A stretch of 64,000 nucleotides of DNA, taken from positions 62,001 to 126,000 of the forward strand of contig JAUSFN010000017.1 in the NCBI GenBank assembly GCA_030649935.1, written 5' to 3'. The notes below the pieces were generated by a model that saw nothing but the letters and a program-made list of their open reading frames with translations, was not told the origin of the DNA and made no database searches. Source of the DNA: Candidatus Planktophila sp. (lineage in GTDB: Bacteria > Actinomycetota > Actinomycetes > Nanopelagicales > Nanopelagicaceae). The position numbers were made by a program, and so were the translations under genes. Positions 1 through 64,000 of the stretch are shown here, piece after piece (position 1 is the stretch's first letter; every line of letters starts with the position of its first letter).

Positions 1-41
1 GCCATAGCGAGAGAGTACTTGAAAATTTGTGGGAAGATTAG
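1..41 (+). CDS. Possible C-terminal end of an upstream gene
   Basis: The window opens inside an open frame on the plus strand. Read from base 3 it encodes a short acidic tail (HSERVLENLWED) and stops with TAG at 39-41, three bases before the next ATG. A second open frame from base 1 stops at 46-48, which would give an ATGA overlap with the next start. I cannot tell which frame is real or which protein it belongs to. Position just upstream of amino-sugar genes would suit a sugar kinase or regulator, but that is a guess. Confidence 0.25.
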   Translation, partial: HSERVLENLWED

Positions 42-44
42 TAT

Positions 45-1079
45 ATGAATCAATTCGGCACAATTATGGCCTCTGAAATCTCCGAAACCCCCAAGGTCTT
101 TAGGACACTACTTGAAAACAAGGATGCCTTTACTTCTATCAAGAATGTGTTGATCGAAGAGAAAATTCAATCCGTACTTATTTTAGCTCGTGGAACATCT
201 GATAACGCCGCTCACTATTTAAAGTATTTAATTGAAACACAAATAGGTCTTCCGGTTGGTCTTACTTCACCATCGTCGGTGACTGTTTACGGTTCAGTGC
301 TCAAATATTCACATACCTTGATCATTGCAATCAGCCAGAGTGGTCAATCTCCAGATCTTGTTAAGTTTGCAACAGCGGCACGTCAATCAAACGCCTATCT
401 GATTGCGATGACTAATGATGATAAATCACCGCTGGCAGCAATTGCCCACCATCATTTCTCATTGCTTGCTGGACCAGAATTGGCAGTGGCGGCAACTAAG
501 TCCTATAGCGCACAGTTATTAATTTCATACTTATTGGTGGCAGAATGGACAGGTAAAAAGATAAATGTCGAGCAGATCATTGGCGAGGCAACTCGAGTAG
601 CCCAAACCACTGGATTAGTAAGCGAGGCCGTAGAAGCCGCATCTCGCGACAAAGAGGTAGTAATTCTTGGTCGCGGCTTTGCTTATCCAAATGCCCGTGA
701 AGCCGCCTTGAAGATACAGGAAACCTGCAAGATTTCAGTGCAGGGATTATCAACCGCCGATTATCTGCATGGCCCAATCTCTGCGCTAACTTCCGATACT
801 CAAGTCTTTATTGTTGCTCCTTCACACTTGCCAGAACATTCAATATCTGAAGCCACGATAAAGATTCGCGCAATCAATCCCCGTATCTTCTGGATTGGAA
901 ATGGTGGGACACCAAAAGGAAGCGACATTGTGATACCAGGATCAAATTGTGACGATGAAATAACCTCAACAATTGTTGATGCGATCGTTTTGCAGCGATT
1001 TGCGTTGGAGTTTTCAGTAGCTGCTGGCTTCAACCCAGATGCGCCTCTGGGGTTGAGCAAAGTTACTCTCACAAATTAA
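45..1079 (+). CDS. SIS-domain glucosamine-6-phosphate deaminase-like protein
   Basis: The 344-residue protein consists of two SIS sugar-phosphate isomerase domains, like the C-terminal half of GlmS but without the glutaminase domain. Visible family signatures are ARGTSDNAAHY (near 48), ISQSGQSPDLV (near 96), ELAVAATKSYSAQ (near 145) and the second-domain stretch GRGFAYPNAREAALK (near 212). Proteins of this build (NagB-II/AgaS group) deaminate glucosamine-6-P to fructose-6-P and ammonia. Its pairing with convergent nagA supports that role, because no classical hexameric NagB is present here. A related sugar-phosphate isomerase role is possible. GGGAAG at 31-36 may act as ribosome site. The 3' end overlaps nagA by 11 bp. 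Confidence 0.8.
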   Translation: MNQFGTIMASEISETPKVFRTLLENKDAFTSIKNVLIEEKIQSVLILARGTSDNAAHYLKYLIETQIGLPVGLTSPSSVTVYGSVLKYSHTLIIAISQSGQSPDLVKFATAARQSNAYLIAMTNDDKSPLAAIAHHHFSLLAGPELAVAATKSYSAQLLISYLLVAEWTGKKINVEQIIGEATRVAQTTGLVSEAVEAASRDKEVVILGRGFAYPNAREAALKIQETCKISVQGLSTADYLHGPISALTSDTQVFIVAPSHLPEHSISEATIKIRAINPRIFWIGNGGTPKGSDIVIPGSNCDDEITSTIVDAIVLQRFALEFSVAAGFNPDAPLGLSKVTLTN

Positions 1080-2166
1080 TTAGTGAAACTTTTTTTTCAT
1101 TGGGTTGATACTCTAGTAAATCTGCGCGCATACCAACTCTTATTGCACCTCGGTCCGTTATCCCTAGTGCTTGTGCAGGATTGGTCGTTGCCATTCTTAC
1201 CGCGTGAACAAGTGAGATTCCGCATTCATTTATTGCATTAATAAAACTTTGCGAGACTGTAATAGTACTGCCAGCTAATTTCGAATTTGAAGCCAATCGG
1301 GCAACTCCATCGCGTACTTGTACCGGCAACTTTCCAATTACGTACTCGCCATCAGTTGATCCAGCTGCAGCCATAGCATCTGAGATAAGTATTACTTTGG
1401 ACCCTATGGTGTTAAGAATCTCTGATGCTGTTTCAAAAGGAACGTGGTGGCCATCAAGGATCAGTTCAACTAAAAGCCGCTCATCATTTAAGACAAAGTT
1501 TGCAATACTTTTTTCATCACGCTCTTTACTCATTGCATTTAAGAAGTGGGTGACGATGGTTGCACCACTATTGGTACCTGCAGCCGCATCTGAATAGTTG
1601 CCATCAGTGTGTCCAATTGCAACTTTGATGCCCTTCTTTACTAAGAATTTAATTGCTTCCGATGCACCATTTAGCTCAGGTGCAACTGTGATCATTTGAA
1701 TTGCACCTTTTCCGAGAGTTATCAACTCTTCAAGCTGATCTATTTTTGGTTCTAATAAGAGTGAAGGTTTATGTGCACCACAGCGTGCATGCGATAAATA
1801 AGGACCCTCAAGATGAATTCCAAGAATTTCACCTCGAACAAAAAAAGGAATAAGTCGCAGAATCTGATTTTTGAGATCCTCAATTGACTCAGTTACTAAA
1901 GAGGCCATAATGCCTGTGGTCCCAAAGGAGCGATGAGTTGCTATAACTTTTTCAATTTCACCTGTTGAATGGGCAGAAAAATAGCTTCCCCCTCCACCGT
2001 GAGCATGAATATCGATAAATCCAGGAATTAGTGTTCCTTCGATTACGGTGTCAGGTGCGACATGAAATCCCTGAGCAATATTAGAGATACGTCCCTGAGT
2101 TACCTCTACCCAAAGATCATCTGTCAGCTTGTTTCCTAGTACTCCGCTTCGGGCTTGAATGATCAT
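1069..2166 (-). CDS. nagA: N-acetylglucosamine-6-phosphate deacetylase
   Basis: This 365-residue amidohydrolase-fold enzyme removes acetate from GlcNAc-6-P, giving GlcN-6-P for the neighbouring SIS deaminase. Metal and substrate motifs are all visible: HAHGGGG (54-60), HLEGPYL with Glu120, GHTDG (His186), THFLNAM (His207), DGHH (240-241) and the catalytic Asp263 in SDAMAAAG, followed by LAGST. Length is close to the usual 370-380. It is divergent from the D-lactate dehydrogenase gene and appears leaderless: TAAACT at 2173-2178 ends six bases before ATG. It is the meeting point of imported GlcNAc and of MurQ product. Confidence 0.95.
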   Translation of the reverse strand: MIIQARSGVLGNKLTDDLWVEVTQGRISNIAQGFHVAPDTVIEGTLIPGFIDIHAHGGGGSYFSAHSTGEIEKVIATHRSFGTTGIMASLVTESIEDLKNQILRLIPFFVRGEILGIHLEGPYLSHARCGAHKPSLLLEPKIDQLEELITLGKGAIQMITVAPELNGASEAIKFLVKKGIKVAIGHTDGNYSDAAAGTNSGATIVTHFLNAMSKERDEKSIANFVLNDERLLVELILDGHHVPFETASEILNTIGSKVILISDAMAAAGSTDGEYVIGKLPVQVRDGVARLASNSKLAGSTITVSQSFINAINECGISLVHAVRMATTNPAQALGITDRGAIRVGMRADLLEYQPNEKKVSLINL

Positions 2167-2172
2167 ATGGAG

Positions 2173-2213
2173 AGTTTATTGCTTTAATTCACTTCACATG
2201 AAAGTAATAGGAT
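2173..2213. promoter_or_regulatory. Divergent leaderless promoters of nagA and the D-lactate dehydrogenase
   Basis: Only 53 bp separate the two start codons. On the minus strand TAAACT (2173-2178) lies 6 bases before the nagA ATG. On the plus strand TAGGAT (2208-2213) lies 6 bases before the ATG at 2220. That spacing puts the transcription start on the A of each ATG. Between them is TTCA-CA-TGAA (around 2195), a short palindrome that could bind a regulator. No Shine-Dalgarno is present for either gene. Confidence 0.6.
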
Positions 2214-2219
2214 TGATGA

Positions 2220-3566
2220 ATGAGCTTTGTTCCAGAACTTGAAGAGATTCTTGGAACCTCATTGATTACCGATCCAGATATTACTGCATCATATTCAAAA
2301 GACCAGGCGCCTTTTGCGCCGTTCACTCCGGCAGCCGCAGTTCTACTGGCTCGCAGCAGTGAAGAAATATCAAAAGCATTGGTATTTTGTTCTGAGCGCA
2401 AAATCCCAGTTGTTACACGTGGAGCTGGGAGCGGTCTTTCAGGCGGCGCGAATGCAGATTCTCAATCTCTGATTGTCTCGTTAGAAAAAATGAATCAGAT
2501 TCTTGAAATTGACCCGGCTAATCAATTAGCTCGGGTGCAAGCAGGTGTTATTAATCTGGATCTCGACATCGCGGTAAAAGAGTTTGGGATGGCTTATCTT
2601 CCGGATCCAGCTAGTCGCGATTGGTCGACTCTAGGTGGAAATGTTGCAACGAATGCAGGTGGGATGTGTTGTGTCAAGTATGGAGTTACATCTCACCATG
2701 TACGTGCACTAACAGTTGTTCTGTCGTCTGGTGAAATTATTGAGGTTGGGAAATCGACCAAGAAGTTTGTAACAACTTTAGATTTGATGCACCTGTTTAT
2801 TGGTTCAGAAGGCACACTTGGTATCATTACAGAAATCACTTTGAACCTAGTCCCCCGCCCAAATTCTCCTGCAACTTTAATTGCAACCTTTCCAAATATC
2901 GTTCTTGCTGCTGCTGCATCTACTGAGCTCTTAAAGTATCGTCCTTCAATGCTTGAAATCCTTGATCAAACTACTTTAAACGCTGTCGAACAATGGCACC
3001 CTCTCGGTCTTGAGGTAGCAGGTTCAATCTTGCTGATGCAACTCGATGAAAATTTTGAACTTGGTGATGCGGCGATAACAACCTGCGAATCCCTCGGAAT
3101 GATTGATGGAATGTTCTCGACCGAGGCTAGTGATACTGCAGATTTAATTCGAGTGCGCAAACTGGCTTACCCTGCTCTTGAACGTTTAGGTGCGACCCTT
3201 TTAGATGATGTCGCCGTTCCGGTAGCTAAGATTGCTGAATTCGTAGAGCGAGTTGAAGCACTTGCGGTAAAACATGATCTAATAATTGGAATCTTTGGCC
3301 ACGCCGGTGATGGAAATATGCACCCTACGATTGTCCATGACCATGGCGATATTGAGGGTGAAAAGCGGGCTAAATTAGCGTTTTCTGAGATTGTAAGAAT
3401 CGCTCAATCTCTCGGTGGGACCGCAAGCGGCGAGCATGGTATTGGAATAATTAAACGAAATCTAGTTTCAGGTGAAACATCGCAAACGATTATCGATATC
3501 CAAAGGGGAGTTAAAAAATTACTTGACCCCTCTGGAATATTAAATCCGGGTAAAAAGCTTCCTTAA
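2220..3566 (+). CDS. FAD-linked D-lactate dehydrogenase / GlcD-type oxidase
   Basis: The 448-residue flavoprotein has an N-terminal FAD-binding PCMH-type domain (TRGAGSGLSGGAN near 64; PDPASRDWSTLGGNVATNAGG near 127) and a C-terminal FAD oxidase domain ending with GTASGEHGIGIIKR and LDPSGILNPGK, as in GlcD and bacterial D-lactate dehydrogenases. In this place the natural substrate is D-lactate, the side product of MurNAc-6-P ether cleavage by MurQ, oxidised to pyruvate; glycolate is the alternative. There are no GlcE or GlcF partners nearby, which favours D-lactate. The start is fixed by a TAGGAT -10 element six bases upstream. It overlaps the convergent serine hydrolase gene by 4 bp. Confidence 0.85.
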   Translation: MSFVPELEEILGTSLITDPDITASYSKDQAPFAPFTPAAAVLLARSSEEISKALVFCSERKIPVVTRGAGSGLSGGANADSQSLIVSLEKMNQILEIDPANQLARVQAGVINLDLDIAVKEFGMAYLPDPASRDWSTLGGNVATNAGGMCCVKYGVTSHHVRALTVVLSSGEIIEVGKSTKKFVTTLDLMHLFIGSEGTLGIITEITLNLVPRPNSPATLIATFPNIVLAAAASTELLKYRPSMLEILDQTTLNAVEQWHPLGLEVAGSILLMQLDENFELGDAAITTCESLGMIDGMFSTEASDTADLIRVRKLAYPALERLGATLLDDVAVPVAKIAEFVERVEALAVKHDLIIGIFGHAGDGNMHPTIVHDHGDIEGEKRAKLAFSEIVRIAQSLGGTASGEHGIGIIKRNLVSGETSQTIIDIQRGVKKLLDPSGILNPGKKLP

Positions 3567-4594
3567 TGAAGTTTGGCGTGAAATTCTTTTATGTATGGCA
3601 TTAGTAGCGCCTGAGTTGGGATAATCTCCAAATCAGTGTGAAGTCGATTAGTAAGCATTGTCATTGCACTTTGATGTGCTGGTGAGACCAAAAGTGCAAC
3701 CCCCGTAAATCCAGTATGACCATAAAAACGTGCGGCACACGCTCCGTAGGTGTCAGTCCAACTCATAAAGCCAAGGTGAAAATCGGTATCTACCCCATCT
3801 GCGGTGAAATACTCAAAGTGTTGAGAGTTTAGAAGCGAATCACAATAAACCAGTAGATCCTCGGCGTTAGAGAAAAGACCGGCGTGAGATGAGGCACCTG
3901 CAAATAAGTGAAAAGCGTTTCCATCATTTACTTCACCTGAGAGAATGTGTGTACGCCACCTATCAAAATCCTGAGAATTTTCAATAACAGGATATGGGAC
4001 TTTGCTCTCAACCATCGTCTTTTCGAATCGATCGCCGCGCGATGTGGCTGCAACATTATCCATATCCTTAGCTGTTGCGAACTGCATGGAGCTCAATGGC
4101 AACTTACCAAGCACCAACTCGTCAATGCTTTCGATTAAGTTTTTCTCGGTAACTGTTGTTATGACTTTACCAAGTGTGATAAAACCTAAATCTGAATAGT
4201 GCCGTGCTTGATTGATACCATATCGAATTGGCGTTGTTGCAATTAACCTATGAACAGAATCAGGCTCACTTGCCAATATATACAACGGTTGCCATTCCAA
4301 TAAACCAGCGCGGTGCTGGAGAAGATGGCGCAAGGTTATTGCCTGTTTTTCACTTGTTTTCCAAGTTGGCAGATATTTTGAAACTAAGTCATCAACACCT
4401 AACAAACCTTCTTCAACTAAGGCCATTACCGAGGAGGTCGTAGCAATAATCTTGGTTAGAGAGGCTAAATCAAAGTTAGTGCTCTGGTTCATCTCTAGAG
4501 GGCGGTTTAGATCCAATGAACTTCTATATCCATTTGCTGAAATCTCATGTACTCCCGAGATTGATGTGCCAATAACCACTCCTGACGCGCTCAT
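3563..4594 (-). CDS. Beta-lactamase-family serine hydrolase (class C / S12 fold)
   Basis: This 343-residue protein has the S-x-x-K nucleophile motif in ASLTKI (near 45), a Tyr motif as YSD (near 147, where the family usually has YxN) and a third-strand H-T-G in YGHTGFTG (near 293). There is no signal peptide, so it should act in the cytoplasm, unlike penicillin-binding proteins. It starts within an ATGA overlap with the dipeptide epimerase gene, so the two are translated together. The plausible substrate is an imported muropeptide or D-amino-acid peptide. Hydrolases of this family also lie beside murQ-type genes in Bacillus. Esterase or D-aminopeptidase activity cannot be separated by sequence. 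Confidence 0.8.
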   Translation of the reverse strand: MSASGVVIGTSISGVHEISANGYRSSLDLNRPLEMNQSTNFDLASLTKIIATTSSVMALVEEGLLGVDDLVSKYLPTWKTSEKQAITLRHLLQHRAGLLEWQPLYILASEPDSVHRLIATTPIRYGINQARHYSDLGFITLGKVITTVTEKNLIESIDELVLGKLPLSSMQFATAKDMDNVAATSRGDRFEKTMVESKVPYPVIENSQDFDRWRTHILSGEVNDGNAFHLFAGASSHAGLFSNAEDLLVYCDSLLNSQHFEYFTADGVDTDFHLGFMSWTDTYGACAARFYGHTGFTGVALLVSPAHQSAMTMLTNRLHTDLEIIPTQALLMPYIKEFHAKLH

Positions 4595-5616
4595 ATCGCC
4601 ACCATGCCCTTTGCATAGCGCAAGCGGGTATTACTCGCCCACCATGCCGCATCTAAGTCATGACAATAATCTGGCCGATGTGCCCCAGCGATTAGAATTG
4701 CCGCTAAAATTCCTTTGTCACCCTCCATCATGGTTCCAATAGAGAATGCAACTCCTAATTCCTTAGCTCTAGCAATAATCTCTAATGCGGGAGTAATTCC
4801 GCCACTCTTTAGTGTTTTTATGTTAATTAGGTCTACGGAATTAAGTCCATGTAACAGTTCCAAATCTGCAATTGTGTATAACGCCTCATCGGCCATAATC
4901 TTTGTACCGGACATTTTTCGAATTTGAGCTAACCCTTTTTTATTCATAGCTGCAATAGGCTGTTCCAAATACTCTATCCCTAACCCAAGTCTTTCGGTTT
5001 CTTCTGAAAAAGTAATACTCTCATCAACGCTCCAAGCTTGGTTAGGATCGATGCGAATCCCAGCCTCTGCTCCAGCAATTTCTCGGATAAGTTGAACCTT
5101 ATTAACTCTTGTCTTCATATCTTCACTACCAAGTTTTACTTTAAATATAGAAAACTCAGTGCGCGCAGCCAGCAGGGTAGGAATTTCTGAAATCTCTGTT
5201 AGCGGAATGGTCACATCACTTTTAACCTGTGTTGCAAGACAACCCAATACCTCTTTCAGACTCTTTCCGCTCACAACCGCCTGAAGTTCATATAGAGCAA
5301 AGTCAGCGGCGGCTTTAGCGCTATTTGTTGTGCGAATCTGTGCGATATGTGCGCGGTAGAAGCTAGCGGCGTCTTCAAACTCCTTACCTATCAGAGCTTT
5401 CGACAACCTTAGATCGAAATCAGATTGAATTGCAGCAGATGTATCGCCAGTAATGGCTGGCGTTTCAACGCTCTCTCCAAAGACTTCGATCCCATCATCG
5501 GTTTTTATGTGAAACTCAATTACTGAGAGTTCATTTATGCTTCGAAGTGAGGTTGAAAAACTAGTCCGTAACGGTTCCCTTCTTACTCTGTAAGTGGTTT
5601 CTACTATTTTCGTCAT
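4591..5616 (-). CDS. L-Ala-D/L-Glu (dipeptide) epimerase, enolase superfamily
   Basis: The 341-residue protein has the enolase-superfamily catalytic set: FKVKLG (the KxK acid/base lysine), RIDPNQAW, LEQPI and MADEALY supplying the three metal ligands, and the opposing lysine in NIKTLKSGG. A C-terminal DxD (HDLDAAW) fits the dipeptide epimerases, where it binds the substrate amino group. The enzyme converts L-Ala-D-Glu from murein peptides to L-Ala-L-Glu, which ordinary peptidases can cut. It is translationally coupled to the serine hydrolase. Only 12 bp separate its ATG from the divergent GNAT start; ATAAGG about eight bases upstream may be its ribosome site. Confidence 0.88.
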   Translation of the reverse strand: MTKIVETTYRVRREPLRTSFSTSLRSINELSVIEFHIKTDDGIEVFGESVETPAITGDTSAAIQSDFDLRLSKALIGKEFEDAASFYRAHIAQIRTTNSAKAAADFALYELQAVVSGKSLKEVLGCLATQVKSDVTIPLTEISEIPTLLAARTEFSIFKVKLGSEDMKTRVNKVQLIREIAGAEAGIRIDPNQAWSVDESITFSEETERLGLGIEYLEQPIAAMNKKGLAQIRKMSGTKIMADEALYTIADLELLHGLNSVDLINIKTLKSGGITPALEIIARAKELGVAFSIGTMMEGDKGILAAILIAGAHRPDYCHDLDAAWWASNTRLRYAKGMVAI

Positions 5617-5621
5617 AGAAT
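5616..5621 (+). promoter_or_regulatory. Leaderless -10 element of GNAT gene
   Basis: TAGAAT ends seven bases before the ATG at 5629 and overlaps the start codon of the divergent epimerase gene. The ten bases TAGAATTAGC recur at the M3 peptidase promoter at 43012. Confidence 0.55.
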
Positions 5622-5628
5622 TAGCCTT

Positions 5629-6135
5629 ATGGAGACCCTGGTTCGTCCGGCAACTGAGACCGATCTCGACTCACTCGTAGACATCTTTCGAGCATGTTGG
5701 TTGACTTCATATAAAGATATTCTCACACAAGAAGTCCGAGATGACATGACGTCCGAGAAAGCACGCAAGATGTGGGCTCCATCGCTGGTGCCACATCCTG
5801 ACCGAATCACTTTTGTTATTGAGGAAAGTGGCATACCCGTTGGAATGGCACGGGTTGGTCGCGATACATCCAATAGTGTGCGCGGCCATCTCTTTTCACT
5901 ATATGTACACCCCGATAATGCCGGTAGAGGCTTAGGTAAAAATCTATTAAAAAATGCGCTGGCATATTTGCGTGATAGTGGGTTTGATGAAATCTCGCTT
6001 TGGGTTTTCAAAAACAATTTATCGACCCGAAAACTATATACCTCGCTTGGTTTTCTGGAAACTGGGCTGGAACGCATTGATGACCGTTGGATGAACACGG
6101 AAATCGAAATGCTTGCATCTTCTAAATTATTTTAA
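5629..6135 (+). CDS. GNAT-family N-acetyltransferase
   Basis: The 168-residue single-domain GNAT protein begins directly with the first strand (LVRPATETDLDSL), and has the acetyl-CoA loop in HPDNAGRGLGKNLL (near 104-118) and a C-terminal NLSTRKLYTSLGF segment. The family moves acetyl from acetyl-CoA to an amine; the substrate cannot be read from sequence. It lies inside the cell-wall salvage island, so an amino sugar, amino acid or peptide is possible. The start is supported by a TAGAAT hexamer seven bases upstream and by the lack of any Shine-Dalgarno. Its 3' end overlaps anmK by 14 bp on the other strand. Confidence 0.85.
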   Translation: METLVRPATETDLDSLVDIFRACWLTSYKDILTQEVRDDMTSEKARKMWAPSLVPHPDRITFVIEESGIPVGMARVGRDTSNSVRGHLFSLYVHPDNAGRGLGKNLLKNALAYLRDSGFDEISLWVFKNNLSTRKLYTSLGFLETGLERIDDRWMNTEIEMLASSKLF

Positions 6136-7288
6136 CTCGGACCGGTTTTATTAAGTTACGTTTTGGGATCGAAAATCCATTTTTACCTGGAGTAAGTGAT
6201 CCTAAAATTCTCTCTCCCCGAGCACCTGTACAACTTGGGACTTGACCTGCATGACCGTTCATCGATAGAAAACCAATGAGCGCAAAAGTTAAACCCTCTT
6301 TAGCGCGCGGATCAATTCCTAACGCATCCATTGAGAGTACTTCACAATTGCTCAATCGTTGGCTCAACCTGTTCATCAAAACTGGGTTTGCAGAACCCCC
6401 ACCAGCTATATAAAGCTTTGCGAGTTTGAATCTCTCTACTTCTCGAGAAACAGTCTCCACAGTTAATTCAAGTAAAGTTGCAATTAAGTTTGGAAGATTC
6501 CATGTCTCAACTTCACCCGCATTAGCAACAATGTAAGGAAGATGAAAGAGCTCTTTCCCGGTAGATTTAGGAGCTGGCAATGCGTAATAAGGCTCGTTAA
6601 GAAATTTTGATAAGAGCTCAGTATCGACAACCCCATGTGCAGCAAGTTCTCCATCTTTATCAAAGGATTTTTCGCCATTAGTGAAAGCGAAAATCGCGGC
6701 ATCCATCAAGCCATTGGCGGGGCCGATGTCATAAGCGATTGAATTCAATTCATTTCCAGCAACGGTAATATTTGAAATTCCACCTAAATTAAGCGCCCCT
6801 TCGGCATGATCACTGGCATTGAAGAGCAAATGATCGAGAATACTTACCAAGGGGGCTCCATGACCACCTGCTGCAACATCTCGCGAGCGAATATTAGATA
6901 GAACTGAAACTCCAGTGTTTTCTGCTATCCATGCGGGCTCACCTAACTGCAGAGTACCTCTTGCTACGTGGGCTGCATCAATCCAATGAAACAATGTTTG
7001 ACCATGTGAAACTATAAGGTCTGGCTGAAAATCAAAACGTTTCATTACTTTTTCAGCAGCACTCGAAAACTCCTGTCCAATTTGTGCATCTAATACGCAG
7101 ACTCGCTCCATTGTTATTTCTCGTGGAGGCATCGAGTCTGCAATTAATTGGTGGAGCTTGCTCGTATATGCGACGCTTTCAAAGCCGACTTGTTTGATTT
7201 CAATCGTGTCCCCTACCTGCTCAAATTCACAGCAAGCGATATCCATTCCATCAAAAGAGGTACCTGAAATCATTCCCATGATCTTCAT
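6122..7288 (-). CDS. anmK: Anhydro-N-acetylmuramic acid kinase
   Basis: AnmK opens the anhydro ring of 1,6-anhydro-MurNAc and phosphorylates it, giving MurNAc-6-P for MurQ. The protein (388 residues from the start chosen here) begins with the nucleotide-binding motif MGMISGTSFDGMD and has HGQTLFHW, LGGISN, YDIGPANGLMDA and YIAGGGSANP, all typical. An in-frame upstream ATG at 7306 exists, but the ATG at 7288 has GGAGG seven bases before it and forms an ATGA overlap with the ABC ATPase gene, the pattern of this whole operon. Finding anmK means the substrate is an anhydro-sugar, the product of lytic transglycosylases acting on Gram-negative-type turnover fragments. Confidence 0.95.
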   Translation of the reverse strand: MKIMGMISGTSFDGMDIACCEFEQVGDTIEIKQVGFESVAYTSKLHQLIADSMPPREITMERVCVLDAQIGQEFSSAAEKVMKRFDFQPDLIVSHGQTLFHWIDAAHVARGTLQLGEPAWIAENTGVSVLSNIRSRDVAAGGHGAPLVSILDHLLFNASDHAEGALNLGGISNITVAGNELNSIAYDIGPANGLMDAAIFAFTNGEKSFDKDGELAAHGVVDTELLSKFLNEPYYALPAPKSTGKELFHLPYIVANAGEVETWNLPNLIATLLELTVETVSREVERFKLAKLYIAGGGSANPVLMNRLSQRLSNCEVLSMDALGIDPRAKEGLTFALIGFLSMNGHAGQVPSCTGARGERILGSLTPGKNGFSIPKRNLIKPVRVKII

Positions 7289-8238
7289 ATCTTTGCCTCC
7301 ATGCATGCGACTCGGTGTTGTGGGGTTATTTCAAAAAGCGTTTGGGGGGTTGAAGCGCATGCCGGTGTGGCTTTTACGCACCTCAAGTGGAAAGCACATC
7401 CAGTAGGCAAGTTGACTGGGTCAGGTACCTCACCTTGAAGTGTTTTTGCAAGTGACTCCGGATTTCCAATAATCGTGTGATCTGGCATGGCACGAATAAG
7501 TGCCTGTGTGTACGGATGTTTAGGATTATTAATAACTTGTTCCCAATTCCCGAACTCCACAATTTTACCTAGATACATTACGGCCACTAAGTCGCTAATA
7601 TAACGAATCATTGCAAGATCATGGCTGATGAAAATATATGTGAGTCCCAATTTCTCTCGAAGGTCAATTAGTAGATTCATTACCTCGGCACGCACCGAAA
7701 CATCTAAAGCCGAAACTGGTTCATCTAGAACGAGTAGGTTTGGTTCGGCAGCTAAAGCCCGAGCTATGCTCACCCGTTGGCGCTGGCCGCCTGATAGTTG
7801 GTGTGGATAGCGATTTTTCAAATCATCAGCTAACCCAACAAGAGTAAGAAGTTCAGAGGTTCGGGTCTGAATTAAATTTTTGGCGACTAACTTATGCACA
7901 GAGACAATTTCAGTAATAGCATCGCCGATTCTCTGTCGTGGATTAAGTGAAGAGTAAGGATCTTGAAATACAAGTTGAACCACGGACTTTTTAGTCGAAA
8001 AGCTGCCTTTGTTTACGTCGTGAACTGATGATCCATTCCACGTGATACTTCCTTTGTTTGGTGCTTCTAAACCTGTAACTAAACGAGCAAGGGTTGATTT
8101 TCCGCAGCCACTTTCGCCAACAATGCCTAGAGTTTTGCCGGTAGGCAGAGATATATCTATGCCATTTAGAGCATGAATAACCGTTTGGGTTGAAACAATT
8201 TTGTAAATCTTCTCAACATTTTCAATCACAAGGCTCAT
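7285..8238 (-). CDS. Oligopeptide ABC transporter ATP-binding protein (OppF/DppF type)
   Basis: This 317-residue ATPase has Walker A GESGCGKST, the signature LSGGQRQR and Walker B LLVLDEPVSALD, followed by the oligopeptide-transporter C-terminal region HPYTQALI and a cysteine pair (GCAFHLRC...TPAC). It is one of the two ATPases of the peptide/nickel-class importer encoded by the five adjacent genes. Both ends form ATGA overlaps, with OppD-type upstream and anmK downstream. Linkage to anmK, murQ and the epimerase suggests the importer carries muropeptides or murein peptides. Confidence 0.92.
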   Translation of the reverse strand: MSLVIENVEKIYKIVSTQTVIHALNGIDISLPTGKTLGIVGESGCGKSTLARLVTGLEAPNKGSITWNGSSVHDVNKGSFSTKKSVVQLVFQDPYSSLNPRQRIGDAITEIVSVHKLVAKNLIQTRTSELLTLVGLADDLKNRYPHQLSGGQRQRVSIARALAAEPNLLVLDEPVSALDVSVRAEVMNLLIDLREKLGLTYIFISHDLAMIRYISDLVAVMYLGKIVEFGNWEQVINNPKHPYTQALIRAMPDHTIIGNPESLAKTLQGEVPDPVNLPTGCAFHLRCVKATPACASTPQTLFEITPQHRVACMEAKI

Positions 8239-9206
8239 GAATAGCTCCCTATTGGGAAAAAGCAGGCAACTGAACTCTCGCCAGTGCTAATTGAAGGTGG
8301 AATTTCATTATGACAACGGCTCTGAGCTCGAGAGCAACGAGCGGCAAAACCGCAGGAATTACCCACTAGCCAAGGCTTTTCAGGCACGCCAGAGATAGAA
8401 GTTAATCGTTCACGGTTAGTACCCGTTGATGTAGGAAGAGACGAGAGAAGTCCTGCGGTGTACGGGTGTTTCGGCATTCTAAATATCTCTTCAACACTAC
8501 CTGATTCAACTATGCGACCCGCATACATCACGTTGAGCCGATTTACGAGATTTGCGACCACACCTAAATCATGTGTTATCCAAAGCATTGACATGTTTCG
8601 CTTTTTCCTAGCATCAGAGACCAAAGCAAGTATCTGTTGCTGAATAGTTACATCTAGGGCAGTTGTTGGCTCATCTGCAATTAAGAGTTTCGGTGAAAGA
8701 AGTAGGGCCATTGCGATCATGATTCTTTGGCGCATTCCCCCTGAAAACTCATGCGCGTAACTAACCATTGCACGATTTACATCTGGAATTCCAACTTCAG
8801 ACAACAAATCGCGCACCTGATTTTCAGAGTTTGCTTTGATTCCGTCATGAGAGGCAATAACTTCCAGAAGTTGCTTTCCTAATTTCATAACTGGATTTAA
8901 TGCGGTCATTGGATCCTGGTAAATCATTGCGATTTCATTTCCGCGTATGTGTCGTAAATCTTCAGAGTTGAGTTTCAGAAGGTCATTCCCATTAAACAAA
9001 ATTTCGCCGTTAGTAACTCCCACACCTCGAGGAAGTAAACCTAAAATGGATAATGCCGAGAGAGTTTTTCCAGATCCACTCTCACCAACAACGCCAACGG
9101 CTTCACCGGAATTTATATGAAATGAAACATCATGAACCAAGGTACGCGGATCTTGAATTGTGGCGATTCCTAAATCAACGACCGAAAGTAGGGGCTCATT
9201 GCTCAT
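8235..9206 (-). CDS. Oligopeptide ABC transporter ATP-binding protein (OppD/DppD type)
   Basis: The 323-residue ATPase has Walker A GESGSGKTLS, signature FSGGMRQRIMIA and Walker B LLIADEPTTALD, then the HPYTAGLLSSLP motif and a cysteine-rich end (CGFAARC...C) seen in OppD/DppD proteins, where it can bind an iron-sulfur cluster. It pairs with the following OppF-type ATPase to drive the two permeases. Coupled by ATGA overlaps on both sides, it is expected to be made in fixed ratio with its partners. Confidence 0.92.
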   Translation of the reverse strand: MSNEPLLSVVDLGIATIQDPRTLVHDVSFHINSGEAVGVVGESGSGKTLSALSILGLLPRGVGVTNGEILFNGNDLLKLNSEDLRHIRGNEIAMIYQDPMTALNPVMKLGKQLLEVIASHDGIKANSENQVRDLLSEVGIPDVNRAMVSYAHEFSGGMRQRIMIAMALLLSPKLLIADEPTTALDVTIQQQILALVSDARKKRNMSMLWITHDLGVVANLVNRLNVMYAGRIVESGSVEEIFRMPKHPYTAGLLSSLPTSTGTNRERLTSISGVPEKPWLVGNSCGFAARCSRAQSRCHNEIPPSISTGESSVACFFPIGSYS

Positions 9207-10060
9207 GAGCTTCTCCGAGCTGGGTCTAATGCATCACGAAGTCCGTCCCCAACTAAATTAAGTCCCACAACCACGATAGTGATAAAAAGTGAGGGAAAAA
9301 CAAGAGTCCACCAAGCAAAAGCCGCCAATGGCTGCGCCTCGGCCACCATTAATCCAAGGGATGGTGTTGGAGGTTGGGTTCCTAAACCAAGAAAACTCAA
9401 CCCAGATTCAGTCAAAATCGCCCATGAGAGAGATAGCGCGATTTGAACAACGATTGGAGCGAAAACATTCGGAAATATATGTTTTCTTAAAATTCGAAAG
9501 GATGAGAATCCAAGGACTCTAGAGATTTTTATGTAGTCCATCTCCTTGACCGTCAATACAGGTCCTCGCGCAACTCTTATAAATATCGGCGTGTAAACTA
9601 CACCAATTGCTAAAGCGGTGTCGTACCAGTCATTTCCAAGACTTGCCACAATTGCTAAAGCCAACAATATTGCGGGGAAGGCAAAAAACACGTCACTTAC
9701 GCGAGTAACGAGTTGATCAAACCATTTGCCTACATAACCGGCAAGGATTCCGAAAGAAACTCCCAAAATTGCAGCAAACGTGACTGCAGATATTGAAACC
9801 GTGAGTGATCGACGCATTCCCTCTAAAGTTCGAGAAAAAACATCCCTGCCAAACTCATCTGTTCCAAACCAAAAATGAGTCGAAGGGCCTTGCAAAATAT
9901 TTTCAATATGTTGTTCGACTGGGTCATAGGGCGTTATACCTAAGATTGAAAAGATGGCGACAATAATCATGACCAAAACTAGTACTGCTCCAACGATACC
10001 GCTCGTGCTTTGTAAATAGTAGTGGAACGCGCCTTTTGTTTTCTCTTCTTTATTTCTCAT
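9203..10060 (-). CDS. Oligopeptide ABC transporter permease (OppC/DppC type)
   Basis: The 285-residue membrane protein has an N-terminal transmembrane segment (IVGAVLVLVMIIVAIFSIL), then the extracytoplasmic TDEFGRDVFSR motif typical of DppC, and the BPD inner-membrane domain with the coupling sequence near SWAILTESGLSFLGLGTQPP. Six membrane spans are predicted. It forms a heterodimer with the next upstream permease. The coding region overlaps both neighbours by ATGA. Confidence 0.92.
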   Translation of the reverse strand: MRNKEEKTKGAFHYYLQSTSGIVGAVLVLVMIIVAIFSILGITPYDPVEQHIENILQGPSTHFWFGTDEFGRDVFSRTLEGMRRSLTVSISAVTFAAILGVSFGILAGYVGKWFDQLVTRVSDVFFAFPAILLALAIVASLGNDWYDTALAIGVVYTPIFIRVARGPVLTVKEMDYIKISRVLGFSSFRILRKHIFPNVFAPIVVQIALSLSWAILTESGLSFLGLGTQPPTPSLGLMVAEAQPLAAFAWWTLVFPSLFITIVVVGLNLVGDGLRDALDPARRSS

Positions 10061-11028
10061 TTTTTTATCCGAGGATCGATTTTACGATAGATAATATCTG
10101 TCGCAACATTAATTAATACAAACATAATGGCGAAAATCATAATGCTGCTTTGGACAGTTGCATATTCTCTTTTCATAATCGCATCCAATATTTGCCGCCC
10201 CATGCCTGGTAGAGCAAAAATCTTTTCTACAATTACTGCGCCACCTAAAAGATACCCAAATTGAATTCCAGTCATTGTTACAATGGGTATCAAAGAATTG
10301 CGTAAAATATGTCTAAACTGCACTGTATTATTTGGTACACCTTTACCATGGGCTGTGCGTACGAAATCTTTGTCAACAGTTTCAAGTAGCGCAGATCTTG
10401 TTGTGCGCATAATCGGAGCAGCCACAGCGATACCAAGGACAAGACCCGGAAACATCATCTGTTGGAAGTTCATCCAGGGGTTTTCCCAGGGTGTCATGTA
10501 CTCATAACCATTGGGAAAGTAGTGAAACTTATTAGCCATAATTGTGACTATTCCAGTGCTCAAGACAAATCCTGGAATTGCTAAGGCCAATAATCCAAAT
10601 AGTTGGCCAGCGAAATCCCTTGTACTCCCTGGCTTTTTAGCGCTAAACATTCCAATTGCAATCCCGAGAATTACGCCAAGCACAGTTCCAATAATTGCAA
10701 GTTCAATGGTTACTGGTAACGAGGACTTAGTAAGCGTGGCAACTGAAACGCCTGTGGAGTAGGCAAATCCAAATTTTCCCGAAAGGAAACTTTGCATCCA
10801 AGAGATGTACTGCATAAACAAGGATTGATCGATGCCATAGTAGACACGAAGCTCAGCTATCTGTTGTGGTGATAGCGCCCCTGTTTCAATTCCAAAGGCC
10901 CCAGTAATCGAGTCTCCAGGAATAACGCGAAGAACTAGAAATACAAAAACCGATATTCCAAATAGTGTTGTAAGTACGCTGAGGGTACGGGAAACACCGG
11001 GGTACTTCATAATTCGTCTAAAGTTCAT
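10057..11028 (-). CDS. Oligopeptide ABC transporter permease (OppB/DppB type)
   Basis: The 323-residue permease begins with a membrane span (TLSVLTTLFGISVFVFLVLRV) followed by PGDSITGAFG, has the conserved MRTTRSALLETVDKDFVRTAHGKG coupling region, and ends GMGRQILDAIMKREY...DPRIKK as DppB proteins do. A strong ribosome site GGGAGG lies nine bases before the ATG. Ninety-four bp with a terminator-like hairpin separate it from the binding-protein gene upstream, so it is probably read at a lower level than that gene. Confidence 0.92.
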   Translation of the reverse strand: MNFRRIMKYPGVSRTLSVLTTLFGISVFVFLVLRVIPGDSITGAFGIETGALSPQQIAELRVYYGIDQSLFMQYISWMQSFLSGKFGFAYSTGVSVATLTKSSLPVTIELAIIGTVLGVILGIAIGMFSAKKPGSTRDFAGQLFGLLALAIPGFVLSTGIVTIMANKFHYFPNGYEYMTPWENPWMNFQQMMFPGLVLGIAVAAPIMRTTRSALLETVDKDFVRTAHGKGVPNNTVQFRHILRNSLIPIVTMTGIQFGYLLGGAVIVEKIFALPGMGRQILDAIMKREYATVQSSIMIFAIMFVLINVATDIIYRKIDPRIKK

Positions 11029-11078
11029 CGCTAGCTGCCTCCCATCCCTAAGCTGACATACTGTGAAATTTCAAGAAA

Positions 11079-11115
11079 AGGGCGGCGTGTGAAATTAGAT
11101 TCCACACACCGCCCT
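11079..11115 (-). terminator. Hairpin between the binding-protein and permease genes (attenuator or mRNA stabiliser)
   Basis: In the minus-strand sense GGGCGGTGTGTG pairs with CACACGCCGCCC (12 pairs, one G-U) around an 11-base loop, followed by TTTTCTTGA. It begins eight bases after the binding-protein stop. This has the form of a factor-independent terminator. Since the permease genes downstream have no other clear promoter, it is more likely a partial terminator or a 3' protector that leaves binding-protein mRNA in excess. Confidence 0.75.
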
Positions 11116-11122
11116 CATGTAC

Positions 11123-12649
11123 TTACTTGAGGTCTACTTTACGTAGTTCAATTAATGAACCTGTTGCAAGCGGGATGAATCCCGTTACATTCTTAGTAGC
11201 TACGCGGTATTCGTATGGTGAAAACAGCCAAATCCATACAGCGTTATCTTCCAACTCATTTGAAATAGCCGTATAAGCAGCTTTTCGGTCTGAGTCGCTG
11301 CCCGATGATTTACCTTTAGCAAAGTTAGCATCGAGTGTCGCAGATGAATATCCAGCAACCTTATTAAGGTTACCTGTTGAGGTGAAGTAGCGGGTGTACA
11401 TCGTGTCTGGATCGATACGACCACCATTGTTTGCAACAGAAGATCCAAAGTTTCCAGCTAACCAGCGAGAAATAAAGGTTGAATCATCTACTGCATCAAT
11501 CTCCATTGTGATTCCAGCTTTAGCTAGCTGAGATTTCAAGCTTTGAGCTGTGCCTGAAGCAGTAGCAAACTGAGTTGGTGCAACCATTGTTTTGAAGGTT
11601 AATCCATTTGGATATCCAGCATCGGTCAAGTACTGCTTGGCCTTAACTAAATCAACGTTTGGACATGGGCGAGATTTTGGATTCGATGCATAAGCAGGAC
11701 TTGTAATTGGCCCAATCACTGCACCTTCACCTGATGAAGCTGTTTTCACAACTTCAGCTCGGTTCACTGCGCATTGAATAGCAAGGCGAACGCCGAGCTT
11801 GTCGAATGGAGCTACTTTCGCATTAAGTTGGAGTGCAACATATGCCAAACCTGGAGTCTTATAGACTTTTAGGTTTGATCCTGCCTGCTTTGCAACGAGC
11901 GGACTTGTAATCACTGAGAACTGAATTGTTCCTGCATTAAGCGCAGAGATAATTGAAGCCTCCGTCGGGATCACACGGAATGTTACTGTATCTAACTTTG
12001 GCTTTCCGCCCCAATAGGTTGTGTTGGCTGCAAGTTTAACGCTTTGACCAGGCTCCCAGGAAACATATTTAAAGGGACCAGTTCCGTTTACAGTTTTACC
12101 AACATTACCCTCTTTAATATCATCGCTCGAAAGCATGGCCATGTTAACTCCATCTAGCGCAGCTAAAATAGCCACGTTAGGAATTGTTAGCTCAAGCGTG
12201 ACTTCATATCCTGAAGCGCGAATCGATTTAATTGTCAATATATTTGCACGTGCTGCCGCTTTCGTAGCAGGATCAAGAATTCGCTCAAGAGATGCTTTTA
12301 CATCTAATGCATCAAAGGCTGATCCATCTTGAAACTTAACACCTTTGCGAAGGTGAAGACGTAACTGCGTACCCTCTGCATTGAATCCCCATGAGCGGGC
12401 AAGACCTGATCGAATATCTAATTTTGGTCCTACTTCGACAAGTGAGCCGTAGACAAGACCTAGTGCGCGAACAGTTGCAAAGCTAGTTGCTACCTGTGGA
12501 TCTAACTTATCAATATCCAGTGTTAAACCAATATTTAAATCTTTGCTAGCCGCTTGTGCTGGTCCTGCTGCAATGAGTGATCCAGAAATTATGGATACTG
12601 ATGCAGCAATCGCCACCAATCCGCGGATGCGGCGTTGTGAGATTTTCAC
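11123..12649 (-). CDS. Extracellular solute-binding protein, family 5 (oligopeptide type)
   Basis: The 508-residue protein is the receptor of the adjacent importer. It has a signal peptide (basic MKISQRRIRG, then a hydrophobic stretch, then GPAQAASK as likely signal peptidase I site) and the family-5 binding fold (DIDKLDPQVATSF; LRKGVKFQDGSAFDALDVKASLERI; VNGTGPFKY). Most actinobacterial receptors of this kind are lipoproteins, but no lipobox cysteine is seen, so how it stays at the cell is unclear. QRRIRGL could also be a Tat-like signal. The start forms an ATGA overlap with the regulator gene. Ligand is not readable; murein peptides or muropeptides are inferred from neighbours. Confidence 0.9.
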   Translation of the reverse strand: MKISQRRIRGLVAIAASVSIISGSLIAAGPAQAASKDLNIGLTLDIDKLDPQVATSFATVRALGLVYGSLVEVGPKLDIRSGLARSWGFNAEGTQLRLHLRKGVKFQDGSAFDALDVKASLERILDPATKAAARANILTIKSIRASGYEVTLELTIPNVAILAALDGVNMAMLSSDDIKEGNVGKTVNGTGPFKYVSWEPGQSVKLAANTTYWGGKPKLDTVTFRVIPTEASIISALNAGTIQFSVITSPLVAKQAGSNLKVYKTPGLAYVALQLNAKVAPFDKLGVRLAIQCAVNRAEVVKTASSGEGAVIGPITSPAYASNPKSRPCPNVDLVKAKQYLTDAGYPNGLTFKTMVAPTQFATASGTAQSLKSQLAKAGITMEIDAVDDSTFISRWLAGNFGSSVANNGGRIDPDTMYTRYFTSTGNLNKVAGYSSATLDANFAKGKSSGSDSDRKAAYTAISNELEDNAVWIWLFSPYEYRVATKNVTGFIPLATGSLIELRKVDLK

Positions 12650-13629
12650 TTATTTCCTCCTCGTTTGCGATTTGATGGTTGTGAGCGCATACCCTCGTCT
12701 GCGCCCACCTTTGCTCCAGAACGACTACCCACGGCCGATCTAGATTCTTCAAGAGCTGACTTGGTGCCGCTCCAGTTTCTCTGTGCCAAAGCGACGCAGA
12801 GACAATCAACCACTGTTAGTTGAGCAATACGGCTCGCCGTCGCCCCGCTACGGAATGTGGTTTCCCGTGCAGAAGTATGTAAAACGATGTCTGCCAAAGC
12901 TGTAGCAGCACTGCGCAGCGCATTTGTTATTAGAATTATTGTGACACCTCGTGATTTAAAAGTTTGCATCACATCAACAACATCAACAGTTGTTCCACTG
13001 TGACTAATCGCAACAAGGCAGTCACCTGGCTTAAGAACTGAGATGGATGTCAAAGCGACATGTGCATCCCTCCAAGAGGTTGTAGATTTTCCTTGCCTGT
13101 TGAGTTTTAGTTGTAAATCCATTGCTACATAACCGCTTGAAGCCAAACCAAAAATTCCAATTGTTTGAGCGCTGTTCCAAGCATCTACTGTTTTTCTAAA
13201 AGAAGTAACATCTAAGCGCTCAGCGGTAGTTTGAATCGCGCGAGAATCGGCAAGGGCAATTTTTCTTATAACTTCTTCTATTGAATCGTCAAGCTCGATA
13301 CCGCTATCAAGCTCAGAGAAATTTTGAGAATCTAAACCATTACGACTTACTTCGCTAATCAGAGCCCTTCGAAACTCCGGGAATCCCTTATAACCAATGG
13401 CTTTACTGAAGCGAACTACCGATGCAACTGATGTTTTACTGAAGTCGGCCAGTTGTGAAATATTGAGAAGTGAGACACCGTGTGGATCTTGAAGTACACA
13501 ATTTGCAATAGATGCCTCACTGGCATGAAAGGATTTAAATGAGCTTCTAATTTCTCCCAAAAGGTCACTATAGGAATGATTACTAGTTGAAGGGCTCTTT
13601 AGCGAAACTGGCAAAGTCTTACCCCCCAT
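12646..13629 (-). CDS. RpiR-family transcriptional regulator (HTH plus SIS domain)
   Basis: An N-terminal helix-turn-helix (SQLADFSKTSVASVVRFSKAIGYKGFPEFRRAL) is joined to a SIS sugar-phosphate-sensing domain (IFGLASSGYVAMDL; LVAISHSGTTVDVVD), as in MurR and RpiR. It probably senses MurNAc-6-P or GlcN-6-P and controls the salvage genes. A basic, Ser/Arg-rich tail of about 30 residues follows the SIS domain. The frame is open up to 13692, but a good promoter occupies 13664-13692 and GAAGG lies eight bases before the ATG at 13629, so I start it there (327 residues). It is the first gene of the transporter-anmK operon. Confidence 0.88.
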   Translation of the reverse strand: MGGKTLPVSLKSPSTSNHSYSDLLGEIRSSFKSFHASEASIANCVLQDPHGVSLLNISQLADFSKTSVASVVRFSKAIGYKGFPEFRRALISEVSRNGLDSQNFSELDSGIELDDSIEEVIRKIALADSRAIQTTAERLDVTSFRKTVDAWNSAQTIGIFGLASSGYVAMDLQLKLNRQGKSTTSWRDAHVALTSISVLKPGDCLVAISHSGTTVDVVDVMQTFKSRGVTIILITNALRSAATALADIVLHTSARETTFRSGATASRIAQLTVVDCLCVALAQRNWSGTKSALEESRSAVGSRSGAKVGADEGMRSQPSNRKRGGNK

Positions 13630-13663
13630 GAAAATAACCTTCAAGAAATGTTGCAATTGGTGA

Positions 13664-13692
13664 AAATTATCGCCGAAATCCCCGCAGGTCAA
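13664..13692 (-). promoter_or_regulatory. Sigma-70-type promoter of the regulator-transporter-anmK operon
   Basis: On the minus strand TTGACC (13687-13692) and TAATTT (13664-13669) are 17 bases apart. Transcription would start near 13657, leaving a leader of about 28 bases that contains the GAAGG ribosome site. It lies in the 91-bp gap after murQ, so the operon need not depend on murQ transcription. Confidence 0.7.
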
Positions 13693-13720
13693 GCCTATTA
13701 TGGTAACGAATCGCTGTTAT

Positions 13721-14638
13721 CTAACGGTCGGTGAGAGCTTCCCGGATCCGATTCGATGATGCCTGTAAGCGCTCGCGCGCTATTTCAGGCTCAACATGCA
13801 GAAGCAGCATAAGAATTGCCACTTTTACCTCATGTCCCGAGGCTTTCAACGCCTCACTCGCCTCAATTTTTGTCGAACCCGTGGCGGTTTGGATTATTCG
13901 TACGGCACGATCTGCGAGTTTTTCATTGCTAACTTGCAAGTCGACCATCAGGTTTCCAAAGGTCTTGCCAAGGCGCACCATTGACACGGTTGAGATCATA
14001 TTGAGAACAAGCTTTTGCGCGGTTCCTGATTTAAGTCGAGTTGAGCCCGCCAGGAGTTCAGGACCAGAGTCAATATCCAAGGCGTGATCACTAATCTTGC
14101 CGAGCCGTGAATGTGGATTAGACGTTAATGCGATTGTTAGCGCCCCGACTCTGCGCGCATATTCAATTGCCCCTATTACATATGGCGTTCGACCGCTTGC
14201 CGCAATTCCAACAACACTATCAAGTTGTCCAACATGTACAGATTTTAAATCCTTCACACCTAGATCAGGCTTGTCCTCAGCACCTTCAGCGGCATTCTTA
14301 ATTGCGCTGTCACCCCCAGCTATCAATGCTAAAACTTGATCCGATGTAACGGAAAATGTTGGTCCACATTCGGCTGCATCTAAAATACCTAAGCGGCCCG
14401 ATGTTCCCGCGCCGATATATATAAGTCGGCCCCCTTGAAGCATTCGATCCACGATACCATCAATCGCTTTTTCAATTTTAGGAAGAACTAAACTTATGGC
14501 TTTAGGAACTTCGGCATCACTCTCATTCATGGCAAGTAATAACTCTGAGACTGTCATTACGTCGAGCATGTTAAATTTAGAATCAACTTGCTCGGTTCTG
14601 AGTAAACCTAACTCATGCTCGTTGTTAGCATTTGTCAT
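13721..14638 (-). CDS. murQ: N-acetylmuramic acid 6-phosphate etherase
   Basis: MurQ removes the lactyl ether from MurNAc-6-P, giving GlcNAc-6-P (to NagA) and D-lactate (to the GlcD-type dehydrogenase). The SIS-fold protein begins TEQVDSKFNMLDVMTVSELL, has IGAGTSGRLGILDAAEC (75-91, with a catalytic-type Glu90), IAGGDSAIKNAAEGAED (near 107-122) and the P-x-V/I-G/A-S-GRTPYV loop. Starting at the ATG at 14638 gives 305 residues, the usual size; the longer TTG start at 14680 would run into the divergent gene's promoter. TATTCT lies nine bases before this ATG, so the leader may be only two or three bases. Confidence 0.95.
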   Translation of the reverse strand: MTNANNEHELGLLRTEQVDSKFNMLDVMTVSELLLAMNESDAEVPKAISLVLPKIEKAIDGIVDRMLQGGRLIYIGAGTSGRLGILDAAECGPTFSVTSDQVLALIAGGDSAIKNAAEGAEDKPDLGVKDLKSVHVGQLDSVVGIAASGRTPYVIGAIEYARRVGALTIALTSNPHSRLGKISDHALDIDSGPELLAGSTRLKSGTAQKLVLNMISTVSMVRLGKTFGNLMVDLQVSNEKLADRAVRIIQTATGSTKIEASEALKASGHEVKVAILMLLLHVEPEIARERLQASSNRIREALTDR

Positions 14639-14693
14639 AGTTCCAGAAGAATAGAGTAGATATTCAAAACTATCTAGCAACGGCGCATTCCCC

Positions 14694-14699
14694 TACACT
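14694..14699 (+). promoter_or_regulatory. Leaderless -10 element of GNAT gene
   Basis: TACACT ends six bases before the GTG at 14706. There is no Shine-Dalgarno. The element sits in the 67-bp space shared with divergent murQ. Confidence 0.6.
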
Positions 14700-14705
14700 A
14701 AATTC

Positions 14706-15179
14706 GTGATTCGATACGCTCGTAAAGAGGATTCCCCGCGCATTCTTGCCCTTATTAAGGATCTTGCAGAGTATGAAAAAGCGCCATTAGAGGCCAAAGC
14801 TACTCTCCAACAGATAGAAGAATCGCTCTTTTCACCTAACCCGCATGCCTATTGTCATGTCGTTGAAGTCGACAGAATAGTAGTTGGAATTTCAATCTGG
14901 TTTCTTAATTATTCAACCTGGCTTGGCAAGCCCGGAATTTACCTTGAAGATCTCTACATAGATCCCGCTTATCGCGGAAAGGGTTATGGTCTCATGCTTT
15001 TAAAAGAGCTCGCAAAGATATGTGTCGAGCGCAATTTCGAGCGGTTACAGTGGTGGGTCCTGGATTGGAACGAGCCCGCGATTGAGTTCTATAAATCCCT
15101 TGGAGCCGTACCCATGGATGGGTGGACCGTATTCCGTGTTAGCGGAGATGCGCTAGAGAAGTTAGCCGCTAACTCTTAA
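14706..15179 (+). CDS. GNAT-family N-acetyltransferase (diamine acetyltransferase-like)
   Basis: This 157-residue protein resembles the spermidine/spermine (SSAT) branch of GNAT enzymes: MIRYARKEDSPRILALIKDLAEYE at the N-terminus, LEDLYIDPAYRGKGYGLMLLKELAK as acetyl-CoA site (80-104), and WWVLDWNEPAIEFYKSLGA near the end. The usual substrates are polyamines, thialysine or related amines. It starts with GTG and has a TACACT hexamer six bases upstream. A bidirectional terminator follows. Role in the salvage island is open; an amino-sugar substrate is possible. Confidence 0.87.
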   Translation: MIRYARKEDSPRILALIKDLAEYEKAPLEAKATLQQIEESLFSPNPHAYCHVVEVDRIVVGISIWFLNYSTWLGKPGIYLEDLYIDPAYRGKGYGLMLLKELAKICVERNFERLQWWVLDWNEPAIEFYKSLGAVPMDGWTVFRVSGDALEKLAANS

Positions 15180-15240
15180 GCACCGGTGCGGGGTACGAAA
15201 ACATCATAATCCCCTGCAGAAATACTTTTTTAAATATGAA

Positions 15241-15273
15241 ACAAAGCCCCTTAGATTTACTAAGGGGCTTTGT
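15241..15273. terminator. Bidirectional factor-independent terminator
   Basis: A perfect 14-bp stem (ACAAAGCCCCTTAG at 15241-15254 with its complement at 15260-15273) closes a five-base loop. T-rich bases follow on both strands. It serves the GNAT gene on the plus strand and the carbonic anhydrase gene on the minus strand. It is one of the few convergent junctions here that has a real terminator instead of overlapping genes. Confidence 0.88.
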
Positions 15274-15284
15274 CTGTTAATTAC

Positions 15285-15863
15285 CTACTTGGCAGCGCCA
15301 GCTTCTTTTGCTCCTGGCACCTCAAGCAATCCTCCGGATTCAACTTCGTAGACAAAGCCATGAATTGGAATGTTCTTCGGCACTAATGGATGCCTGCGAA
15401 TGCGCTCAACATCATCTACAACTGACTTACTTCGATCAGAAATTGTCAACCAATCAATGTATTCACCTTCATCTGACCCTGGACCTTTTCCTACATCGTA
15501 AAAACCCGTCTCACCAAGTGCTGCAGTTTCAAGACTCTTTGAGAGCAATCCACGCATATCTTGATCAGTGAAGAACTCCATGCCGCAATTACTGTGATGA
15601 ATAACAAACCACTCTTTAGTTCCAAGCAACTTATAGGAAATTACAAGTGAGCGAATAGCATCATCAGATGCCCGTCCCCCAGCATTTCGAATTACATGTG
15701 CATCTCCTTCAGAAAGGCCTGCATACTTTGCTGGGTCTAAACGCGCATCCATGCAAGTCAAAACTGCAAATTGACGTGCAGGCGGAAGTGCAAGCTTTCC
15801 CTTCTCTCCAAAGCTTTCAACATACTTTTTGTTTGCATCTAAAATCTGGTTTAAAACTGACAT
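15285..15863 (-). CDS. Beta-class carbonic anhydrase
   Basis: The 192-residue enzyme interconverts CO2 and bicarbonate. Zinc ligands and the Asp-Arg dyad are in CMDAR (Cys37, Asp39, Arg41) and HHSNC (His90, Cys93). The sequence around [18 protein letters not shown] is like the small actinobacterial form known as Rv1284 in Mycobacterium. It would supply bicarbonate to carboxylations, for example in purine synthesis. GGAG lies six bases before the ATG. The gene stands alone, with a terminator behind it. The 174 bp upstream hold no gene; a ten-base sequence TAGAACTCAA occurs there twice (15937 and 15987). Confidence 0.92.
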
Positions 15864-16037
15864 TTAACTCTCCGCATCCATAGTTGATTTGTGCTTACCG
15901 AATAACTTGGAGAATCTAGCGAAGTTGATTAGATAATAGAACTCAATAATAATGAGCAGGTGCAAGCAACACGCACTTACTTTAATTAGAACTCAACACA
16001 ACTAGATTCGATTATTCACCTTGCAGAAATGAAGAAC

Positions 16038-18542
16038 TTAGGCGGTAGGAGCTTCTTCGGTTAAATCTCCAGGCGTGTCGGGAGTTTCAACTTTTGGCGC
16101 ACCTTTAAAAGTAAAGACCGCTTCTGCGCCTTCACCCTCAACATCTACCACGATTATTTCGCCGGCTTTGAGTTCGCCGAACAAGATGCGCTCTGAAAGT
16201 GCATCCTCAATTTCGCGTTGAATTGTACGCCGTAGTGGTCGTGCCCCAAGAAGTGGATCATAACCACGAGCGGCAAGAAGATCCTTAGCTGTTTGAGTTA
16301 ACTCAATTCCCATATCTTTTGTTTGCAGACGATCATCTAGGTTCTTAATCATAAGATCTACAATCTGAACAATCTGATCCTTGGTCAACTGGTGGAAGAC
16401 GATTACATCGTCGATGCGGTTCAGGAACTCTGGGCGGAAATGAGTTTTGAGTTCATCATTTACTTTGCCCTTCATTCGCTCATAATTAGTTTGTTCATCA
16501 TCGCTGTTGGCAAAACCAAGTCCGAGGCTCTTTGAGATATCGCGAGTACCGAGATTTGTGGTCATGATGATGACAGTGTTCTTAAAATCAACGGTACGTC
16601 CCTGTGAATCAGTCAAGTGTCCATCTTCTAGAACTTGAAGGAGTGAGTTAAAGATATCTGGGTGTGCTTTTTCGATCTCATCGAAGAGAACAACTGAGAA
16701 CGGACGGCGGCGTACCTTTTCAGTGAGCTGTCCACCCTCGTCATAACCAACGTAGCCTGGAGGCGCACCGAATAAACGGGATGCGGTGTGACGCTCTGAA
16801 TATTCAGACATATCGAGTTGAATCAATGCATCTTGATCTCCAAATAAGAAGGCTGCCAGGGTGCGTGAGAGTTCAGTTTTACCAACACCTGATGGACCGG
16901 CAAAGATAAATGAGCCGCCTGGGCGACGTGGATCTTTAAGCCCTGCACGTGTACGACGAATTGCTTGCGAGAGCGCCTTGATTGCCTGTTCTTGACCAAT
17001 CACACGATGATGAAGTTCGTCCTCCATATGCAATAAACGTGCAGTCTCTTCTTCAGTCAATTTAAATACTGGAATACCGGTAGAAATCGAAAGAACTTGC
17101 GCGATGAGCTCTTCATCAACTTCGGTGACCTTATCTAAATCAGTTGCTTTCCAATTCTTTTCTGCCTCATGCTTTTCAGTGATTAACGCTTTTTCTTTGT
17201 CACGAAGTGCCGCGGCCTTTTCAAAGTCCTGACCATCGATTGCCGACTCTTTTTCCTTGCGGGCATCAGCGATCTTGTCATCGAATGCACGTAGTTCAGC
17301 CGGAGCGGTCATGCGTTTAATGCGAAGACGTGAACCAGCCTCATCGATTAGATCGATCGCCTTATCTGGCAAGAAGCGATCGGAAACATATCGATCGGCA
17401 AGATTTGCCGCTGCTGCAAGTGCCCCATCAGTAATAGATACGCGGTGGTGAGTCTCATAGCGGTCGCGAAGACCCTTTAAAATTTCAATAGTCTGCGCAA
17501 CTGATGGCTCTTTAACTTGAATCGGCTGGAAACGGCGCTCAAGGGCAGCATCTTTTTCAACATGCTTACGATACTCATCAAGTGTGGTTGCACCGATTGT
17601 CTGTAGCTCACCTCGGGCAAGCATTGGCTTGAGAATGCTGGCCGCATCGATTGCACCTTCTGCAGCGCCTGCGCCAACGAGTGTATGAATCTCATCGATA
17701 AAGAGGATGATGTCGCCACGAGTTTTAATCTCTTTGAGAACTTTCTTGAGACGCTCTTCGAAATCACCGCGGTATCGACTACCGGCAACGAGTGCGCCTA
17801 AATCAAGTGAGTACAACTGCTTATCTTTTAATGTCTCTGGAACATCATTCTTGAAAATAGCTTGTGCAAGACCTTCGACGACGGCAGTCTTACCAACGCC
17901 TGGCTCGCCGATTAATACTGGGTTATTTTTAGTACGGCGAGACAAAACCTGCATCACTCGCTCAATCTCATTTTCGCGTCCGATTACTGGATCTAACTTT
18001 CCCTCTCGAGCAGCCTGTGTGAGATTTCGGCCAAATTGATCTAGAACTAATGAAGTCGATGGAACGCCTTCTGCGGGTCCGCCCTGTGTGACCGCCTCTT
18101 TTCCTTGGTAACCAGAAAGCAGTTGAATTACCTGTTGACGGACACGATTTAAATCAGCGCCAAGTTTTACAAGAACTTGTGCGGCGACGCCTTCACCTTC
18201 GCGGATGAGTCCTAGCAAAATGTGTTCTGTACCAATGTAATTATGACCTAACTGAAGCGCTTCACGAAGTGAGAGTTCAAGAACTTTCTTGGCACGAGGA
18301 GTAAATGGAATATGACCACTTGGTGCCTGTTGGCCCTGTCCGATGATCTCTTCTACCTGTGCGCGAACGCCTTCAAGTGAGATTCCTAGAGATTCAAGTC
18401 CCTTAGCTGCTACGCCTTCGCCCTCGTGGATAAGCCCAAGCAGAATGTGCTCAGTGCCGATGTAGTTATGGTTGAGCATGCGAGCCTCTTCTTGGGCCAG
18501 CACAACCACTCGGCGAGCTCTATCTGTAAAGCGCTCAAACAT
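16038..18542 (-). CDS. clpC: ATP-dependent Clp protease ATP-binding subunit ClpC
   Basis: The 834-residue unfoldase has two Clp_N repeats (1-145), a first AAA+ domain with GEPGVGKTA (212-220), a UVR-type coiled middle region near 425-460, and a second AAA+ domain with GPSGVGKTE near 550 and [11 protein letters not shown]. It feeds substrates to ClpP and is essential in many actinobacteria. AAGGAG stands seven bases before the ATG. The upstream 130 bp contain its promoter and the GGCGCAC/GGCGCAT direct repeat near 18590. In Mycobacterium clpC1 follows lysS and lsr2; here lsr2 is absent. Confidence 0.97.
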
Positions 18543-18673
18543 TGGCCTACTCCTTCGTGTTCAATTCACTAAGCCTAATGCCTGATGGCGCACGGCGCAT
18601 GGCCGCGAGGCGGATTGGATACGATAGATATAACCCCAGCAGTAGTGCTTTTATGCCCACATTAGCCCTATAT

Positions 18674-19171
18674 CTAGGTCAGAATCTTCAACATTCTCGT
18701 GTTTCCGAGAGTGTTTGGCTTAGCCGATTCAAGATCTAAGAATTCGGCCACTCCGGCATCATAGGAGCGAAGAAGCTCTGCATAGACTTCAGGAGCAACT
18801 GGCGTGCCCTCAATTACTTCGAAACCGTGGCGGCCAAAGAACTCTGTTTGAAATGTAAGACAGAAGATTTTTTCAACTCCAACTTCACGTGCGCGTTCAA
18901 TAATTGACTCCAAAATTTGATGGCCAATTCCCTGCTTGTGTAAACCCTCTTGAACTGCAACGGTTCGCACTTCCGCTAAATCCTCCCAAAGAATATGCAA
19001 GGCTCCGCATCCGACTAAAACTCCATTGTGTTCGGCGACAACAAACTCTTGAACGCTCTCATAAAGCGTCACGGTCTCCTTTGAAAGCATTTGACCTGGA
19101 GCGGCATATGAATCTACAAGTTTGCGGATTGCTTTTACATCTTTTGTTTTTGCAGGTCTAATAACCAGCAT
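18674..19171 (-). CDS. argA: Amino-acid N-acetyltransferase (N-acetylglutamate synthase, Rv2747 type)
   Basis: The 165-residue GNAT protein starts LVIRPAKTKDVKAIRKLVDSYA and has CGALHILWEDLAEVRTVAVQEGLHKQGIG with the acetyl-CoA loop, then FCLTFQTEFFGRHGFEVIEG. This is the short, kinase-free form of N-acetylglutamate synthase seen in Mycobacterium (Rv2747), first step of arginine synthesis. It starts two bases after lysS ends, with GAGG about ten bases upstream, so it is read as part of the coaX-lysS operon. Assignment to the family is firm, to the exact substrate less so. Confidence 0.8.
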   Translation of the reverse strand: MLVIRPAKTKDVKAIRKLVDSYAAPGQMLSKETVTLYESVQEFVVAEHNGVLVGCGALHILWEDLAEVRTVAVQEGLHKQGIGHQILESIIERAREVGVEKIFCLTFQTEFFGRHGFEVIEGTPVAPEVYAELLRSYDAGVAEFLDLESAKPNTLGNTRMLKILT

Positions 19172-19173
19172 CT

Positions 19174-20679
19174 TTAATCAACCTCGGGTTTAACAAGTGG
19201 GAATAAAATGGTTTCGCGAATTCCAAGACCAGTCAGTGCCATAAGTAAACGATCTACTCCCATTCCCATTCCGCCCATTGGAGGCATTCCAAACTCCATT
19301 GCACGTAGAAAATCCTCATCCACGTGCATCGCTTCAAGGTCACCGTTAGCACCTAAAGATGACTGTTCGACTAACCGTTCACGCTGAATGACGGGATCAA
19401 TAAGTTCGGAATACCCGGTGGCTAATTCAAAACCATCGATATATAAATCCCATTTTTCGGCAACACCTGGAAGTTCGCGATGTGCTCGGACAAGTGGCGA
19501 GGTGTCAACAGGGAAACCCATCACGAAAGTAGGTGCAATTAACTTGTCCTTTGCTACATGCTCGAAAATCTCTTCAGCTAACTTGCCTGTAATCCACTTA
19601 GGGTCAATTTTTATTCCAAGCTGTGCTGCAATAGTTTTTAACTCCGCAAGTGGAGTAAGAGCTGTAACGTTCTGTCCAACAGCTTCAGATATTGCTTCAT
19701 ACAGCGAGATTTCACGCCACTTCCCGCCCAGATCGGCCTGACGGCCATCATGATGTGTAACAACGTGAGAACCAGCAACTGCCATTGCAGCGTTTTGAAC
19801 CAAGGTTCGTGTTAAATCGGCTATTGATTTCCAGTCGCCATAGGCTTGATAGCTCTCGATCATTGCAAATTCTGGCGAATGCGATGAATCCGCGCCTTCA
19901 TTGCGGAAATTACGATTGATTTCAAAGACCCGTTCAATTCCACCAACAACGCATCGTTTTAGAAATAGTTCGGGGGCAATACGTAAATAGAGATCCATGT
20001 CGTAAGCATTCGAGAATGATTTAAAGGGCCGAGCTGTTGCACCTCCATGCATTACTTGAAGCATTGGTGTTTCAACTTCGATGAAATTCGCCTTCGCAAA
20101 AGTATCCCGCAGAGACGTCATAACTGCTGGCCTTAAACGCGCGTTCGCGCGCGCCTCAGGACGAACAATTAAATCCACATACCGCATACGAACACGCGTT
20201 TCTTCTGACATTGGTTTGTGATCATTCGGTAGGGGCCGTAAAGATTTGGATGCCAATTTCCATGAATTAGCAAGAATTGAAAGTTCGCCACGTTTGGATG
20301 TAATTATCTCGCCAGTAACGGAAACTATGTCGCCTAAATCAATATCGGCTTTCCAAGAGTCAATCGATTCTTGTCCAACTTTATCCAGAGAAAACATTGC
20401 TTGAAGTTCGGTGCCATCACCTTCACGAAGAGTTGCAAAACAAAGCTTTCCTGTATCGCGTTTAAATATTATGCGTCCAGTTAAGCTTTCAACGATTCCC
20501 GTTGCACAATCAATCTCTAGTCCGGCATGCAATTCTCGTATTTCTAATAAAGATTTCGTCCTTGGCACAGAAACGGGGTATGGCTCGGTACCGCTTTCAA
20601 TTAATGCCGCCCTCTTTTCCCGACGAATACGCAACTGCTCAGGCAAATCCTCTTCGGGGGTTAGATTTTCTTCGCTCAT
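19174..20679 (-). CDS. lysS: Lysyl-tRNA synthetase, class II
   Basis: The 501-residue enzyme has an N-terminal OB-fold anticodon-binding domain (LTGRIIFKRDTGKLCFATLREGDG, near 60-90) and the class II core: motif 2 FEINRNFRNEG and motif 3 GMGVDRLLMALTG. It charges tRNA-Lys. There is no Shine-Dalgarno; TAGACT (20690-20695 on the minus strand) lies ten bases before the ATG, so an extra promoter with a very short leader may sit in the 21-bp gap after coaX. Confidence 0.96.
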   Translation of the reverse strand: MSEENLTPEEDLPEQLRIRREKRAALIESGTEPYPVSVPRTKSLLEIRELHAGLEIDCATGIVESLTGRIIFKRDTGKLCFATLREGDGTELQAMFSLDKVGQESIDSWKADIDLGDIVSVTGEIITSKRGELSILANSWKLASKSLRPLPNDHKPMSEETRVRMRYVDLIVRPEARANARLRPAVMTSLRDTFAKANFIEVETPMLQVMHGGATARPFKSFSNAYDMDLYLRIAPELFLKRCVVGGIERVFEINRNFRNEGADSSHSPEFAMIESYQAYGDWKSIADLTRTLVQNAAMAVAGSHVVTHHDGRQADLGGKWREISLYEAISEAVGQNVTALTPLAELKTIAAQLGIKIDPKWITGKLAEEIFEHVAKDKLIAPTFVMGFPVDTSPLVRAHRELPGVAEKWDLYIDGFELATGYSELIDPVIQRERLVEQSSLGANGDLEAMHVDEDFLRAMEFGMPPMGGMGMGVDRLLMALTGLGIRETILFPLVKPEVD

Positions 20680-20700
20680 AATGGGGTGGAGTCTAACGGT

Positions 20701-21465
20701 TCATGCATTTCGTTCATGAATTAGGCGAAGACCAATGAGTGTTAAATCTGGTTCATGATCGGTTATAGTTTCTGAAACCCCAATAATCAATGGGGCTAAT
20801 CCGCCCGTCGCAATAACTTTTGGTTTACCAGAATATGACTGGGCCAGCTCAGCGCATATGCGGTCAACTAGGCCATCAACTTGGCCAGCGAAGCCGAAAA
20901 TAGTGCCCGATTGTAAGGCTTCCACTGTATTTTTACCGATCACATTTTTGGGTCGCACTAACTCGACTTTGCGTAACTGTGCAGCTCGAGCGGCCAATGC
21001 ATCTACTGAGATCTCTATTCCGGGTGCAAGTGCACCGCCCAGGAACTCTCCTTTAGGTGATACAACATCGAGATTTGTTGATGTTCCAAAATCCACAACG
21101 ATAGCCGGGCCCCCAAAAATTGTATGAGCTGCTAACGTATTTACGATTCGATCTGCACCAATTTCTTTTGGATTATCAACCAGCAGTGGGACCCCAGTTT
21201 TTATGCCTGGCTCAACAATTGTTGTTCGGACATCGGAAAAGTAATCACTAATCATGCTTCGAAGTTCGCGAAGTGTTGCTGGAACAGTCGAGCATATAGA
21301 TAGGCCTGTAACCGAAAAATCCTCAACTAAAGAGCGATACTGCAGCCAAAGCTCATCGGCAGTACTTCGAGGATCAGTCTTTACCCGCCATGAACGAATT
21401 AAATTTTCTTCATCAAATATTCCAAGAACAGTGTTTGTATTTCCCACATCGATTGTTAATAGCAT
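20701..21465 (-). CDS. coaX: Type III pantothenate kinase
   Basis: CoaX phosphorylates pantothenate, the first step to coenzyme A. The 254-residue protein has the ASKHA-type phosphate motif IDVGNTNTVLGIF at the N-terminus, KEIGADRIVN near 120, VDFGTSTNLDVV near 143, and ATGGLAPLI near 217. Its ATG overlaps the panC stop (TAATG), so the two pantothenate genes are coupled. In Mycobacterium the order is panC-panD-coaX; panD is missing here. Confidence 0.95.
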   Translation of the reverse strand: MLLTIDVGNTNTVLGIFDEENLIRSWRVKTDPRSTADELWLQYRSLVEDFSVTGLSICSTVPATLRELRSMISDYFSDVRTTIVEPGIKTGVPLLVDNPKEIGADRIVNTLAAHTIFGGPAIVVDFGTSTNLDVVSPKGEFLGGALAPGIEISVDALAARAAQLRKVELVRPKNVIGKNTVEALQSGTIFGFAGQVDGLVDRICAELAQSYSGKPKVIATGGLAPLIIGVSETITDHEPDLTLIGLRLIHERNA

Positions 21466-22214
21466 TAAGCACCCATTCTCATATTATCTATTAAGCGCAC
21501 ACCATCAATCCAACCGGCAATAATTGCACGCTTGTGTTGTGTTAAATCCGATGCCAGAGAGAAATTCTCCTCATCGACAATTGTTGCATAATCACATCTA
21601 AAACCGGCATCAGTAGCAATTGTTGTATCAATTATCTCTTGGGCGATTGCAACGGTCGGTGCCAATCGAGCTGCTGCCATTGCGCGGTAAATTACATTCG
21701 CACTTACTCGACCGGTTTCACTTAAGCGTACATTTCGAGAAGAAAGTGCTAAGCCATCAAACTCGCGCACTGTTGGAACACCAATTATTTTAACTCCACT
21801 TTCCATCGTTCTAATTATTTGCAGCTGCTGGAAATCTTTCTCTCCAAAGACCGCTGCTTCTGGCTTTACGATGTCAAATAAACGGCTTACAACGGTTACC
21901 ACGCCATCAAAATGACCTGGTCGAGATTTTCCTTCATAGAGTTCGCCAATTGCACCAGCCTTCAAGAGGTTAATCTGGCCTGGATAAATCTCTTCGTAAT
22001 CTGGCATCCATATCTCGGTCGCACCAGCAAGCGTTGCCAATTGAATATCACGTTCGGGGCTACGAGGATATGCGGCAAGGTCATCGGCGCTTTCAAACTG
22101 AAGGGGATTTATAAATATGCTAACTACAACATCCTTGCTGATGCTTCGTGCGCGTTTAATCAACGCTTGGTGACCCTTGTGCAGGGCGCCCATCGTTGGC
22201 ACTAATACGCTCAT
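21465..22214 (-). CDS. panC: Pantothenate synthetase (short N-terminus)
   Basis: PanC joins pantoate and beta-alanine with ATP. Core motifs are present: PTMGALHKGHQALI with the HxGH ATP site, FINPLQF, YEGKSRPGHFDGVVTVVSRLF, FGEKDFQQL and GLALSSRN. The protein is only 249 residues, about 30 short of usual, and lacks the first ~20 residues before PTMG; the in-frame TGA six codons upstream rules out an earlier start. All catalytic residues I can recognise remain. AAAGGA ten bases upstream is the likely ribosome site. Confidence 0.93.
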   Translation of the reverse strand: MSVLVPTMGALHKGHQALIKRARSISKDVVVSIFINPLQFESADDLAAYPRSPERDIQLATLAGATEIWMPDYEEIYPGQINLLKAGAIGELYEGKSRPGHFDGVVTVVSRLFDIVKPEAAVFGEKDFQQLQIIRTMESGVKIIGVPTVREFDGLALSSRNVRLSETGRVSANVIYRAMAAARLAPTVAIAQEIIDTTIATDAGFRCDYATIVDEENFSLASDLTQHKRAIIAGWIDGVRLIDNMRMGA

Positions 22215-22256
22215 GTGGCTCCAGTCCTTTCAGGTACCGGGCGAAGTAATAAAAGT

Positions 22257-22712
22257 TTAAGGGTTAAGCGGCAATTGCGCCAAAAGTTGATCAACGCGGC
22301 CATGGATAAGTAGAACTGCATCGGCATCAATTTCAAGCCACGGCTCCAAAACAAATCTGCGCTCGTGCGCACGAGGGTGCGGGAGCTCTAACTCATTGCT
22401 CTTACTCAAAATTCCACCAAATTGGATGAGATCTAAATCGATAGTTCGTGGTCCCCAATGTTCACTCCGCTCACGACCTAAGCTCTTTTCGATGCCCTGC
22501 AAGAGGGAGAGCAAATCCAAAGCGGGGAGTTCGCTCTCAATAATGCACACTGCATTTAAATAATCGGGTTGAGCCGGCCCACCAACTGGTGCAGTTTTGT
22601 AGAACGAAGAAACACTAATAACTTCTGTGGACTCTCGCAAAAGTGATAAAGCTATCTCTAAATTCTCTAGCGGATTACCAATGTTGGCACCTAAAGCAAT
22701 AACCGCTTTCAT
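22257..22712 (-). CDS. folK: 2-amino-4-hydroxy-6-hydroxymethyldihydropteridine pyrophosphokinase
   Basis: FolK transfers pyrophosphate to hydroxymethyl-dihydropterin in folate synthesis. The 151-residue protein has the family start AVIALGANIGNPLENL, FYKTAPVGGPAQPDYLNAV and the signature WGPRTIDLDLIQFG, then LELPHPRAHERRFVLEPW. It overlaps folB by ATGA. Forty-two bp to panC hold no clear terminator, so the pantothenate genes are probably read through. Confidence 0.95.
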   Translation of the reverse strand: MKAVIALGANIGNPLENLEIALSLLRESTEVISVSSFYKTAPVGGPAQPDYLNAVCIIESELPALDLLSLLQGIEKSLGRERSEHWGPRTIDLDLIQFGGILSKSNELELPHPRAHERRFVLEPWLEIDADAVLLIHGRVDQLLAQLPLNP

Positions 22713-23071
22713 CGACTGCGAGTGATCTGCACCGCAATATCTTTTAGTGAGGCAGATACTGGAGCTTGTGGCTTGTGGACTGTAACCGAGACAGAATTAA
22801 CTCTTGAATATGAGTTTAGAATTCGCTCAGCGATGCGACCGGCAAGTTTTTCAATGAGAGATACTGGATTAGTTGTGATTTCAGTGACTACCAAATCGGT
22901 AATCTCGGCGTAGTTAACGGTCTCATCAATTGAATCACTCTGTGAGACCGCTTGAAGGTCAATATTTAAAACTACATCCACAAAGAAATCTTGACCATTC
23001 GTGCGCTCATGCTCGAAGAGGCCGTGGTATCCAAAGCCATAGACTCCTGTAAGTAGAATCTGATCGCTCAT
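22709..23071 (-). CDS. folB: Dihydroneopterin aldolase
   Basis: The 120-residue enzyme makes hydroxymethyl-dihydropterin from dihydroneopterin. Family features are GFHG-like GYHGLFEHERTNGQDFFVDVVL, DETVNYAEITDLV, SLIEKLAGRIAERIL and the C-terminal VHKPQAPVSA with the conserved lysine. It is tied to folP upstream and folK downstream by ATGA overlaps, giving consecutive pathway enzymes from one message. Confidence 0.95.
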   Translation of the reverse strand: MSDQILLTGVYGFGYHGLFEHERTNGQDFFVDVVLNIDLQAVSQSDSIDETVNYAEITDLVVTEITTNPVSLIEKLAGRIAERILNSYSRVNSVSVTVHKPQAPVSASLKDIAVQITRSR

Positions 23072-23823
23072 ATTGACATCACTTCTTTATGAGGCTTCAC
23101 AGAGTGAACTCTAACTCCCCAAATACCTGATGTGGACAGGCGCTTTGTTAGGGCGATACTCGCCGCTTCGCGTTTATCGGGCGTATCCCCGCCCAAGAAG
23201 CGTTTACGTGATGCACCGATTAATACAGGGTATCCAAGGGCTACAAACTCATCGATGTGATCAATAATCTCCCAGTTATGGTGCGCATCTTTAGCAAATC
23301 CAATACCCGGATCAATTATTAGTTTGTCATTACTGATTCCTGCACCTAATGCCGCAACAATCCTCCCCTGAAGTTCATCGATAACTTCGCGAACAACATC
23401 GCGGTAAGTGGCCATTGAGTTCATATCCTTGGATTGCCCTCGCCAGTGCATTGCTATGTAAGAAGTTTTAAGTTCTGCGGCAGTTGTAAACATCTCTGGA
23501 TCTGCTAATCCCCCGCTTACATCATTAATAATTTGTGCGCCGGCGGCTATCGCGGCTCTTGCTGTGCTCGCACGCATGGTGTCGATACTGAGTTGTGCTC
23601 CATCCTTAGCTAGTTCGGTTATCACAGGAATAACACGATCTAACTCTTCTTCCTCACTCACGCGATCCGCGCCGGGACGCGTTGATTCGCCTCCGATATC
23701 GATGATATCCACGCCCTCAGCGATCATTTCACGTGCATGCAGAACTGCCTTATTAAAAGAGTTATATCGTCCACCATCGGCAAATGAGTCGGGGGTTATA
23801 TTGAGAATTCCCATAACCAACAT
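23068..23823 (-). CDS. folP: Dihydropteroate synthase
   Basis: FolP condenses the FolK product with p-aminobenzoate and is the sulfonamide target. The 251-residue TIM-barrel starts almost directly with the pterin/phosphate signature GILNITPDSFADGG, followed by DIGGESTRPGADRVSEEEE, INDVSGG, IAMHWRG (usually MHxxG), IDPGIGFAKD and IGASRKRFLG. It begins five bases after the folE stop without a strong ribosome site. Confidence 0.95.
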   Translation of the reverse strand: MLVMGILNITPDSFADGGRYNSFNKAVLHAREMIAEGVDIIDIGGESTRPGADRVSEEEELDRVIPVITELAKDGAQLSIDTMRASTARAAIAAGAQIINDVSGGLADPEMFTTAAELKTSYIAMHWRGQSKDMNSMATYRDVVREVIDELQGRIVAALGAGISNDKLIIDPGIGFAKDAHHNWEIIDHIDEFVALGYPVLIGASRKRFLGGDTPDKREAASIALTKRLSTSGIWGVRVHSVKPHKEVMSI

Positions 23824-23828
23824 GGTCT

Positions 23829-24431
23829 TTACCGATTTGTAATAAGACTAATGGCCTCTGCACGTGTAGCAGCATTTAATAACGCGCCACGAACCGCGCT
23901 AGTGGTTGTTCTAGCCTGCGACTTCTTAACTCCGCGCATCGACATACACAAATGCTCGCAGTCGATTATGACAATAACACCTAACGGATCGAGAATTTCA
24001 ACAAGAGCATCGGCGATTTGAGTTGTTAAACGCTCTTGTACTTGCGGGCGTTTTGCATAAACATCGACGAGCCGGGCTAACTTTGAAAGACCGGTAATCT
24101 TTCCGCGCGGAATGTATCCAATATGTGCAACACCATGAAATGGTGTCAAGTGGTGCTCACAATGTGAAAATACTTCAATATCTCTAACTATCACTAACTC
24201 TTCATGTCCGATATCAAAAGTTGTTGTTAGCACTTCTTCAGGGGCTTGCCAAAGGCCACCAAAATTTTCTTTCATGGCACGAGCAACACGTGCCGGAGTA
24301 TCTATTAACCCTTCTCTATCTGGATCTTCACCTAAAGCTAACAAGAGTTCGCGAACTGCACGTTCTGCTCTTGCCTGATCATAAGGTCCAGATGCGCGCC
24401 CATCATTGATAGAGACTTTACTTATCGACAC
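23829..24431 (-). CDS. folE: GTP cyclohydrolase I
   Basis: FolE opens GTP to make dihydroneopterin triphosphate, the first folate step. The 200-residue enzyme has zinc-site residues in [13 protein letters not shown] and in the later [11 protein letters not shown], plus [17 protein letters not shown]. The start is GTG with AGAAGG six bases upstream, and lies inside the end of ftsH (14-bp overlap). The order ftsH-folE-folP-folB-folK matches Mycobacterium. Confidence 0.96.
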
Positions 24432-26493
24432 GTGCGGCCTTCTTACGACGCGTAGTTTTTCTCACTTCTTCAACAGGTTCATCTGCGCGCATTGGAACCT
24501 CCACTGGTGGCTGATCCGAAGGCAGGCGTGTAATCGAACCAGTCCAAGCTGGGCGAGCGGTAACTGATTTAACTTTCTTAAATATCTCGGTAATCTCGTC
24601 CTTATTGAGTGTCTCTTTTTCAAGTAGTTCTAAGACCATTTTATCCAAAATTTCACGATTTGCCACCAAAATATCAAAGGCCTCTTGATGTGCATTTTCA
24701 ATGAGTTTGCGGATCTCGCTATCAACTAAACCGGCAATACTCTCCGAATAATCACGCTGGTGCCCATAATCACGACCCATAAATGGTGCATCACTATTTG
24801 CCCCTAACTTAATAGCACCAATTGCTTCGGTCATTCCATATTGGGTGACCATAGCGCGTGCCAATGCCGTTGCCTTTTCGATGTCGTTTGAAGCACCTGT
24901 TGACGGATCATGAAAAATCAATTCTTCGGCTGCACGACCACCAAGAGAGTAGGCCAACTGATCTAGAAGTTGATTACGAGTAGTTGAGTATCGATCCTCA
25001 TCGGGGAGAATCATTGTGTAACCTAGTGCCCGCCCACGCGGCATGATAGTAATTTTGTGAACCGGATCTGTGTGCGGAAGAGCATGTGCGACTAATGCAT
25101 GACCACCCTCGTGATACGCCGTCACTCGACGTTCATCATCACTCATAATGCGTGACTTGCGTTGCGGCCCAGCCATTACTCGATCAATGGCTTCGTCAAG
25201 TTCGGAATTTGAAATAACTTTCTTTTCTTCTCGAGCAGTTAAGAGCGCAGCTTCGTTGAGTACATTTGCAAGATCGGCGCCAGTAAAACCTGGAGTTCGA
25301 CGTGCATAATCAATAAGTTTGACATCATCACTCAGCGGCTTATTTTTCGCGTGAACTGCCAAGATTGCTTCTCTCCCCTTTAAATCCGGTCGATCGACGG
25401 CAATTTGGCGATCAAAACGGCCAGGACGAAGTAGTGCAGGATCTAAAACATCTGGTCTATTGGTTGCAGCAATCAGAATTACCTTTGTATTTTCTTCAAA
25501 GCCATCCATCTCAACCAAGAGTTGGTTAAGTGTCTGCTCACGCTCATCATGGCCACCACCCATACCAGCACCTCGCTGGCGTCCAACTGCATCGATCTCA
25601 TCAACAAAAACTATTGCTGGAGCATTTAATTTTGCCTGCGTAAATAAGTCGCGTACGCGTGCAGCACCGACACCAACAAACATTTCTACAAAGTCGGAGC
25701 CTGAAATTGAGTAGAAAGGAACTCCCGCTTCTCCTGCAACGGCACGAGCAAGTAAAGTCTTTCCAGTTCCTGGAGGGCCAAATAGCAATACGCCCTTTGG
25801 AATTTTCGCACCAAGTGCACCGTATTTATCGGGATTTGCTAGAAAATCCTTGATCTCCTGGAGCTCAGCAATTGCCTCTTCGGCACCTGCAACATCTTTG
25901 AAGGTGGTTTGTGGTACATCATTATTCTGAAGCTTTGCGCGTGATTTACCAAATTGGAAGACTTTATTTCCACCCTGCGCTTGACTCATCATCCAAAAAA
26001 AGAGAAAACCTATTAATAAAAATGGAATGATTGAAAAGAGAAATGAAACAAGAAGTGATTGCGATGGTACGCGTACATTCCAGCCTTTTGAGGGCGGATT
26101 AGATGTAAGAGCATCAATAATTGTTGGCTCTTGCCTAGCAACATACGAAGCCTCTACCTTGCTCTCACCTTCAATTGTTGAGCCGGGCTTTAAGATTAAA
26201 CGAATCTTTTGATCCTTATCAACAACTTCGGCTGACTCCACATTTGACTGCGAAATTGCATCTAACGCTTGAGATGTTTCAATTTGAGTGTAACGATTTC
26301 CGGCAGATGTGATTTGGCCGAAGATGGAGACTGCAAAGATAGCGACCAGAATCCAAAAAAGTGGTCCCCGAAATATTCGACTGGTGCGGGTAGTAGGTTT
26401 CTTAACAGATGTGCCTCCTGTAAAACTTTTTTTCAGGGGGCTATTTTTTTCCTTCTTTTTTGCTGGCGGTTTAGTCGCTGACATATTATGCAT
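24418..26493 (-). CDS. ftsH: ATP-dependent zinc metalloprotease FtsH
   Basis: The membrane-bound AAA+ protease degrades misfolded membrane and regulatory proteins. From the start chosen here (691 residues) it has a lysine-rich N-terminus, a transmembrane span near 44-59, an extracytoplasmic segment, a second span near 146-168, Walker A GPPGTGKT near 239, [12 protein letters not shown], the second region of homology ([19 protein letters not shown]) and the zinc motif HEGGH. The frame is open to 26541, but that would run into hpt. The ATG at 26493 follows AAGAAACGAG; the ATG at 26484 is also possible. Confidence 0.96.
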
Positions 26494-26512
26494 TTCTCGT
26501 TTCTTGAAGGAT

Positions 26513-27064
26513 CTATGAATACATGTGCTTAGCAAGCACACCTATGAATGGAAGGTTGCGATATTTTTCATCAAAATCGAGACCATACCCAACAACAAAA
26601 TCAGCTGGAATTTCAAATCCGACATATTTAACATTCACTTCAACTTTAGCGGCCTCGGGTTTACGTAAAATTGAAAGAATTTCAACACTCCCGACTCCCC
26701 GCGATTCAAGGTTTGCCTTGAGCCATGAGAGAGTTAATCCCGAATCAACTATATCTTCAATGATTAACACATTTCTTCCTGTTATGTCACGATCTAAATC
26801 TTTTAGGATACGAACTACTCCACTAGATTTTGTTCCAGAGCCATAGGATGAAACCGCCATCCAATCAATCTCGACGTGGCGTTGCATTGCACGTGAAATA
26901 TCGGCCACAGCCATTACCGCACCCTTTAGAACACCGATCAATAAAAGATCTCTTCCCTCATAATCTTTATCAACGCGCGCCGCAAGTTCTTTTATTTTTG
27001 CTTGCAACTCATCTTCAGTGACGACAACGCGCTCGATCTCATGTGCAACTCCAGCTAAATCCAC
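26513..27064 (-). CDS. hpt: Hypoxanthine-guanine phosphoribosyltransferase
   Basis: The enzyme salvages hypoxanthine and guanine with PRPP. Motifs are LLLIGVLKGAVMAVADI, SSYGSGTKSSG, the PRPP-binding VLIIEDIVDSGLTL and FVVGYGLDFDEKYRNLPFIG. I take the GTG at 27064 as start (183 residues, the usual size): GGGAG stands five bases upstream and the gene then begins 16 bp after tilS. The longer frame from 27121 would overlap tilS by 41 bp without need. It complements the large de novo purine cluster farther along. Confidence 0.93.
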   Translation of the reverse strand: MDLAGVAHEIERVVVTEDELQAKIKELAARVDKDYEGRDLLLIGVLKGAVMAVADISRAMQRHVEIDWMAVSSYGSGTKSSGVVRILKDLDRDITGRNVLIIEDIVDSGLTLSWLKANLESRGVGSVEILSILRKPEAAKVEVNVKYVGFEIPADFVVGYGLDFDEKYRNLPFIGVLAKHMYS

Positions 27065-27080
27065 GAAGGCTCCCTTTGGG

Positions 27081-28037
27081 TCAGTTACGTAAGAGCGAAA
27101 GTCTGCCCGAAAAACGCTCAACCTTCACACCACCTGGCAGGTGAGCAGCTCCCTGCCCGCTCCAGGCCGTGACTAACGCCTCAATTGAGCCCACATGCTC
27201 GGCTGAAATCGAGCCAGATGGGGCACCTGCGGCATAAATTGCCGCCCGAATAACCCGACTTCGGATAGCCCGAGGCAGGTGAGCTAAGTAATCACATGCT
27301 AAATCGCTCAAATCAAGTTGCTGGATTTCTCGCTCCGCCCAGGCATCAAGGGCATCTGCATCATGGCGTAATAGCTCGGCTGTCCGAGCAAGCGCATCGG
27401 AAATTCCAGGTCCGATCGTCTTTTCAAGGATAGGGATCGCCTGCATTCGGACACGAACTCGCGCAAAGCTTAAATCCGAATTATGGGGGTCGGTCCATGC
27501 AAATAAACCAACTTCTTGGCACATGTTTACGGTTTGTTGGCGTGTAATAGAAAGTAGTGGTCGAATATATTTTCCATTCCTTACCGCCATACCAGAGAGT
27601 GAACGAGTACCTGAGCCACGTGCTAGACCCAATAAAACACTTTCGGCTTGGTCATCGCGGGTATGTCCCAAAAAGATTGCCGCTGCATTCAACGTGGTGC
27701 CTATTGAATCCAATGCCGCATATCTTGCTGTGCGCGCAGATGCTTCTAACCCATCAGTGACTTCGACCGAAACCTTTTCAATTGTGGCATCGATACCTAG
27801 GGATTTCATTTGTTCAACAACTTTGAGAGCCTGAACTCCAGATCCAGATTGAAGCTGGTGATCTATAGTTACTGCGTGAAGTTGGATTGCAAACTTTGAA
27901 GCTTCGAGCGAGAGTGCGAAAGCAAGTGCCAACGAGTCCGCCCCACCTGAAACCGCAACAATTATTAAATCACCGGCCTCAAAGGTTTCGAGCATGCTTC
28001 TGACTGCACTCCTGATCGCCGGTGCACTTGAATCCAT
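27081..28037 (-). CDS. tilS: tRNA(Ile)-lysidine synthetase
   Basis: TilS changes C34 of the AUA-reading tRNA-Ile to lysidine and is essential. The 318-residue protein has the PP-loop AVSGGADSLALA (28-39) and LGHTRDDQAESVLLGLARGSGTRSLSGM, followed by a shorter, less conserved C-terminal region, as in actinobacteria. It starts nine bases after the NlpC/P60 gene, but TAGTCT (28044-28049 on the minus strand) ends six bases before the ATG, so a separate leaderless promoter is likely. Confidence 0.94.
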   Translation of the reverse strand: MDSSAPAIRSAVRSMLETFEAGDLIIVAVSGGADSLALAFALSLEASKFAIQLHAVTIDHQLQSGSGVQALKVVEQMKSLGIDATIEKVSVEVTDGLEASARTARYAALDSIGTTLNAAAIFLGHTRDDQAESVLLGLARGSGTRSLSGMAVRNGKYIRPLLSITRQQTVNMCQEVGLFAWTDPHNSDLSFARVRVRMQAIPILEKTIGPGISDALARTAELLRHDADALDAWAEREIQQLDLSDLACDYLAHLPRAIRSRVIRAAIYAAGAPSGSISAEHVGSIEALVTAWSGQGAAHLPGGVKVERFSGRLSLLRN

Positions 28038-28043
28038 ACGTTA

Positions 28044-28049
28044 AGACTA
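28044..28049 (-). promoter_or_regulatory. Leaderless -10 element of tilS
   Basis: On the minus strand TAGTCT ends six bases before the tilS ATG. Its first three bases are also the stop codon of the upstream NlpC/P60 gene. Confidence 0.5.
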
Positions 28050-29249
28050 GACCCGACCACCAAAAGGCATAAGACCTTTAACGCTGTAAATATCTGAGTA
28101 CAACAAGCCTGCATTCTTTGAATTCGCCTCCCACATCATTCCGTTTCCGGCATAGATAGCCATGTGGTGAATAGTTGAAATTGTGCCTTTGTACGAATAG
28201 AACAAGAGATCCCCAGGCACTAGGGCATTGAGCGAGACATGCATCGTGTAGCCCGAATAGAGCGCTGAATTAAGTCGATCCCAATTAGGCCACGCTAATC
28301 CAGCGGATTTATAGGCGGCATAAACAAGACCTGAGCAGTCAAAATTATTTGGTCCCTCTGAACCCCAAACATAAGGCTTGCGTGCGAGAACTTGTTTCTT
28401 TGCATACTCAACGGCTTTAAGGCGCTGTGCTTCCGACGTTCGAAAAGTTGATCGCCCTTTAAATCCGATATCTGGCCAAATTTTTGCCTGCCCTGCAGTC
28501 TGTGTTGCTTGATTAGCTTGCGCTTCTTCTAAGAGTGCTAACTGGCGCTGTTGCTCCAGAGTAGTTCGTACTTTTCGAGCACTTAGCAACTCTTTCATTA
28601 GTTGATCTTGAACTTTCTGTAACTTAGCAACTTCTTTCGCCTGTTCAGCTTTCGCTTCATCGGCAACTTTCTTAGCTGCTGCAACTTTATTCGTTGCTCT
28701 CTGTTGTTCCGCCACTGCATCATCGGCGGCTAACTTTGCTGCTCGTGCAATTACTTCTGCCGCCTTGAATCGCTCCAGAGCAATTTTATTTTTAGAACCT
28801 AAAGTACTTAAGGTACCGAGTTGATCCAATAGATCCTGTGGGCCGTTAGCACTGAGCAGTGGTTGAATATCACTCATGCTTCCTCCCAAAATATATGCAT
28901 TCGATGCAAGTCTTCCAATAACATTATGTGTTTCTTCAACTGCGGTTGCAGTCTCGGCCGCATATTTTGCCTCCGCAAGTGCAGCTGATTCTGCTATTAA
29001 TAACTCTTTTCGTGCTTTAACATATGAGGCGGCGGCGACATTTGCTTTTGCAGTTAATGACCGTAGGTTTTGATTTGCAGCTGCCAATTTTGCGGCCTGA
29101 ACTTCCGCTGCTTTTTTCCGTTCGTCTTCAATCTTTTTAGCTGCTTCAATTTGAGCAAGAGATGGTTTTGGGCTCTTTGCAAAAGCTGGCGCAGATGCCA
29201 TGGTCAGTACTGCAATCAGAGCAAGTGAAATCGCCCTATTTCTTTTCAA
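28047..29249 (-). CDS. Secreted NlpC/P60 peptidoglycan hydrolase (RipA-like)
   Basis: The 400-residue protein has a signal peptide (MKRNRAISLALIAVLTMASA, cleavage after AFA), a long alanine/lysine-rich coiled coil (about 35-245), and a C-terminal NlpC/P60 domain with catalytic Cys305 in FDCSGL, PGDLLFYS, His362 in HHMAIYAG and a third polar residue near 374-376. Such enzymes cut D-Glu-meso-DAP bonds in the wall and help daughter cells separate; the coiled coil usually restrains the domain. The start codon is TTG with GGAGG seven bases upstream, inside an inverted repeat that may control it. Confidence 0.92.
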   Translation of the reverse strand: MKRNRAISLALIAVLTMASAPAFAKSPKPSLAQIEAAKKIEDERKKAAEVQAAKLAAANQNLRSLTAKANVAAASYVKARKELLIAESAALAEAKYAAETATAVEETHNVIGRLASNAYILGGSMSDIQPLLSANGPQDLLDQLGTLSTLGSKNKIALERFKAAEVIARAAKLAADDAVAEQQRATNKVAAAKKVADEAKAEQAKEVAKLQKVQDQLMKELLSARKVRTTLEQQRQLALLEEAQANQATQTAGQAKIWPDIGFKGRSTFRTSEAQRLKAVEYAKKQVLARKPYVWGSEGPNNFDCSGLVYAAYKSAGLAWPNWDRLNSALYSGYTMHVSLNALVPGDLLFYSYKGTISTIHHMAIYAGNGMMWEANSKNAGLLYSDIYSVKGLMPFGGRV

Positions 29250-29252
29250 ATC

Positions 29253-29274
29253 AAGACCTCCGGGGGAAGGTCTT
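29253..29274 (-). promoter_or_regulatory. Inverted repeat over the promoter and ribosome site of the NlpC/P60 gene
   Basis: AAGACCT (29253-29259) and AGGTCTT (29268-29274) form a perfect 7-bp inverted repeat with an eight-base C-rich/G-rich centre. The Shine-Dalgarno GGAGG lies partly in one arm. TATTCT (29276-29281, minus strand) is a good -10 just outside. Thus it could be an operator at the transcription start, or, if the message starts slightly upstream, a hairpin hiding the ribosome site. Confidence 0.45.
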
Positions 29275-29324
29275 AAGAATAAATGAACTCTCTTAAAAAA
29301 GAGGGGTAATCAATGCTGGTGTCT

Positions 29325-30131
29325 TCAATTAGATACATCACGGCGTACAAACAAGATTGATGCGATTACGGCTCCAACTGCCACGTACAGGCCTCCGATC
29401 GTTAATGCATGAGAGTATTCAATTCCAGTTCCCATGCCGCTAGGTGCACCACCCGATGCGATTGCCGCTAGTTGTGCCCCTGGCATCCACTCTTCCAGTG
29501 AGTTTTTAACGGCAATTAGAAGATTTTCAACGATAAGCAGCCATAGAACTCCGAAAGAGATCGCACTGATTGGAGAACGCAAAAGCAATCCTAAAACCAT
29601 GCCAATAGTCCCAAATCCTACGACGGAGATGATTATGTTGATGAAGGTCGTCAATAACGCATGTCGACCATCAGCACCAAACCAGAGGTCAGTTGAGACC
29701 TTTGCTCGAGGTGCTAAAATCACCGATGCTGCAACACTGATAATCGCTGAAAGAATAATCATTACAAGAGCAAAGAAACCCATCGCTATAAATTTTCCAG
29801 CAAGCACACGCAAACGACCCGGCTGGCGTACCAAGATATTTCTTAGAGTGCCATAGGTATACTCCTGCGCCGTTTGTGCAGCAAATACACAGAGTGCGAT
29901 TATTCCCAGAAACCCACCGACACTGCTAAAGCCCTGAACTCCGCCTGTCGCAAGGGAGAGAACTTCGCGAGTCACAACGCGACCACGATCAGCGTTTCCT
30001 TGAGGTGAATCTATGAGCAAGAACAAAAGTGACGAGAATAAAGCACTGAAAAATACGACGGCACCCATAGTGCCAAGAAACAGAGTTGGGCGACGTAATT
30101 TGCGAAGTTCGGAGAAGACAATATTCCACAT
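29325..30131 (-). CDS. ABC-2 type transporter permease
   Basis: The 268-residue membrane protein has six predicted spans, starting WNIVFSELRKLRRPTLFLGTMGAVVFF, and the region FAAQTAQEYTYGTLRNILVRQPGRLRVLAGK that is typical of ABC-2 permeases of the NatB/bacitracin-resistance type. It overlaps the ATPase gene by one base, so both make one exporter. Cargo is unknown; such two-gene systems often export peptides, lipids or drugs. The 75 bp after it hold a weak hairpin and the next gene's promoter. Confidence 0.85.
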   Translation of the reverse strand: MWNIVFSELRKLRRPTLFLGTMGAVVFFSALFSSLLFLLIDSPQGNADRGRVVTREVLSLATGGVQGFSSVGGFLGIIALCVFAAQTAQEYTYGTLRNILVRQPGRLRVLAGKFIAMGFFALVMIILSAIISVAASVILAPRAKVSTDLWFGADGRHALLTTFINIIISVVGFGTIGMVLGLLLRSPISAISFGVLWLLIVENLLIAVKNSLEEWMPGAQLAAIASGGAPSGMGTGIEYSHALTIGGLYVAVGAVIASILFVRRDVSN

Positions 30132-31036
30132 TATTTTTCACCTGTCATTTCAAAGAAAGTCTCTTCAAGATTAGGAAGTTGCGGCGTTAATTGTGAGAGT
30201 GTTATTCCAGCATTAAATGCCGCACGATTAAAATCAACTGCCCAACTTGCTGGCCCTTCTACATGCACTGCTCCATCTCGAATTACAGCCTGATGTCCAG
30301 CTACTTTTGCAATTGAAAGAAGGAGCTCTAGGTCGTCTTCATTTGCGCCTCTAGCGATGACTACGGGTTGCTGGCTCAGCATTAGATCCGACATTTTGCC
30401 CGTAAAGACAACTTCGCCTTTGCGCAACATAACTAAGTAATCGCTAATGAGTTCGAGTTCGGATAAGAGGTGCGAAGATACAAAGACTGAGGTCCCATCA
30501 TTTGCAAGCGAGCGCAATAAAGCGCGCACTTCTTGAATGCCCTCGGGGTCCAAACCATTAGTTGGCTCATCCAACATTAATAACTTTGGATTAGGCAACA
30601 ATGCAGCTGCAATTCCCAAACGCTGTTTCATTCCTAATGAATAAGTCTTGTACTTAGATTTAGCACGATCACCCAGACCGACCTGTTCAAGCAGATGTTG
30701 GACTCGATCGGTTGAAAATCCACCGAGATTTGCTAGGTAGTTCAAATTCTCTTTTCCACTAAGTGCTGGATAAAAGGCTGGACCCTCGATCATCGCACCA
30801 ACTCGCGGTAAGTATTTCTCAGGATGTTTAATCGACTCACCCAAAATCTCGCCGGTGCCGCCCGTGGGTGTGATGAGCCCCAGTAGCATTCTCATGGTTG
30901 TTGTTTTGCCTGAACCATTTGGACCCACAAAACCGCAAATCGTGCCCAATGGAACCTCAAAAGTTGCATGAGATACGGCCATACGCTCCCCGTATTTCTT
31001 ACTTAAATCCCTTACTGAAATCGCAGTGTTAGACAT
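30131..31036 (-). CDS. ABC transporter ATP-binding protein (exporter, ABC-2 partner)
   Basis: The ATPase has Walker A GPNGSGKTTTMRML, signature YSLGMKQRLGIA and Walker B LLMLDEPTNGLDPEG, with a short C-terminal extension ending NLEETFFEMTGEK, as in drug- or peptide-exporting ABC-2 systems. I start it at the ATG at 31036 (301 residues), where the ABC domain begins properly (MSNTAISVRDLSKKYG); the frame is open six codons further. CAGAGT six bases upstream is a poor match to the leaderless -10. Divergent metZ starts 26 bp away. Confidence 0.9.
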   Translation of the reverse strand: MSNTAISVRDLSKKYGERMAVSHATFEVPLGTICGFVGPNGSGKTTTMRMLLGLITPTGGTGEILGESIKHPEKYLPRVGAMIEGPAFYPALSGKENLNYLANLGGFSTDRVQHLLEQVGLGDRAKSKYKTYSLGMKQRLGIAAALLPNPKLLMLDEPTNGLDPEGIQEVRALLRSLANDGTSVFVSSHLLSELELISDYLVMLRKGEVVFTGKMSDLMLSQQPVVIARGANEDDLELLLSIAKVAGHQAVIRDGAVHVEGPASWAVDFNRAAFNAGITLSQLTPQLPNLEETFFEMTGEK

Positions 31037-31061
31037 ATGCCAACTCTGCCACAATTACTCA

Positions 31062-32279
31062 ATGAGTACACCATGGGGATACCGCCCCCGTAATGAGCGC
31101 GAAACACCAGAATGGGATCTGCATCCCCAAACACATGCCGTGCGTACAGGACTTACCCGGTCAGGCTTTGGTGAAACATCAGAGGCGCTTTATCTAAATA
31201 GTGGATTCACTTATTCAACTGCCGAAGAGGCCTTTGACTCTTTTGCTGAAGAGACAGACCACTTTTTATATAGCCGCTTTCATAATCCGACGGTTGCCAT
31301 GTTTGAAGCGCGCTTGGCGGCAATTGAAGGGGCAGATTTCTGCGTAGCTACAGGTTCTGGAATGTCGGCAATGTTTTCATCTCTTGCCTGCCTTGTTGAA
31401 CAAGGTGACCATGTCGTTGCATCCGCGGCAATGTTTTCTTCATGCCATGTCGTTATAACAGAGTTCTTACCAAAGTGGGGCATAACTTTCGAATTAGTAA
31501 AGGGTAATGATCCAACTGTATGGGCAAAGGCGCTAAGCAAGCCAACTAAAGCTGTCTTTATTGAAACGCCAAGCAATCCTTTAATGGAGATAGTTGATAT
31601 CGCGATGGTGAGCGAGTTAGCCCATCACGTAGGAGCAACGGTTATAGTCGATAACGTCATGGCTTCACCTGTATTACAAAAACCACTACAGCTTGGTGCT
31701 GATGTGGTTATGTACTCTGCAACTAAGCATATTGACGGACAAGGCCGTGTTCTTGCCGGTGCAATTCTTGGCTCCTCTTCTTACATTCACGAAAAGTTAA
31801 TGCCTTTTACCCGACATAGTGGTCCATCATTGAGTCCATTTAACGCATGGGTTCTCGTTAAATCTCTGGAAACAATGGAGATGCGAGTTGAGCGAATGGT
31901 GGCAAATGCCCAATCAATCGCCGAATTCTTAGAAGCGCGTCCCGAAATCAAATCAGTACGTTTTCCTGGTCTGAAGTCGCACCCAGACTACGAGTTAGCA
32001 ATGAAACAGATGACAGGTGGCGGGACCACAGTTGGTATTGAGTTTGTTGAAGATCAAGCGCAGGTGTTTGCCTTCATGAATAAACTTCGAATCATCGATA
32101 TCTCTAATAACTTGGGTGATAGTAAATCACTTATTACGCATCCGGCAACATCCACACATCGACGTTTAGCTCCAGAAGTCCAAGTTGAAATGGGTATCAC
32201 GCCATCAGTTTTGCGATTGTCGGTAGGTTTGGAGCATTCAAGTGATTTGATAAAAGATTTAACTCAAGCACTGAGTTGA
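31062..32279 (+). CDS. metZ: O-succinylhomoserine sulfhydrylase
   Basis: A pyridoxal-phosphate enzyme of the Cys/Met metabolism family, 405 residues from the ATG at 31062. It makes homocysteine from O-succinylhomoserine and sulfide. The PLP lysine is Lys222 in YSATKHIDGQGRVLAG, a sequence form typical of MetZ; YSRFHNPT, ATGSGMSAM and ETPSNPLMEI are also visible. An upstream in-frame start at 31026 exists but would lie inside the divergent ABC gene. No Shine-Dalgarno is present; CACAAT six bases before the ATG is an imperfect leaderless -10. It overlaps ctaB by 16 bp. Confidence 0.93.
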   Translation: MSTPWGYRPRNERETPEWDLHPQTHAVRTGLTRSGFGETSEALYLNSGFTYSTAEEAFDSFAEETDHFLYSRFHNPTVAMFEARLAAIEGADFCVATGSGMSAMFSSLACLVEQGDHVVASAAMFSSCHVVITEFLPKWGITFELVKGNDPTVWAKALSKPTKAVFIETPSNPLMEIVDIAMVSELAHHVGATVIVDNVMASPVLQKPLQLGADVVMYSATKHIDGQGRVLAGAILGSSSYIHEKLMPFTRHSGPSLSPFNAWVLVKSLETMEMRVERMVANAQSIAEFLEARPEIKSVRFPGLKSHPDYELAMKQMTGGGTTVGIEFVEDQAQVFAFMNKLRIIDISNNLGDSKSLITHPATSTHRRLAPEVQVEMGITPSVLRLSVGLEHSSDLIKDLTQALS

Positions 32280-33133
32280 GCAACGACAAGAACAACTGAG
32301 AGTAAACTCAAATAAGTGATTGACCACTGAAAAATCTTTCCCGCAGTTTTTCCATAATCCGGAGAGCTTTCTTTAAGGGCTATTAATTCGCGTGCGAATA
32401 CCACGCCAAGCAAAATGGTTACCACTAGAGACCAAGTTGGCAAATTTGCGGAAATAATTAGCCAAATTGATGAGGCAATCATCAAAACCGTATGGAACCA
32501 CATTTGGCGATAAACATTTGCCTTAGTAGTAACAACTGGAAGCATTGGAATTCCTGCTGCCGAATAGTCATCTTTGTACTTAATTGCTAGCGCCCAAAAA
32601 TGCGGTGGAGTCCAAAAAAAGATCACCATAAAGAAAGCAAGAGCAGTGATTGAAAGTGAGTTTGTTACTGCTGCCCAACCTATAAATACGGGCATACAAC
32701 CAGCTACGCCACCCCAGACAATATTCTGTGATGTCCTGCTTTTTAGACCAATCGTGTAAACAAGGACATAAAATGCAATTGCAAAAAATGATAAGAGGGT
32801 CGCAAGAGGTGTTGTAAAAATCCAAAAAATGATGAGCGATAAAATACCAATAATGAATGCAAAGATCGCAGCATTGGTTCTGCTGATTACCCCAGTAACA
32901 ATCGGGCGTTTTGCGGTTCTAGCCATTAACTTATCGCTCTCGCTTTCAATCACCATATTAAAAGCGTTAGCACTGCCGGCAGATAAAGTGCCTGCGAGAA
33001 TAGTTGTGGCCACCAGTGAAAAAGAAGGTAACCCTTTAGCCGCCAAAATCATGGCGGGTAGAGTGGAAACCAATAGGAGCTCGACGACTCGAAGTTTCAT
33101 TAGTTCTATGTATCCACGCACAAGGCTCATCAC
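32264..33133 (-). CDS. ctaB: Protoheme IX farnesyltransferase (heme O synthase)
   Basis: CtaB adds a farnesyl group to heme B to give heme O for cytochrome oxidase. The 289-residue membrane protein has about eight to nine spans, the first prenyl-diphosphate motif around Asn59-Glu63-Asp67 (NMVIESESDKLMARTAKRP) and the second YKDDYSAAGIPMLP. In other CtaB proteins the residue at 63 is Asp; here it is Glu. It starts with GTG, six bases after TAATCT (33140-33145, minus strand), so it is probably leaderless; an ATG follows as codon two. Confidence 0.94.
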   Translation of the reverse strand: MMSLVRGYIELMKLRVVELLLVSTLPAMILAAKGLPSFSLVATTILAGTLSAGSANAFNMVIESESDKLMARTAKRPIVTGVISRTNAAIFAFIIGILSLIIFWIFTTPLATLLSFFAIAFYVLVYTIGLKSRTSQNIVWGGVAGCMPVFIGWAAVTNSLSITALAFFMVIFFWTPPHFWALAIKYKDDYSAAGIPMLPVVTTKANVYRQMWFHTVLMIASSIWLIISANLPTWSLVVTILLGVVFARELIALKESSPDYGKTAGKIFQWSITYLSLLSVVLVVAQLSA

Positions 33134-33139
33134 CTGCCT

Positions 33140-33145
33140 AGATTA
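33140..33145 (-). promoter_or_regulatory. Leaderless -10 element of ctaB
   Basis: TAATCT on the minus strand ends six bases before the GTG start at 33133; no ribosome site is visible. Confidence 0.55.
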
Positions 33146-33222
33146 CTCAGCAAACTAGGGCTCACTTCACAGGGGCTTCACAAGGTACAAGGCTACTTTC
33201 TCCTCAACGAAAGGAGCTTCAC

Positions 33223-33648
33223 ATGACACCTTCACAGAAGCCCGAATGGATCGAAACAGCCAAGAAGAAGACCTCCTCTTTCCCACGCTCTATTTCCAGA
33301 GGTCTGCCAGTAATCGCTCTTGTGGTGAGTACATCAATTCTTGGTGTTGGCGCGATCTTTGCCGATAGCGCTGAAGAGAGCCCAGTAAAGGCAGTTGAAT
33401 TTTCAGCTCCGGTAGAATTTGATCCATCGGCAACATCAACGGCAGCTTCGATTGAGATTCCATTAATTGATACATCGCTTACCTTCAGTGAAGAAGATGA
33501 TGAAGTTCTCGGATATGAAGACGATCTCGAAGTTCTCGGATATGAAGACGATCTCGAAGATCTCGATGAAGACGAGGGCGACGACGAAGATGAAGACGAT
33601 GAGAGCGATGAAGATGAGGGCGACGAAGATGAGGGCGACGACGACTAA
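33223..33648 (+). CDS. Membrane protein with a highly acidic repetitive tail
   Basis: I do not recognise this 141-residue protein. It has a basic cytoplasmic start (KKKTSSFPRSISR), one membrane span (about 28-46, LPVIALVVSTSILGVGAIFA, possibly an uncleaved signal), a linker, two copies of EVLGYEDDL and then some 35 residues that are nearly all Asp or Glu. The tail should lie outside the membrane and could bind calcium or other cations. AAAGGAG is six bases before ATG, the strongest ribosome site nearby. Direct TTCACA repeats precede it. A five-bp hairpin at 33643-33655 overlaps the stop and may end the message. Confidence 0.8.
   Translation: MTPSQKPEWIETAKKKTSSFPRSISRGLPVIALVVSTSILGVGAIFADSAEESPVKAVEFSAPVEFDPSATSTAASIEIPLIDTSLTFSEEDDEVLGYEDDLEVLGYEDDLEDLDEDEGDDEDEDDESDEDEGDEDEGDDD
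33502..33555 (+). repeat. Two tandem 27-bp coding repeats
   Basis: The units 33502-33528 and 33529-33555 are identical and encode EVLGYEDDL twice. A third, degenerate start follows, running into imperfect GAAGAC/GATGAG repeats. Identity at third codon positions points to recent duplication, so copy number may vary between strains. Confidence 0.9.
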
Positions 33649-33670
33649 TATAGTCTTTGATAATAAGTAG

Positions 33671-34864
33671 TTAAGGCGTAGGTTCAACCTCAGAGATTTC
33701 AGTTGGAATATTTGGAGCCGCAATTCTTCCGAGGATTCGATCTATGGCAGCACGCGCCTTATCGCTTGCTCGAACGCCTCGTTGGATGTCATCAGCTAAA
33801 GTTACAAAAATATATTCACGATCAACTGATTCTACAAAACCTGCCAAGGTTACCGTTCCATTGAGAGTTCCAGTCTTAGCGCGGACTAAACCAACTGCAG
33901 TAGGTGCTGTTGTTAAAAATCTGGATTCCAAGGTACCGGAAATACCACCAACTGGAAGAAAATCGTAAATATATTTAAACTTCTCATCCTGGCGGAGTTT
34001 AAAAAGTAGTTGACCTACCATTGACGCTGTTATTCGATTCTCTTTAGATAACCCACTTGCGTCGATAACCTTCAATTTTGTGGGATCTATTTCTAAATCT
34101 GTGAGCACTTGAGCAAAAGTTTGAGCTACTCCTTCAATGTTAAATGTATACCCGGCAGCGCGAGAGGCGAGCCTAGCTAAACGTTCGGCCAAGAGATTAT
34201 CACTCCATAGAAGTGTGAATTCCAAAATCTCATAGAGCTTTGGTGATTCTTCACTTGCGGTAATTTCGCCCGCTTCAGCTAAAATTTCGGCGCTACTTAC
34301 CGCTCTCATCACTGGTTTGAAACCTCGTTGGGCCCAAAAACTCTTAAAATTTGAAACATCCTGTGAAAACAATTTCGAATATATGACCGTAATTTCCTCA
34401 AGAGAACCTCCATTGGCCTTCTTGAGCATAGCCATGGATCTATTTGCAAGGCTAGGCAGGGACGCGCGATTCATTTTACGAGCAGCGATGTAACTGGTAC
34501 TAATCCAAGGGTCGTAGCTTCCTTGAATCACTAGAGTTCGACTGTCTACTCCTATTGAGATATTAGTTGAAAAAGTCGACTCTGGATCTAAATACTTCAG
34601 TGTTGCAACTCCTGAAAGCAATTTCATAACGGAGGCAGGCTTGCGTTGTGAATATGCTTTTCTCTGATAAACAATCTCTCCGGTAATTCCGTCAATGAGA
34701 ATCATCGCTGGATTGGATAGAGCAGGGACTGCTAAGAGTTTGTCAAAAACAGCAGGTATTGCCGAAGGTGATAAAGCTGCATTGCTTGGAACAACATTTA
34801 GTGCGATAACCAGTGCAAGTAATATAAAAATTACTTTGTGTCGCATTGCATAGGTCTTTACCAT
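33671..34864 (-). CDS. dacB: D-alanyl-D-alanine carboxypeptidase/endopeptidase (PBP4 class)
   Basis: An S13-family penicillin-binding protein trimming wall peptides outside the membrane. It has a signal peptide (MRHKVIFILLALVIALNVVP, cut near SNA), the active-site S-x-x-K in KPASVMKL, the DASGLSKENRIT segment that carries the SxN-like motif, and K-T-G in RAKTGTLNG. I take the ATG at 34864 (397 residues), which overlaps the stop of the gene upstream; the ATG at 34846, directly before the signal peptide, is equally possible. Together with the NlpC/P60 enzyme it gives this region a cell-wall turnover theme. Confidence 0.9.
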   Translation of the reverse strand: MVKTYAMRHKVIFILLALVIALNVVPSNAALSPSAIPAVFDKLLAVPALSNPAMILIDGITGEIVYQRKAYSQRKPASVMKLLSGVATLKYLDPESTFSTNISIGVDSRTLVIQGSYDPWISTSYIAARKMNRASLPSLANRSMAMLKKANGGSLEEITVIYSKLFSQDVSNFKSFWAQRGFKPVMRAVSSAEILAEAGEITASEESPKLYEILEFTLLWSDNLLAERLARLASRAAGYTFNIEGVAQTFAQVLTDLEIDPTKLKVIDASGLSKENRITASMVGQLLFKLRQDEKFKYIYDFLPVGGISGTLESRFLTTAPTAVGLVRAKTGTLNGTVTLAGFVESVDREYIFVTLADDIQRGVRASDKARAAIDRILGRIAAPNIPTEISEVEPTP

Positions 34865-35205
34865 AGAGATGCAATGAGAATGTTTGCTACCGTTAATCCA
34901 ATTAGTGCTAGCCATGTGTTCTTTGCAAGTACGGGTTTCTTTACATTGCAATAACCAATAAATAGAATTGCAATCAGAATAAGAAGCTTAACTCCTATTT
35001 TTGTGTAATTCAGATTTTCATCTAGGTGAACAGTTGAAAACATTCCCACCATCGCTAAACCGGAAATAAGCGCGGTTAGTCCTGCATGTAAGATCCCCGG
35101 ATTGAGCTTTCGCGGCTCCTTATTCCATTGCTGCAAAAGCAATACAAGTATCACTACAACGCTGAGAACATGCAGGATATAGAGGATTGTATTGATAGTG
35201 GCCAT
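34858..35205 (-). CDS. Small integral membrane protein, function unknown
   Basis: The 115-residue protein has four predicted membrane spans (ILHVLSVVVILVLLL; ALISGLAMVGMFS; IGVKLLILIAILFIGY; WLALIGLTVANILIA) with short loops. I can name no family with confidence, but proteins of this size and shape are common beside wall genes of actinobacteria. It overlaps dacB by 7 bp and so may be co-translated with it. TAAACT six bases before the ATG makes it a leaderless candidate. Confidence 0.75.
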   Translation of the reverse strand: MATINTILYILHVLSVVVILVLLLQQWNKEPRKLNPGILHAGLTALISGLAMVGMFSTVHLDENLNYTKIGVKLLILIAILFIGYCNVKKPVLAKNTWLALIGLTVANILIASLW

Positions 35206-35211
35206 GGAATC

Positions 35212-35221
35212 AGTTTAGAGT
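35212..35221. promoter_or_regulatory. Bidirectional leaderless promoter with overlapping -10 elements
   Basis: The ten bases AGTTTAGAGT contain TAGAGT (35216-35221) for trmH on the plus strand and TAAACT (35212-35217) for the membrane-protein gene on the minus strand, sharing two base pairs. Each ends exactly six bases before its start codon. Two polymerases could not open this site at the same time, so the two genes should compete. Confidence 0.65.
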
Positions 35222-35227
35222 GCATCC

Positions 35228-35875
35228 ATGTCTACGCCAACAACGCCCGGCACTATTGGTCCGGGTGAGTTTTTTCCAGTTGTTGGTGTCGGACCTCATG
35301 AAAAGCCATGGCCGCAAGGCCCTCAATACGATACTGAGTTATTACTGAATGGTGACCGTCGCAATGTTTTGGATCATTACCGATACTGGAGTGTTGACGC
35401 AATTGTTGCCGATTTAAATACCAAACGACATAAATTACACATCGCCATCGAAAACTGGCAACATGATTTAAATATCGGCTCAATTGTGCGCACAGCCAAT
35501 GCATTTAACGTCTCTGGCGTACACATCGTAGGAAAACGCGATTGGAATAAGCGTGGTGCAATGGTGACAGATAGATACTTGAGCGTCCATCACCATTCAA
35601 CAGTGAGAGAGTTTGCAATCTGGTGTGAAGAAAATGACCTACCAATTATTGGAATCGACAATGTTCCTGGTTCACGGCCGTTAGAGAGGGCACAACTGCC
35701 AGAGAGTTGTGTGCTTTTGTTTGGGCAAGAAGGGGCAGGAATGTCTGAAGAAGGGATTGATATTTGTAAGAACCTATATGAAATTAGCCAATATGGATCT
35801 ACGCGTTCAATGAATGCTTCTGCCGCCGGTGCCATCGCTATGTATCACTGGGCAATGCAGCACCTACCTAAATGA
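35228..35875 (+). CDS. TrmH/SpoU-family RNA 2'-O-methyltransferase
   Basis: The 215-residue SPOUT methyltransferase has the three family motifs: NWQHDLNIGSIVRTANAFNVSGVHIVG (motif 1), LLFGQEGAGMSEEGID (motif 2) and GSTRSMNASAAGAIAMYHW (motif 3). It methylates ribose in tRNA or rRNA; the exact target cannot be read. About 75 residues precede motif 1. It has a TAGAGT hexamer six bases before ATG and overlaps the following transporter gene by ATGA. Confidence 0.9.
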   Translation: MSTPTTPGTIGPGEFFPVVGVGPHEKPWPQGPQYDTELLLNGDRRNVLDHYRYWSVDAIVADLNTKRHKLHIAIENWQHDLNIGSIVRTANAFNVSGVHIVGKRDWNKRGAMVTDRYLSVHHHSTVREFAIWCEENDLPIIGIDNVPGSRPLERAQLPESCVLLFGQEGAGMSEEGIDICKNLYEISQYGSTRSMNASAAGAIAMYHWAMQHLPK

Positions 35876-37035
35876 AAAGAATCTGGCTCACCCGAAATTT
35901 AATCCTCTTAACGCTCGTTTCGCTGGCCCAAGATGCAGCAAGTGAGTTGTTGTACCCACTCTTACCGATTTTATTGACAGGTGTTATTGGAGCTGCGCCC
36001 TTAGCGCTTGGACTTATCGAGGGTTGCGCTGAAGCGGCAGCGGGTTTTACTAAGTTAATTAGTGGCACATCTAGTGATCGTTTAGGTAGAAGGCCTTTCG
36101 TCATCTCGGGGTATACATTGGCCGGAATAGGTAAAGCTCTGGTCGTTGTTGCAACGAGCTGGCCATTAGTTTTCTTAGGTCGAACCACGGATCGAATTGG
36201 CAAAGGTCTCCGAAGTGCACCACGGGATGCGCTGATCTCAGATTCAGTAGATAAAGCCCACTTAGGACGCGCCTTTGGTTTCCATCGCACGGGCGACAAT
36301 ATCGGCGCGGTGATTGGCCCGGCCATTGCACTATTGGGGCTGGCTATGCTCGATGGCGATGTCCGGGCCGTAGCACAATGGGCGTTGATTCCAGCTCTTA
36401 TTTCGGGGTTTTTGACTCTTTTGGTTAAGGAGAGTTTTGTTAAAGTTCCACGAGTTAAAGCAGAGAAAAAGCAACACCCACGCTTACCCAAAACCCTAAA
36501 ACGTTCAATTGTAATTTTAGTATTGATTCAATTGACTAACATTCCAGACCTGCTTCTATTATTGCGTCTGCATGACATTGGTTTTTCGACACAAGGCGTA
36601 GTTCTTTCGTACATGCTATTTAGCGGAGTGACTGTTCTCGCAGCTTTTCCTGGCGGATATATTGCCGACAAGTTTTCACCTAAGGTTGTCTATGCTGTTG
36701 GATTGCTTGCTTTCGCCGCAGCATATGCAACATTGGGATTAACACAAAACCACTCACTCGCCTTAATTGCACTCATTGTTTATGGTTTGTTTCCTGCTTT
36801 TACTGACGGTGTAGGTAAGGCATGGATCGCATCCTTGAGTGAAGATGACCATCGCGGTCGCGCTCAAGGTGTGTATCAAGCCTCAATGAATTTCGCCGTG
36901 CTTGGAGCTGGTATTTGGGGTGGTGCCTTATGGAGCAGTGGAGATATTCAATGGCCTCTGATAATCGCTGCCGTCGGAGCGCTTATCGGTTCGATAACTC
37001 TTGCAATAAACCATCTACGGCGTGCTCAATCATAA
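35872..37035 (+). CDS. MFS transporter
   Basis: The 387-residue protein has about 12 membrane spans and the family loop GTSSDRLGRRPFVISGYTLAG (between spans 2 and 3), then RTTDRIGKGLRSAPRDALISDS. The latter form occurs in MFS proteins annotated as multidrug or small-solute exporters. Substrate is unknown. It is translationally coupled to the RNA methyltransferase. Its last 53 bp overlap the phosphatase gene on the other strand, the longest convergent overlap in the window. Confidence 0.9.
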   Translation: MKRIWLTRNLILLTLVSLAQDAASELLYPLLPILLTGVIGAAPLALGLIEGCAEAAAGFTKLISGTSSDRLGRRPFVISGYTLAGIGKALVVVATSWPLVFLGRTTDRIGKGLRSAPRDALISDSVDKAHLGRAFGFHRTGDNIGAVIGPAIALLGLAMLDGDVRAVAQWALIPALISGFLTLLVKESFVKVPRVKAEKKQHPRLPKTLKRSIVILVLIQLTNIPDLLLLLRLHDIGFSTQGVVLSYMLFSGVTVLAAFPGGYIADKFSPKVVYAVGLLAFAAAYATLGLTQNHSLALIALIVYGLFPAFTDGVGKAWIASLSEDDHRGRAQGVYQASMNFAVLGAGIWGGALWSSGDIQWPLIIAAVGALIGSITLAINHLRRAQS

Positions 37036-37504
37036 TCAAAGTTTCTTCGTACGCCTCAATCGTTTGGTTATAGGGATCTGGTACCTCGAGCTCGTAAAAC
37101 TGCTCTGATTCAGGGTCAATTGTTGAAAGCGACGCATCAAAACTGCGTAGATAAAATACTTTGTTTTCCGATTCAGTACTATCTGCGAGCTTAATTACAT
37201 TACTGAAATTGCTTGAATCCATAACGAGGATCAAGTCGAATGCGTGGAAATCACTTGATTGAAATTGGCGCGCGGTATGGCTGTAACTGTAGCCCGCGCT
37301 CTCCCAAACTTTCTTTGCAGTTGGGTGTGGACCTTGGCCGATATGCCAAGCTCCAGTGCCTGAGCTTTCGACAGTGATTTTAGGGTTTTTCCATTCGGAA
37401 GTGCGGTTAGCAAGAACTGCTGCGGCCATTGGCGAACGACAGATATTTCCCATGCATACCATAGTGATTCGTACCTCTGGCAGGCTTTTTAAGTGCGAGA
37501 TCAA
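36983..37504 (-). CDS. Low-molecular-weight protein tyrosine phosphatase
   Basis: The 173-residue enzyme has the P-loop VCMGNICRSPMA with Cys17 as nucleophile and Arg23, and the general-acid VPDPYNQTIEAYEETL near the C-terminus. It acts on phosphotyrosine in protein (PtpA-like) or arginine-phosphate. The upstream end is an ATGA overlap with the TPR gene, suggesting that the two form a small regulatory unit. Confidence 0.92.
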   Translation of the reverse strand: MISHLKSLPEVRITMVCMGNICRSPMAAAVLANRTSEWKNPKITVESSGTGAWHIGQGPHPTAKKVWESAGYSYSHTARQFQSSDFHAFDLILVMDSSNFSNVIKLADSTESENKVFYLRSFDASLSTIDPESEQFYELEVPDPYNQTIEAYEETLIMIEHAVDGLLQELSNR

Positions 37505-38439
37505 ATCTCTGGTTCATCCTCTAGCATCTCTTGTACTGACTTCAATCGCCGTTCGATTTCATTGGCTTCGTCAATACGTCCTTGCATACGTACTATTTTT
37601 GCAATCCTGGATTCCACATCAATGATGAATTCAAAATCCTTAGGTTCGTCATCGCTAACAACTGCGAGCACTTGCTCGAGAGTTGCGAGACCATCATCGA
37701 ACTTCTCTAAGAGAATTTGTGCTTTGCCATACTCAAAAAGTGCAAAGGTTTCACGTCGATGATCATGAGCCGTTTCAAAAACATCAAGTGCTTTTCGCGC
37801 CGTAATAAGTGCGAGTTCGCCATCGTTCAATTCGATAAGACAAGAGGCCATTTTTTGATCACAGCGGGCGACGTGAATAACTTCTTTGTTGTGTTTGAAT
37901 AAAATTCTCGCCTCTTTGAAAGCAGCAATGGCTTTTTCATAGTTTTTCAACTCACGCTCGGCACAGCCAATTAAGTGAAGATCGTTAGCTGCACCTATTT
38001 CATTTCCATCTACTAAATGTTCTTGAGCACACTCACCCATTGTCAATACAACTTTTTCATATTGTTTAGACGTGTACCACCATTCACCTAACGTGCATGC
38101 AAGCTCCAATGCAATTGGCGACTTATTCTCTCTCAAAATCTCAACGGCCTTGCTCATTGCCGATGCAGCCTCATCCATACGCTTTAATTGATTGAGGTTA
38201 TATCCAATCGCTGAATATGCTTGAGCTAACCCTTCACTTGATGCACTAGCCCCTAAAGTTGAATAGATATCCCGTGCAGTTTCAGCAAGAGCTAAGGCTT
38301 CGTCATACTGTCCCCGTGCATAGATTCTGGCGCTGAGTTCGTAATATGTGCTAGCCCGCTCTTCGCCATCGACTTCAGGAATCCGATCCCAGAGCATCTC
38401 CTCTGTGACTATATCTTCCATATCATCGTCTTCGCTCAC
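37501..38439 (-). CDS. Tetratricopeptide-repeat protein
   Basis: The 312-residue, acidic, soluble protein is made of about six TPR-like helix pairs (for example ARGQYDEALALAETARDIY, KNYEKAIAAFKEARILF, EKFDDGLATLEQVL). No signal or enzymatic domain is seen, so it is probably a protein-protein scaffold in the cytoplasm. The start is GTG with GAGAGG about eight bases upstream. Coupling to the tyrosine phosphatase suggests a partner role, which is inference only. Confidence 0.85.
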   Translation of the reverse strand: MSEDDDMEDIVTEEMLWDRIPEVDGEERASTYYELSARIYARGQYDEALALAETARDIYSTLGASASSEGLAQAYSAIGYNLNQLKRMDEAASAMSKAVEILRENKSPIALELACTLGEWWYTSKQYEKVVLTMGECAQEHLVDGNEIGAANDLHLIGCAERELKNYEKAIAAFKEARILFKHNKEVIHVARCDQKMASCLIELNDGELALITARKALDVFETAHDHRRETFALFEYGKAQILLEKFDDGLATLEQVLAVVSDDEPKDFEFIIDVESRIAKIVRMQGRIDEANEIERRLKSVQEMLEDEPEI

Positions 38440-38542
38440 GCAGACCGCCTCTCCCGTGCAGGTTCTTTACGCGACTCTATACGCAAATACTTAATTCTTC
38501 GTTCGAATAGACAAGGGGTAGAAGCGGCCTTACGCTTTCTAC

Positions 38543-38559
38543 TTGCAAATGATTCGCAT
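38543..38559. promoter_or_regulatory. Candidate Nur/Fur-family operator before the Ni/Co permease gene
   Basis: TTGCAA-ATGAT-TCGCAT is an inverted repeat with a five-base centre. As I recall, the nickel regulator Nur of Streptomyces binds TTGCaa-N5-ttGCAA, and here one half is exact and the other fits at four of six positions (GCA core kept). A hairpin-capable sequence (38518-38542) lies just upstream. The site is 55 bp before the permease ATG. Confidence 0.4.
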
Positions 38560-38613
38560 CTAGCGGCGATTGAAGGCGACTGGGAGCAACCGAGGGGCAA
38601 GAGAGGAGAAATC

Positions 38614-39801
38614 ATGAACTCCGTCATTAAAAAGAGAGAGCGCACGCCTCTACGCCAACTCCTCAGCGCTGATGAATGGCGCCGAATGGGCGCAATGTTT
38701 GGCGTCATTCTCTTCTTACACATTGCTGGTGCGCTTCTGATGTGGAAGGCCACCACTGGAAACTACAGGTTCGGGGATGGTTCACTCTTTGGTTGGGGTA
38801 CGGCTGCCCTTGCCTACATATTAGGAATGCGCCATGCATTCGATGCCGATCACATCAGTGCCATTGATAACACAACTAGAAAGTTAATGTCTGAAGGCCA
38901 ACGCCCATTGGCGGTTGGTTTCTTTTTCTCACTAGGTCACTCATCTGTAGTTTTCCTACTCACCATATTACTTGGCCTTGGAATTAAGACTCTTGGATCA
39001 CAACTAAACGACGATAATTCGGCGCTACAGCACTATACGGGGCTAATTGGAATTTCAGTCAGTGGCACTTTCTTGATGCTAATCGGAATCTTAAATTTAA
39101 TAGTCTTAATTTCAATAGTTGGCGTCTTTATTCAGATGCGCAAAGGAGCTTATAGCGAAGAGGAGTTAGAGAAACACCTAGACTCTCGTGGGTTACTGAT
39201 GCGTTTCTTCGGGCCCATCGCCCGTCGAATCGATACTTCATGGAAGATGTATCCACTTGGAATTTTATTTGGATTGGGTTTTGACACTGCAACTGAAGTA
39301 GGGCTACTTATTCTAGCGGGATCATCAACCATAGCAGGCCTGCCATGGTGGGCGATGATTTCATTACCATTTTTCTTTGCCGGTGGAATGAGTTTGCTTG
39401 ACACTATTGATGGATCGTTTATGAATTTTGCTTATGGTTGGGCATTTTCAAAACCTGTTCGCAAGGTGTACTACAACATCATTATTACTGGTCTCTCTGT
39501 AGCCGTTGCACTTTTTGTTGGTGGTCTTCAAATTCTCCAAATTTTTGCCCAACAGTTGAATTTAACAGGTGGTATTTGGGATTATGCACTTGCCTTTAAT
39601 TTAAATAGTGCTGGCTACTTCATCGTAGGGGCATTTGTAGTGGTCTGGGCTGTGGCTTTGCTGCTTTGGAAGTACGGCAATATCGAAGAGCGATGGCACA
39701 ATAAAGCACATGAGGCTCAATTAGCTCGTGGAGAACAAAGCAATCACACTGCGGCCGGCATAGACCTTGGGCCGATTAAAGATGGTTTTAAGATCGACTA
39801 A
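38614..39801 (+). CDS. Nickel/cobalt permease, NiCoT family
   Basis: The 395-residue membrane protein has the NiCoT metal signature HAFDADHISAIDN (74-86) in its second span, the later LGFDTATEVGLL and MSLLDTIDGSFM motifs, and about eight spans with a hydrophilic central loop. It brings Ni2+ or Co2+ into the cell. No nickel enzyme or cobalamin gene is in this window, so the metal user is unknown. GAGAGGAG lies close before the ATG. It overlaps the next, convergent gene by 14 bp. Confidence 0.92.
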   Translation: MNSVIKKRERTPLRQLLSADEWRRMGAMFGVILFLHIAGALLMWKATTGNYRFGDGSLFGWGTAALAYILGMRHAFDADHISAIDNTTRKLMSEGQRPLAVGFFFSLGHSSVVFLLTILLGLGIKTLGSQLNDDNSALQHYTGLIGISVSGTFLMLIGILNLIVLISIVGVFIQMRKGAYSEEELEKHLDSRGLLMRFFGPIARRIDTSWKMYPLGILFGLGFDTATEVGLLILAGSSTIAGLPWWAMISLPFFFAGGMSLLDTIDGSFMNFAYGWAFSKPVRKVYYNIIITGLSVAVALFVGGLQILQIFAQQLNLTGGIWDYALAFNLNSAGYFIVGAFVVVWAVALLLWKYGNIEERWHNKAHEAQLARGEQSNHTAAGIDLGPIKDGFKID

Positions 39802-40684
39802 AAATCTTTACACGTTGCTGTCCAATTGCTGCACCCAATAAAACGATTCCGGCACCAACAGGTTCGTACCATGCAACTTTTTCACCAAGGAAAATTATTC
39901 CGACAATCACAGCCACTACTGGTGTTACATACGTTACGGTGCTAGCGATTGCACTACCCGCAGCTTCCATAATTTTAAAGTTCCAAATATAGGCAAAGCC
40001 ACTTCCAAATACACCGAGGGCAATCATGGCAAACACCGGACCAGGCAGATATTCATCTTTGGCTATTCCATCTATTAAATAGAAAGGTAGAAGTGTGAGA
40101 GCGCCGGCTGAAACTTGTACCGCCGCTAGGGCTTCAGGTTGTAATTTTCTAGGTAATACATACTTACGTGAGTAAGGAAAAGAGAATCCATAGCATGTCA
40201 CCGCGAGTAGAAGTGCGAGCACTGCGCCTATGGAATTTTCTCCAAGGCCATTCCATGCACCTAAAACTGTCAGTACACCAATAAAGCCAAGAAGTAGACC
40301 TAGCACTTGATAGTTCTTGAGCTTTTCTTCACGAAAAACGATCATGATTGCAAGTAAAGTCATTAGCGGAGTTACTGCATTAATAATGCCTGCCAAAATC
40401 GATGTGACTTCAGTTTCTGCAACTGCAAAGAGAACGCCCGGAATGACATTGAGAAGCAGCGAAACAATCCAAAGATGAAACCAAATCTCTTTGCCTATTG
40501 GAAGTGGGATTTTTTTAAATCGAGCCCAAAAAACTAAGGTCAGCGCTCCCATTGATACTCGGCCAAAGGCAACTCCGATGGGTGTTAAAAACTCAAGACC
40601 TAGTTTGATAAAGATAAAGGAACAGCCCCAAACAATGCCTAAGGCGATATAGAGGCCGATCCAAGACTTCTTCTCACCATCCAC
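39788..40684 (-). CDS. EamA/DMT-family transporter
   Basis: Ten membrane spans in two EamA repeats (first: GLYIALGIVWGCSFIFIKLGLEFLTPIGVAFGRV; second near GLGENSIGAVLALLLAVTCYGFSFPYSRKY), ending with the FLGEKVAWYEPVGAGIVLLGA repeat end. Such proteins move amino acids or nucleotide sugars, often outward. The frame is open to 40759, with ATG at 40699. I prefer the GTG at 40684 (298 residues), since TATCTT ends six bases before it and the protein then begins just ahead of span 1. This start is inferred from the leaderless rule. Confidence 0.85.
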   Translation of the reverse strand: MDGEKKSWIGLYIALGIVWGCSFIFIKLGLEFLTPIGVAFGRVSMGALTLVFWARFKKIPLPIGKEIWFHLWIVSLLLNVIPGVLFAVAETEVTSILAGIINAVTPLMTLLAIMIVFREEKLKNYQVLGLLLGFIGVLTVLGAWNGLGENSIGAVLALLLAVTCYGFSFPYSRKYVLPRKLQPEALAAVQVSAGALTLLPFYLIDGIAKDEYLPGPVFAMIALGVFGSGFAYIWNFKIMEAAGSAIASTVTYVTPVVAVIVGIIFLGEKVAWYEPVGAGIVLLGAAIGQQRVKIFSRS

Positions 40685-40690
40685 AACGTG

Positions 40691-40696
40691 AAGATA
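40691..40696 (-). promoter_or_regulatory. Leaderless -10 element of the EamA gene
   Basis: TATCTT on the minus strand ends six bases before the GTG at 40684. The competing ATG at 40699 has neither a hexamer at this distance nor a ribosome site. Confidence 0.4.
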
Positions 40697-40746
40697 CATG
40701 TGAATTACACTCGAGTTCGATGGTAAGGAGGGGCAATAATCCACGG

Positions 40747-40900
40747 TAGAATTGCCCACGTTGATGCAACCGCATCAAGGAACTTCCCTTAAGCGCAGCA
40801 GAAGCCGCGCTACTTGCGAGTCTTATCACTATCTTGACGGCCCATTTGAGCGCCGGTCAAACCCGAGACGCGCTTGTCGTCTCGATTGGTATGCATTTCT
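40747..40900 (+). promoter_or_regulatory. Promoter and long structured leader of the DEAD-box helicase gene
   Basis: TAGAAT at 40747-40752 is a good -10, giving a start near 40759 and a leader of about 140 bases. The leader can form hairpins, among them GATGC/GCATC near 40762 and GAGACG/CGTCTC at 40865-40883, the second ending 17 bases before the ATG. No ribosome site is visible. Long leaders under auto- or cold control are common for such helicases; that is inference here. Confidence 0.4.
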
Positions 40901-42982
40901 ATGTCTCTACAACCACGTACAACCGCGCCCGGAAAAGCACGTCGGGCAGCATCAGTTGGAAAACCTAAACGCACGAAGAAGGCCGCTGAGTTTAAAGCGA
41001 TAGACCCAAAAGCTCGCCACACAACTGCGCAAAAGAATGCGCGCAAAGGCGCAGCTGCTCTGGGTAAATCCGCTGTGGGTAAATCCGCTGTGGCTAAATC
41101 AAGTAAGGCAGCCACTACGCGCCGATATTCAGATTCTGATCCATCAACCATTTCGAAAAAAGAGGTCCGCTTGACTGACCGTTCAAAGCTACGCGCACAG
41201 CGCTTCCAAGAAAAAACAGCTTCTCGTCCACGCCCACTTGAAGCGTCTGAAGAGCGCAAAACCCGTATTGAACTTTCACAAAAGCCCGAAAGTCGCGCAA
41301 AGAAGTTTGTTGCAGAGCGAACTGAGCGTGCTAAGCGTCCATTAGATAAGAAACCAGATTTCAAAAAAACCGAATACAAAAAATCAGATACACGTCCAAC
41401 AAATCGCCGCGATGCAGCACTCGCAAAGGTTTCGCGCACTGTTGATGGCCGCCCTAACTTTATTCCTCGGAAAGTTGAAAAATTTGATCCAACTCGCCCG
41501 AAGAAACGCTCTGAAGCTCCAGATACACGCGCTGCAAACTTTCGCGCAGAGCGTCCAGCTCGTGATCGTCGCAATGAATCACCGGCATATGCCCGGGATG
41601 ATTTCAAGCACTCATCTAAGACGCACACCAATGCCGCAGTCGATTTTGGAGCAGATGATAACTACATTTCGGCAAATTTAGCTGACGCTAATTTAATTGA
41701 TGCAACTCCATTAACTGAGATAACTACAACTTTCAGTGATTTAGGAATCGCAGCACCATTAGTTAATGCACTTGCTAAGCAAGGAATTATTCATCCCTTC
41801 CCGATTCAAATCGCTACTTTGCCTGATGCGTTAGCGGGCTACGACATTTTGGGTCGTGGACAAACTGGTTCTGGTAAAACTCTTGCATTCGGCCTAGCCC
41901 TTCTCAATAATTTAAATGGCCGTGTTGCAAAGCCACATAAGCCACTTGCGCTTGTACTTACACCAACACGCGAACTTGCCCAGCAGATTGATGAAGTCTT
42001 GATGCCGTTAGCGCGCTCAATTGGTCATGAATCAGTTGTTGTCGCTGGAGGAATGTCATATGCCAAACAGATCACCGCAATGCGCCGTGGAACGGCAATT
42101 TTGGTTGCAACTCCTGGCCGTTTGATTGACTTGCTCAACAAGGGTGAGGTTCAACTAGATCAGTTAGAGATAACTGTTCTTGATGAAGCCGATCAAATGG
42201 CCGATATGGGATTCTTACCGGTTGTTAAAGAGATTTTGGACCAAGCAAAGCTCGATGGACAGCGCCTATTGTTCTCGGCAACCCTTGATCGCGGAGTTGA
42301 TTCCTTAGTTCGTCAATACTTGAAGAACCCAAAGACCCATTCACTTCAAAATGATCGTGCCTCTGTTTCAACAATGGATCACTTTGTTCTTGTGATGAAC
42401 CCAGGTGATAAGGATGACATCACTAATCAAATCGCTGCCCGTAATGGTAAGACAATTATGTTTGTTAAGACACAACGTGGCGCTGATCGCTTAGCTGACA
42501 AGCTTGCTCACGCAGGTGTTGCAGTCGGTGCATTGCATGGTGGTAAGACACAAGCAGTACGTACTCGCACACTTGCTCTCTTCAAAGAGTCAGCCAATGC
42601 CGCACTTGTTGCAACCGATGTTGCTGCTCGTGGAATCCATGTTGATGGAATTTCATTAGTCGTTCACGTTGATGCTCCAACTGATCATAAGGATTACTTA
42701 CACCGCGCGGGTCGTACTGCGCGTGCTGGTGAGGCCGGAACAGTTGTAACTATTGCAACGACAAAACAGCAGAAATCAATCGGTGGACTCACTTCTCGCG
42801 CTGGTGTTACCCCGAAGTTCGTTGGGGTAACGCCACTTAGTACTGAGTTAATGAAGATTACAGGTGCACAAGAGCCCTCCGGTATCCCTTATATCGTGCC
42901 AATCGTTGAAAAGTCGGTACGCAGTGGAGGCAATAAGCGTCCACGCCCTAACTCAAGTCAGCGTCGTCGCCGCCCCCACTAA
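40901..42982 (+). CDS. DEAD-box RNA helicase with long basic N-terminal extension
   Basis: The helicase core (from about 260) has the Q motif, GRGQTGSGKTLAF near 320, PTRELA, TPGR, DEAD in VLDEADQMADMG near 427, SAT in LFSATLD, and HRAGRTARAG. About 250 residues before it are very rich in Lys, Arg, Ala and Ser, with repeats such as GKSAVGKSAVAKS and RxxRAKKF-like units; they are probably disordered and bind RNA. The C-terminus is also basic. It likely unwinds structured RNA in ribosome assembly or mRNA decay. I start at ATG 40901; upstream starts are TTG only. Confidence 0.93.
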   Translation: MSLQPRTTAPGKARRAASVGKPKRTKKAAEFKAIDPKARHTTAQKNARKGAAALGKSAVGKSAVAKSSKAATTRRYSDSDPSTISKKEVRLTDRSKLRAQRFQEKTASRPRPLEASEERKTRIELSQKPESRAKKFVAERTERAKRPLDKKPDFKKTEYKKSDTRPTNRRDAALAKVSRTVDGRPNFIPRKVEKFDPTRPKKRSEAPDTRAANFRAERPARDRRNESPAYARDDFKHSSKTHTNAAVDFGADDNYISANLADANLIDATPLTEITTTFSDLGIAAPLVNALAKQGIIHPFPIQIATLPDALAGYDILGRGQTGSGKTLAFGLALLNNLNGRVAKPHKPLALVLTPTRELAQQIDEVLMPLARSIGHESVVVAGGMSYAKQITAMRRGTAILVATPGRLIDLLNKGEVQLDQLEITVLDEADQMADMGFLPVVKEILDQAKLDGQRLLFSATLDRGVDSLVRQYLKNPKTHSLQNDRASVSTMDHFVLVMNPGDKDDITNQIAARNGKTIMFVKTQRGADRLADKLAHAGVAVGALHGGKTQAVRTRTLALFKESANAALVATDVAARGIHVDGISLVVHVDAPTDHKDYLHRAGRTARAGEAGTVVTIATTKQQKSIGGLTSRAGVTPKFVGVTPLSTELMKITGAQEPSGIPYIVPIVEKSVRSGGNKRPRPNSSQRRRRPH

Positions 42983-42988
42983 TCACGA

Positions 42989-43006
42989 CCACGGCTAGCG
43001 CCGTGG
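42989..43006 (+). terminator. Short GC-rich hairpin after the helicase gene
   Basis: CCACGGC-TAGC-GCCGTGG is a perfect 7-bp stem six bases after the stop. Only TGCTTAG follows, so the T-run is poor. It may be a weak terminator, and ends just before the next gene's -10. Confidence 0.5.
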
Positions 43007-43011
43007 CTGCT

Positions 43012-43017
43012 TAGAAT
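43012..43017 (+). promoter_or_regulatory. Leaderless -10 element of the M3 peptidase gene
   Basis: TAGAAT ends seven bases before the ATG at 43025; no Shine-Dalgarno. The ten bases TAGAATTAGC are identical to those at 5616. Confidence 0.55.
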
Positions 43018-43024
43018 TAGCTCT

Positions 43025-45064
43025 ATGACCAACATTGAAGCTAATCCATTTGCCAATCGCAGCACACTTGATTTTGAACTACCCCCATTTGCCGACATTC
43101 AAGTTGAGCATTATTTGCCTGCCTTTTATGAAGGCTGTACTCGACAGTTAGCAGAAGTGCAGGCGATTCTCGATACCCCAGGTGTTCCAACATTTGAAAA
43201 TACAGTCGTAGCGCTTGAAAAAAGTGGGCAGATGTTGAAACGTATGCTGTTGGTTTTCTACAACAAATCTTCTAGTGATACTGACGATGCCATTGATGCA
43301 ATTGAAGAGGAGATGGCGCCCAAACTTGCCGCACATCAAGATGCTATTAATTTAAATCCTGCCCTTTTTCAAAGAATCAAAGATCTTTTTGAAAACCGTG
43401 AATCACTTGGATTGAATAGTGAAGATTCATGGTTACTAGAGCGCTACTACAAAGATTTACTACATGCAGGCGCTCACTTGACCACCGCCCAACGAGAGCG
43501 CCTAATGCAGCTTAATGAGCAGCTTTCAAAATTAGAGACTCAGTTTTCTAAAAATGTTTTGGCAGATACAAATGATCTTGCAGTAATAGTCGATTCCGTG
43601 GAAGATTTGGATGGCCTTAGCGCAAGTGAAATTGAGGCAGCAGCAGCCGCTGCACGTGATCGAGGACTAGTTGATAAATGGTTAATTGGAATGGTGAATT
43701 TTACTGGTAACCCCGTGTTGGATTCACTTACCAACCGCGAACTCCGTAAGAAGATTATGGAGGCGTCAAAACTTAAAGCTAACCGTCCAAATGCACATGA
43801 CAATAAACCTATCCTCCTTGAAATGGTTAAGTTGCGTGCAGAGCGAGCCGAATTATTTGGGAAGAACACTCATGCAGAGCATGTGATCGCCGTCCAAACT
43901 GCCGAGCATCCTGACAATGTCCATGCGATGCTCCGAAAAATAGCTCCCGCCGCCCTTCGTAACGCTAAGGCCGAGGCTGAAGATCTTCAAACTTCAGCGG
44001 GTACAGAAATTCAAAGCTGGGATTGGGGTTATTACACCGAAAAAGTTCGACTTGAAAAGTACAACATCGATACAACCAAAATGCGTCCATACTTTGAACT
44101 AGAGCGAGTTCTCCATGATGGGGTCTTCTTCGCCGCCAATAAACTGTTCGGAATTTCATTTAAGGAGCGATCAGATTTGGTGACGTATCATCCAGAGGCT
44201 CGCGCTTTTGAAGTTAAAAATGAAGATGGCTCACAAGTTGGTTTATTTATCGGTGATTTCTACACACGTGATTCAAAACGTGGCGGAGCGTGGATGAATA
44301 ACCTTGTCGATCAGAACTTCTTATTTGGCCAGCTCCCTGTGGTTGTAAATAACTTAAATATTCCTAAGCCTGGTGCTGGTAAGCCGACTTTGCTTACCTA
44401 CGATGAGACCACAACGTTATTCCACGAGTTTGGACATGCAATTCATGGGCTTCTCTCCCAAGTTAAATATCCGCGAGTCTCAGGAACAAATGTCCAGCGT
44501 GACTTTGTCGAGTTCCCATCACAAGTAAATGAGATGTGGATATTGTGGCCGGAGGTGGTAGAAAATTATGCCCGTCACTTTGAAACAGGCGAAATGTTGC
44601 CACAAGATTGGATTGATAACTTAAAGGCCGCCTCTACGTTTAATGAAGGACATTCGACTACTAGTTATCTAGCAGCGGCGATTTTAGATTTAGCCTGGCA
44701 CTCCCTTTCAAGCGAACAAGCTAAAAGAGTTACTGATGTCGAAGCCTTCGAAGCGCAAGCAATTAAAGATTACGACTTGGATTTTGAACAAGTTCCGACG
44801 CGATACCGTTCAACGTATTTCAGCCATATCTTTGCTGGTGGTTATTCTGCCGGATATTATGGATATATCTGGTCCGAAGTTCTAGATGCCGACACTGTTG
44901 ATTGGTTTAAGGAAAATGGCGGATTGACGCGTGAAAATGGAGAACATTTCAAAAATTCACTTCTTGGGCGTGGCGGTTCTATTGATTCGATGCAGATGTT
45001 TAGAAACTTCAGAGGTCGCGATTCAAAGATCGAGCCGCTGTTGAAACGTCGCGGGTTGCTGTAA
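43025..45064 (+). CDS. dcp: M3-family metallopeptidase (peptidyl-dipeptidase Dcp-like)
   Basis: The 679-residue zinc peptidase has the HEFGH metal site in TLFHEFGHAIHGLLS (near 467), with the third ligand in the following EMWILWPEVVENYA stretch, and a long helical N-terminal half. Length and the sequence SGTNVQRDFVEFPSQ fit peptidyl-dipeptidase Dcp, which removes C-terminal dipeptides from imported peptides in the cytoplasm. It could work on peptides brought in by the oligopeptide importer at 7-12 kb. The last 42 bp overlap the DUF167 gene on the other strand. Confidence 0.92.
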   Translation: MTNIEANPFANRSTLDFELPPFADIQVEHYLPAFYEGCTRQLAEVQAILDTPGVPTFENTVVALEKSGQMLKRMLLVFYNKSSSDTDDAIDAIEEEMAPKLAAHQDAINLNPALFQRIKDLFENRESLGLNSEDSWLLERYYKDLLHAGAHLTTAQRERLMQLNEQLSKLETQFSKNVLADTNDLAVIVDSVEDLDGLSASEIEAAAAAARDRGLVDKWLIGMVNFTGNPVLDSLTNRELRKKIMEASKLKANRPNAHDNKPILLEMVKLRAERAELFGKNTHAEHVIAVQTAEHPDNVHAMLRKIAPAALRNAKAEAEDLQTSAGTEIQSWDWGYYTEKVRLEKYNIDTTKMRPYFELERVLHDGVFFAANKLFGISFKERSDLVTYHPEARAFEVKNEDGSQVGLFIGDFYTRDSKRGGAWMNNLVDQNFLFGQLPVVVNNLNIPKPGAGKPTLLTYDETTTLFHEFGHAIHGLLSQVKYPRVSGTNVQRDFVEFPSQVNEMWILWPEVVENYARHFETGEMLPQDWIDNLKAASTFNEGHSTTSYLAAAILDLAWHSLSSEQAKRVTDVEAFEAQAIKDYDLDFEQVPTRYRSTYFSHIFAGGYSAGYYGYIWSEVLDADTVDWFKENGGLTRENGEHFKNSLLGRGGSIDSMQMFRNFRGRDSKIEPLLKRRGLL

Positions 45065-45334
45065 CTCCAAATATCTTTGCGAGAGTCGGTCGATATCCCC
45101 ACTAACTAATAATCTTTTGTCGCGTGCAAGTTCGCCGAAAACGATTATGAAGTCGCGAGCCCGAATATCAAAAGCCTTCGCAAGCTCTTTAATTACCGCT
45201 TCATTAGCTTTGCCCTCGACCGCTGGGGCTTGGACAGCAACAACTAAGCGTGGAGGATCACCTGCGGTTCCACCAACTTTGTTTCGCGAAGCATGAGGGC
45301 GGACCCGAATTTCAATAAGGAGCTGCCCGGACAC
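45023..45334 (-). CDS. DUF167 (YggU-type) protein
   Basis: A 103-residue protein of the small, widespread DUF167 family, of unknown function: LLIEIRVRPHASRNKVGG, VVAVQAPAVEGKANEAVIKELAKAF and DKRLLVSG are its typical conserved blocks. It begins with GTG directly after the stop of the DUF5302 gene (TAAGTG), so it depends on that gene for translation or transcription. C-terminal ~14 codons overlap the M3 peptidase gene. Confidence 0.85.
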   Translation of the reverse strand: MSGQLLIEIRVRPHASRNKVGGTAGDPPRLVVAVQAPAVEGKANEAVIKELAKAFDIRARDFIIVFGELARDKRLLVSGDIDRLSQRYLELQQPATFQQRLDL

Positions 45335-45529
45335 TTAACCTGCAGAGCCCGAAGGACCTGACTTGCGTTGAAAACGTGGGGCTGGTGCGCCGCCTGCCTG
45401 GCTTCCACCGACCTTTGGGCCAGATGCATTTCCGCCACCAGGAAGTGATGAGTTCTTGTGCTTCTTTTTTTCCAACGCCTCTAAAAACTTCGCACGGGCA
45501 TCATCTGCGGGTTTCTTTTCATCGGCCAT
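45335..45529 (-). CDS. DUF5302 small protein
   Basis: The 64-residue protein is hydrophilic and probably disordered: an acidic-basic start (MADEKKPADDARAKFLEALEKKK) and a Gly/Pro/Ser-rich tail. This pattern fits the actinobacterial DUF5302 family, function unknown. TAGGAT (45536-45541, minus strand) ends six bases before the ATG, so it is probably leaderless and starts its own message right behind bldC. Confidence 0.75.
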   Translation of the reverse strand: MADEKKPADDARAKFLEALEKKKHKNSSLPGGGNASGPKVGGSQAGGAPAPRFQRKSGPSGSAG

Positions 45530-45535
45530 GAATCA

Positions 45536-45541
45536 ATCCTA
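45536..45541 (-). promoter_or_regulatory. Leaderless -10 element of the DUF5302 gene
   Basis: TAGGAT on the minus strand ends six bases before the ATG at 45529, inside the 15-bp gap after bldC. Confidence 0.55.
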
Positions 45542-45544
45542 TCT

Positions 45545-45748
45545 TTAGTTCGAGCTCTCTTTATACTCGCGAAGGCGCTCTAATACTTCTGATTCACGAT
45601 AGCGACGATGCCCACCCAGAGTGCGAATCGCGGTAAGTTTGCCGGCTTTCGCCCAGCGTGTGACGGTCTTTGGATTCACGTGAAAGCGCAGAGCTACCTC
45701 TTTGGGGGTTAATAAAACCTCTGGAGCTGGCGCACGGTCTAACGTCAT
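45545..45748 (-). CDS. bldC: BldC-like MerR-type DNA-binding protein
   Basis: The 67-residue protein is a single winged helix-turn-helix: LLTPKEVALRFHVNPKTVTRWAKAGKLTAIRTLGGHRRYRESEV. In Streptomyces BldC binds head-to-tail to direct repeats and delays development; in unicellular relatives its task is unknown. GAGGGG lies five bases before the ATG. A TATTGCG direct repeat (45792 and 45805) upstream may be a site for autoregulation, and TTGCTT-17-AATACT is a possible promoter. Its place near purM and DUF3073 is as in Streptomyces. Confidence 0.92.
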   Translation of the reverse strand: MTLDRAPAPEVLLTPKEVALRFHVNPKTVTRWAKAGKLTAIRTLGGHRRYRESEVLERLREYKESSN

Positions 45749-45845
45749 TGGATCCCCTCTGTGCCCATCGCACCATGTCCGCTTTGTTCCTTATTGCGGT
45801 GAAGTATTGCGATTTAACACGCTTAAAGCAAGAGTTAAAAAATGA

Positions 45846-46661
45846 TTAATTTGCCGATTCCAGAGCCTGAACATGGCGCCATCGTGACATTAAGCGCTCA
45901 TAACCTTGGCCTGCAATCATACGATCGGAAGCGGCTAATCCAGATAGTGAGTGCAAAACATCCTCAATAGATGTATCCGCAGACAATCCATCTTCACCAT
46001 TATCGCGAAGTGATTTTTCTAAATAGGTAGCAAGACCGCCGTAATCTAATTCAACATAGGAGTTTGGGTGAAACATTTCAAGCCATGCCAATAGATTTTC
46101 CAAATCTTGTTCGACTGGACCCTCACCGAATGCACTAACAACCGTCTCGTGAGCTGACTGAGCTCGAGACTTAGCAAGTGCAATAGTTGTTCGTGCAGTT
46201 GTAAACACCCCGTCGCCATTTTCACCGCGATGCCGCTCGCTAGGTTGAAAAAGTAAGAACCAGCGGGGTGGAATTACCCAAGTCTCATTGAGAATATGTG
46301 GGACTTTGTCTTCGAGTAAATCAACTCCAGCTGTAATGACATCCTCCATCGCCGGAGGGATAAAAAACTGAATAACAGTACTTGGTAGGGATTCCTTAAA
46401 GTTATCAAGTGCTGCCCAACAACGAGTTGCAGTTGCCCATGGTGAAACAAAGCGTTCACCATCAATCTCGAGAATGTGAACTCCATCTGGTCGACCCACG
46501 GGTGGTTCTGGAAAAACTAAACGACGAAGTGCTAACTCTTCTTCAGAATTATAACTTGCGGAATTAACATCAATATTCTGCCAACGTAAGCGATCAGCAG
46601 GTTCGAAGGCCGAAAGTGGCTCGTAGATACGAAGAGAGGCTACGTACGGAGTTGGTCTCAC
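45846..46661 (-). CDS. Conserved actinobacterial protein of unknown function
   Basis: The 271-residue soluble protein (start MRPTPYVASLRIYEPLSAFEPADRLRW) is like a conserved gene next to bldC in Streptomyces, as I recall. No catalytic motif is clear. Blocks that stand out are DGVHILEIDGERFVSPW, ETWVIPPRWFLLFQPSERHRG and FHPNSYVELDYGGLA. It starts with GTG and forms a GTGA overlap with the DUF3073 gene, so both are co-translated. The function cannot be stated. Confidence 0.8.
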   Translation of the reverse strand: MRPTPYVASLRIYEPLSAFEPADRLRWQNIDVNSASYNSEEELALRRLVFPEPPVGRPDGVHILEIDGERFVSPWATATRCWAALDNFKESLPSTVIQFFIPPAMEDVITAGVDLLEDKVPHILNETWVIPPRWFLLFQPSERHRGENGDGVFTTARTTIALAKSRAQSAHETVVSAFGEGPVEQDLENLLAWLEMFHPNSYVELDYGGLATYLEKSLRDNGEDGLSADTSIEDVLHSLSGLAASDRMIAGQGYERLMSRWRHVQALESAN

Positions 46662-46834
46662 GCACGTGGGATGTAATTGCCCTCAGCAAAGGGATCGTCA
46701 TCATCTTTTTTATTAGATGTATCGATTTCACCATGAAGCTCTTTCGTAAGACGATCGAGATCCATATCTTGGGCGTTGTATTTTAAGTCTCGTGCAACTT
46801 TTGTCTGTTTAGCTTTTGATCGGCCGCGACCCAT
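46658..46834 (-). CDS. DUF3073 small protein
   Basis: A 58-residue protein, found by reading the sequence after the purM-glycosyltransferase block. It begins MGRGRSKAKQTKVARDLKYN, the typical DUF3073 start, then has an acidic stretch KKDDDDPF and ends YIPRA. AAGGAGG stands seven bases before the ATG, one of the best ribosome sites here. The stop overlaps the following GTG (GTGA). Orthologues follow purM in Mycobacterium (Rv0810c) and Streptomyces, with no known function; the basic start suggests RNA or ribosome binding, which is inference. Confidence 0.88.
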   Translation of the reverse strand: MGRGRSKAKQTKVARDLKYNAQDMDLDRLTKELHGEIDTSNKKDDDDPFAEGNYIPRA

Positions 46835-46876
46835 AGTGCGACCTCCTTACTTGTATATGTTTGCCAGAGAGGTAGT

Positions 46877-48247
46877 TTACCGTGCCTTGGCGCTTGGCTC
46901 CAAAGTGATAGCAAATGAGCGAGTTTTTGCCTTGTGGCGTAGGGCAAAATACCCCATTACTTGAAGAAACAGGCTCAACGGCATTGTGGGGATGCGATAT
47001 CTGTGATCCCCCACGGTTGCCAAAGTAACTAGCCATGAGACGACGACCGGAGTGAGCGTCATGTACGCAATATTGGAGTAAAGCCCCTTCATTGAGCGGA
47101 GCCAGAAGAAGCCGACAAACATCATCGAAATACAGCCAATGACCCAGGCGAAGGAGATTATTTTTCCTGGTAATTTATTAATTAAATCACTTCCCTCTTG
47201 GCTTCCTTTGGCAATGCTGTTTAAGGGGTTGATTTTCAGCCAAGGGTTCCGCGCCATCGTTCCCTCACCTAAAGGGCCAGACCATGGGGACCAATAGAAA
47301 AATCCTTTATTAATGAATAAGCGAACTCCCTTTACTGGGTGACTTGCATACCACTTAATTACACATTTAAACATATCGCTATCCGTCACGGCATTCGCTG
47401 GAGTTGTTGGTTCACATGGCACAACCGCGCCCGTATGAGGATATCCACCAGAGGTTTCATCACCTGCGCCAACGGCCATATTGCCGCCAAGAATAGATGC
47501 AATCACTGCCTTATCCACAGATTGAATATTTCGCTGAACTATTAGAGCTGGCGCAATAGACATAATTCCAATTACGCCAATAAGAATTGCCGCTTGAACT
47601 TTATGGTTCTTGAACATAAGTGCCCATGCAATGGCAATTATTATTGTAGTTAAAATCCAACGAGGTTGTATAAAAGTGGCGAGCGCTGAAATTGCTCCCA
47701 CTCCAATAATGAACTTTCCAATTTTAACTTCTCCCGCTAAATTTTTGGATTTAATAATAAAACCAACAATTAGTAACATACTCGTTGAAAGCAAGCTTTC
47801 ATATCCAACCACAAGCGTGCTCAACGAAAGCGTCGGATTAAAAGCGATCGCAATTCCAATGAGAAAGATATAGGGACGAAGTTTTGTATCGCGAAGTTGT
47901 TTCACAAAGAAGTAACTTGCATAGGCATAAAACGCGCTCTGCACGAATGAGAGTAGCCATACTCCATGAACTACTGAAATTTTCGCAATCAACCAAATAA
48001 AAATTGGATAACCCGCGGGCATGTACGAAAGTACATTTGCATCAGAGTAATAACCCTGTTTAAGAAGCCCATCAGCGCCAGCAAGCCAACTTTCGCCATC
48101 AGATCCTAGCCATCCTCCTCCAGTGATGTTTGTCATCGTGATCAACTTAATTGCAAAAGCTAAAAGTGGAATCGCAACTAGGTAAAAGTTATCTTTATTA
48201 CTCTTCTTTATTGCTTGCTGCCGAGCTAACTTCGATTTACTAGCCAT
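46877..48247 (-). CDS. Polytopic membrane protein, glycosyltransferase-39-like
   Basis: The 456-residue protein has about ten membrane spans and a larger outside loop near 275-330 (GGYPHTGAVVPCEPTTPANAV). The early acidic motif WLGSDGESWLAGADGLLKQGYY and YMPAGYPIF after it resemble polyprenyl-phosphate-dependent sugar transferases (GT39/ArnT/PMT group), where an Asp/Glu in the first loop is catalytic. Donor and acceptor are unknown. AGGAG is nine bases upstream. It starts five bases after purM and is not part of the Mycobacterium purine gene order. Confidence 0.7.
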   Translation of the reverse strand: MASKSKLARQQAIKKSNKDNFYLVAIPLLAFAIKLITMTNITGGGWLGSDGESWLAGADGLLKQGYYSDANVLSYMPAGYPIFIWLIAKISVVHGVWLLSFVQSAFYAYASYFFVKQLRDTKLRPYIFLIGIAIAFNPTLSLSTLVVGYESLLSTSMLLIVGFIIKSKNLAGEVKIGKFIIGVGAISALATFIQPRWILTTIIIAIAWALMFKNHKVQAAILIGVIGIMSIAPALIVQRNIQSVDKAVIASILGGNMAVGAGDETSGGYPHTGAVVPCEPTTPANAVTDSDMFKCVIKWYASHPVKGVRLFINKGFFYWSPWSGPLGEGTMARNPWLKINPLNSIAKGSQEGSDLINKLPGKIISFAWVIGCISMMFVGFFWLRSMKGLYSNIAYMTLTPVVVSWLVTLATVGDHRYRIPTMPLSLFLQVMGYFALRHKAKTRSFAITLEPSAKAR

Positions 48248-48252
48248 AAGAC

Positions 48253-49311
48253 CTATCTCCTAAAGTCAGAGACCAAGTATGAGCGCCGAGTTTCACTAAA
48301 ACCAGAAGGCTCCACAACGCCTGCCACCCAGGCCTTCATCCCCCGCGCAGCCAACGAAGCTAGGGTTAAACCGGCCGCATCTGCCGAAACGATGGCCACC
48401 ATGCCGATTCCTGCATTCCATGTGCGCTCCATGTCAGCCTGTGGAACTCCACCAATTCTTGCCATGAAATCCATTTCAACCGGTAGGGACCAAGTCGAGC
48501 GATCATAAATTGCGGTGAGGTGGGCTGGAATAACGCGCGCGGTGTTTTCTGCGATTCCGCCTCCGGTGATGTGTGTAAATCCACGCAATAAACCTGGCAT
48601 CGATTTAATAAGAGCTAAGCAATCGAGAGTATAGATTTCAGTAGGAGTCAAAAATACTTCTCCTGAAGTTTTCCCGTACTCGCTGACATGTGCTTCCAAT
48701 GACAGTTTTTGAGTTTTAATAATATGGCGGACAAGTGAAAAACCATTTGCGTGAAAACCACTTGATGGCATTGCAATCAGTACATCCCCGGCTTGAACTA
48801 GATGTGCACCAAGTTGATTCTCTGCATCAACCACTCCGGTAGCTGCACCAGCAATATCAAACTCATCCTCGCCCAGTAAGCCTGGATGTTCTGCAGTTTC
48901 CCCACCTATGAGAGCGGTATTTGCTTTCTCACAACCGCGCGCAATACCTGCAACAATTTCTGCAATGCGCTCGGGTATAACTTTGCCGACTGCAATGTAA
49001 TCGGTCATAAATAGAGGCTCTGCACCACACACAACTAAATCATCGACAACCATGGCAACTAAATCTTCTCCGATTGTGTCGTACTTACCCAATTCGCGAG
49101 CAATCTCAGTTTTAGTTCCTACTCCGTCGGTTGATGTCGCAAGCAAAGGCTTCTTCATGCTCTTGAGTGCACTTGCATCAAAGAGGCCGGCGAATCCGCC
49201 AATTCCACCTACCGCCTCTGGCCGCGAAGTTTTTGCAATCGACGCCTTCATAAGCTCAACTGCGCGATCCCCCGCGTCAATATCAACACCTGCCTCTTTA
49301 TATGTACTCAT
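48253..49311 (-). CDS. purM: Phosphoribosylformylglycinamidine cyclo-ligase
   Basis: PurM closes the imidazole ring to give AIR. The 352-residue protein starts YKEAGVDIDAGDRAVELMK and has STDGVGTKTEIA, VVDDLVVCGAEPLFMTDYIAVG, GGETAEHPG and HITGGGIAENTARVIP. It starts at the base after the purF stop (TAG-ATG). Confidence 0.97.
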   Translation of the reverse strand: MSTYKEAGVDIDAGDRAVELMKASIAKTSRPEAVGGIGGFAGLFDASALKSMKKPLLATSTDGVGTKTEIARELGKYDTIGEDLVAMVVDDLVVCGAEPLFMTDYIAVGKVIPERIAEIVAGIARGCEKANTALIGGETAEHPGLLGEDEFDIAGAATGVVDAENQLGAHLVQAGDVLIAMPSSGFHANGFSLVRHIIKTQKLSLEAHVSEYGKTSGEVFLTPTEIYTLDCLALIKSMPGLLRGFTHITGGGIAENTARVIPAHLTAIYDRSTWSLPVEMDFMARIGGVPQADMERTWNAGIGMVAIVSADAAGLTLASLAARGMKAWVAGVVEPSGFSETRRSYLVSDFRR

Positions 49312-50784
49312 CTAGTGACCATGTACTTCGGTAATTTCAAGGCGCATCTTTCCTTCAGACATATCTGCAGGGATGCGAATCGGATAGGTGCCAGTAAAGC
49401 AGGCAGAACATAGCTTGTTTTCATCAATTTGTGTCGACTCAATGAGTCCTTCGAGAGAGACATATCCAAGAGAATCGGCACCAATCGAACGTCGAATCTC
49501 TTCGATCTCTAAGCCGCTAGCAATGAGTTCAGCCCGCGTAGCAAAGTCGATTCCATAAAAGCATGGCCATTTGACTGGCGGCGATGAGATACGCACATGA
49601 ATTTCGCGGGCACCAGCTTCACGAAGCATTCGAACAATCGCGCGTTGAGTATTTCCACGCACGATTGAATCGTCAACAACAATAATACGTTTGCCTTCAA
49701 TGATTTCGCGTAATGGGTTGAGTTTCAAACGAATGCCAAGTTGGCGAATAGTTTGAGATGGTTGAATAAATGTGCGGCCTACATATGAATTCTTAACCAG
49801 ACCAATTCCAAATGGAATACCTGAACCTTTTGCATATCCAATTGCCGCCGGAGTGCCGGACTCTGGAACTGGAATTACCAAATCCGCCTCTACTGGTGCC
49901 TCTTGTGCCAGACGCACTCCAATCGCAACACGTGTGGCTTGAATTCCTTGTCCGGCGATCAATGTATCTGGTCGCGCTAAGTAGACATATTCAAAGAGGC
50001 AGCCTTTAGGTTCTGCTATCGCCCAACGTTGTGAGCGGACACCATTAATATCGATTGCAATAAATTCTCCAGGTTCAATTTCACGGACAAAGGCGGCACC
50101 AACAATGTCGAGTGCCGCGCTCTCCGATGCAACTACCCAACCGGTTTCTAGTTTGCCAAGAACTAATGGGCGCACACCATGTCGATCCCGCGCTGCATAT
50201 AAAGTGTGCTCATCCATAAAGACTATTGAGAATGCGCCTTCTAATTGTGGTAGAACAGAAATCGCACTTGCCTCAACATTCTTTTCATTTTGAAGTGAAA
50301 TAAGCGCCGTCATTATTTCTGTATCTGTAGTTGCTCCGCGGTCGCGGCCTGTACTTGGCTCTAGTTTTTGGACTAACTCAGCGAGCTCTCCCGTATTAGT
50401 CAAATTGCCATTGTGAGCCAAAGCCAGTGTTCCGTACTTAGTTGGCCGTAACGTTGGTTGAGCATTGACCCATGTACTAGATCCAGTCGTACTATAACGA
50501 CAGTGTCCAATTGCTAAATCACCGGGTAATGTCGCAAGATCGCTTTCGGTAAAAACCTGCGAGACTAAGCCCATATCTTTATAGACAAGTATTCGCTCAC
50601 CATCACTAGTTGCAATTCCTGCCGACTCTTGTCCTCGATGTTGCAGCGCATATAAGCCGTAAAAAGCTAAGTTTGCAACTTCTTCTCCGGGCGCCCACAC
50701 TCCAAATACACCACAGGCATCTTGTGGACCTTTATCTGAATCCAACATATCGTGATTTAGTAACCCATCAGGGCGCCGGCTCAT
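49312..50784 (-). CDS. purF: Amidophosphoribosyltransferase
   Basis: PurF makes phosphoribosylamine, the first committed step. A propeptide of 23 residues precedes Cys24 in DACGVFGVWA, the glutaminase nucleophile. The PRPP site is IIVVDDSIVRGNTQRAIVRMLREAGA. Cysteines in KWPCFYGID and LCSACFTGTYP fit the iron-sulfur (Bacillus-type) enzyme, which is oxygen-sensitive and processed. It is coupled by ATGA overlap to the Rv0807-like gene. Confidence 0.97.
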   Translation of the reverse strand: MSRRPDGLLNHDMLDSDKGPQDACGVFGVWAPGEEVANLAFYGLYALQHRGQESAGIATSDGERILVYKDMGLVSQVFTESDLATLPGDLAIGHCRYSTTGSSTWVNAQPTLRPTKYGTLALAHNGNLTNTGELAELVQKLEPSTGRDRGATTDTEIMTALISLQNEKNVEASAISVLPQLEGAFSIVFMDEHTLYAARDRHGVRPLVLGKLETGWVVASESAALDIVGAAFVREIEPGEFIAIDINGVRSQRWAIAEPKGCLFEYVYLARPDTLIAGQGIQATRVAIGVRLAQEAPVEADLVIPVPESGTPAAIGYAKGSGIPFGIGLVKNSYVGRTFIQPSQTIRQLGIRLKLNPLREIIEGKRIIVVDDSIVRGNTQRAIVRMLREAGAREIHVRISSPPVKWPCFYGIDFATRAELIASGLEIEEIRRSIGADSLGYVSLEGLIESTQIDENKLCSACFTGTYPIRIPADMSEGKMRLEITEVHGH

Positions 50785-51086
50785 GTCGTTATCTTAAGTG
50801 GTAAGTACGGTGTTAAATCGGCACGGAGGCCGGAAGCAGTTATTGCGCCGCTGTTTAAAGCCTCGCTCCACAAAATTTCACCGGAAGCTAAGGCAATCCA
50901 CGTCGCTGCTGCCATTTCAATCACATTTGCTGGTGTGCCGCGTGTATGTGTTGGACCTTCTCCACATTGAATAGCTGCATAGGGTGGGATTCGAACTTCA
51001 ATCGCACGACCAGGTGCTTTAGCCGAAAGAAGTGCCAAAGTGCGCTTTACCTCGTCTAATATTTTAGGATCTCGCATCTGCATCAC
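50781..51086 (-). CDS. Sterol-carrier-like conserved protein (Rv0807 type)
   Basis: The 101-residue protein lies between purL and purF, as does Rv0807 in Mycobacterium, and has the same features: [19 protein letters not shown] and [23 protein letters not shown], in which RGTPxNVxE-like residues resemble the SCP2/MDMPI C-terminal fold. Function is unknown. Overlaps with both neighbours by ATGA imply production in step with the purine enzymes. Confidence 0.8.
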
Positions 51087-53314
51087 CCAAACAAGGTTGG
51101 AAAAGTAGAGGTATGTGCAGTGCGAAGTTCACTAAGTGGGATGACGCACTCATTGATAATTAGCGAATCACCACCGGTAGTACCTAATTTTGAAAGAGTT
51201 ATCGAATATTTTTCCGCCAATCCAGTCAGCGTTAGAGCAGTGTTGGAATCAATCGCGACGACAACTCGCCCTGGGGATTCACTTAGTAATTCGATCCCAA
51301 CATTACCTAATGTGATTGTCGCACCAACGAAGTAGCGCAAAACCATTTCTGTTAAGCCAGCCGATAATCCACCTTGACTTAAATCATGAGCGGCTTTAAA
51401 CAATCCCACGGCATGCCCCTCAAGAAGTAGTTCTATAAGCCGCATTTCACGGGCTAAATCAGCTGTTGGAGATTGCCCGACACGTTCACCATTTAAAAAA
51501 GCCCATTCACTCCCGGCAAAATCTTCATACGTATCACCCAATAAGTAGAGATCTAATCCAGCCACATTAAAACTCATCGGGGTGCGAGTTCTAACATCTT
51601 GAATTACGCCAAGAACTCCAATTACGGGAGTTGGCAAGATGGCTGCCGCACCTGTTTGATTATAGAAAGATACATTGCCTCCGGTCACAGGCAGACCCAT
51701 TTCTAAACAACCGTCTGCTAAACCTCGAACTGTTTCAGCAAACTGCCACATAACTCCTGGATCTTCAGGTGAACCAAAGTTCAAACAATTGGTAACGGCA
51801 AGTGGCCGTGCGCCCGCAGTTGCAATGTTACGCGCGGCTTCAGCTAAAGCTAATTTAGCTCCTTGATATGGATTCAAATATGACCAGTTTGCATTGGCAT
51901 CGGTTGAGATTGCAATTCCTAAATGCGTACTCTCATCAATTCGAACCATTCCTGAATCATCGGGTTGCGATTGAATCGTGTTTCCCTGAACATATTTGTC
52001 ATACTGCGAAGTCACCCATGATTTATCGGCAAGATTTGGTGTGCCAGCAAGTTTTAGAACTGCAGCCTTAATATCTGAAGCGCTATTTAGGATCGGAAGG
52101 GTTACTTTCTGCCCATTCACTACATCGATATAGGCTGGCTGGGCGAGTGGGCGATTGTAAACAGGACCTTCATGAGCGACTGTACGTGGAGGAACATTGA
52201 CGATAACTTCGCCGTTCCATGTGATCTCTAAATGCTCGCCGTCAGTGACCTCACCAATCGCTGTGACGGTTACATCCCACTTTTTACAGATTTCGAGAAA
52301 ACGCTGCAGCTTATGAGGTTCAACGATTGCGCACATTCGCTCCTGTGACTCCGACATTAAAATCTCTTCGGGAGAAAGTGATGGGTCGCGCAGTGGAACC
52401 TTATCCAGCGCTACTTTCATGCCACCTGAACCACCTGATGCAAGTTCGCTTGTTGCACACGATAGACCTGCTCCTCCCAGATCTTGAATTCCAACAACTA
52501 AATCCTCTGCAAAAATTTCAAGTGAGCATTCAATCAAAATCTTTTCTACAAATGGATCTCCTACTTGCACGCTTGGGCGTTTAGTTGATCCTCCGGTGCC
52601 AAATGTTTCAGAGGCAAGAACAGAAACTCCACCAATTCCATCTCCGCCTGTTTTAGCACCGAAGAGCACCACTAAATTGCCAGCTCCTGCTGCTTTCGCC
52701 AACTTAATATCGCTGTGTTTCATGACTCCAACACATAGCGCATTTACTAAAGGATTACCGGCATACGTTTCATCAAAGACTATTTCTCCACCAATATTTG
52801 GTAGACCTAAACAGTTTCCATATCCACCAACACCGGCAACGATTCCTGGTAATACTCGGCGAGTATCTGGCGCATCTGCCGGACCGAATCGAAGTGGATC
52901 CATTACAGCGATGGGCCTTGCACCCATAGTCAAAATATCTCGAACAATGCCACCGATTCCAGTCGCGGCCCCTTGATATGGTTCGACAAAAGATGGGTGG
53001 TTATGTGATTCGATTTTAAAAGTAACGGCATAGCCTTGACCGACATCAACTACTCCAGCATTTTCACCGATTCCTACTAATAATGCTTCAGACTTAGGAG
53101 CTTTATCGCCAAACTGTTTCAAATGTACTTTTGAAGATTTATACGAACAGTGTTCGGACCACATCACTGAATACATCGCTAACTCCGATGATGTTGGGCG
53201 GCGACCTAAAATCTCTTTAATTCGAGCGTACTCATCGGGTTTTAATCCAAGCTCAGCAAAAGGTTGTTTATTCTCAGGTGTGGATTGTGCAATTGCAACC
53301 GTATCCAAGGACAT
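51083..53314 (-). CDS. purL: Phosphoribosylformylglycinamidine synthase subunit PurL
   Basis: The 743-residue small-type PurL makes FGAM together with PurQ and PurS. Typical blocks are [71 protein letters not shown], and in the second half [29 protein letters not shown]. Its ATG overlaps the purQ stop by one base. Confidence 0.98.
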
Positions 53315-53982
53315 TACTTAACCATCGCTTTCAAAATGGAAGTAAAAAAACCTAGGCCTTGGGCTGATGGACCAGTTAGTGGGTCAATTGCGTGCTCTGG
53401 GTGAGGCATTAGGCCAACTACATTTCCGCGCTCATTTGTAATCCCGGCGATTAAATTTCGAGAACCATTGGGGTTTACACCAACATAACGCGCAATTACT
53501 CTGCCCTCACTCTCTAGCGTGGCGAGAGTTTGATCATCACATTGAAATGAGCCTTCACCATTTTTAAGTGGAATAGTAATTCGCTCACCTTTGGCAAAGG
53601 ATGTTGTCCAGGCCGTTGCGTTATTTGTAATTTCAATCTCTTGATCTCGGCACAAGAAGTGAAGATCAGAGTTTCGAGTCAACGCACCTGGCAATAAATG
53701 AGATTCACACAAGACTTGGAAACCATTACAGATACCCAGCACTGGCATGCCTTTACCTGCAGCATCGATAACTAACTTCATTACTGGAGCAAAACGAGAG
53801 ATTGCACCGCAGCGAAGGTAATCACCATAAGAAAAACCACCAGGCAAAATCACGGCATCGACTTTCTTTAAATCTGCATCGGCATGCCATAAGGCAACGG
53901 CCTCGGCTCCACTTACATTCACCGCTCGCGCTGCATCGCGATCATCTAGAGTTCCAGGAAAAGTTATGACTCCAATGCGCAT
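53314..53982 (-). CDS. purQ: Phosphoribosylformylglycinamidine synthase glutaminase subunit PurQ
   Basis: The 222-residue class I glutaminase gives ammonia to PurL. The nucleophile is in [12 protein letters not shown], and the His-Glu pair in [23 protein letters not shown] is the other family block. It shares one base with purS and one with purL. Confidence 0.97.
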
Positions 53983-54227
53983 TACTTCTCGACTCTCACT
54001 TCATAGGTTTCAATTACTGGATTAGAGAGTAAAACTTCTGCGGCCTTTTCTACTTCAACCATTTGAGCAGGTGTTGGTTCGCCATCAATTTCAATTTCAA
54101 ATCTCTTGCCCTGTCGCACAGAGTTGGCAAAGGTAAACCCGAGTCGAGGTAGCGCAGATGCAACGGCATTTCCTTGTGGGTCAAGAATCTCGGGCTTTAA
54201 CATCACGTTAACCACGATTTTTGCCAT
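53982..54227 (-). CDS. purS: Phosphoribosylformylglycinamidine synthase subunit PurS
   Basis: The 81-residue PurS bridges PurL and PurQ in the three-part synthase. It has [27 protein letters not shown] and the C-terminal [15 protein letters not shown]. Its presence confirms that the short PurL is a complete, three-subunit system. It starts 18 bp after purC. Confidence 0.96.
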
Positions 54228-54245
54228 TGTATTATTCTCCCTGTG

Positions 54246-55127
54246 TTAGAACTTGCTGCCAGTTAACCGGTAAAAAGCCTCTTCATAGCGCGCTGCTGTT
54301 TTTTCGATGATCTCTTGCGGAAGTAGCGGGGGTGGGCTATTTCTATCCCATCCACTTGCAATCAGGTAGTCACGCAAGAATTGTTTATCAAAGGATGCTT
54401 GCGAAGCACCAGGAACCCAGTTTGATAGCTCCCAAAACCTCGAAGAATCAGGGGTTAAAGCCTCATCGGCTAGAACAAACTCGCCTGACGCATTGCGACC
54501 AAATTCAAATTTTGTATCGGCGAGAATAATTCCACGTTCTCTAGCAAAATCTGAGGCTGTATCATATAGCGCGATCGTTAATTTTTTTAATTCTTGAGCC
54601 TCTGAAGCTCCAATACTTTTTACGGCAGTTTCAAAGTCAATGTTAATGTCATGCTCACCAACATCGGCTTTGGTGGCGGGAGTAAATATTGTGACTGGAA
54701 GCTTGGAACCATCTAATAAACCTTCAGGCAGAGAATTTCCACAAATAGCACCGTTGTTTTGATATTCACTCCAACCACTTCCAGTTAAATAACCACGAGC
54801 AACGCACTCAATTTCAAACATATCAAGTGGTTGAACAATTATCGCGCGATCTTCAACAATTGTAGGAACATCTAAAGATACAATGTGATTAGGAACTATA
54901 TCTTCAAGAAGTTCAAACCAAAATAATGAGAGCTGAGTAAGGACCGCCCCTTTACCTGGAATTGTTGATGACATAACCCAATCGAAAGCTGATACTCGAT
55001 CAGATGCTACTAAGAGAATTTCGTCTTTGTCATTGGTGTACAAGTCGCGAACTTTTCCGGTACGCAGATGAGTCCACCCAGGTATCGAAGGCGCTGGCGG
55101 TGGACCAGCTAAACCAAAACCACTCAC
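54246..55127 (-). CDS. purC: Phosphoribosylaminoimidazole-succinocarboxamide synthase
   Basis: PurC adds aspartate to CAIR. The 293-residue enzyme has GKVRDLYTND, VASDRVSAFDWVMSSTIPGKGAVLTQLSLFWF, ECVARGYLTGSGW and LADTKFEFG with DEALTPDSSRFW, the ordinary signatures of the longer (yeast-like) form used by actinobacteria. The start overlaps purB by ATGA. Confidence 0.97.
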   Translation of the reverse strand: MSGFGLAGPPPAPSIPGWTHLRTGKVRDLYTNDKDEILLVASDRVSAFDWVMSSTIPGKGAVLTQLSLFWFELLEDIVPNHIVSLDVPTIVEDRAIIVQPLDMFEIECVARGYLTGSGWSEYQNNGAICGNSLPEGLLDGSKLPVTIFTPATKADVGEHDINIDFETAVKSIGASEAQELKKLTIALYDTASDFARERGIILADTKFEFGRNASGEFVLADEALTPDSSRFWELSNWVPGASQASFDKQFLRDYLIASGWDRNSPPPLLPQEIIEKTAARYEEAFYRLTGSKF

Positions 55128-56545
55128 CGAATAGAGCCGGGCTTGTACTGCACTGCTGCAGGGTGTGCGGATGTAATCGCGTCAATGCGGTTTACAACTC
55201 GAACAACTTGTTGGCGAGCATCGCCCGTAAATTCAAGTGGTGTGCTAACTAATTTAATTAGTGCGTTGAGATCTAACGGGAATCTTGGATCATTAGCTAA
55301 ATCTTCAAGGAGTGTGTTGGCTTCTCCTTCACGCATTCCGAGCGCAGCTTTTACTGCATGCTCCTTTATAAGTTCATGGGCTACCTCACGACCAATGCCG
55401 GCCTTGACGGCCGCCATTAAAAACTTCGTTGTCGCTAAAAACGGCAGATAACGCTCTAATTCAGCCTCTATTACCGCTGGAAATGCTCCAAACTCATCGA
55501 GTACAGTCAACATTGTTTCAAGTACGCCGTCGATGGCATAAAAGGCATCTGGCAGAGCTACGCGGCGAACAACACTGCAGGAAACATCGCCTTCATTCCA
55601 CTGGTCACCTGCAAGTTCACTCACCATTGATGCATAACCACGAAGAACAATGGCTAATCCATTTATACGTTCGCACGAACGTGTATTCATTTTGTGCGGC
55701 ATTGCACTACTTCCAACTTGACCCGATTTGAAACCCTCGGTTACGAGTTCTGCACCAGCCATTAAACGAATTGATGTCGCAAGTGACGAGGGTGCAGATG
55801 CTAATTGAACAAGCGTTGTAACGACATCATAATCAAATGAACGAGGATATATCTGCCCTACAGAGTCCAATACCCTGCTGAAACCCAACTCATTTGCAAT
55901 GGATACCTCCATGCTTGCATGCGCTTCAAAAGAGCCGAGTAAATCAATTGAATCTTGCGCGGTACCAACTGGACCTTTTATGCCACGCATCGGATATCGG
56001 TCCTGCAATGCAGTTAAACGCTCATATGCAAATAAAAGCTCTTCAGCCGCAGTTGCAAAACGTTTTCCGAGTGTGGTGACTTGTGCCGGAACATTATGCG
56101 AACGCCCAGCAATAGGCTGATCAGCGAACTCTGTTGCTCGCTCTGCTAATCGTGCAAGAAGTGTTACTACTTTTCCATGGACTATTTCCAATCCATTTCG
56201 GATTTGAAATGCTTCAATGTTTTCGGTTAAGTCACGGCTTGTCATTCCCGCATGAATCGCTTCGTGGCCTGCGAGCGCATTGAACTCTTCGATGCGGGCT
56301 TTAACGTCATGACGAGTTGATCTTTCGCGAGCATCAATTGAAGCAAGATCTACAGTAAAAATTACTTTTTTATAATCATCAATGACTGATTCAGTGATCG
56401 AGTGACCTGATGCGGCTTGATTTCGCATAACTGAAAGCCACAGCCTACGTTCAAGAATAATTTTTTCCTGAGGTGCAAATATCTTTCGCATCGCTGGGGA
56501 TGCGTATCTATCTGCAATGAGGCTCACGGGTGAATTATCGGCCAT
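55124..56545 (-). CDS. purB: Adenylosuccinate lyase
   Basis: PurB cleaves SAICAR and adenylosuccinate to release fumarate. The 473-residue protein has the fumarase-fold signature as GQVGSSAMPHKMNTRSCERI, in the form used by Mycobacterium (usually PHKxNP), and the early AGHEAIHAGMTSRDLTEN and RSHNVPAQVTTLGKRF. It starts right after the purD stop, without spacer. Confidence 0.97.
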   Translation of the reverse strand: MADNSPVSLIADRYASPAMRKIFAPQEKIILERRLWLSVMRNQAASGHSITESVIDDYKKVIFTVDLASIDARERSTRHDVKARIEEFNALAGHEAIHAGMTSRDLTENIEAFQIRNGLEIVHGKVVTLLARLAERATEFADQPIAGRSHNVPAQVTTLGKRFATAAEELLFAYERLTALQDRYPMRGIKGPVGTAQDSIDLLGSFEAHASMEVSIANELGFSRVLDSVGQIYPRSFDYDVVTTLVQLASAPSSLATSIRLMAGAELVTEGFKSGQVGSSAMPHKMNTRSCERINGLAIVLRGYASMVSELAGDQWNEGDVSCSVVRRVALPDAFYAIDGVLETMLTVLDEFGAFPAVIEAELERYLPFLATTKFLMAAVKAGIGREVAHELIKEHAVKAALGMREGEANTLLEDLANDPRFPLDLNALIKLVSTPLEFTGDARQQVVRVVNRIDAITSAHPAAVQYKPGSIR

Positions 56546-57790
56546 TTAATTGCCCTTCTCTGCCACTGCGGCATTAAGTGCTATGTCGTTGCGATAAAAA
56601 GAGCCAGGCAAGGAGATTTGACTAATTGCTCGATAGGCGCGATCTCTCGCCTCGGTAAGATCAGATCCAACTCCGGTCACGGTTAGGACTCGACCGCCGG
56701 ATGAGACTAAACCTTCTCCACTAAAGGAAGTCCCAGCATGAAATATTTGTACGTTTTCAATTGCCGGGAAGGGTGAGATCTTGCCTCCACTTAGCGGGGC
56801 AGTTGGATATCCCTCGGCCGCTAAAACTACAGCTACTGCCGATTCATCACGCCACTCTAAAACGGTATCGGCAAGACCAACGGTTGCAGCTTTATATAAG
56901 AGCATCGCTAACGGTGTCTTAAGTAGAGGAATTAATACCTGAGTTTCAGGGTCTCCAAAGCGGACGTTAAATTCAATAACTCGAGTACCTCGATCGGTTA
57001 ATGCAAGGCCTGCGTACAGCAAACCGACGAACGGCGTCCCCCGGGCATTCATTTCTGCAATCATGGGAGCAAGAACTTGTTTATATGTGTCCTCAATTAT
57101 CTCTGAAGGCGCCCATGGTAATGGTGAATAAGCACCCATTCCCCCTGTATTTTGTCCAGCATCGTTATCACCGGAGCGTTTGAAATCCTGTGCAGGTTGC
57201 ATGGCCAATATTGAAACACCATCGCTAATTCCAAAGAGTGAAACCTCTGGTCCCTCTAAGAACTCTTCGATAACGACACGTTTACATGCAACTGCATGGG
57301 CCAATGCCTCTTGGCGATTGTGGGTGACTACAACTCCTTTTCCGCCGGCTAATCCATCGTCTTTAACAACATAAGGTGCACCGAAAGTATCTAATGCCTT
57401 CTCGTATTCAGCTTGATTAGAGCAGGTAAAACTCTGCGCAGTTAAAACACCAGCATCGGACATTACTTCTTTCGCAAAAGTCTTTGATCCTTCTAATTGT
57501 GCCGCGGCTCTAGATGGTCCGAATACTGCGATTTTTAATCGACGTAAATCATCTGCTAAGCCGTTTACCAAAGGCAGTTCGGGGCCAATGACAACTAAAT
57601 CAGCGGCGATTTCTTGAGCTAGCGCAACAATTTCAGCATTGTTTGAAATATCAATTGGATGACATTGAGCAAACTGCGATATACCTGGATTACCTGGAGC
57701 AACATGTAGCGAAGTGCAGGCAGGATCTGCGTCAAGACCTAGTCCAAGTGCGTGTTCGCGACCGCCGCTTCCGACTAGGAGGATTTTCAT
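56546..57790 (-). CDS. purD: Phosphoribosylamine-glycine ligase
   Basis: PurD joins glycine to phosphoribosylamine. The 414-residue ATP-grasp enzyme begins MKILLVGSGGREHALG and has VVIGPELPLVNGLADDLR, YVVKDDGLAGGKGVVV, GMGAYSPLPW, and RVIEFNVRFGDPETQVLIPLL with the metal ligands. It starts two bases after purA. Confidence 0.98.
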   Translation of the reverse strand: MKILLVGSGGREHALGLGLDADPACTSLHVAPGNPGISQFAQCHPIDISNNAEIVALAQEIAADLVVIGPELPLVNGLADDLRRLKIAVFGPSRAAAQLEGSKTFAKEVMSDAGVLTAQSFTCSNQAEYEKALDTFGAPYVVKDDGLAGGKGVVVTHNRQEALAHAVACKRVVIEEFLEGPEVSLFGISDGVSILAMQPAQDFKRSGDNDAGQNTGGMGAYSPLPWAPSEIIEDTYKQVLAPMIAEMNARGTPFVGLLYAGLALTDRGTRVIEFNVRFGDPETQVLIPLLKTPLAMLLYKAATVGLADTVLEWRDESAVAVVLAAEGYPTAPLSGGKISPFPAIENVQIFHAGTSFSGEGLVSSGGRVLTVTGVGSDLTEARDRAYRAISQISLPGSFYRNDIALNAAVAEKGN

Positions 57791-57792
57791 CG

Positions 57793-59097
<1,305 letters not shown>

Positions 59098-59104
59098 TTA
59101 GAAA

Positions 59105-60133
59105 TTACTTGAGTGATGAAGAGCCAGTTGAACGAAGATCCTCACAACCACGCACTACACGGGCAGCCATTCCAGCCTCGGCCGCCTTACCCCAAGCACG
59201 TGGGTCATAAAGCTTTTTGTTTCCTACTTCACCGTCGATTTTAAGAACTCCCTCGTAGTTCTTGAGCATGTGATCCACAACAGGACGAGTGAAGGCGTAT
59301 TGGGTATCTGTATCAATATTCATTTTGATAACACCGTAATCCAAAGACTCACGGATTTCTGAAAGAAGCGAGCCCGAACCGCCGTGGAAAACTAGATCCA
59401 TTGGCTTACTTCCCTTTGGAAGACCGAGTTTCTGAGACACCGCCTCTTGCAAAGTCGCCAATATCTTTGGTTGCAAAACGACATTGCCCGGCTTGTACAC
59501 GCCGTGAACATTGCCAAATGTGGCCGCCACTAAGTATCGAGCTTCACTTCCAAGTGTCTCAATAGTCAAAAGTGCATCATCTGGAGTTGAGTACAGCTTT
59601 GCATCATGCTTTGCTTCAACTCCATCTTCTTCTCCACCAACAACCCCAATTTCAATCTCTAGCAATGTGCGAGCCGCGACTGACATCGCTAACATCTCCT
59701 TTGCAACTTTCATATTTTCGGTCATAGAAACCGCAGATCCATCCCACATATGGGAGTTAAATAAGGGGGGTTTTCCTGATGCAAGACGCTGCGCGCCAAA
59801 CTCCAAAAGTGGACGCATAAATCCATCTAGCTTTTCAGCTGGACAGTGATCGGTGTGAATTCCGATATTGACGTTGTAATTTTTAGCAACAACATGTGCA
59901 TATTCAGCTAAAGCAACTGCGCCATCTACCATCTTTTTTACAGTCGAACCCGATGCGTATTCGGCACCGCCCCATGAAAATTGAATAATTCCATCTGATT
60001 CAGCTTCGGCAAAACCGCGGATAGCGGCGGTGATTGTCTGCGACGATGAAACGTTGATTGCCGGATATGCAAAAGCGCCCTTTTTAGCGCGATCCAACAT
60101 ATCGACATAGATTTCTGGGGTTGCAATTGGCAT
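59105..60133 (-). CDS. fba: Fructose-bisphosphate aldolase, class II
   Basis: The 342-residue zinc aldolase splits fructose-1,6-bisphosphate. The zinc and active-site region IHTDHCPAEKLDGF is near 112-124; EIEIGVVGGEEDGVEA, FGNVHGVYKPGNV and VFHGGSGSLLSEIRESLDYGVIKMNIDTDTQ follow. TAGGAG five bases before the ATG is a clear ribosome site. It heads the long minus-strand purine block. Substrate enters from amino-sugar catabolism as fructose-6-P. Confidence 0.97.
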   Translation of the reverse strand: MPIATPEIYVDMLDRAKKGAFAYPAINVSSSQTITAAIRGFAEAESDGIIQFSWGGAEYASGSTVKKMVDGAVALAEYAHVVAKNYNVNIGIHTDHCPAEKLDGFMRPLLEFGAQRLASGKPPLFNSHMWDGSAVSMTENMKVAKEMLAMSVAARTLLEIEIGVVGGEEDGVEAKHDAKLYSTPDDALLTIETLGSEARYLVAATFGNVHGVYKPGNVVLQPKILATLQEAVSQKLGLPKGSKPMDLVFHGGSGSLLSEIRESLDYGVIKMNIDTDTQYAFTRPVVDHMLKNYEGVLKIDGEVGNKKLYDPRAWGKAAEAGMAARVVRGCEDLRSTGSSSLK

Positions 60134-60152
60134 TTTTGCTCCTATTGGCTCT

Positions 60153-60182
60153 AGTGTAAAACTCTAGGAGCGCTTCATTGAA
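60153..60182 (-). promoter_or_regulatory. Probable promoter of the fba-pur operon
   Basis: On the minus strand TTCAAT (60177-60182) and TACACT (60153-60158) are 18 bases apart, giving a start near 60146 and a 12-base leader that holds just the TAGGAG ribosome site. Confidence 0.5.
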
Positions 60183-60245
60183 CCAACTAGAGGCTTACGG
60201 CCAATCCTCTCACTTCAAAGCCATTTCCCACAAAAGCGGCGCGAA

Positions 60246-60275
60246 AAAGCCCCCGAAATCAAGCTCGGGGGCTTT
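60246..60275 (-). terminator. Factor-independent terminator of the small-peptide gene
   Basis: The arms AAAGCCCCCGA (60246-60256) and TCGGGGGCTTT (60265-60275) form a perfect 11-bp stem with an eight-base loop. In the minus-strand sense it is followed by TTTTT. It lies 11 bp after the stop of the 35-codon gene and so ends that message before fba. Confidence 0.88.
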
Positions 60276-60286
60276 GGGTTCAGCGG

Positions 60287-60394
60287 CTACATCATGGACT
60301 TAAGCACATTATTCAAGAATTTAGCAAAGGCGGCGACCAGAGCTGGGTTACTTAAGAGTTTGAGAAAGATCATGATAAATGCGGTAATACTCAT
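60287..60394 (-). CDS. 35-residue cationic hydrophobic peptide, own transcription unit
   Basis: This short gene was found by eye in the 340-bp space between fba and acs. The ATG at 60392-60394 follows AAAGGAG with a four-base gap. The peptide begins MSITAFIMIFLKLLSNP and ends NNVLKSMM; it has three lysines, no acidic residue, no cysteine, and is mostly Ile, Leu, Phe, Ala, Met. It has no signal peptide. A strong terminator follows at once. It could be a small membrane protein, a toxin of the hydrophobic type, or a leaderless antimicrobial peptide. The ribosome site and terminator support expression; the role is unknown. Confidence 0.7.
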   Translation of the reverse strand: MSITAFIMIFLKLLSNPALVAAFAKFLNNVLKSMM

Positions 60395-60500
60395 TCTTCT
60401 CCTTTCGTTGGAGTCCGCATCTTTCTAGGCTTTCGGAGATGAGAATGAGCACTACTTAAACTCTGTTGATAACTTGAGTGAACAGGTACCCTCACACTTT

Positions 60501-62462
60501 ATGAACCAGGATCACGAGTCACTCGAAAATCTACTCAGCGAGAATCGACACTTTCTACCTAGCTCGGAATTTGTTATGCAGGCAAATGCCCAACATGGTG
60601 AATATGCATATGCGAATATGGATCGTTTGGCTTTCTGGGATAGGCAGGCACGTGAATTAACGTGGGACGCGAAATGGGACACGGTTCTGGAGTGGAACTC
60701 GCCCTATGCCAAATGGTTCGTGGGAGGAAAGCTCAATGCTTCGGTCAACGCACTTGATCGTCATGTTGAAGAGGGCAGAGGGGATCGTGTCGCTTTTCAC
60801 TTTGAAGGCGAGCCGGGAGATACGAAAACAATCACGTACTCTCAATTACTAATAGAAGTAAAAAAGACTGCAAATGCACTTATTGAACTTGGGATCTGTG
60901 CCGGCGATCGAGTCGCTATATACATGCCTATGATTCCTGAAGCTGCAATTGCAATGTTGGCATGTGCCCGTATAGGTGCACCACACTCAGTTGTCTTTGG
61001 TGGCTTTTCAGCCGATGCTCTACTTTCGCGAATCCAAGATGCCGATGCAAAATTAGTTATTACCTCTGATGGTGGATTTAGAAAGGGTTCGGCTTTTGCA
61101 TTAAAGCCAGCTGTGGATGAGGCTTTGCAAGGCAAGCACAATGTAGAGAAAGTATTAGTAGTTGAGCGCACTAAGCAGGAAACTGCTTGGACTGACCGTG
61201 ATATTTGGTGGCATGACATTGTCGACCGTCAATCTTCAGAACACATTGCAGAAAGCTTTGATTCAGAGCACCCATTATTTATTTTGTACACATCAGGCAC
61301 AACCGCAAAGCCAAAGGGTATTTTTCATACAACAGGAGGATATTTAACTCAGGTCGCCTATACCCACAAAGTTGTCTTTGACATCAAACCCGAGAGCGAT
61401 GTGTATTGGTGCACTGCGGATGTTGGTTGGATTACTGGTCACTCCTATGTTGTTTATGGACCCTTGATGAACGGTGCAACGCAAGTAATGTATGAGGGAA
61501 CACCAGATACACCGCATAAAGGTCGTATTTTTGAAATCATTGCTAAATATGGCGTAACAATTTTGTATACAGCGCCAACATTAATTCGAACATGGATGAA
61601 GTGGGGAGATGAATTTCCACAAGCGCATAATTTGGAATCACTTCGCTTATTGGGCAGTGTAGGTGAACCAATTAACCCTGAAGCATGGATGTGGTACCGC
61701 GAAATTATTGGTGGCAATCGTTGCCCGATTGTTGACACATGGTGGCAGACTGAAACCGGGGCGATTATGATTTCGCCTTTACCTGGAATTACAGTTACTA
61801 AACCGGGATCTGCAATGCGACCTATACCTGGTATTAGCGCCAAAGTCGTTGACGACAGTGCATCTCCTGTAGCTGATGGACATGGTGGCTACTTGATTCT
61901 TGACCAACCATGGCCTGCAATGTTGCGCGGTATTTGGGGAGAAGATGCCAGATACAAAGAGACATATTGGTCTCGTTTTGAAGGCATCTACTTCGCAGGC
62001 GATGGTGCAAAGTTAGATGATGAAGGCGCTATCTGGCTCCTTGGCCGCGTTGATGATGTTATGAATATTTCTGGTCACCGAATTTCAACAACAGAAGTTG
62101 AATCCGCTCTGGTGTCTCATGAAGCAGTTGCCGAGGCGGCCGTTGTCGGTGCTGCAGATACAATGACTGGTCAAGGAATTGTTGCTTTTGTTATTTTGCG
62201 CGCCGGTATCGCACATGCAGATGGCGAGGAGCTTAATACGCAACTTCGTAATCACGTTGCAAAAGAAATTGGTGCGATTGCAAAACCGCGACAAATTTTA
62301 ATCGTAAATGAACTTCCGAAGACTCGTAGCGGCAAAATCATGCGCCGTCTGCTAAAAGATGTCGCCGAAGATCGCACAGTTGGGGATGCCACAACTTTAG
62401 CCGACCCAAATATCATGAAAAAGATTGCTGAAGGTTTACAGAGTGCAAAAGATGAGGATTAA
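60501..62462 (+). CDS. acs: Acetyl-CoA synthetase
   Basis: Acs turns acetate, ATP and CoA into acetyl-CoA, and can recover the acetate released by NagA. From ATG 60501 it has 653 residues; [21 protein letters not shown] is the AMP-binding loop, then [25 protein letters not shown] and [15 protein letters not shown], and Lys612 in [10 protein letters not shown] is the acetylation-sensitive residue. A longer frame begins with TTG at 60474, but the ATG fits family length; TACCCT lies eight bases before it. Gcn5-type control by one of the GNAT proteins is conceivable but not shown. Confidence 0.95.
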
Positions 62463-62983
62463 AGCTTCACCCCTAGATATTTAGAGGTGAGCTTTATTAG
62501 TTCGATTTCATTTTTTAGCACACCAATGCGTTTATATGCCACGCTGCCATCGGCGGCAATAAACCATGTGACTGGTACGCCCATTCCAAAATAAGCGCGT
62601 GTACTGCCATCTCTATCAAAAAGATTTGGCCATGTGACCCCGTTCTTTAATACAAACTCTTGGCCATCTTTAATAGACGCCTCTTCAACATCAACGCCAA
62701 CTAACTGCAATTTTCCTTTTCCCTTTGCATAGAAAGATCTCAAGATAGGCATCTCTTCCTTGCAGGGACCACACCATGATCCCCAGACATTAATGATTGC
62801 AGGGCCGCGTAAAGCGTTTACTGAAGCACCTACTGAACCATCTAAGCAACCTATTTCAATGGGCTTGGCGACGTTCTGAGTTTGCAAAGTTGTGCAAGAA
62901 ACAAGGACGCCTGCGATATCAGTTGTTGGCGCAGCACAACTTGTGACAAGTAATAAGGAGAGCGCTGCAGCGATTTTTTTCAA
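62459..62983 (-). CDS. TlpA/ResA-like thioredoxin-fold lipoprotein
   Basis: The 174-residue protein has a lipoprotein signal peptide ([16 protein letters not shown], lipid on Cys16) and a thioredoxin domain with WGSWCGPC (Cys71, Cys74) and [11 protein letters not shown] including the cis-proline. It should reduce disulfides outside the membrane, for example in apocytochrome c. Orthologues stand beside nth in Mycobacterium. The start overlaps nth by ATGA and the end overlaps acs by 4 bp. Confidence 0.92.
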
Positions 62984-63678
62984 TGAAAATCCTTATCTGT
63001 CTTTACAAGTAGTTTTGCTTTTTCGATATTCATTTCTCCTATTCCAACGCTAGGGCAAACCTTTGCCAACGGACAAACCCCGCATGCTGGTTTTCGTGAG
63101 TGGCAGATACGCCTTCCATGCCAAATCATTCGCTGTGAGAGATTCGTCCATTCTTTGCGCGGAATCAACTCTCCAACAATTCTTTCGACTTTTACTGGAT
63201 CTTTTTCAGTGGTCCATCCAAATCGGCGTGCGAGCCGACCAAAATGTGTATCTACGGTTATTCCTGGAATATCAAAGGCATGTCCTAAGACAACGTTTGC
63301 AGTCTTTCTTCCAACCCCTGGGAGGGTAATTAGCTCTTCTAAGCTGCTCGGAACTTCGCCACCGAAATCGGTGAGAATCTTCGTCGCCAACCCTTTTATG
63401 TGTCGGGCTTTAACTTTATAGAAACCGGCGGGAAATATCAGCCTCTCAATATCTTGTAAATCCGCCCTGGCAAACGCCCTTACGTTTTTGTATTTTTTAA
63501 ATAATGCGGGGGTCAAACTATTGACCCGCTTGTCTGTGCACTGAGCGCTGAGCACGGTGGCAATAATTAGTTGCAGAGGGCTTTGGAAATCTAGCTCGCA
63601 TCGGATCTCAGGATACGTTGTAGTCAGAATCCGGTACATGGCCCGTGCCTGCGTGCGGCTTTCTTTATTTGCGGGCAT
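62980..63678 (-). CDS. nth: Endonuclease III
   Basis: Nth removes oxidised pyrimidines from DNA and cuts at the abasic site. The HhH motif LPGVGRKTANVVLG contains the catalytic lysine, VDTHFGRLARR the aspartate, and CHSRKPACGVCPLAKVC is the 4Fe-4S cluster. I start at the ATG at 63678 (232 residues): TACTTT (63685-63690, minus strand) ends six bases upstream. The frame is open to 63711, which would cover the divergent crp start. Confidence 0.95.
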   Translation of the reverse strand: MPANKESRTQARAMYRILTTTYPEIRCELDFQSPLQLIIATVLSAQCTDKRVNSLTPALFKKYKNVRAFARADLQDIERLIFPAGFYKVKARHIKGLATKILTDFGGEVPSSLEELITLPGVGRKTANVVLGHAFDIPGITVDTHFGRLARRFGWTTEKDPVKVERIVGELIPRKEWTNLSQRMIWHGRRICHSRKPACGVCPLAKVCPSVGIGEMNIEKAKLLVKTDKDFH

Positions 63679-63683
63679 GAGGC

Positions 63684-63690
63684 TAAAGTA
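63684..63690. promoter_or_regulatory. Bidirectional leaderless promoter of nth and crp
   Basis: The seven bases TAAAGTA hold TAAAGT on the plus strand (seven bases before the crp GTG) and TACTTT on the minus strand (six bases before the nth ATG). The two -10 elements overlap by five base pairs. Start codons are 18 bp apart (63678 and 63697). No ribosome site precedes either gene. Confidence 0.7.
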
Positions 63691-63696
63691 CTCCCC

Positions 63697-64000
63697 GTGA
63701 GCCCAGAACAAGATGTCTTCCGTAGAGCCCCGCTCTTCACCGCCTTAGATGATGAAGCCGCCGATTCATTGCGTGCATCGATGGATTCCGTAAAGATTTC
63801 CAAAGGAAATGTGTTATTTGCTGAGGGCGATGAAGGCGACCATTTATATGTCATCGTCGAAGGAAAATTGAAGCTCGGTACCTCAAGTGGAGATGGACGA
63901 GAAAACCTCTTATCCATTCTTGGCCCTGGCGAAATGTTTGGCGAACTAAGTCTTTTCGATCCAGGCCCACGAACTTCCACAGCAACTGCAGTAACGGATG
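63697..64000 (+). CDS. crp: Crp/Fnr-family regulator, N-terminal part (cut by window end)
   Basis: The first 101 residues form a cyclic-nucleotide-binding domain: RAPLFTALDDEAADSLRASM, FAEGDEGDHLYVIVEGKLKLG, and GEMFGELSLFDPGPRTSTATAV, in which the phosphate-binding cassette GELSLFDPGPRTS is very like that of the mycobacterial cAMP receptor Rv3676. The C-terminal HTH lies beyond the window. It starts with GTG at 63697 from a leaderless promoter. The place next to nth is as in Mycobacterium. The protein probably reacts to cAMP and carbon state. Confidence 0.93.
   Translation, partial: MSPEQDVFRRAPLFTALDDEAADSLRASMDSVKISKGNVLFAEGDEGDHLYVIVEGKLKLGTSSGDGRENLLSILGPGEMFGELSLFDPGPRTSTATAVTD

Follow-up and report, generated by a model that had tools for sequence, protein, structure and literature searches.

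A predicted promoter box of PhoP type upstream of an acidic-tail protein gene family in Candidatus Planktophila

Response regulators of the OmpR/PhoB type usually bind direct repeats, and an acidic, disordered C-terminal tail that binds Ca2+ is found in calreticulin. Lakes harbour large numbers of planktonic actinobacteria of the acI group, which have streamlined genomes and are difficult to culture; the targets of their few two-component systems are therefore, to our knowledge, largely open. Two systems described elsewhere come closest to the locus analysed here. MgrB is a 47-aa inner-membrane peptide that is regulated by PhoP and interacts with PhoQ, as described in the accessible part of its report (PMC2789325). 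PhoP of Mycobacterium tuberculosis binds 7-bp direct repeats, TCACAGC-N4-TCACAGC, with a strict 4-bp spacer, according to the accessible part of a second report (PMC4832192).

We analysed a stretch of 64,000 nucleotides from Candidatus Planktophila sp. (the window), in which an earlier note had pointed to an ORF for a membrane-anchored, poly-acidic protein carrying a 27-bp duplication. An acidic protein with a repeat appears ordinary in kind, but the circuit predicted around it does not; what appears to be new here is the direct repeat that precedes both the tail gene and a PhoP-like regulator gene. The earlier note did not mention this box or the proposed connection with such a regulator, nor the family and its conserved motif, which is predicted to be cytoplasmic. 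Judged by title and start of abstract, the open literature yielded neither a description of the KPEW acidic-tail family nor such a circuit for the acI group.

The acidic-tail protein, its family and its repeat

The ORF is a real, intact gene, and it encodes a protein with the single hydrophobic segment that the earlier note had assigned to it: an ATG start, the ribosome-binding site AAAGGAG and a hydrophobic stretch at residues 28-47 were all found (Table 1). The protein begins with 27 mostly polar residues that include KPEW, followed by the 20-residue hydrophobic segment, a short linker and the acidic tail. The 19-residue hydropathy maximum lies at residues 28-46 (mean 2.28), and the AlphaFold2 model (mean pLDDT 57) has two helices, at residues 8-12 and at residues 28-47, and is otherwise without a fold. 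A spacer role would fit the linker, which is disordered in the model. The calculated pI of the 141-aa protein is 4.05 and its net charge is -40; the extreme acidity noted earlier is thus real, but 'almost wholly' Asp/Glu overstates it, since the final 56 residues hold 21 Asp and 16 Glu (37/56, 66%) and the density rises only towards the C-terminal end. The window protein has no Pfam family and no credible NCBIfam match, and no metal-binding domain was recognised in it. A sortase-type C-terminus (LPXTG, hydrophobic stretch, basic end) is also absent, the protein being acidic through its last residue and having no C-terminal hydrophobic stretch.

Table 1. Coordinates of the gene, its upstream elements, its parts and its neighbours in the window
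Feature	Position	Strand	Basis and remarks
UbiA-type prenyltransferase, presumably ctaB; divergent neighbour	32264..33133	-	Pfam UbiA, E 8.6e-58
Direct repeat TTCACAG-N4-TTCACAA, predicted OmpR/PhoP-type regulator box	33166..33183	+	11/12 consensus bases
Predicted -10 element TACTTT	33194..33199	+	Conserved TA..TT columns in 78 box-bearing upstream stretches
Ribosome-binding site AAAGGAG	33210..33216	+	Sequence; 7-13 bp upstream of ATG; similar in many relatives
Acidic-tail protein gene	33223..33648	+	141 aa, ATG start, predicted exported; sequence, relatives, profile match
KPEW motif, residues 6-9, predicted cytoplasmic	33238..33249	+	Alignments A1, A2, A4
Hydrophobic segment, residues 28-47, either a signal anchor or the core of a signal peptide	33304..33363	+	Hydropathy; AlphaFold2 helix 28-47
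Acidic tail, residues 86-141	33478..33645	+	37/56 Asp/Glu; no secondary structure in AlphaFold2
27-bp repeat unit, copy 1, encoding EVLGYEDDL	33502..33528	+	TRF, lag comparison
27-bp repeat unit, copy 2, identical to copy 1	33529..33555	+	TRF, lag comparison
Peptidase_S13 D-Ala-D-Ala carboxypeptidase, which we take to be of PBP4 type; convergent neighbour	33671..34951	-	Pfam Peptidase_S13, E 1.4e-44

By its sequence the ORF belongs to a genus-wide family characterised by KPEW[FI], a membrane segment, a Ser/Thr/Pro/Ala linker and a charged tail ending in DD. The first 85 residues of the window protein retrieved relatives across the genus (down to E 3e-16). Profile A2, which covers the first 59 residues in 23 rows, matched the window copy at 1.9e-23, the window sequence being one of those rows. 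With this profile the family was found in 84 of the 135 congeneric genomes at E ≤ about 1e-7 (93 of 135 at E ≤ 0.1), a count that leaves out contig-end scraps and weaker profile matches such as G128 and G112:C31; the gene is therefore no orphan, and absence from all relatives is ruled out. An order-wide search matched 159 of 296 genomes at E ≤ 0.1, many of the matches in other genera being weak; strong ones came from one sister genus (g35), where the loci were read. Among the matches of the first search, the weak ones L002, L003, L028, L029 and L031-L033 proved to be other proteins or frames and were dropped, and L027 runs into a contig end. The set comprises 94 unique family proteins, of which 92 were scored; one of the two left out is cut at a contig end. 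The other is an in-frame fusion of a KPEW N-terminus to a dihydrolipoamide-acyltransferase-like protein (L135:2324-3685, named by eye), probably a chimera created during metagenome assembly where the sequence is rich in Pro/Ala. The locus lies between ctaB and the S13 peptidase in the window and in most relatives with enough contig; a different gene follows in, for example, L086, L090 and L094, and L135 has neither neighbour. A wider comparison, over 32 members, gave solely a marginal low-complexity match, New_glue, in two of them, and comparison of the N-terminal profile with solved structures in the PDB gave no match.

The two halves of the protein differ in how they are conserved. P7 and W9 are invariant in alignments A1 and A2, K6, P7 and W9 in A4, and P7, W9 and G43 across 24 aligned members; a Pro-x-Gly-Gly-like motif precedes the tail in many members of A1, and the window copy does not have it. 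The N-terminal half is, by our estimates, under purifying selection: over codons 1-59, dN/dS between the window copy and its two nearest relatives was 0.09 and 0.17 (rough values, as dS is high) and ranged from 0.09 to 0.23 over all pairs of these three. Among the remaining pairs the ratio was undefined for two and otherwise lay between 0 and 0.62, in some cases resting on a handful of changes. The tail, as far as the alignments tell, is conserved only in kind and otherwise varies freely. Its C-terminal residue is Asp in 88 of the 92 members and its last two are Asp-Asp in 81, and total length ranges from 95 to 213 aa between species, so the 141 aa of the window copy are ordinary. The window copy is extreme in composition, with 38 Asp/Glu in the last 60 residues, the highest of the 92 (median 15), and a net charge of -38 there against a family median of -11; it has no His in this stretch (family median 1). 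In some relatives (e.g. L024, L026) the tail contains Arg and His as well as Glu. These mixed tails, together with the median charge, indicate that strong negative charge is not constant across the family.

On its N-terminal side the hydrophobic segment is flanked by net positive charge in 85 of 92 members, and on its C-terminal side in none (0/92), from which we infer that the tail should lie outside. The earlier description of the protein as membrane-anchored agrees with this in part: the hydrophobic segment and the export prediction stand, and the segment may be an anchor or, equally well, part of a cleaved signal peptide. In 82 of 92 members an A-x-A that would suit signal peptidase lies within reach of the hydrophobic core. 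No A-x-A is present in the window copy, where the core is followed by I-F-A (45-47) and V-K-A (55-57).

The two 27-bp units are identical, as had been noted. The exact match at a lag of 27 extends over 31 bp, whereas shuffling the codons of the C-terminal stretch 2000 times never produced more than 20 bp; TRF gave the tandem a score of 121. EVLGYEDDL could be spelled synonymously in 18,432 ways; base identity of both units despite this argues for a duplication of DNA rather than selection for similar peptides. When unit number was compared among relatives, the matching place in L139 (genome G117), the nearest relative with the same motif, held a single VLEYEDD unit and that in L064 none, so either the window's lineage acquired the duplication or the relatives lost it. 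Its absence from the nearest relatives agrees with the earlier view that it is recent, and an origin on the window's branch would be the simpler of the two histories. Tandem slippage within a codon-poor acidic stretch is the ordinary explanation of such a duplication. The window contains a second tandem array at 41057-41100, with a 15-bp unit, 2.9 copies and 93% matches.

The promoter box and the PhoP-like regulator

Upstream of the tail gene we found a direct repeat whose family consensus is TTCNCAG-N4-TTCNCAG, mostly 38-40 bp upstream of the ATG. Enough upstream DNA was available for 92 of the 94 family loci, a set that includes the upstream stretch of the L135 chimera. With the 4-bp spacer, the box reached at least 10 of 12 consensus bases in 78 of these 92 stretches, compared with 0.8% of shuffles in which base composition, though not dinucleotide content, was preserved; with spacers of 2, 3, 5 or 6 bp only 3-9 of 92 did so. 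Both the family promoter rows and the regulator rows described below are related, and the box counts are therefore not counts of independent events. In the 78 box-bearing stretches, conserved TA..TT columns sit 10-15 bp past the box. A 23-bp near-palindrome at 33137-33159, beside ctaB, was kept solely in the upstream stretches of the closest relatives (by eye) and was dropped as a candidate.

In three genomes the same box precedes a response-regulator gene that is followed by a kinase gene (L195, L197, L198). A scan of 13 genomes gave 17 exact sites, and beyond the tail and propeller promoters only this regulator promoter recurred convincingly. Adding these three loci to the 30 from a genus-wide search gave 33 regulator loci in 32 genomes (L198 and L228 are from the same genome), and the box was present before the regulator gene in all 33, at one fixed distance and with 10 or 11 of 12 bases. 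Autoregulation of the regulator through its own box is thus predicted. The OmpR-type DNA-binding domain was matched seven times in the window's own genome; among these seven, L206 (C35:149432-150142) is the counterpart of the box-bearing regulator, its box scoring 10/12. The closest solved relative of L206 is M. tuberculosis PhoP (295 bits), followed by PrrA (178) and MtrA (156); NCBIfam assigns another of the seven, L205, to MtrA above its cut-off, and among the matches listed for L206 no named family passes that threshold. From these relationships we infer that a PhoP-like protein probably acts at the box. The outside loop of the kinase behind the regulator varies and includes short acidic runs (L206, L211, L212, L195, L197, L198).

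The window's own genome contains seven box sites at up to one mismatch, with about seven expected by chance, so the box defines no large regulon there. One site of 11/12 (L185, C35:247453) lies 78 bp upstream of a gene for a small exported-looking protein resembling an FMN-binding domain, with an ApbE-like gene after it and a ferric-reductase-like gene before it (all read by eye); NCBIfam gave no match for this protein.

We then compared the presence of the two genes. The regulator was detected in 88 of 135 genomes at E ≤ 1e-60. Across all 135, 63 genomes carry both genes, 21 the tail gene only, 25 the regulator only and 26 neither (p 0.003). Among the 44 good genomes (completeness of 90% or more and contamination of 5% or less; G122 and G141, which have the regulator and no tail gene, are included), the corresponding counts are 24, 3, 5 and 12 (Fisher p 1.6e-4). 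Kinship is disregarded in these p-values, as in that for propeller and regulator given below. An rpoB tree of 32 genomes (28 good ones and four that are 81-86% complete) yielded six independent pairs with a difference in tail-gene presence, and the regulator changed in the same direction in 3.2 of them on average and in the opposite direction in 0.0 (median p 0.25); the direction agrees with the co-occurrence, and the power is too low for significance. Two tail-positive genomes in which no regulator was detected, G102 and G014, still have the box, and a different regulator may therefore use it there. C-terminal remnants of the tail gene stand before the propeller gene at L099, L103 and L110 (G015, G096, G136), as signs of repeated decay.

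The neighbouring beta-propeller gene

Downstream of the tail gene, at a distance of 9-71 bp, 54 of 92 family members have a co-oriented gene for a beta-propeller that looks exported. The propeller (e.g. L064:6483-7559) is present in 92 of the 135 genomes of the genus, with a mean column identity of 79% over 20 aligned rows and four Cys in the mature form of every row. Pfam classifies it as Lactonase/YNCE-like, its model has a pLDDT of 87, and the PDB entry that this model matches best is a YVTN propeller of an archaeal surface layer. A search for it in the window's own genome gave no match.

Strong as this gene order looks, we take the propeller to be a neighbour of the tail gene and not its partner, as the independent presence and absence of the two genes does not support a partnership: 58 of the 135 genomes have both, 26 the tail gene only, 34 the propeller only and 17 neither (p 0.85). 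In the 44 good genomes, the counts for propeller and regulator (both, propeller only, regulator only, neither) are 18, 14, 11 and 1, an association in the negative direction (p 0.035). The box goes with the tail gene and not with the propeller, since it reaches at least 10/12 in only 4 of 17 propeller loci that have no intact tail gene, compared with 78 of 92 in the family (p 1e-6, rows related). All 68 scored propellers are basic, with net charges of +5 to +17, and those next to a tail gene are slightly more basic than the others (p 0.005, rows related). Four other exported-looking ORFs of the window that were scored are basic as well (calculated pI 8.6-9.4), so the charge of the propeller is not specific.

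Alternative explanations and known systems

The explanation that we tentatively favour, though we would put it slightly short of an even chance, is that the tail protein is an exported polyanion produced under the control of a PhoP-type two-component system and binding cations at the cell surface. The gene, its family, the conserved N-terminus, the box at both genes and the co-occurrence support it at the level of sequence. The N-terminal 27 residues with KPEW would face the cytoplasm, the hydrophobic segment would span the membrane or lead the protein across it, and the disordered linker and polyanionic tail would lie outside. The protein most likely to act on the promoter box is the PhoP-like response regulator, whose gene lies elsewhere in this genome, and cells in which the two-component system is active would produce the acidic-tail protein. 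The fixed negative charge of the tail may then bind cations at the surface, be they divalent ions, cationic peptides or basic exported proteins, and the polyanion could perhaps buffer cations or feed back on the kinase. Weak constraint on the length and composition of the tail would mean that slippage duplications such as the 27-bp one are tolerated.

An MgrB-like accessory protein, induced by the regulator, touching the kinase through its N-terminus and membrane segment and tuning sensing through its acidic tail (as feedback or co-sensing), would account for the co-occurrence and the common box, for the conservation of the cytoplasmic motif and membrane segment and not of the outside part, and for the short acidic stretches in the outside loop of the kinase; the interaction of MgrB with PhoQ, in the accessible part of PMC2789325, provides a precedent. 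However, three good genomes keep the tail gene with no detected regulator, and the membrane contact on which this reading depends fails if the hydrophobic segment is a cleaved signal peptide, so we consider it unlikely. The same low likelihood applies to a tail that is weakly constrained, low in complexity and adds only solubility or distance to an exported protein of some other function. The variation in length (95-213 aa) and tail composition agrees with such a tail, as do the species in which the gene is missing or decayed and the remnants in G015, G096 and G136; nevertheless, the terminal Asp (88/92) and Asp-Asp (81/92) are kept, and the charged end recurs in very diverged members and in more than one genus.

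The earlier note had also suggested that the tail binds Ca2+ or other metals, and no result supported this. A secreted protein for Ca2+, Zn2+ or Fe would make sense of the dense Asp/Glu of the window copy and of the His in the tails of many relatives, but no Pfam or NCBIfam metal-binding family was matched, the window copy lacks His in its last 60 residues, and composition alone predicts merely weak and unspecific cation binding; we regard it as improbable. Less probable still, at a small chance, is a role of the acidic tail in docking or chaperoning the propeller, which is basic and secreted. The close downstream gene (9-71 bp, 54/92), the basic charge of all 68 propellers and the surface-layer YVTN match speak for it, whereas the lack of association across 135 genomes (p 0.85), the missing propeller match in the window's genome and the unspecific charge speak against it. 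An extended form of the regulated-polyanion explanation makes the protein both the main conserved output of the PhoP-type system and a co-sensor: with a common box and joint gain and loss, the inner part would act on the kinase, the fast-changing tail would set the threshold for cations or peptides, and tail duplications would tune sensing between species. We rate this quite unlikely, between the accessory-protein reading and metal binding.

For the regulated, cation-binding polyanion, the named set of regulator, box and target offers a direct and easily tested entry into two-component control in the acI group. The fast-changing tail beside a conserved inner part would, if true, represent a sensor or surface property tuned by slippage.

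Among described proteins, calreticulin-like acidic Ca2+-binding tails resemble the window protein in having a long, disordered, Asp/Glu-rich C-terminus, but the window protein has no folded domain and the two have no Pfam family in common. The YVTN/YncE-like propeller shares the locus in many relatives and looks exported, yet it is unrelated to the tail protein. We know of no counterpart of the tail gene in the M. tuberculosis PhoP regulon; the box itself, TTCNCAG-N4-TTCNCAG here and TCACAGC-N4-TCACAGC there, is alike, binding here being predicted. MgrB of E. coli, as described in the accessible part of PMC2789325, is likewise small, has one membrane segment and is induced by a regulator named PhoP, induction being predicted here; it differs in length (47 aa against 141 aa) and in its Gram-negative host, and the enteric PhoP/PhoQ is a different system. 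The six base-contacting residues of M. tuberculosis PhoP given in the accessible part of PMC4832192 are partly replaced in the window genome's regulator (N212 by Gly, V213 by Ile and S216 by Thr; alignment read by eye), whereas E215, Y217 and Y220 are identical in L206.
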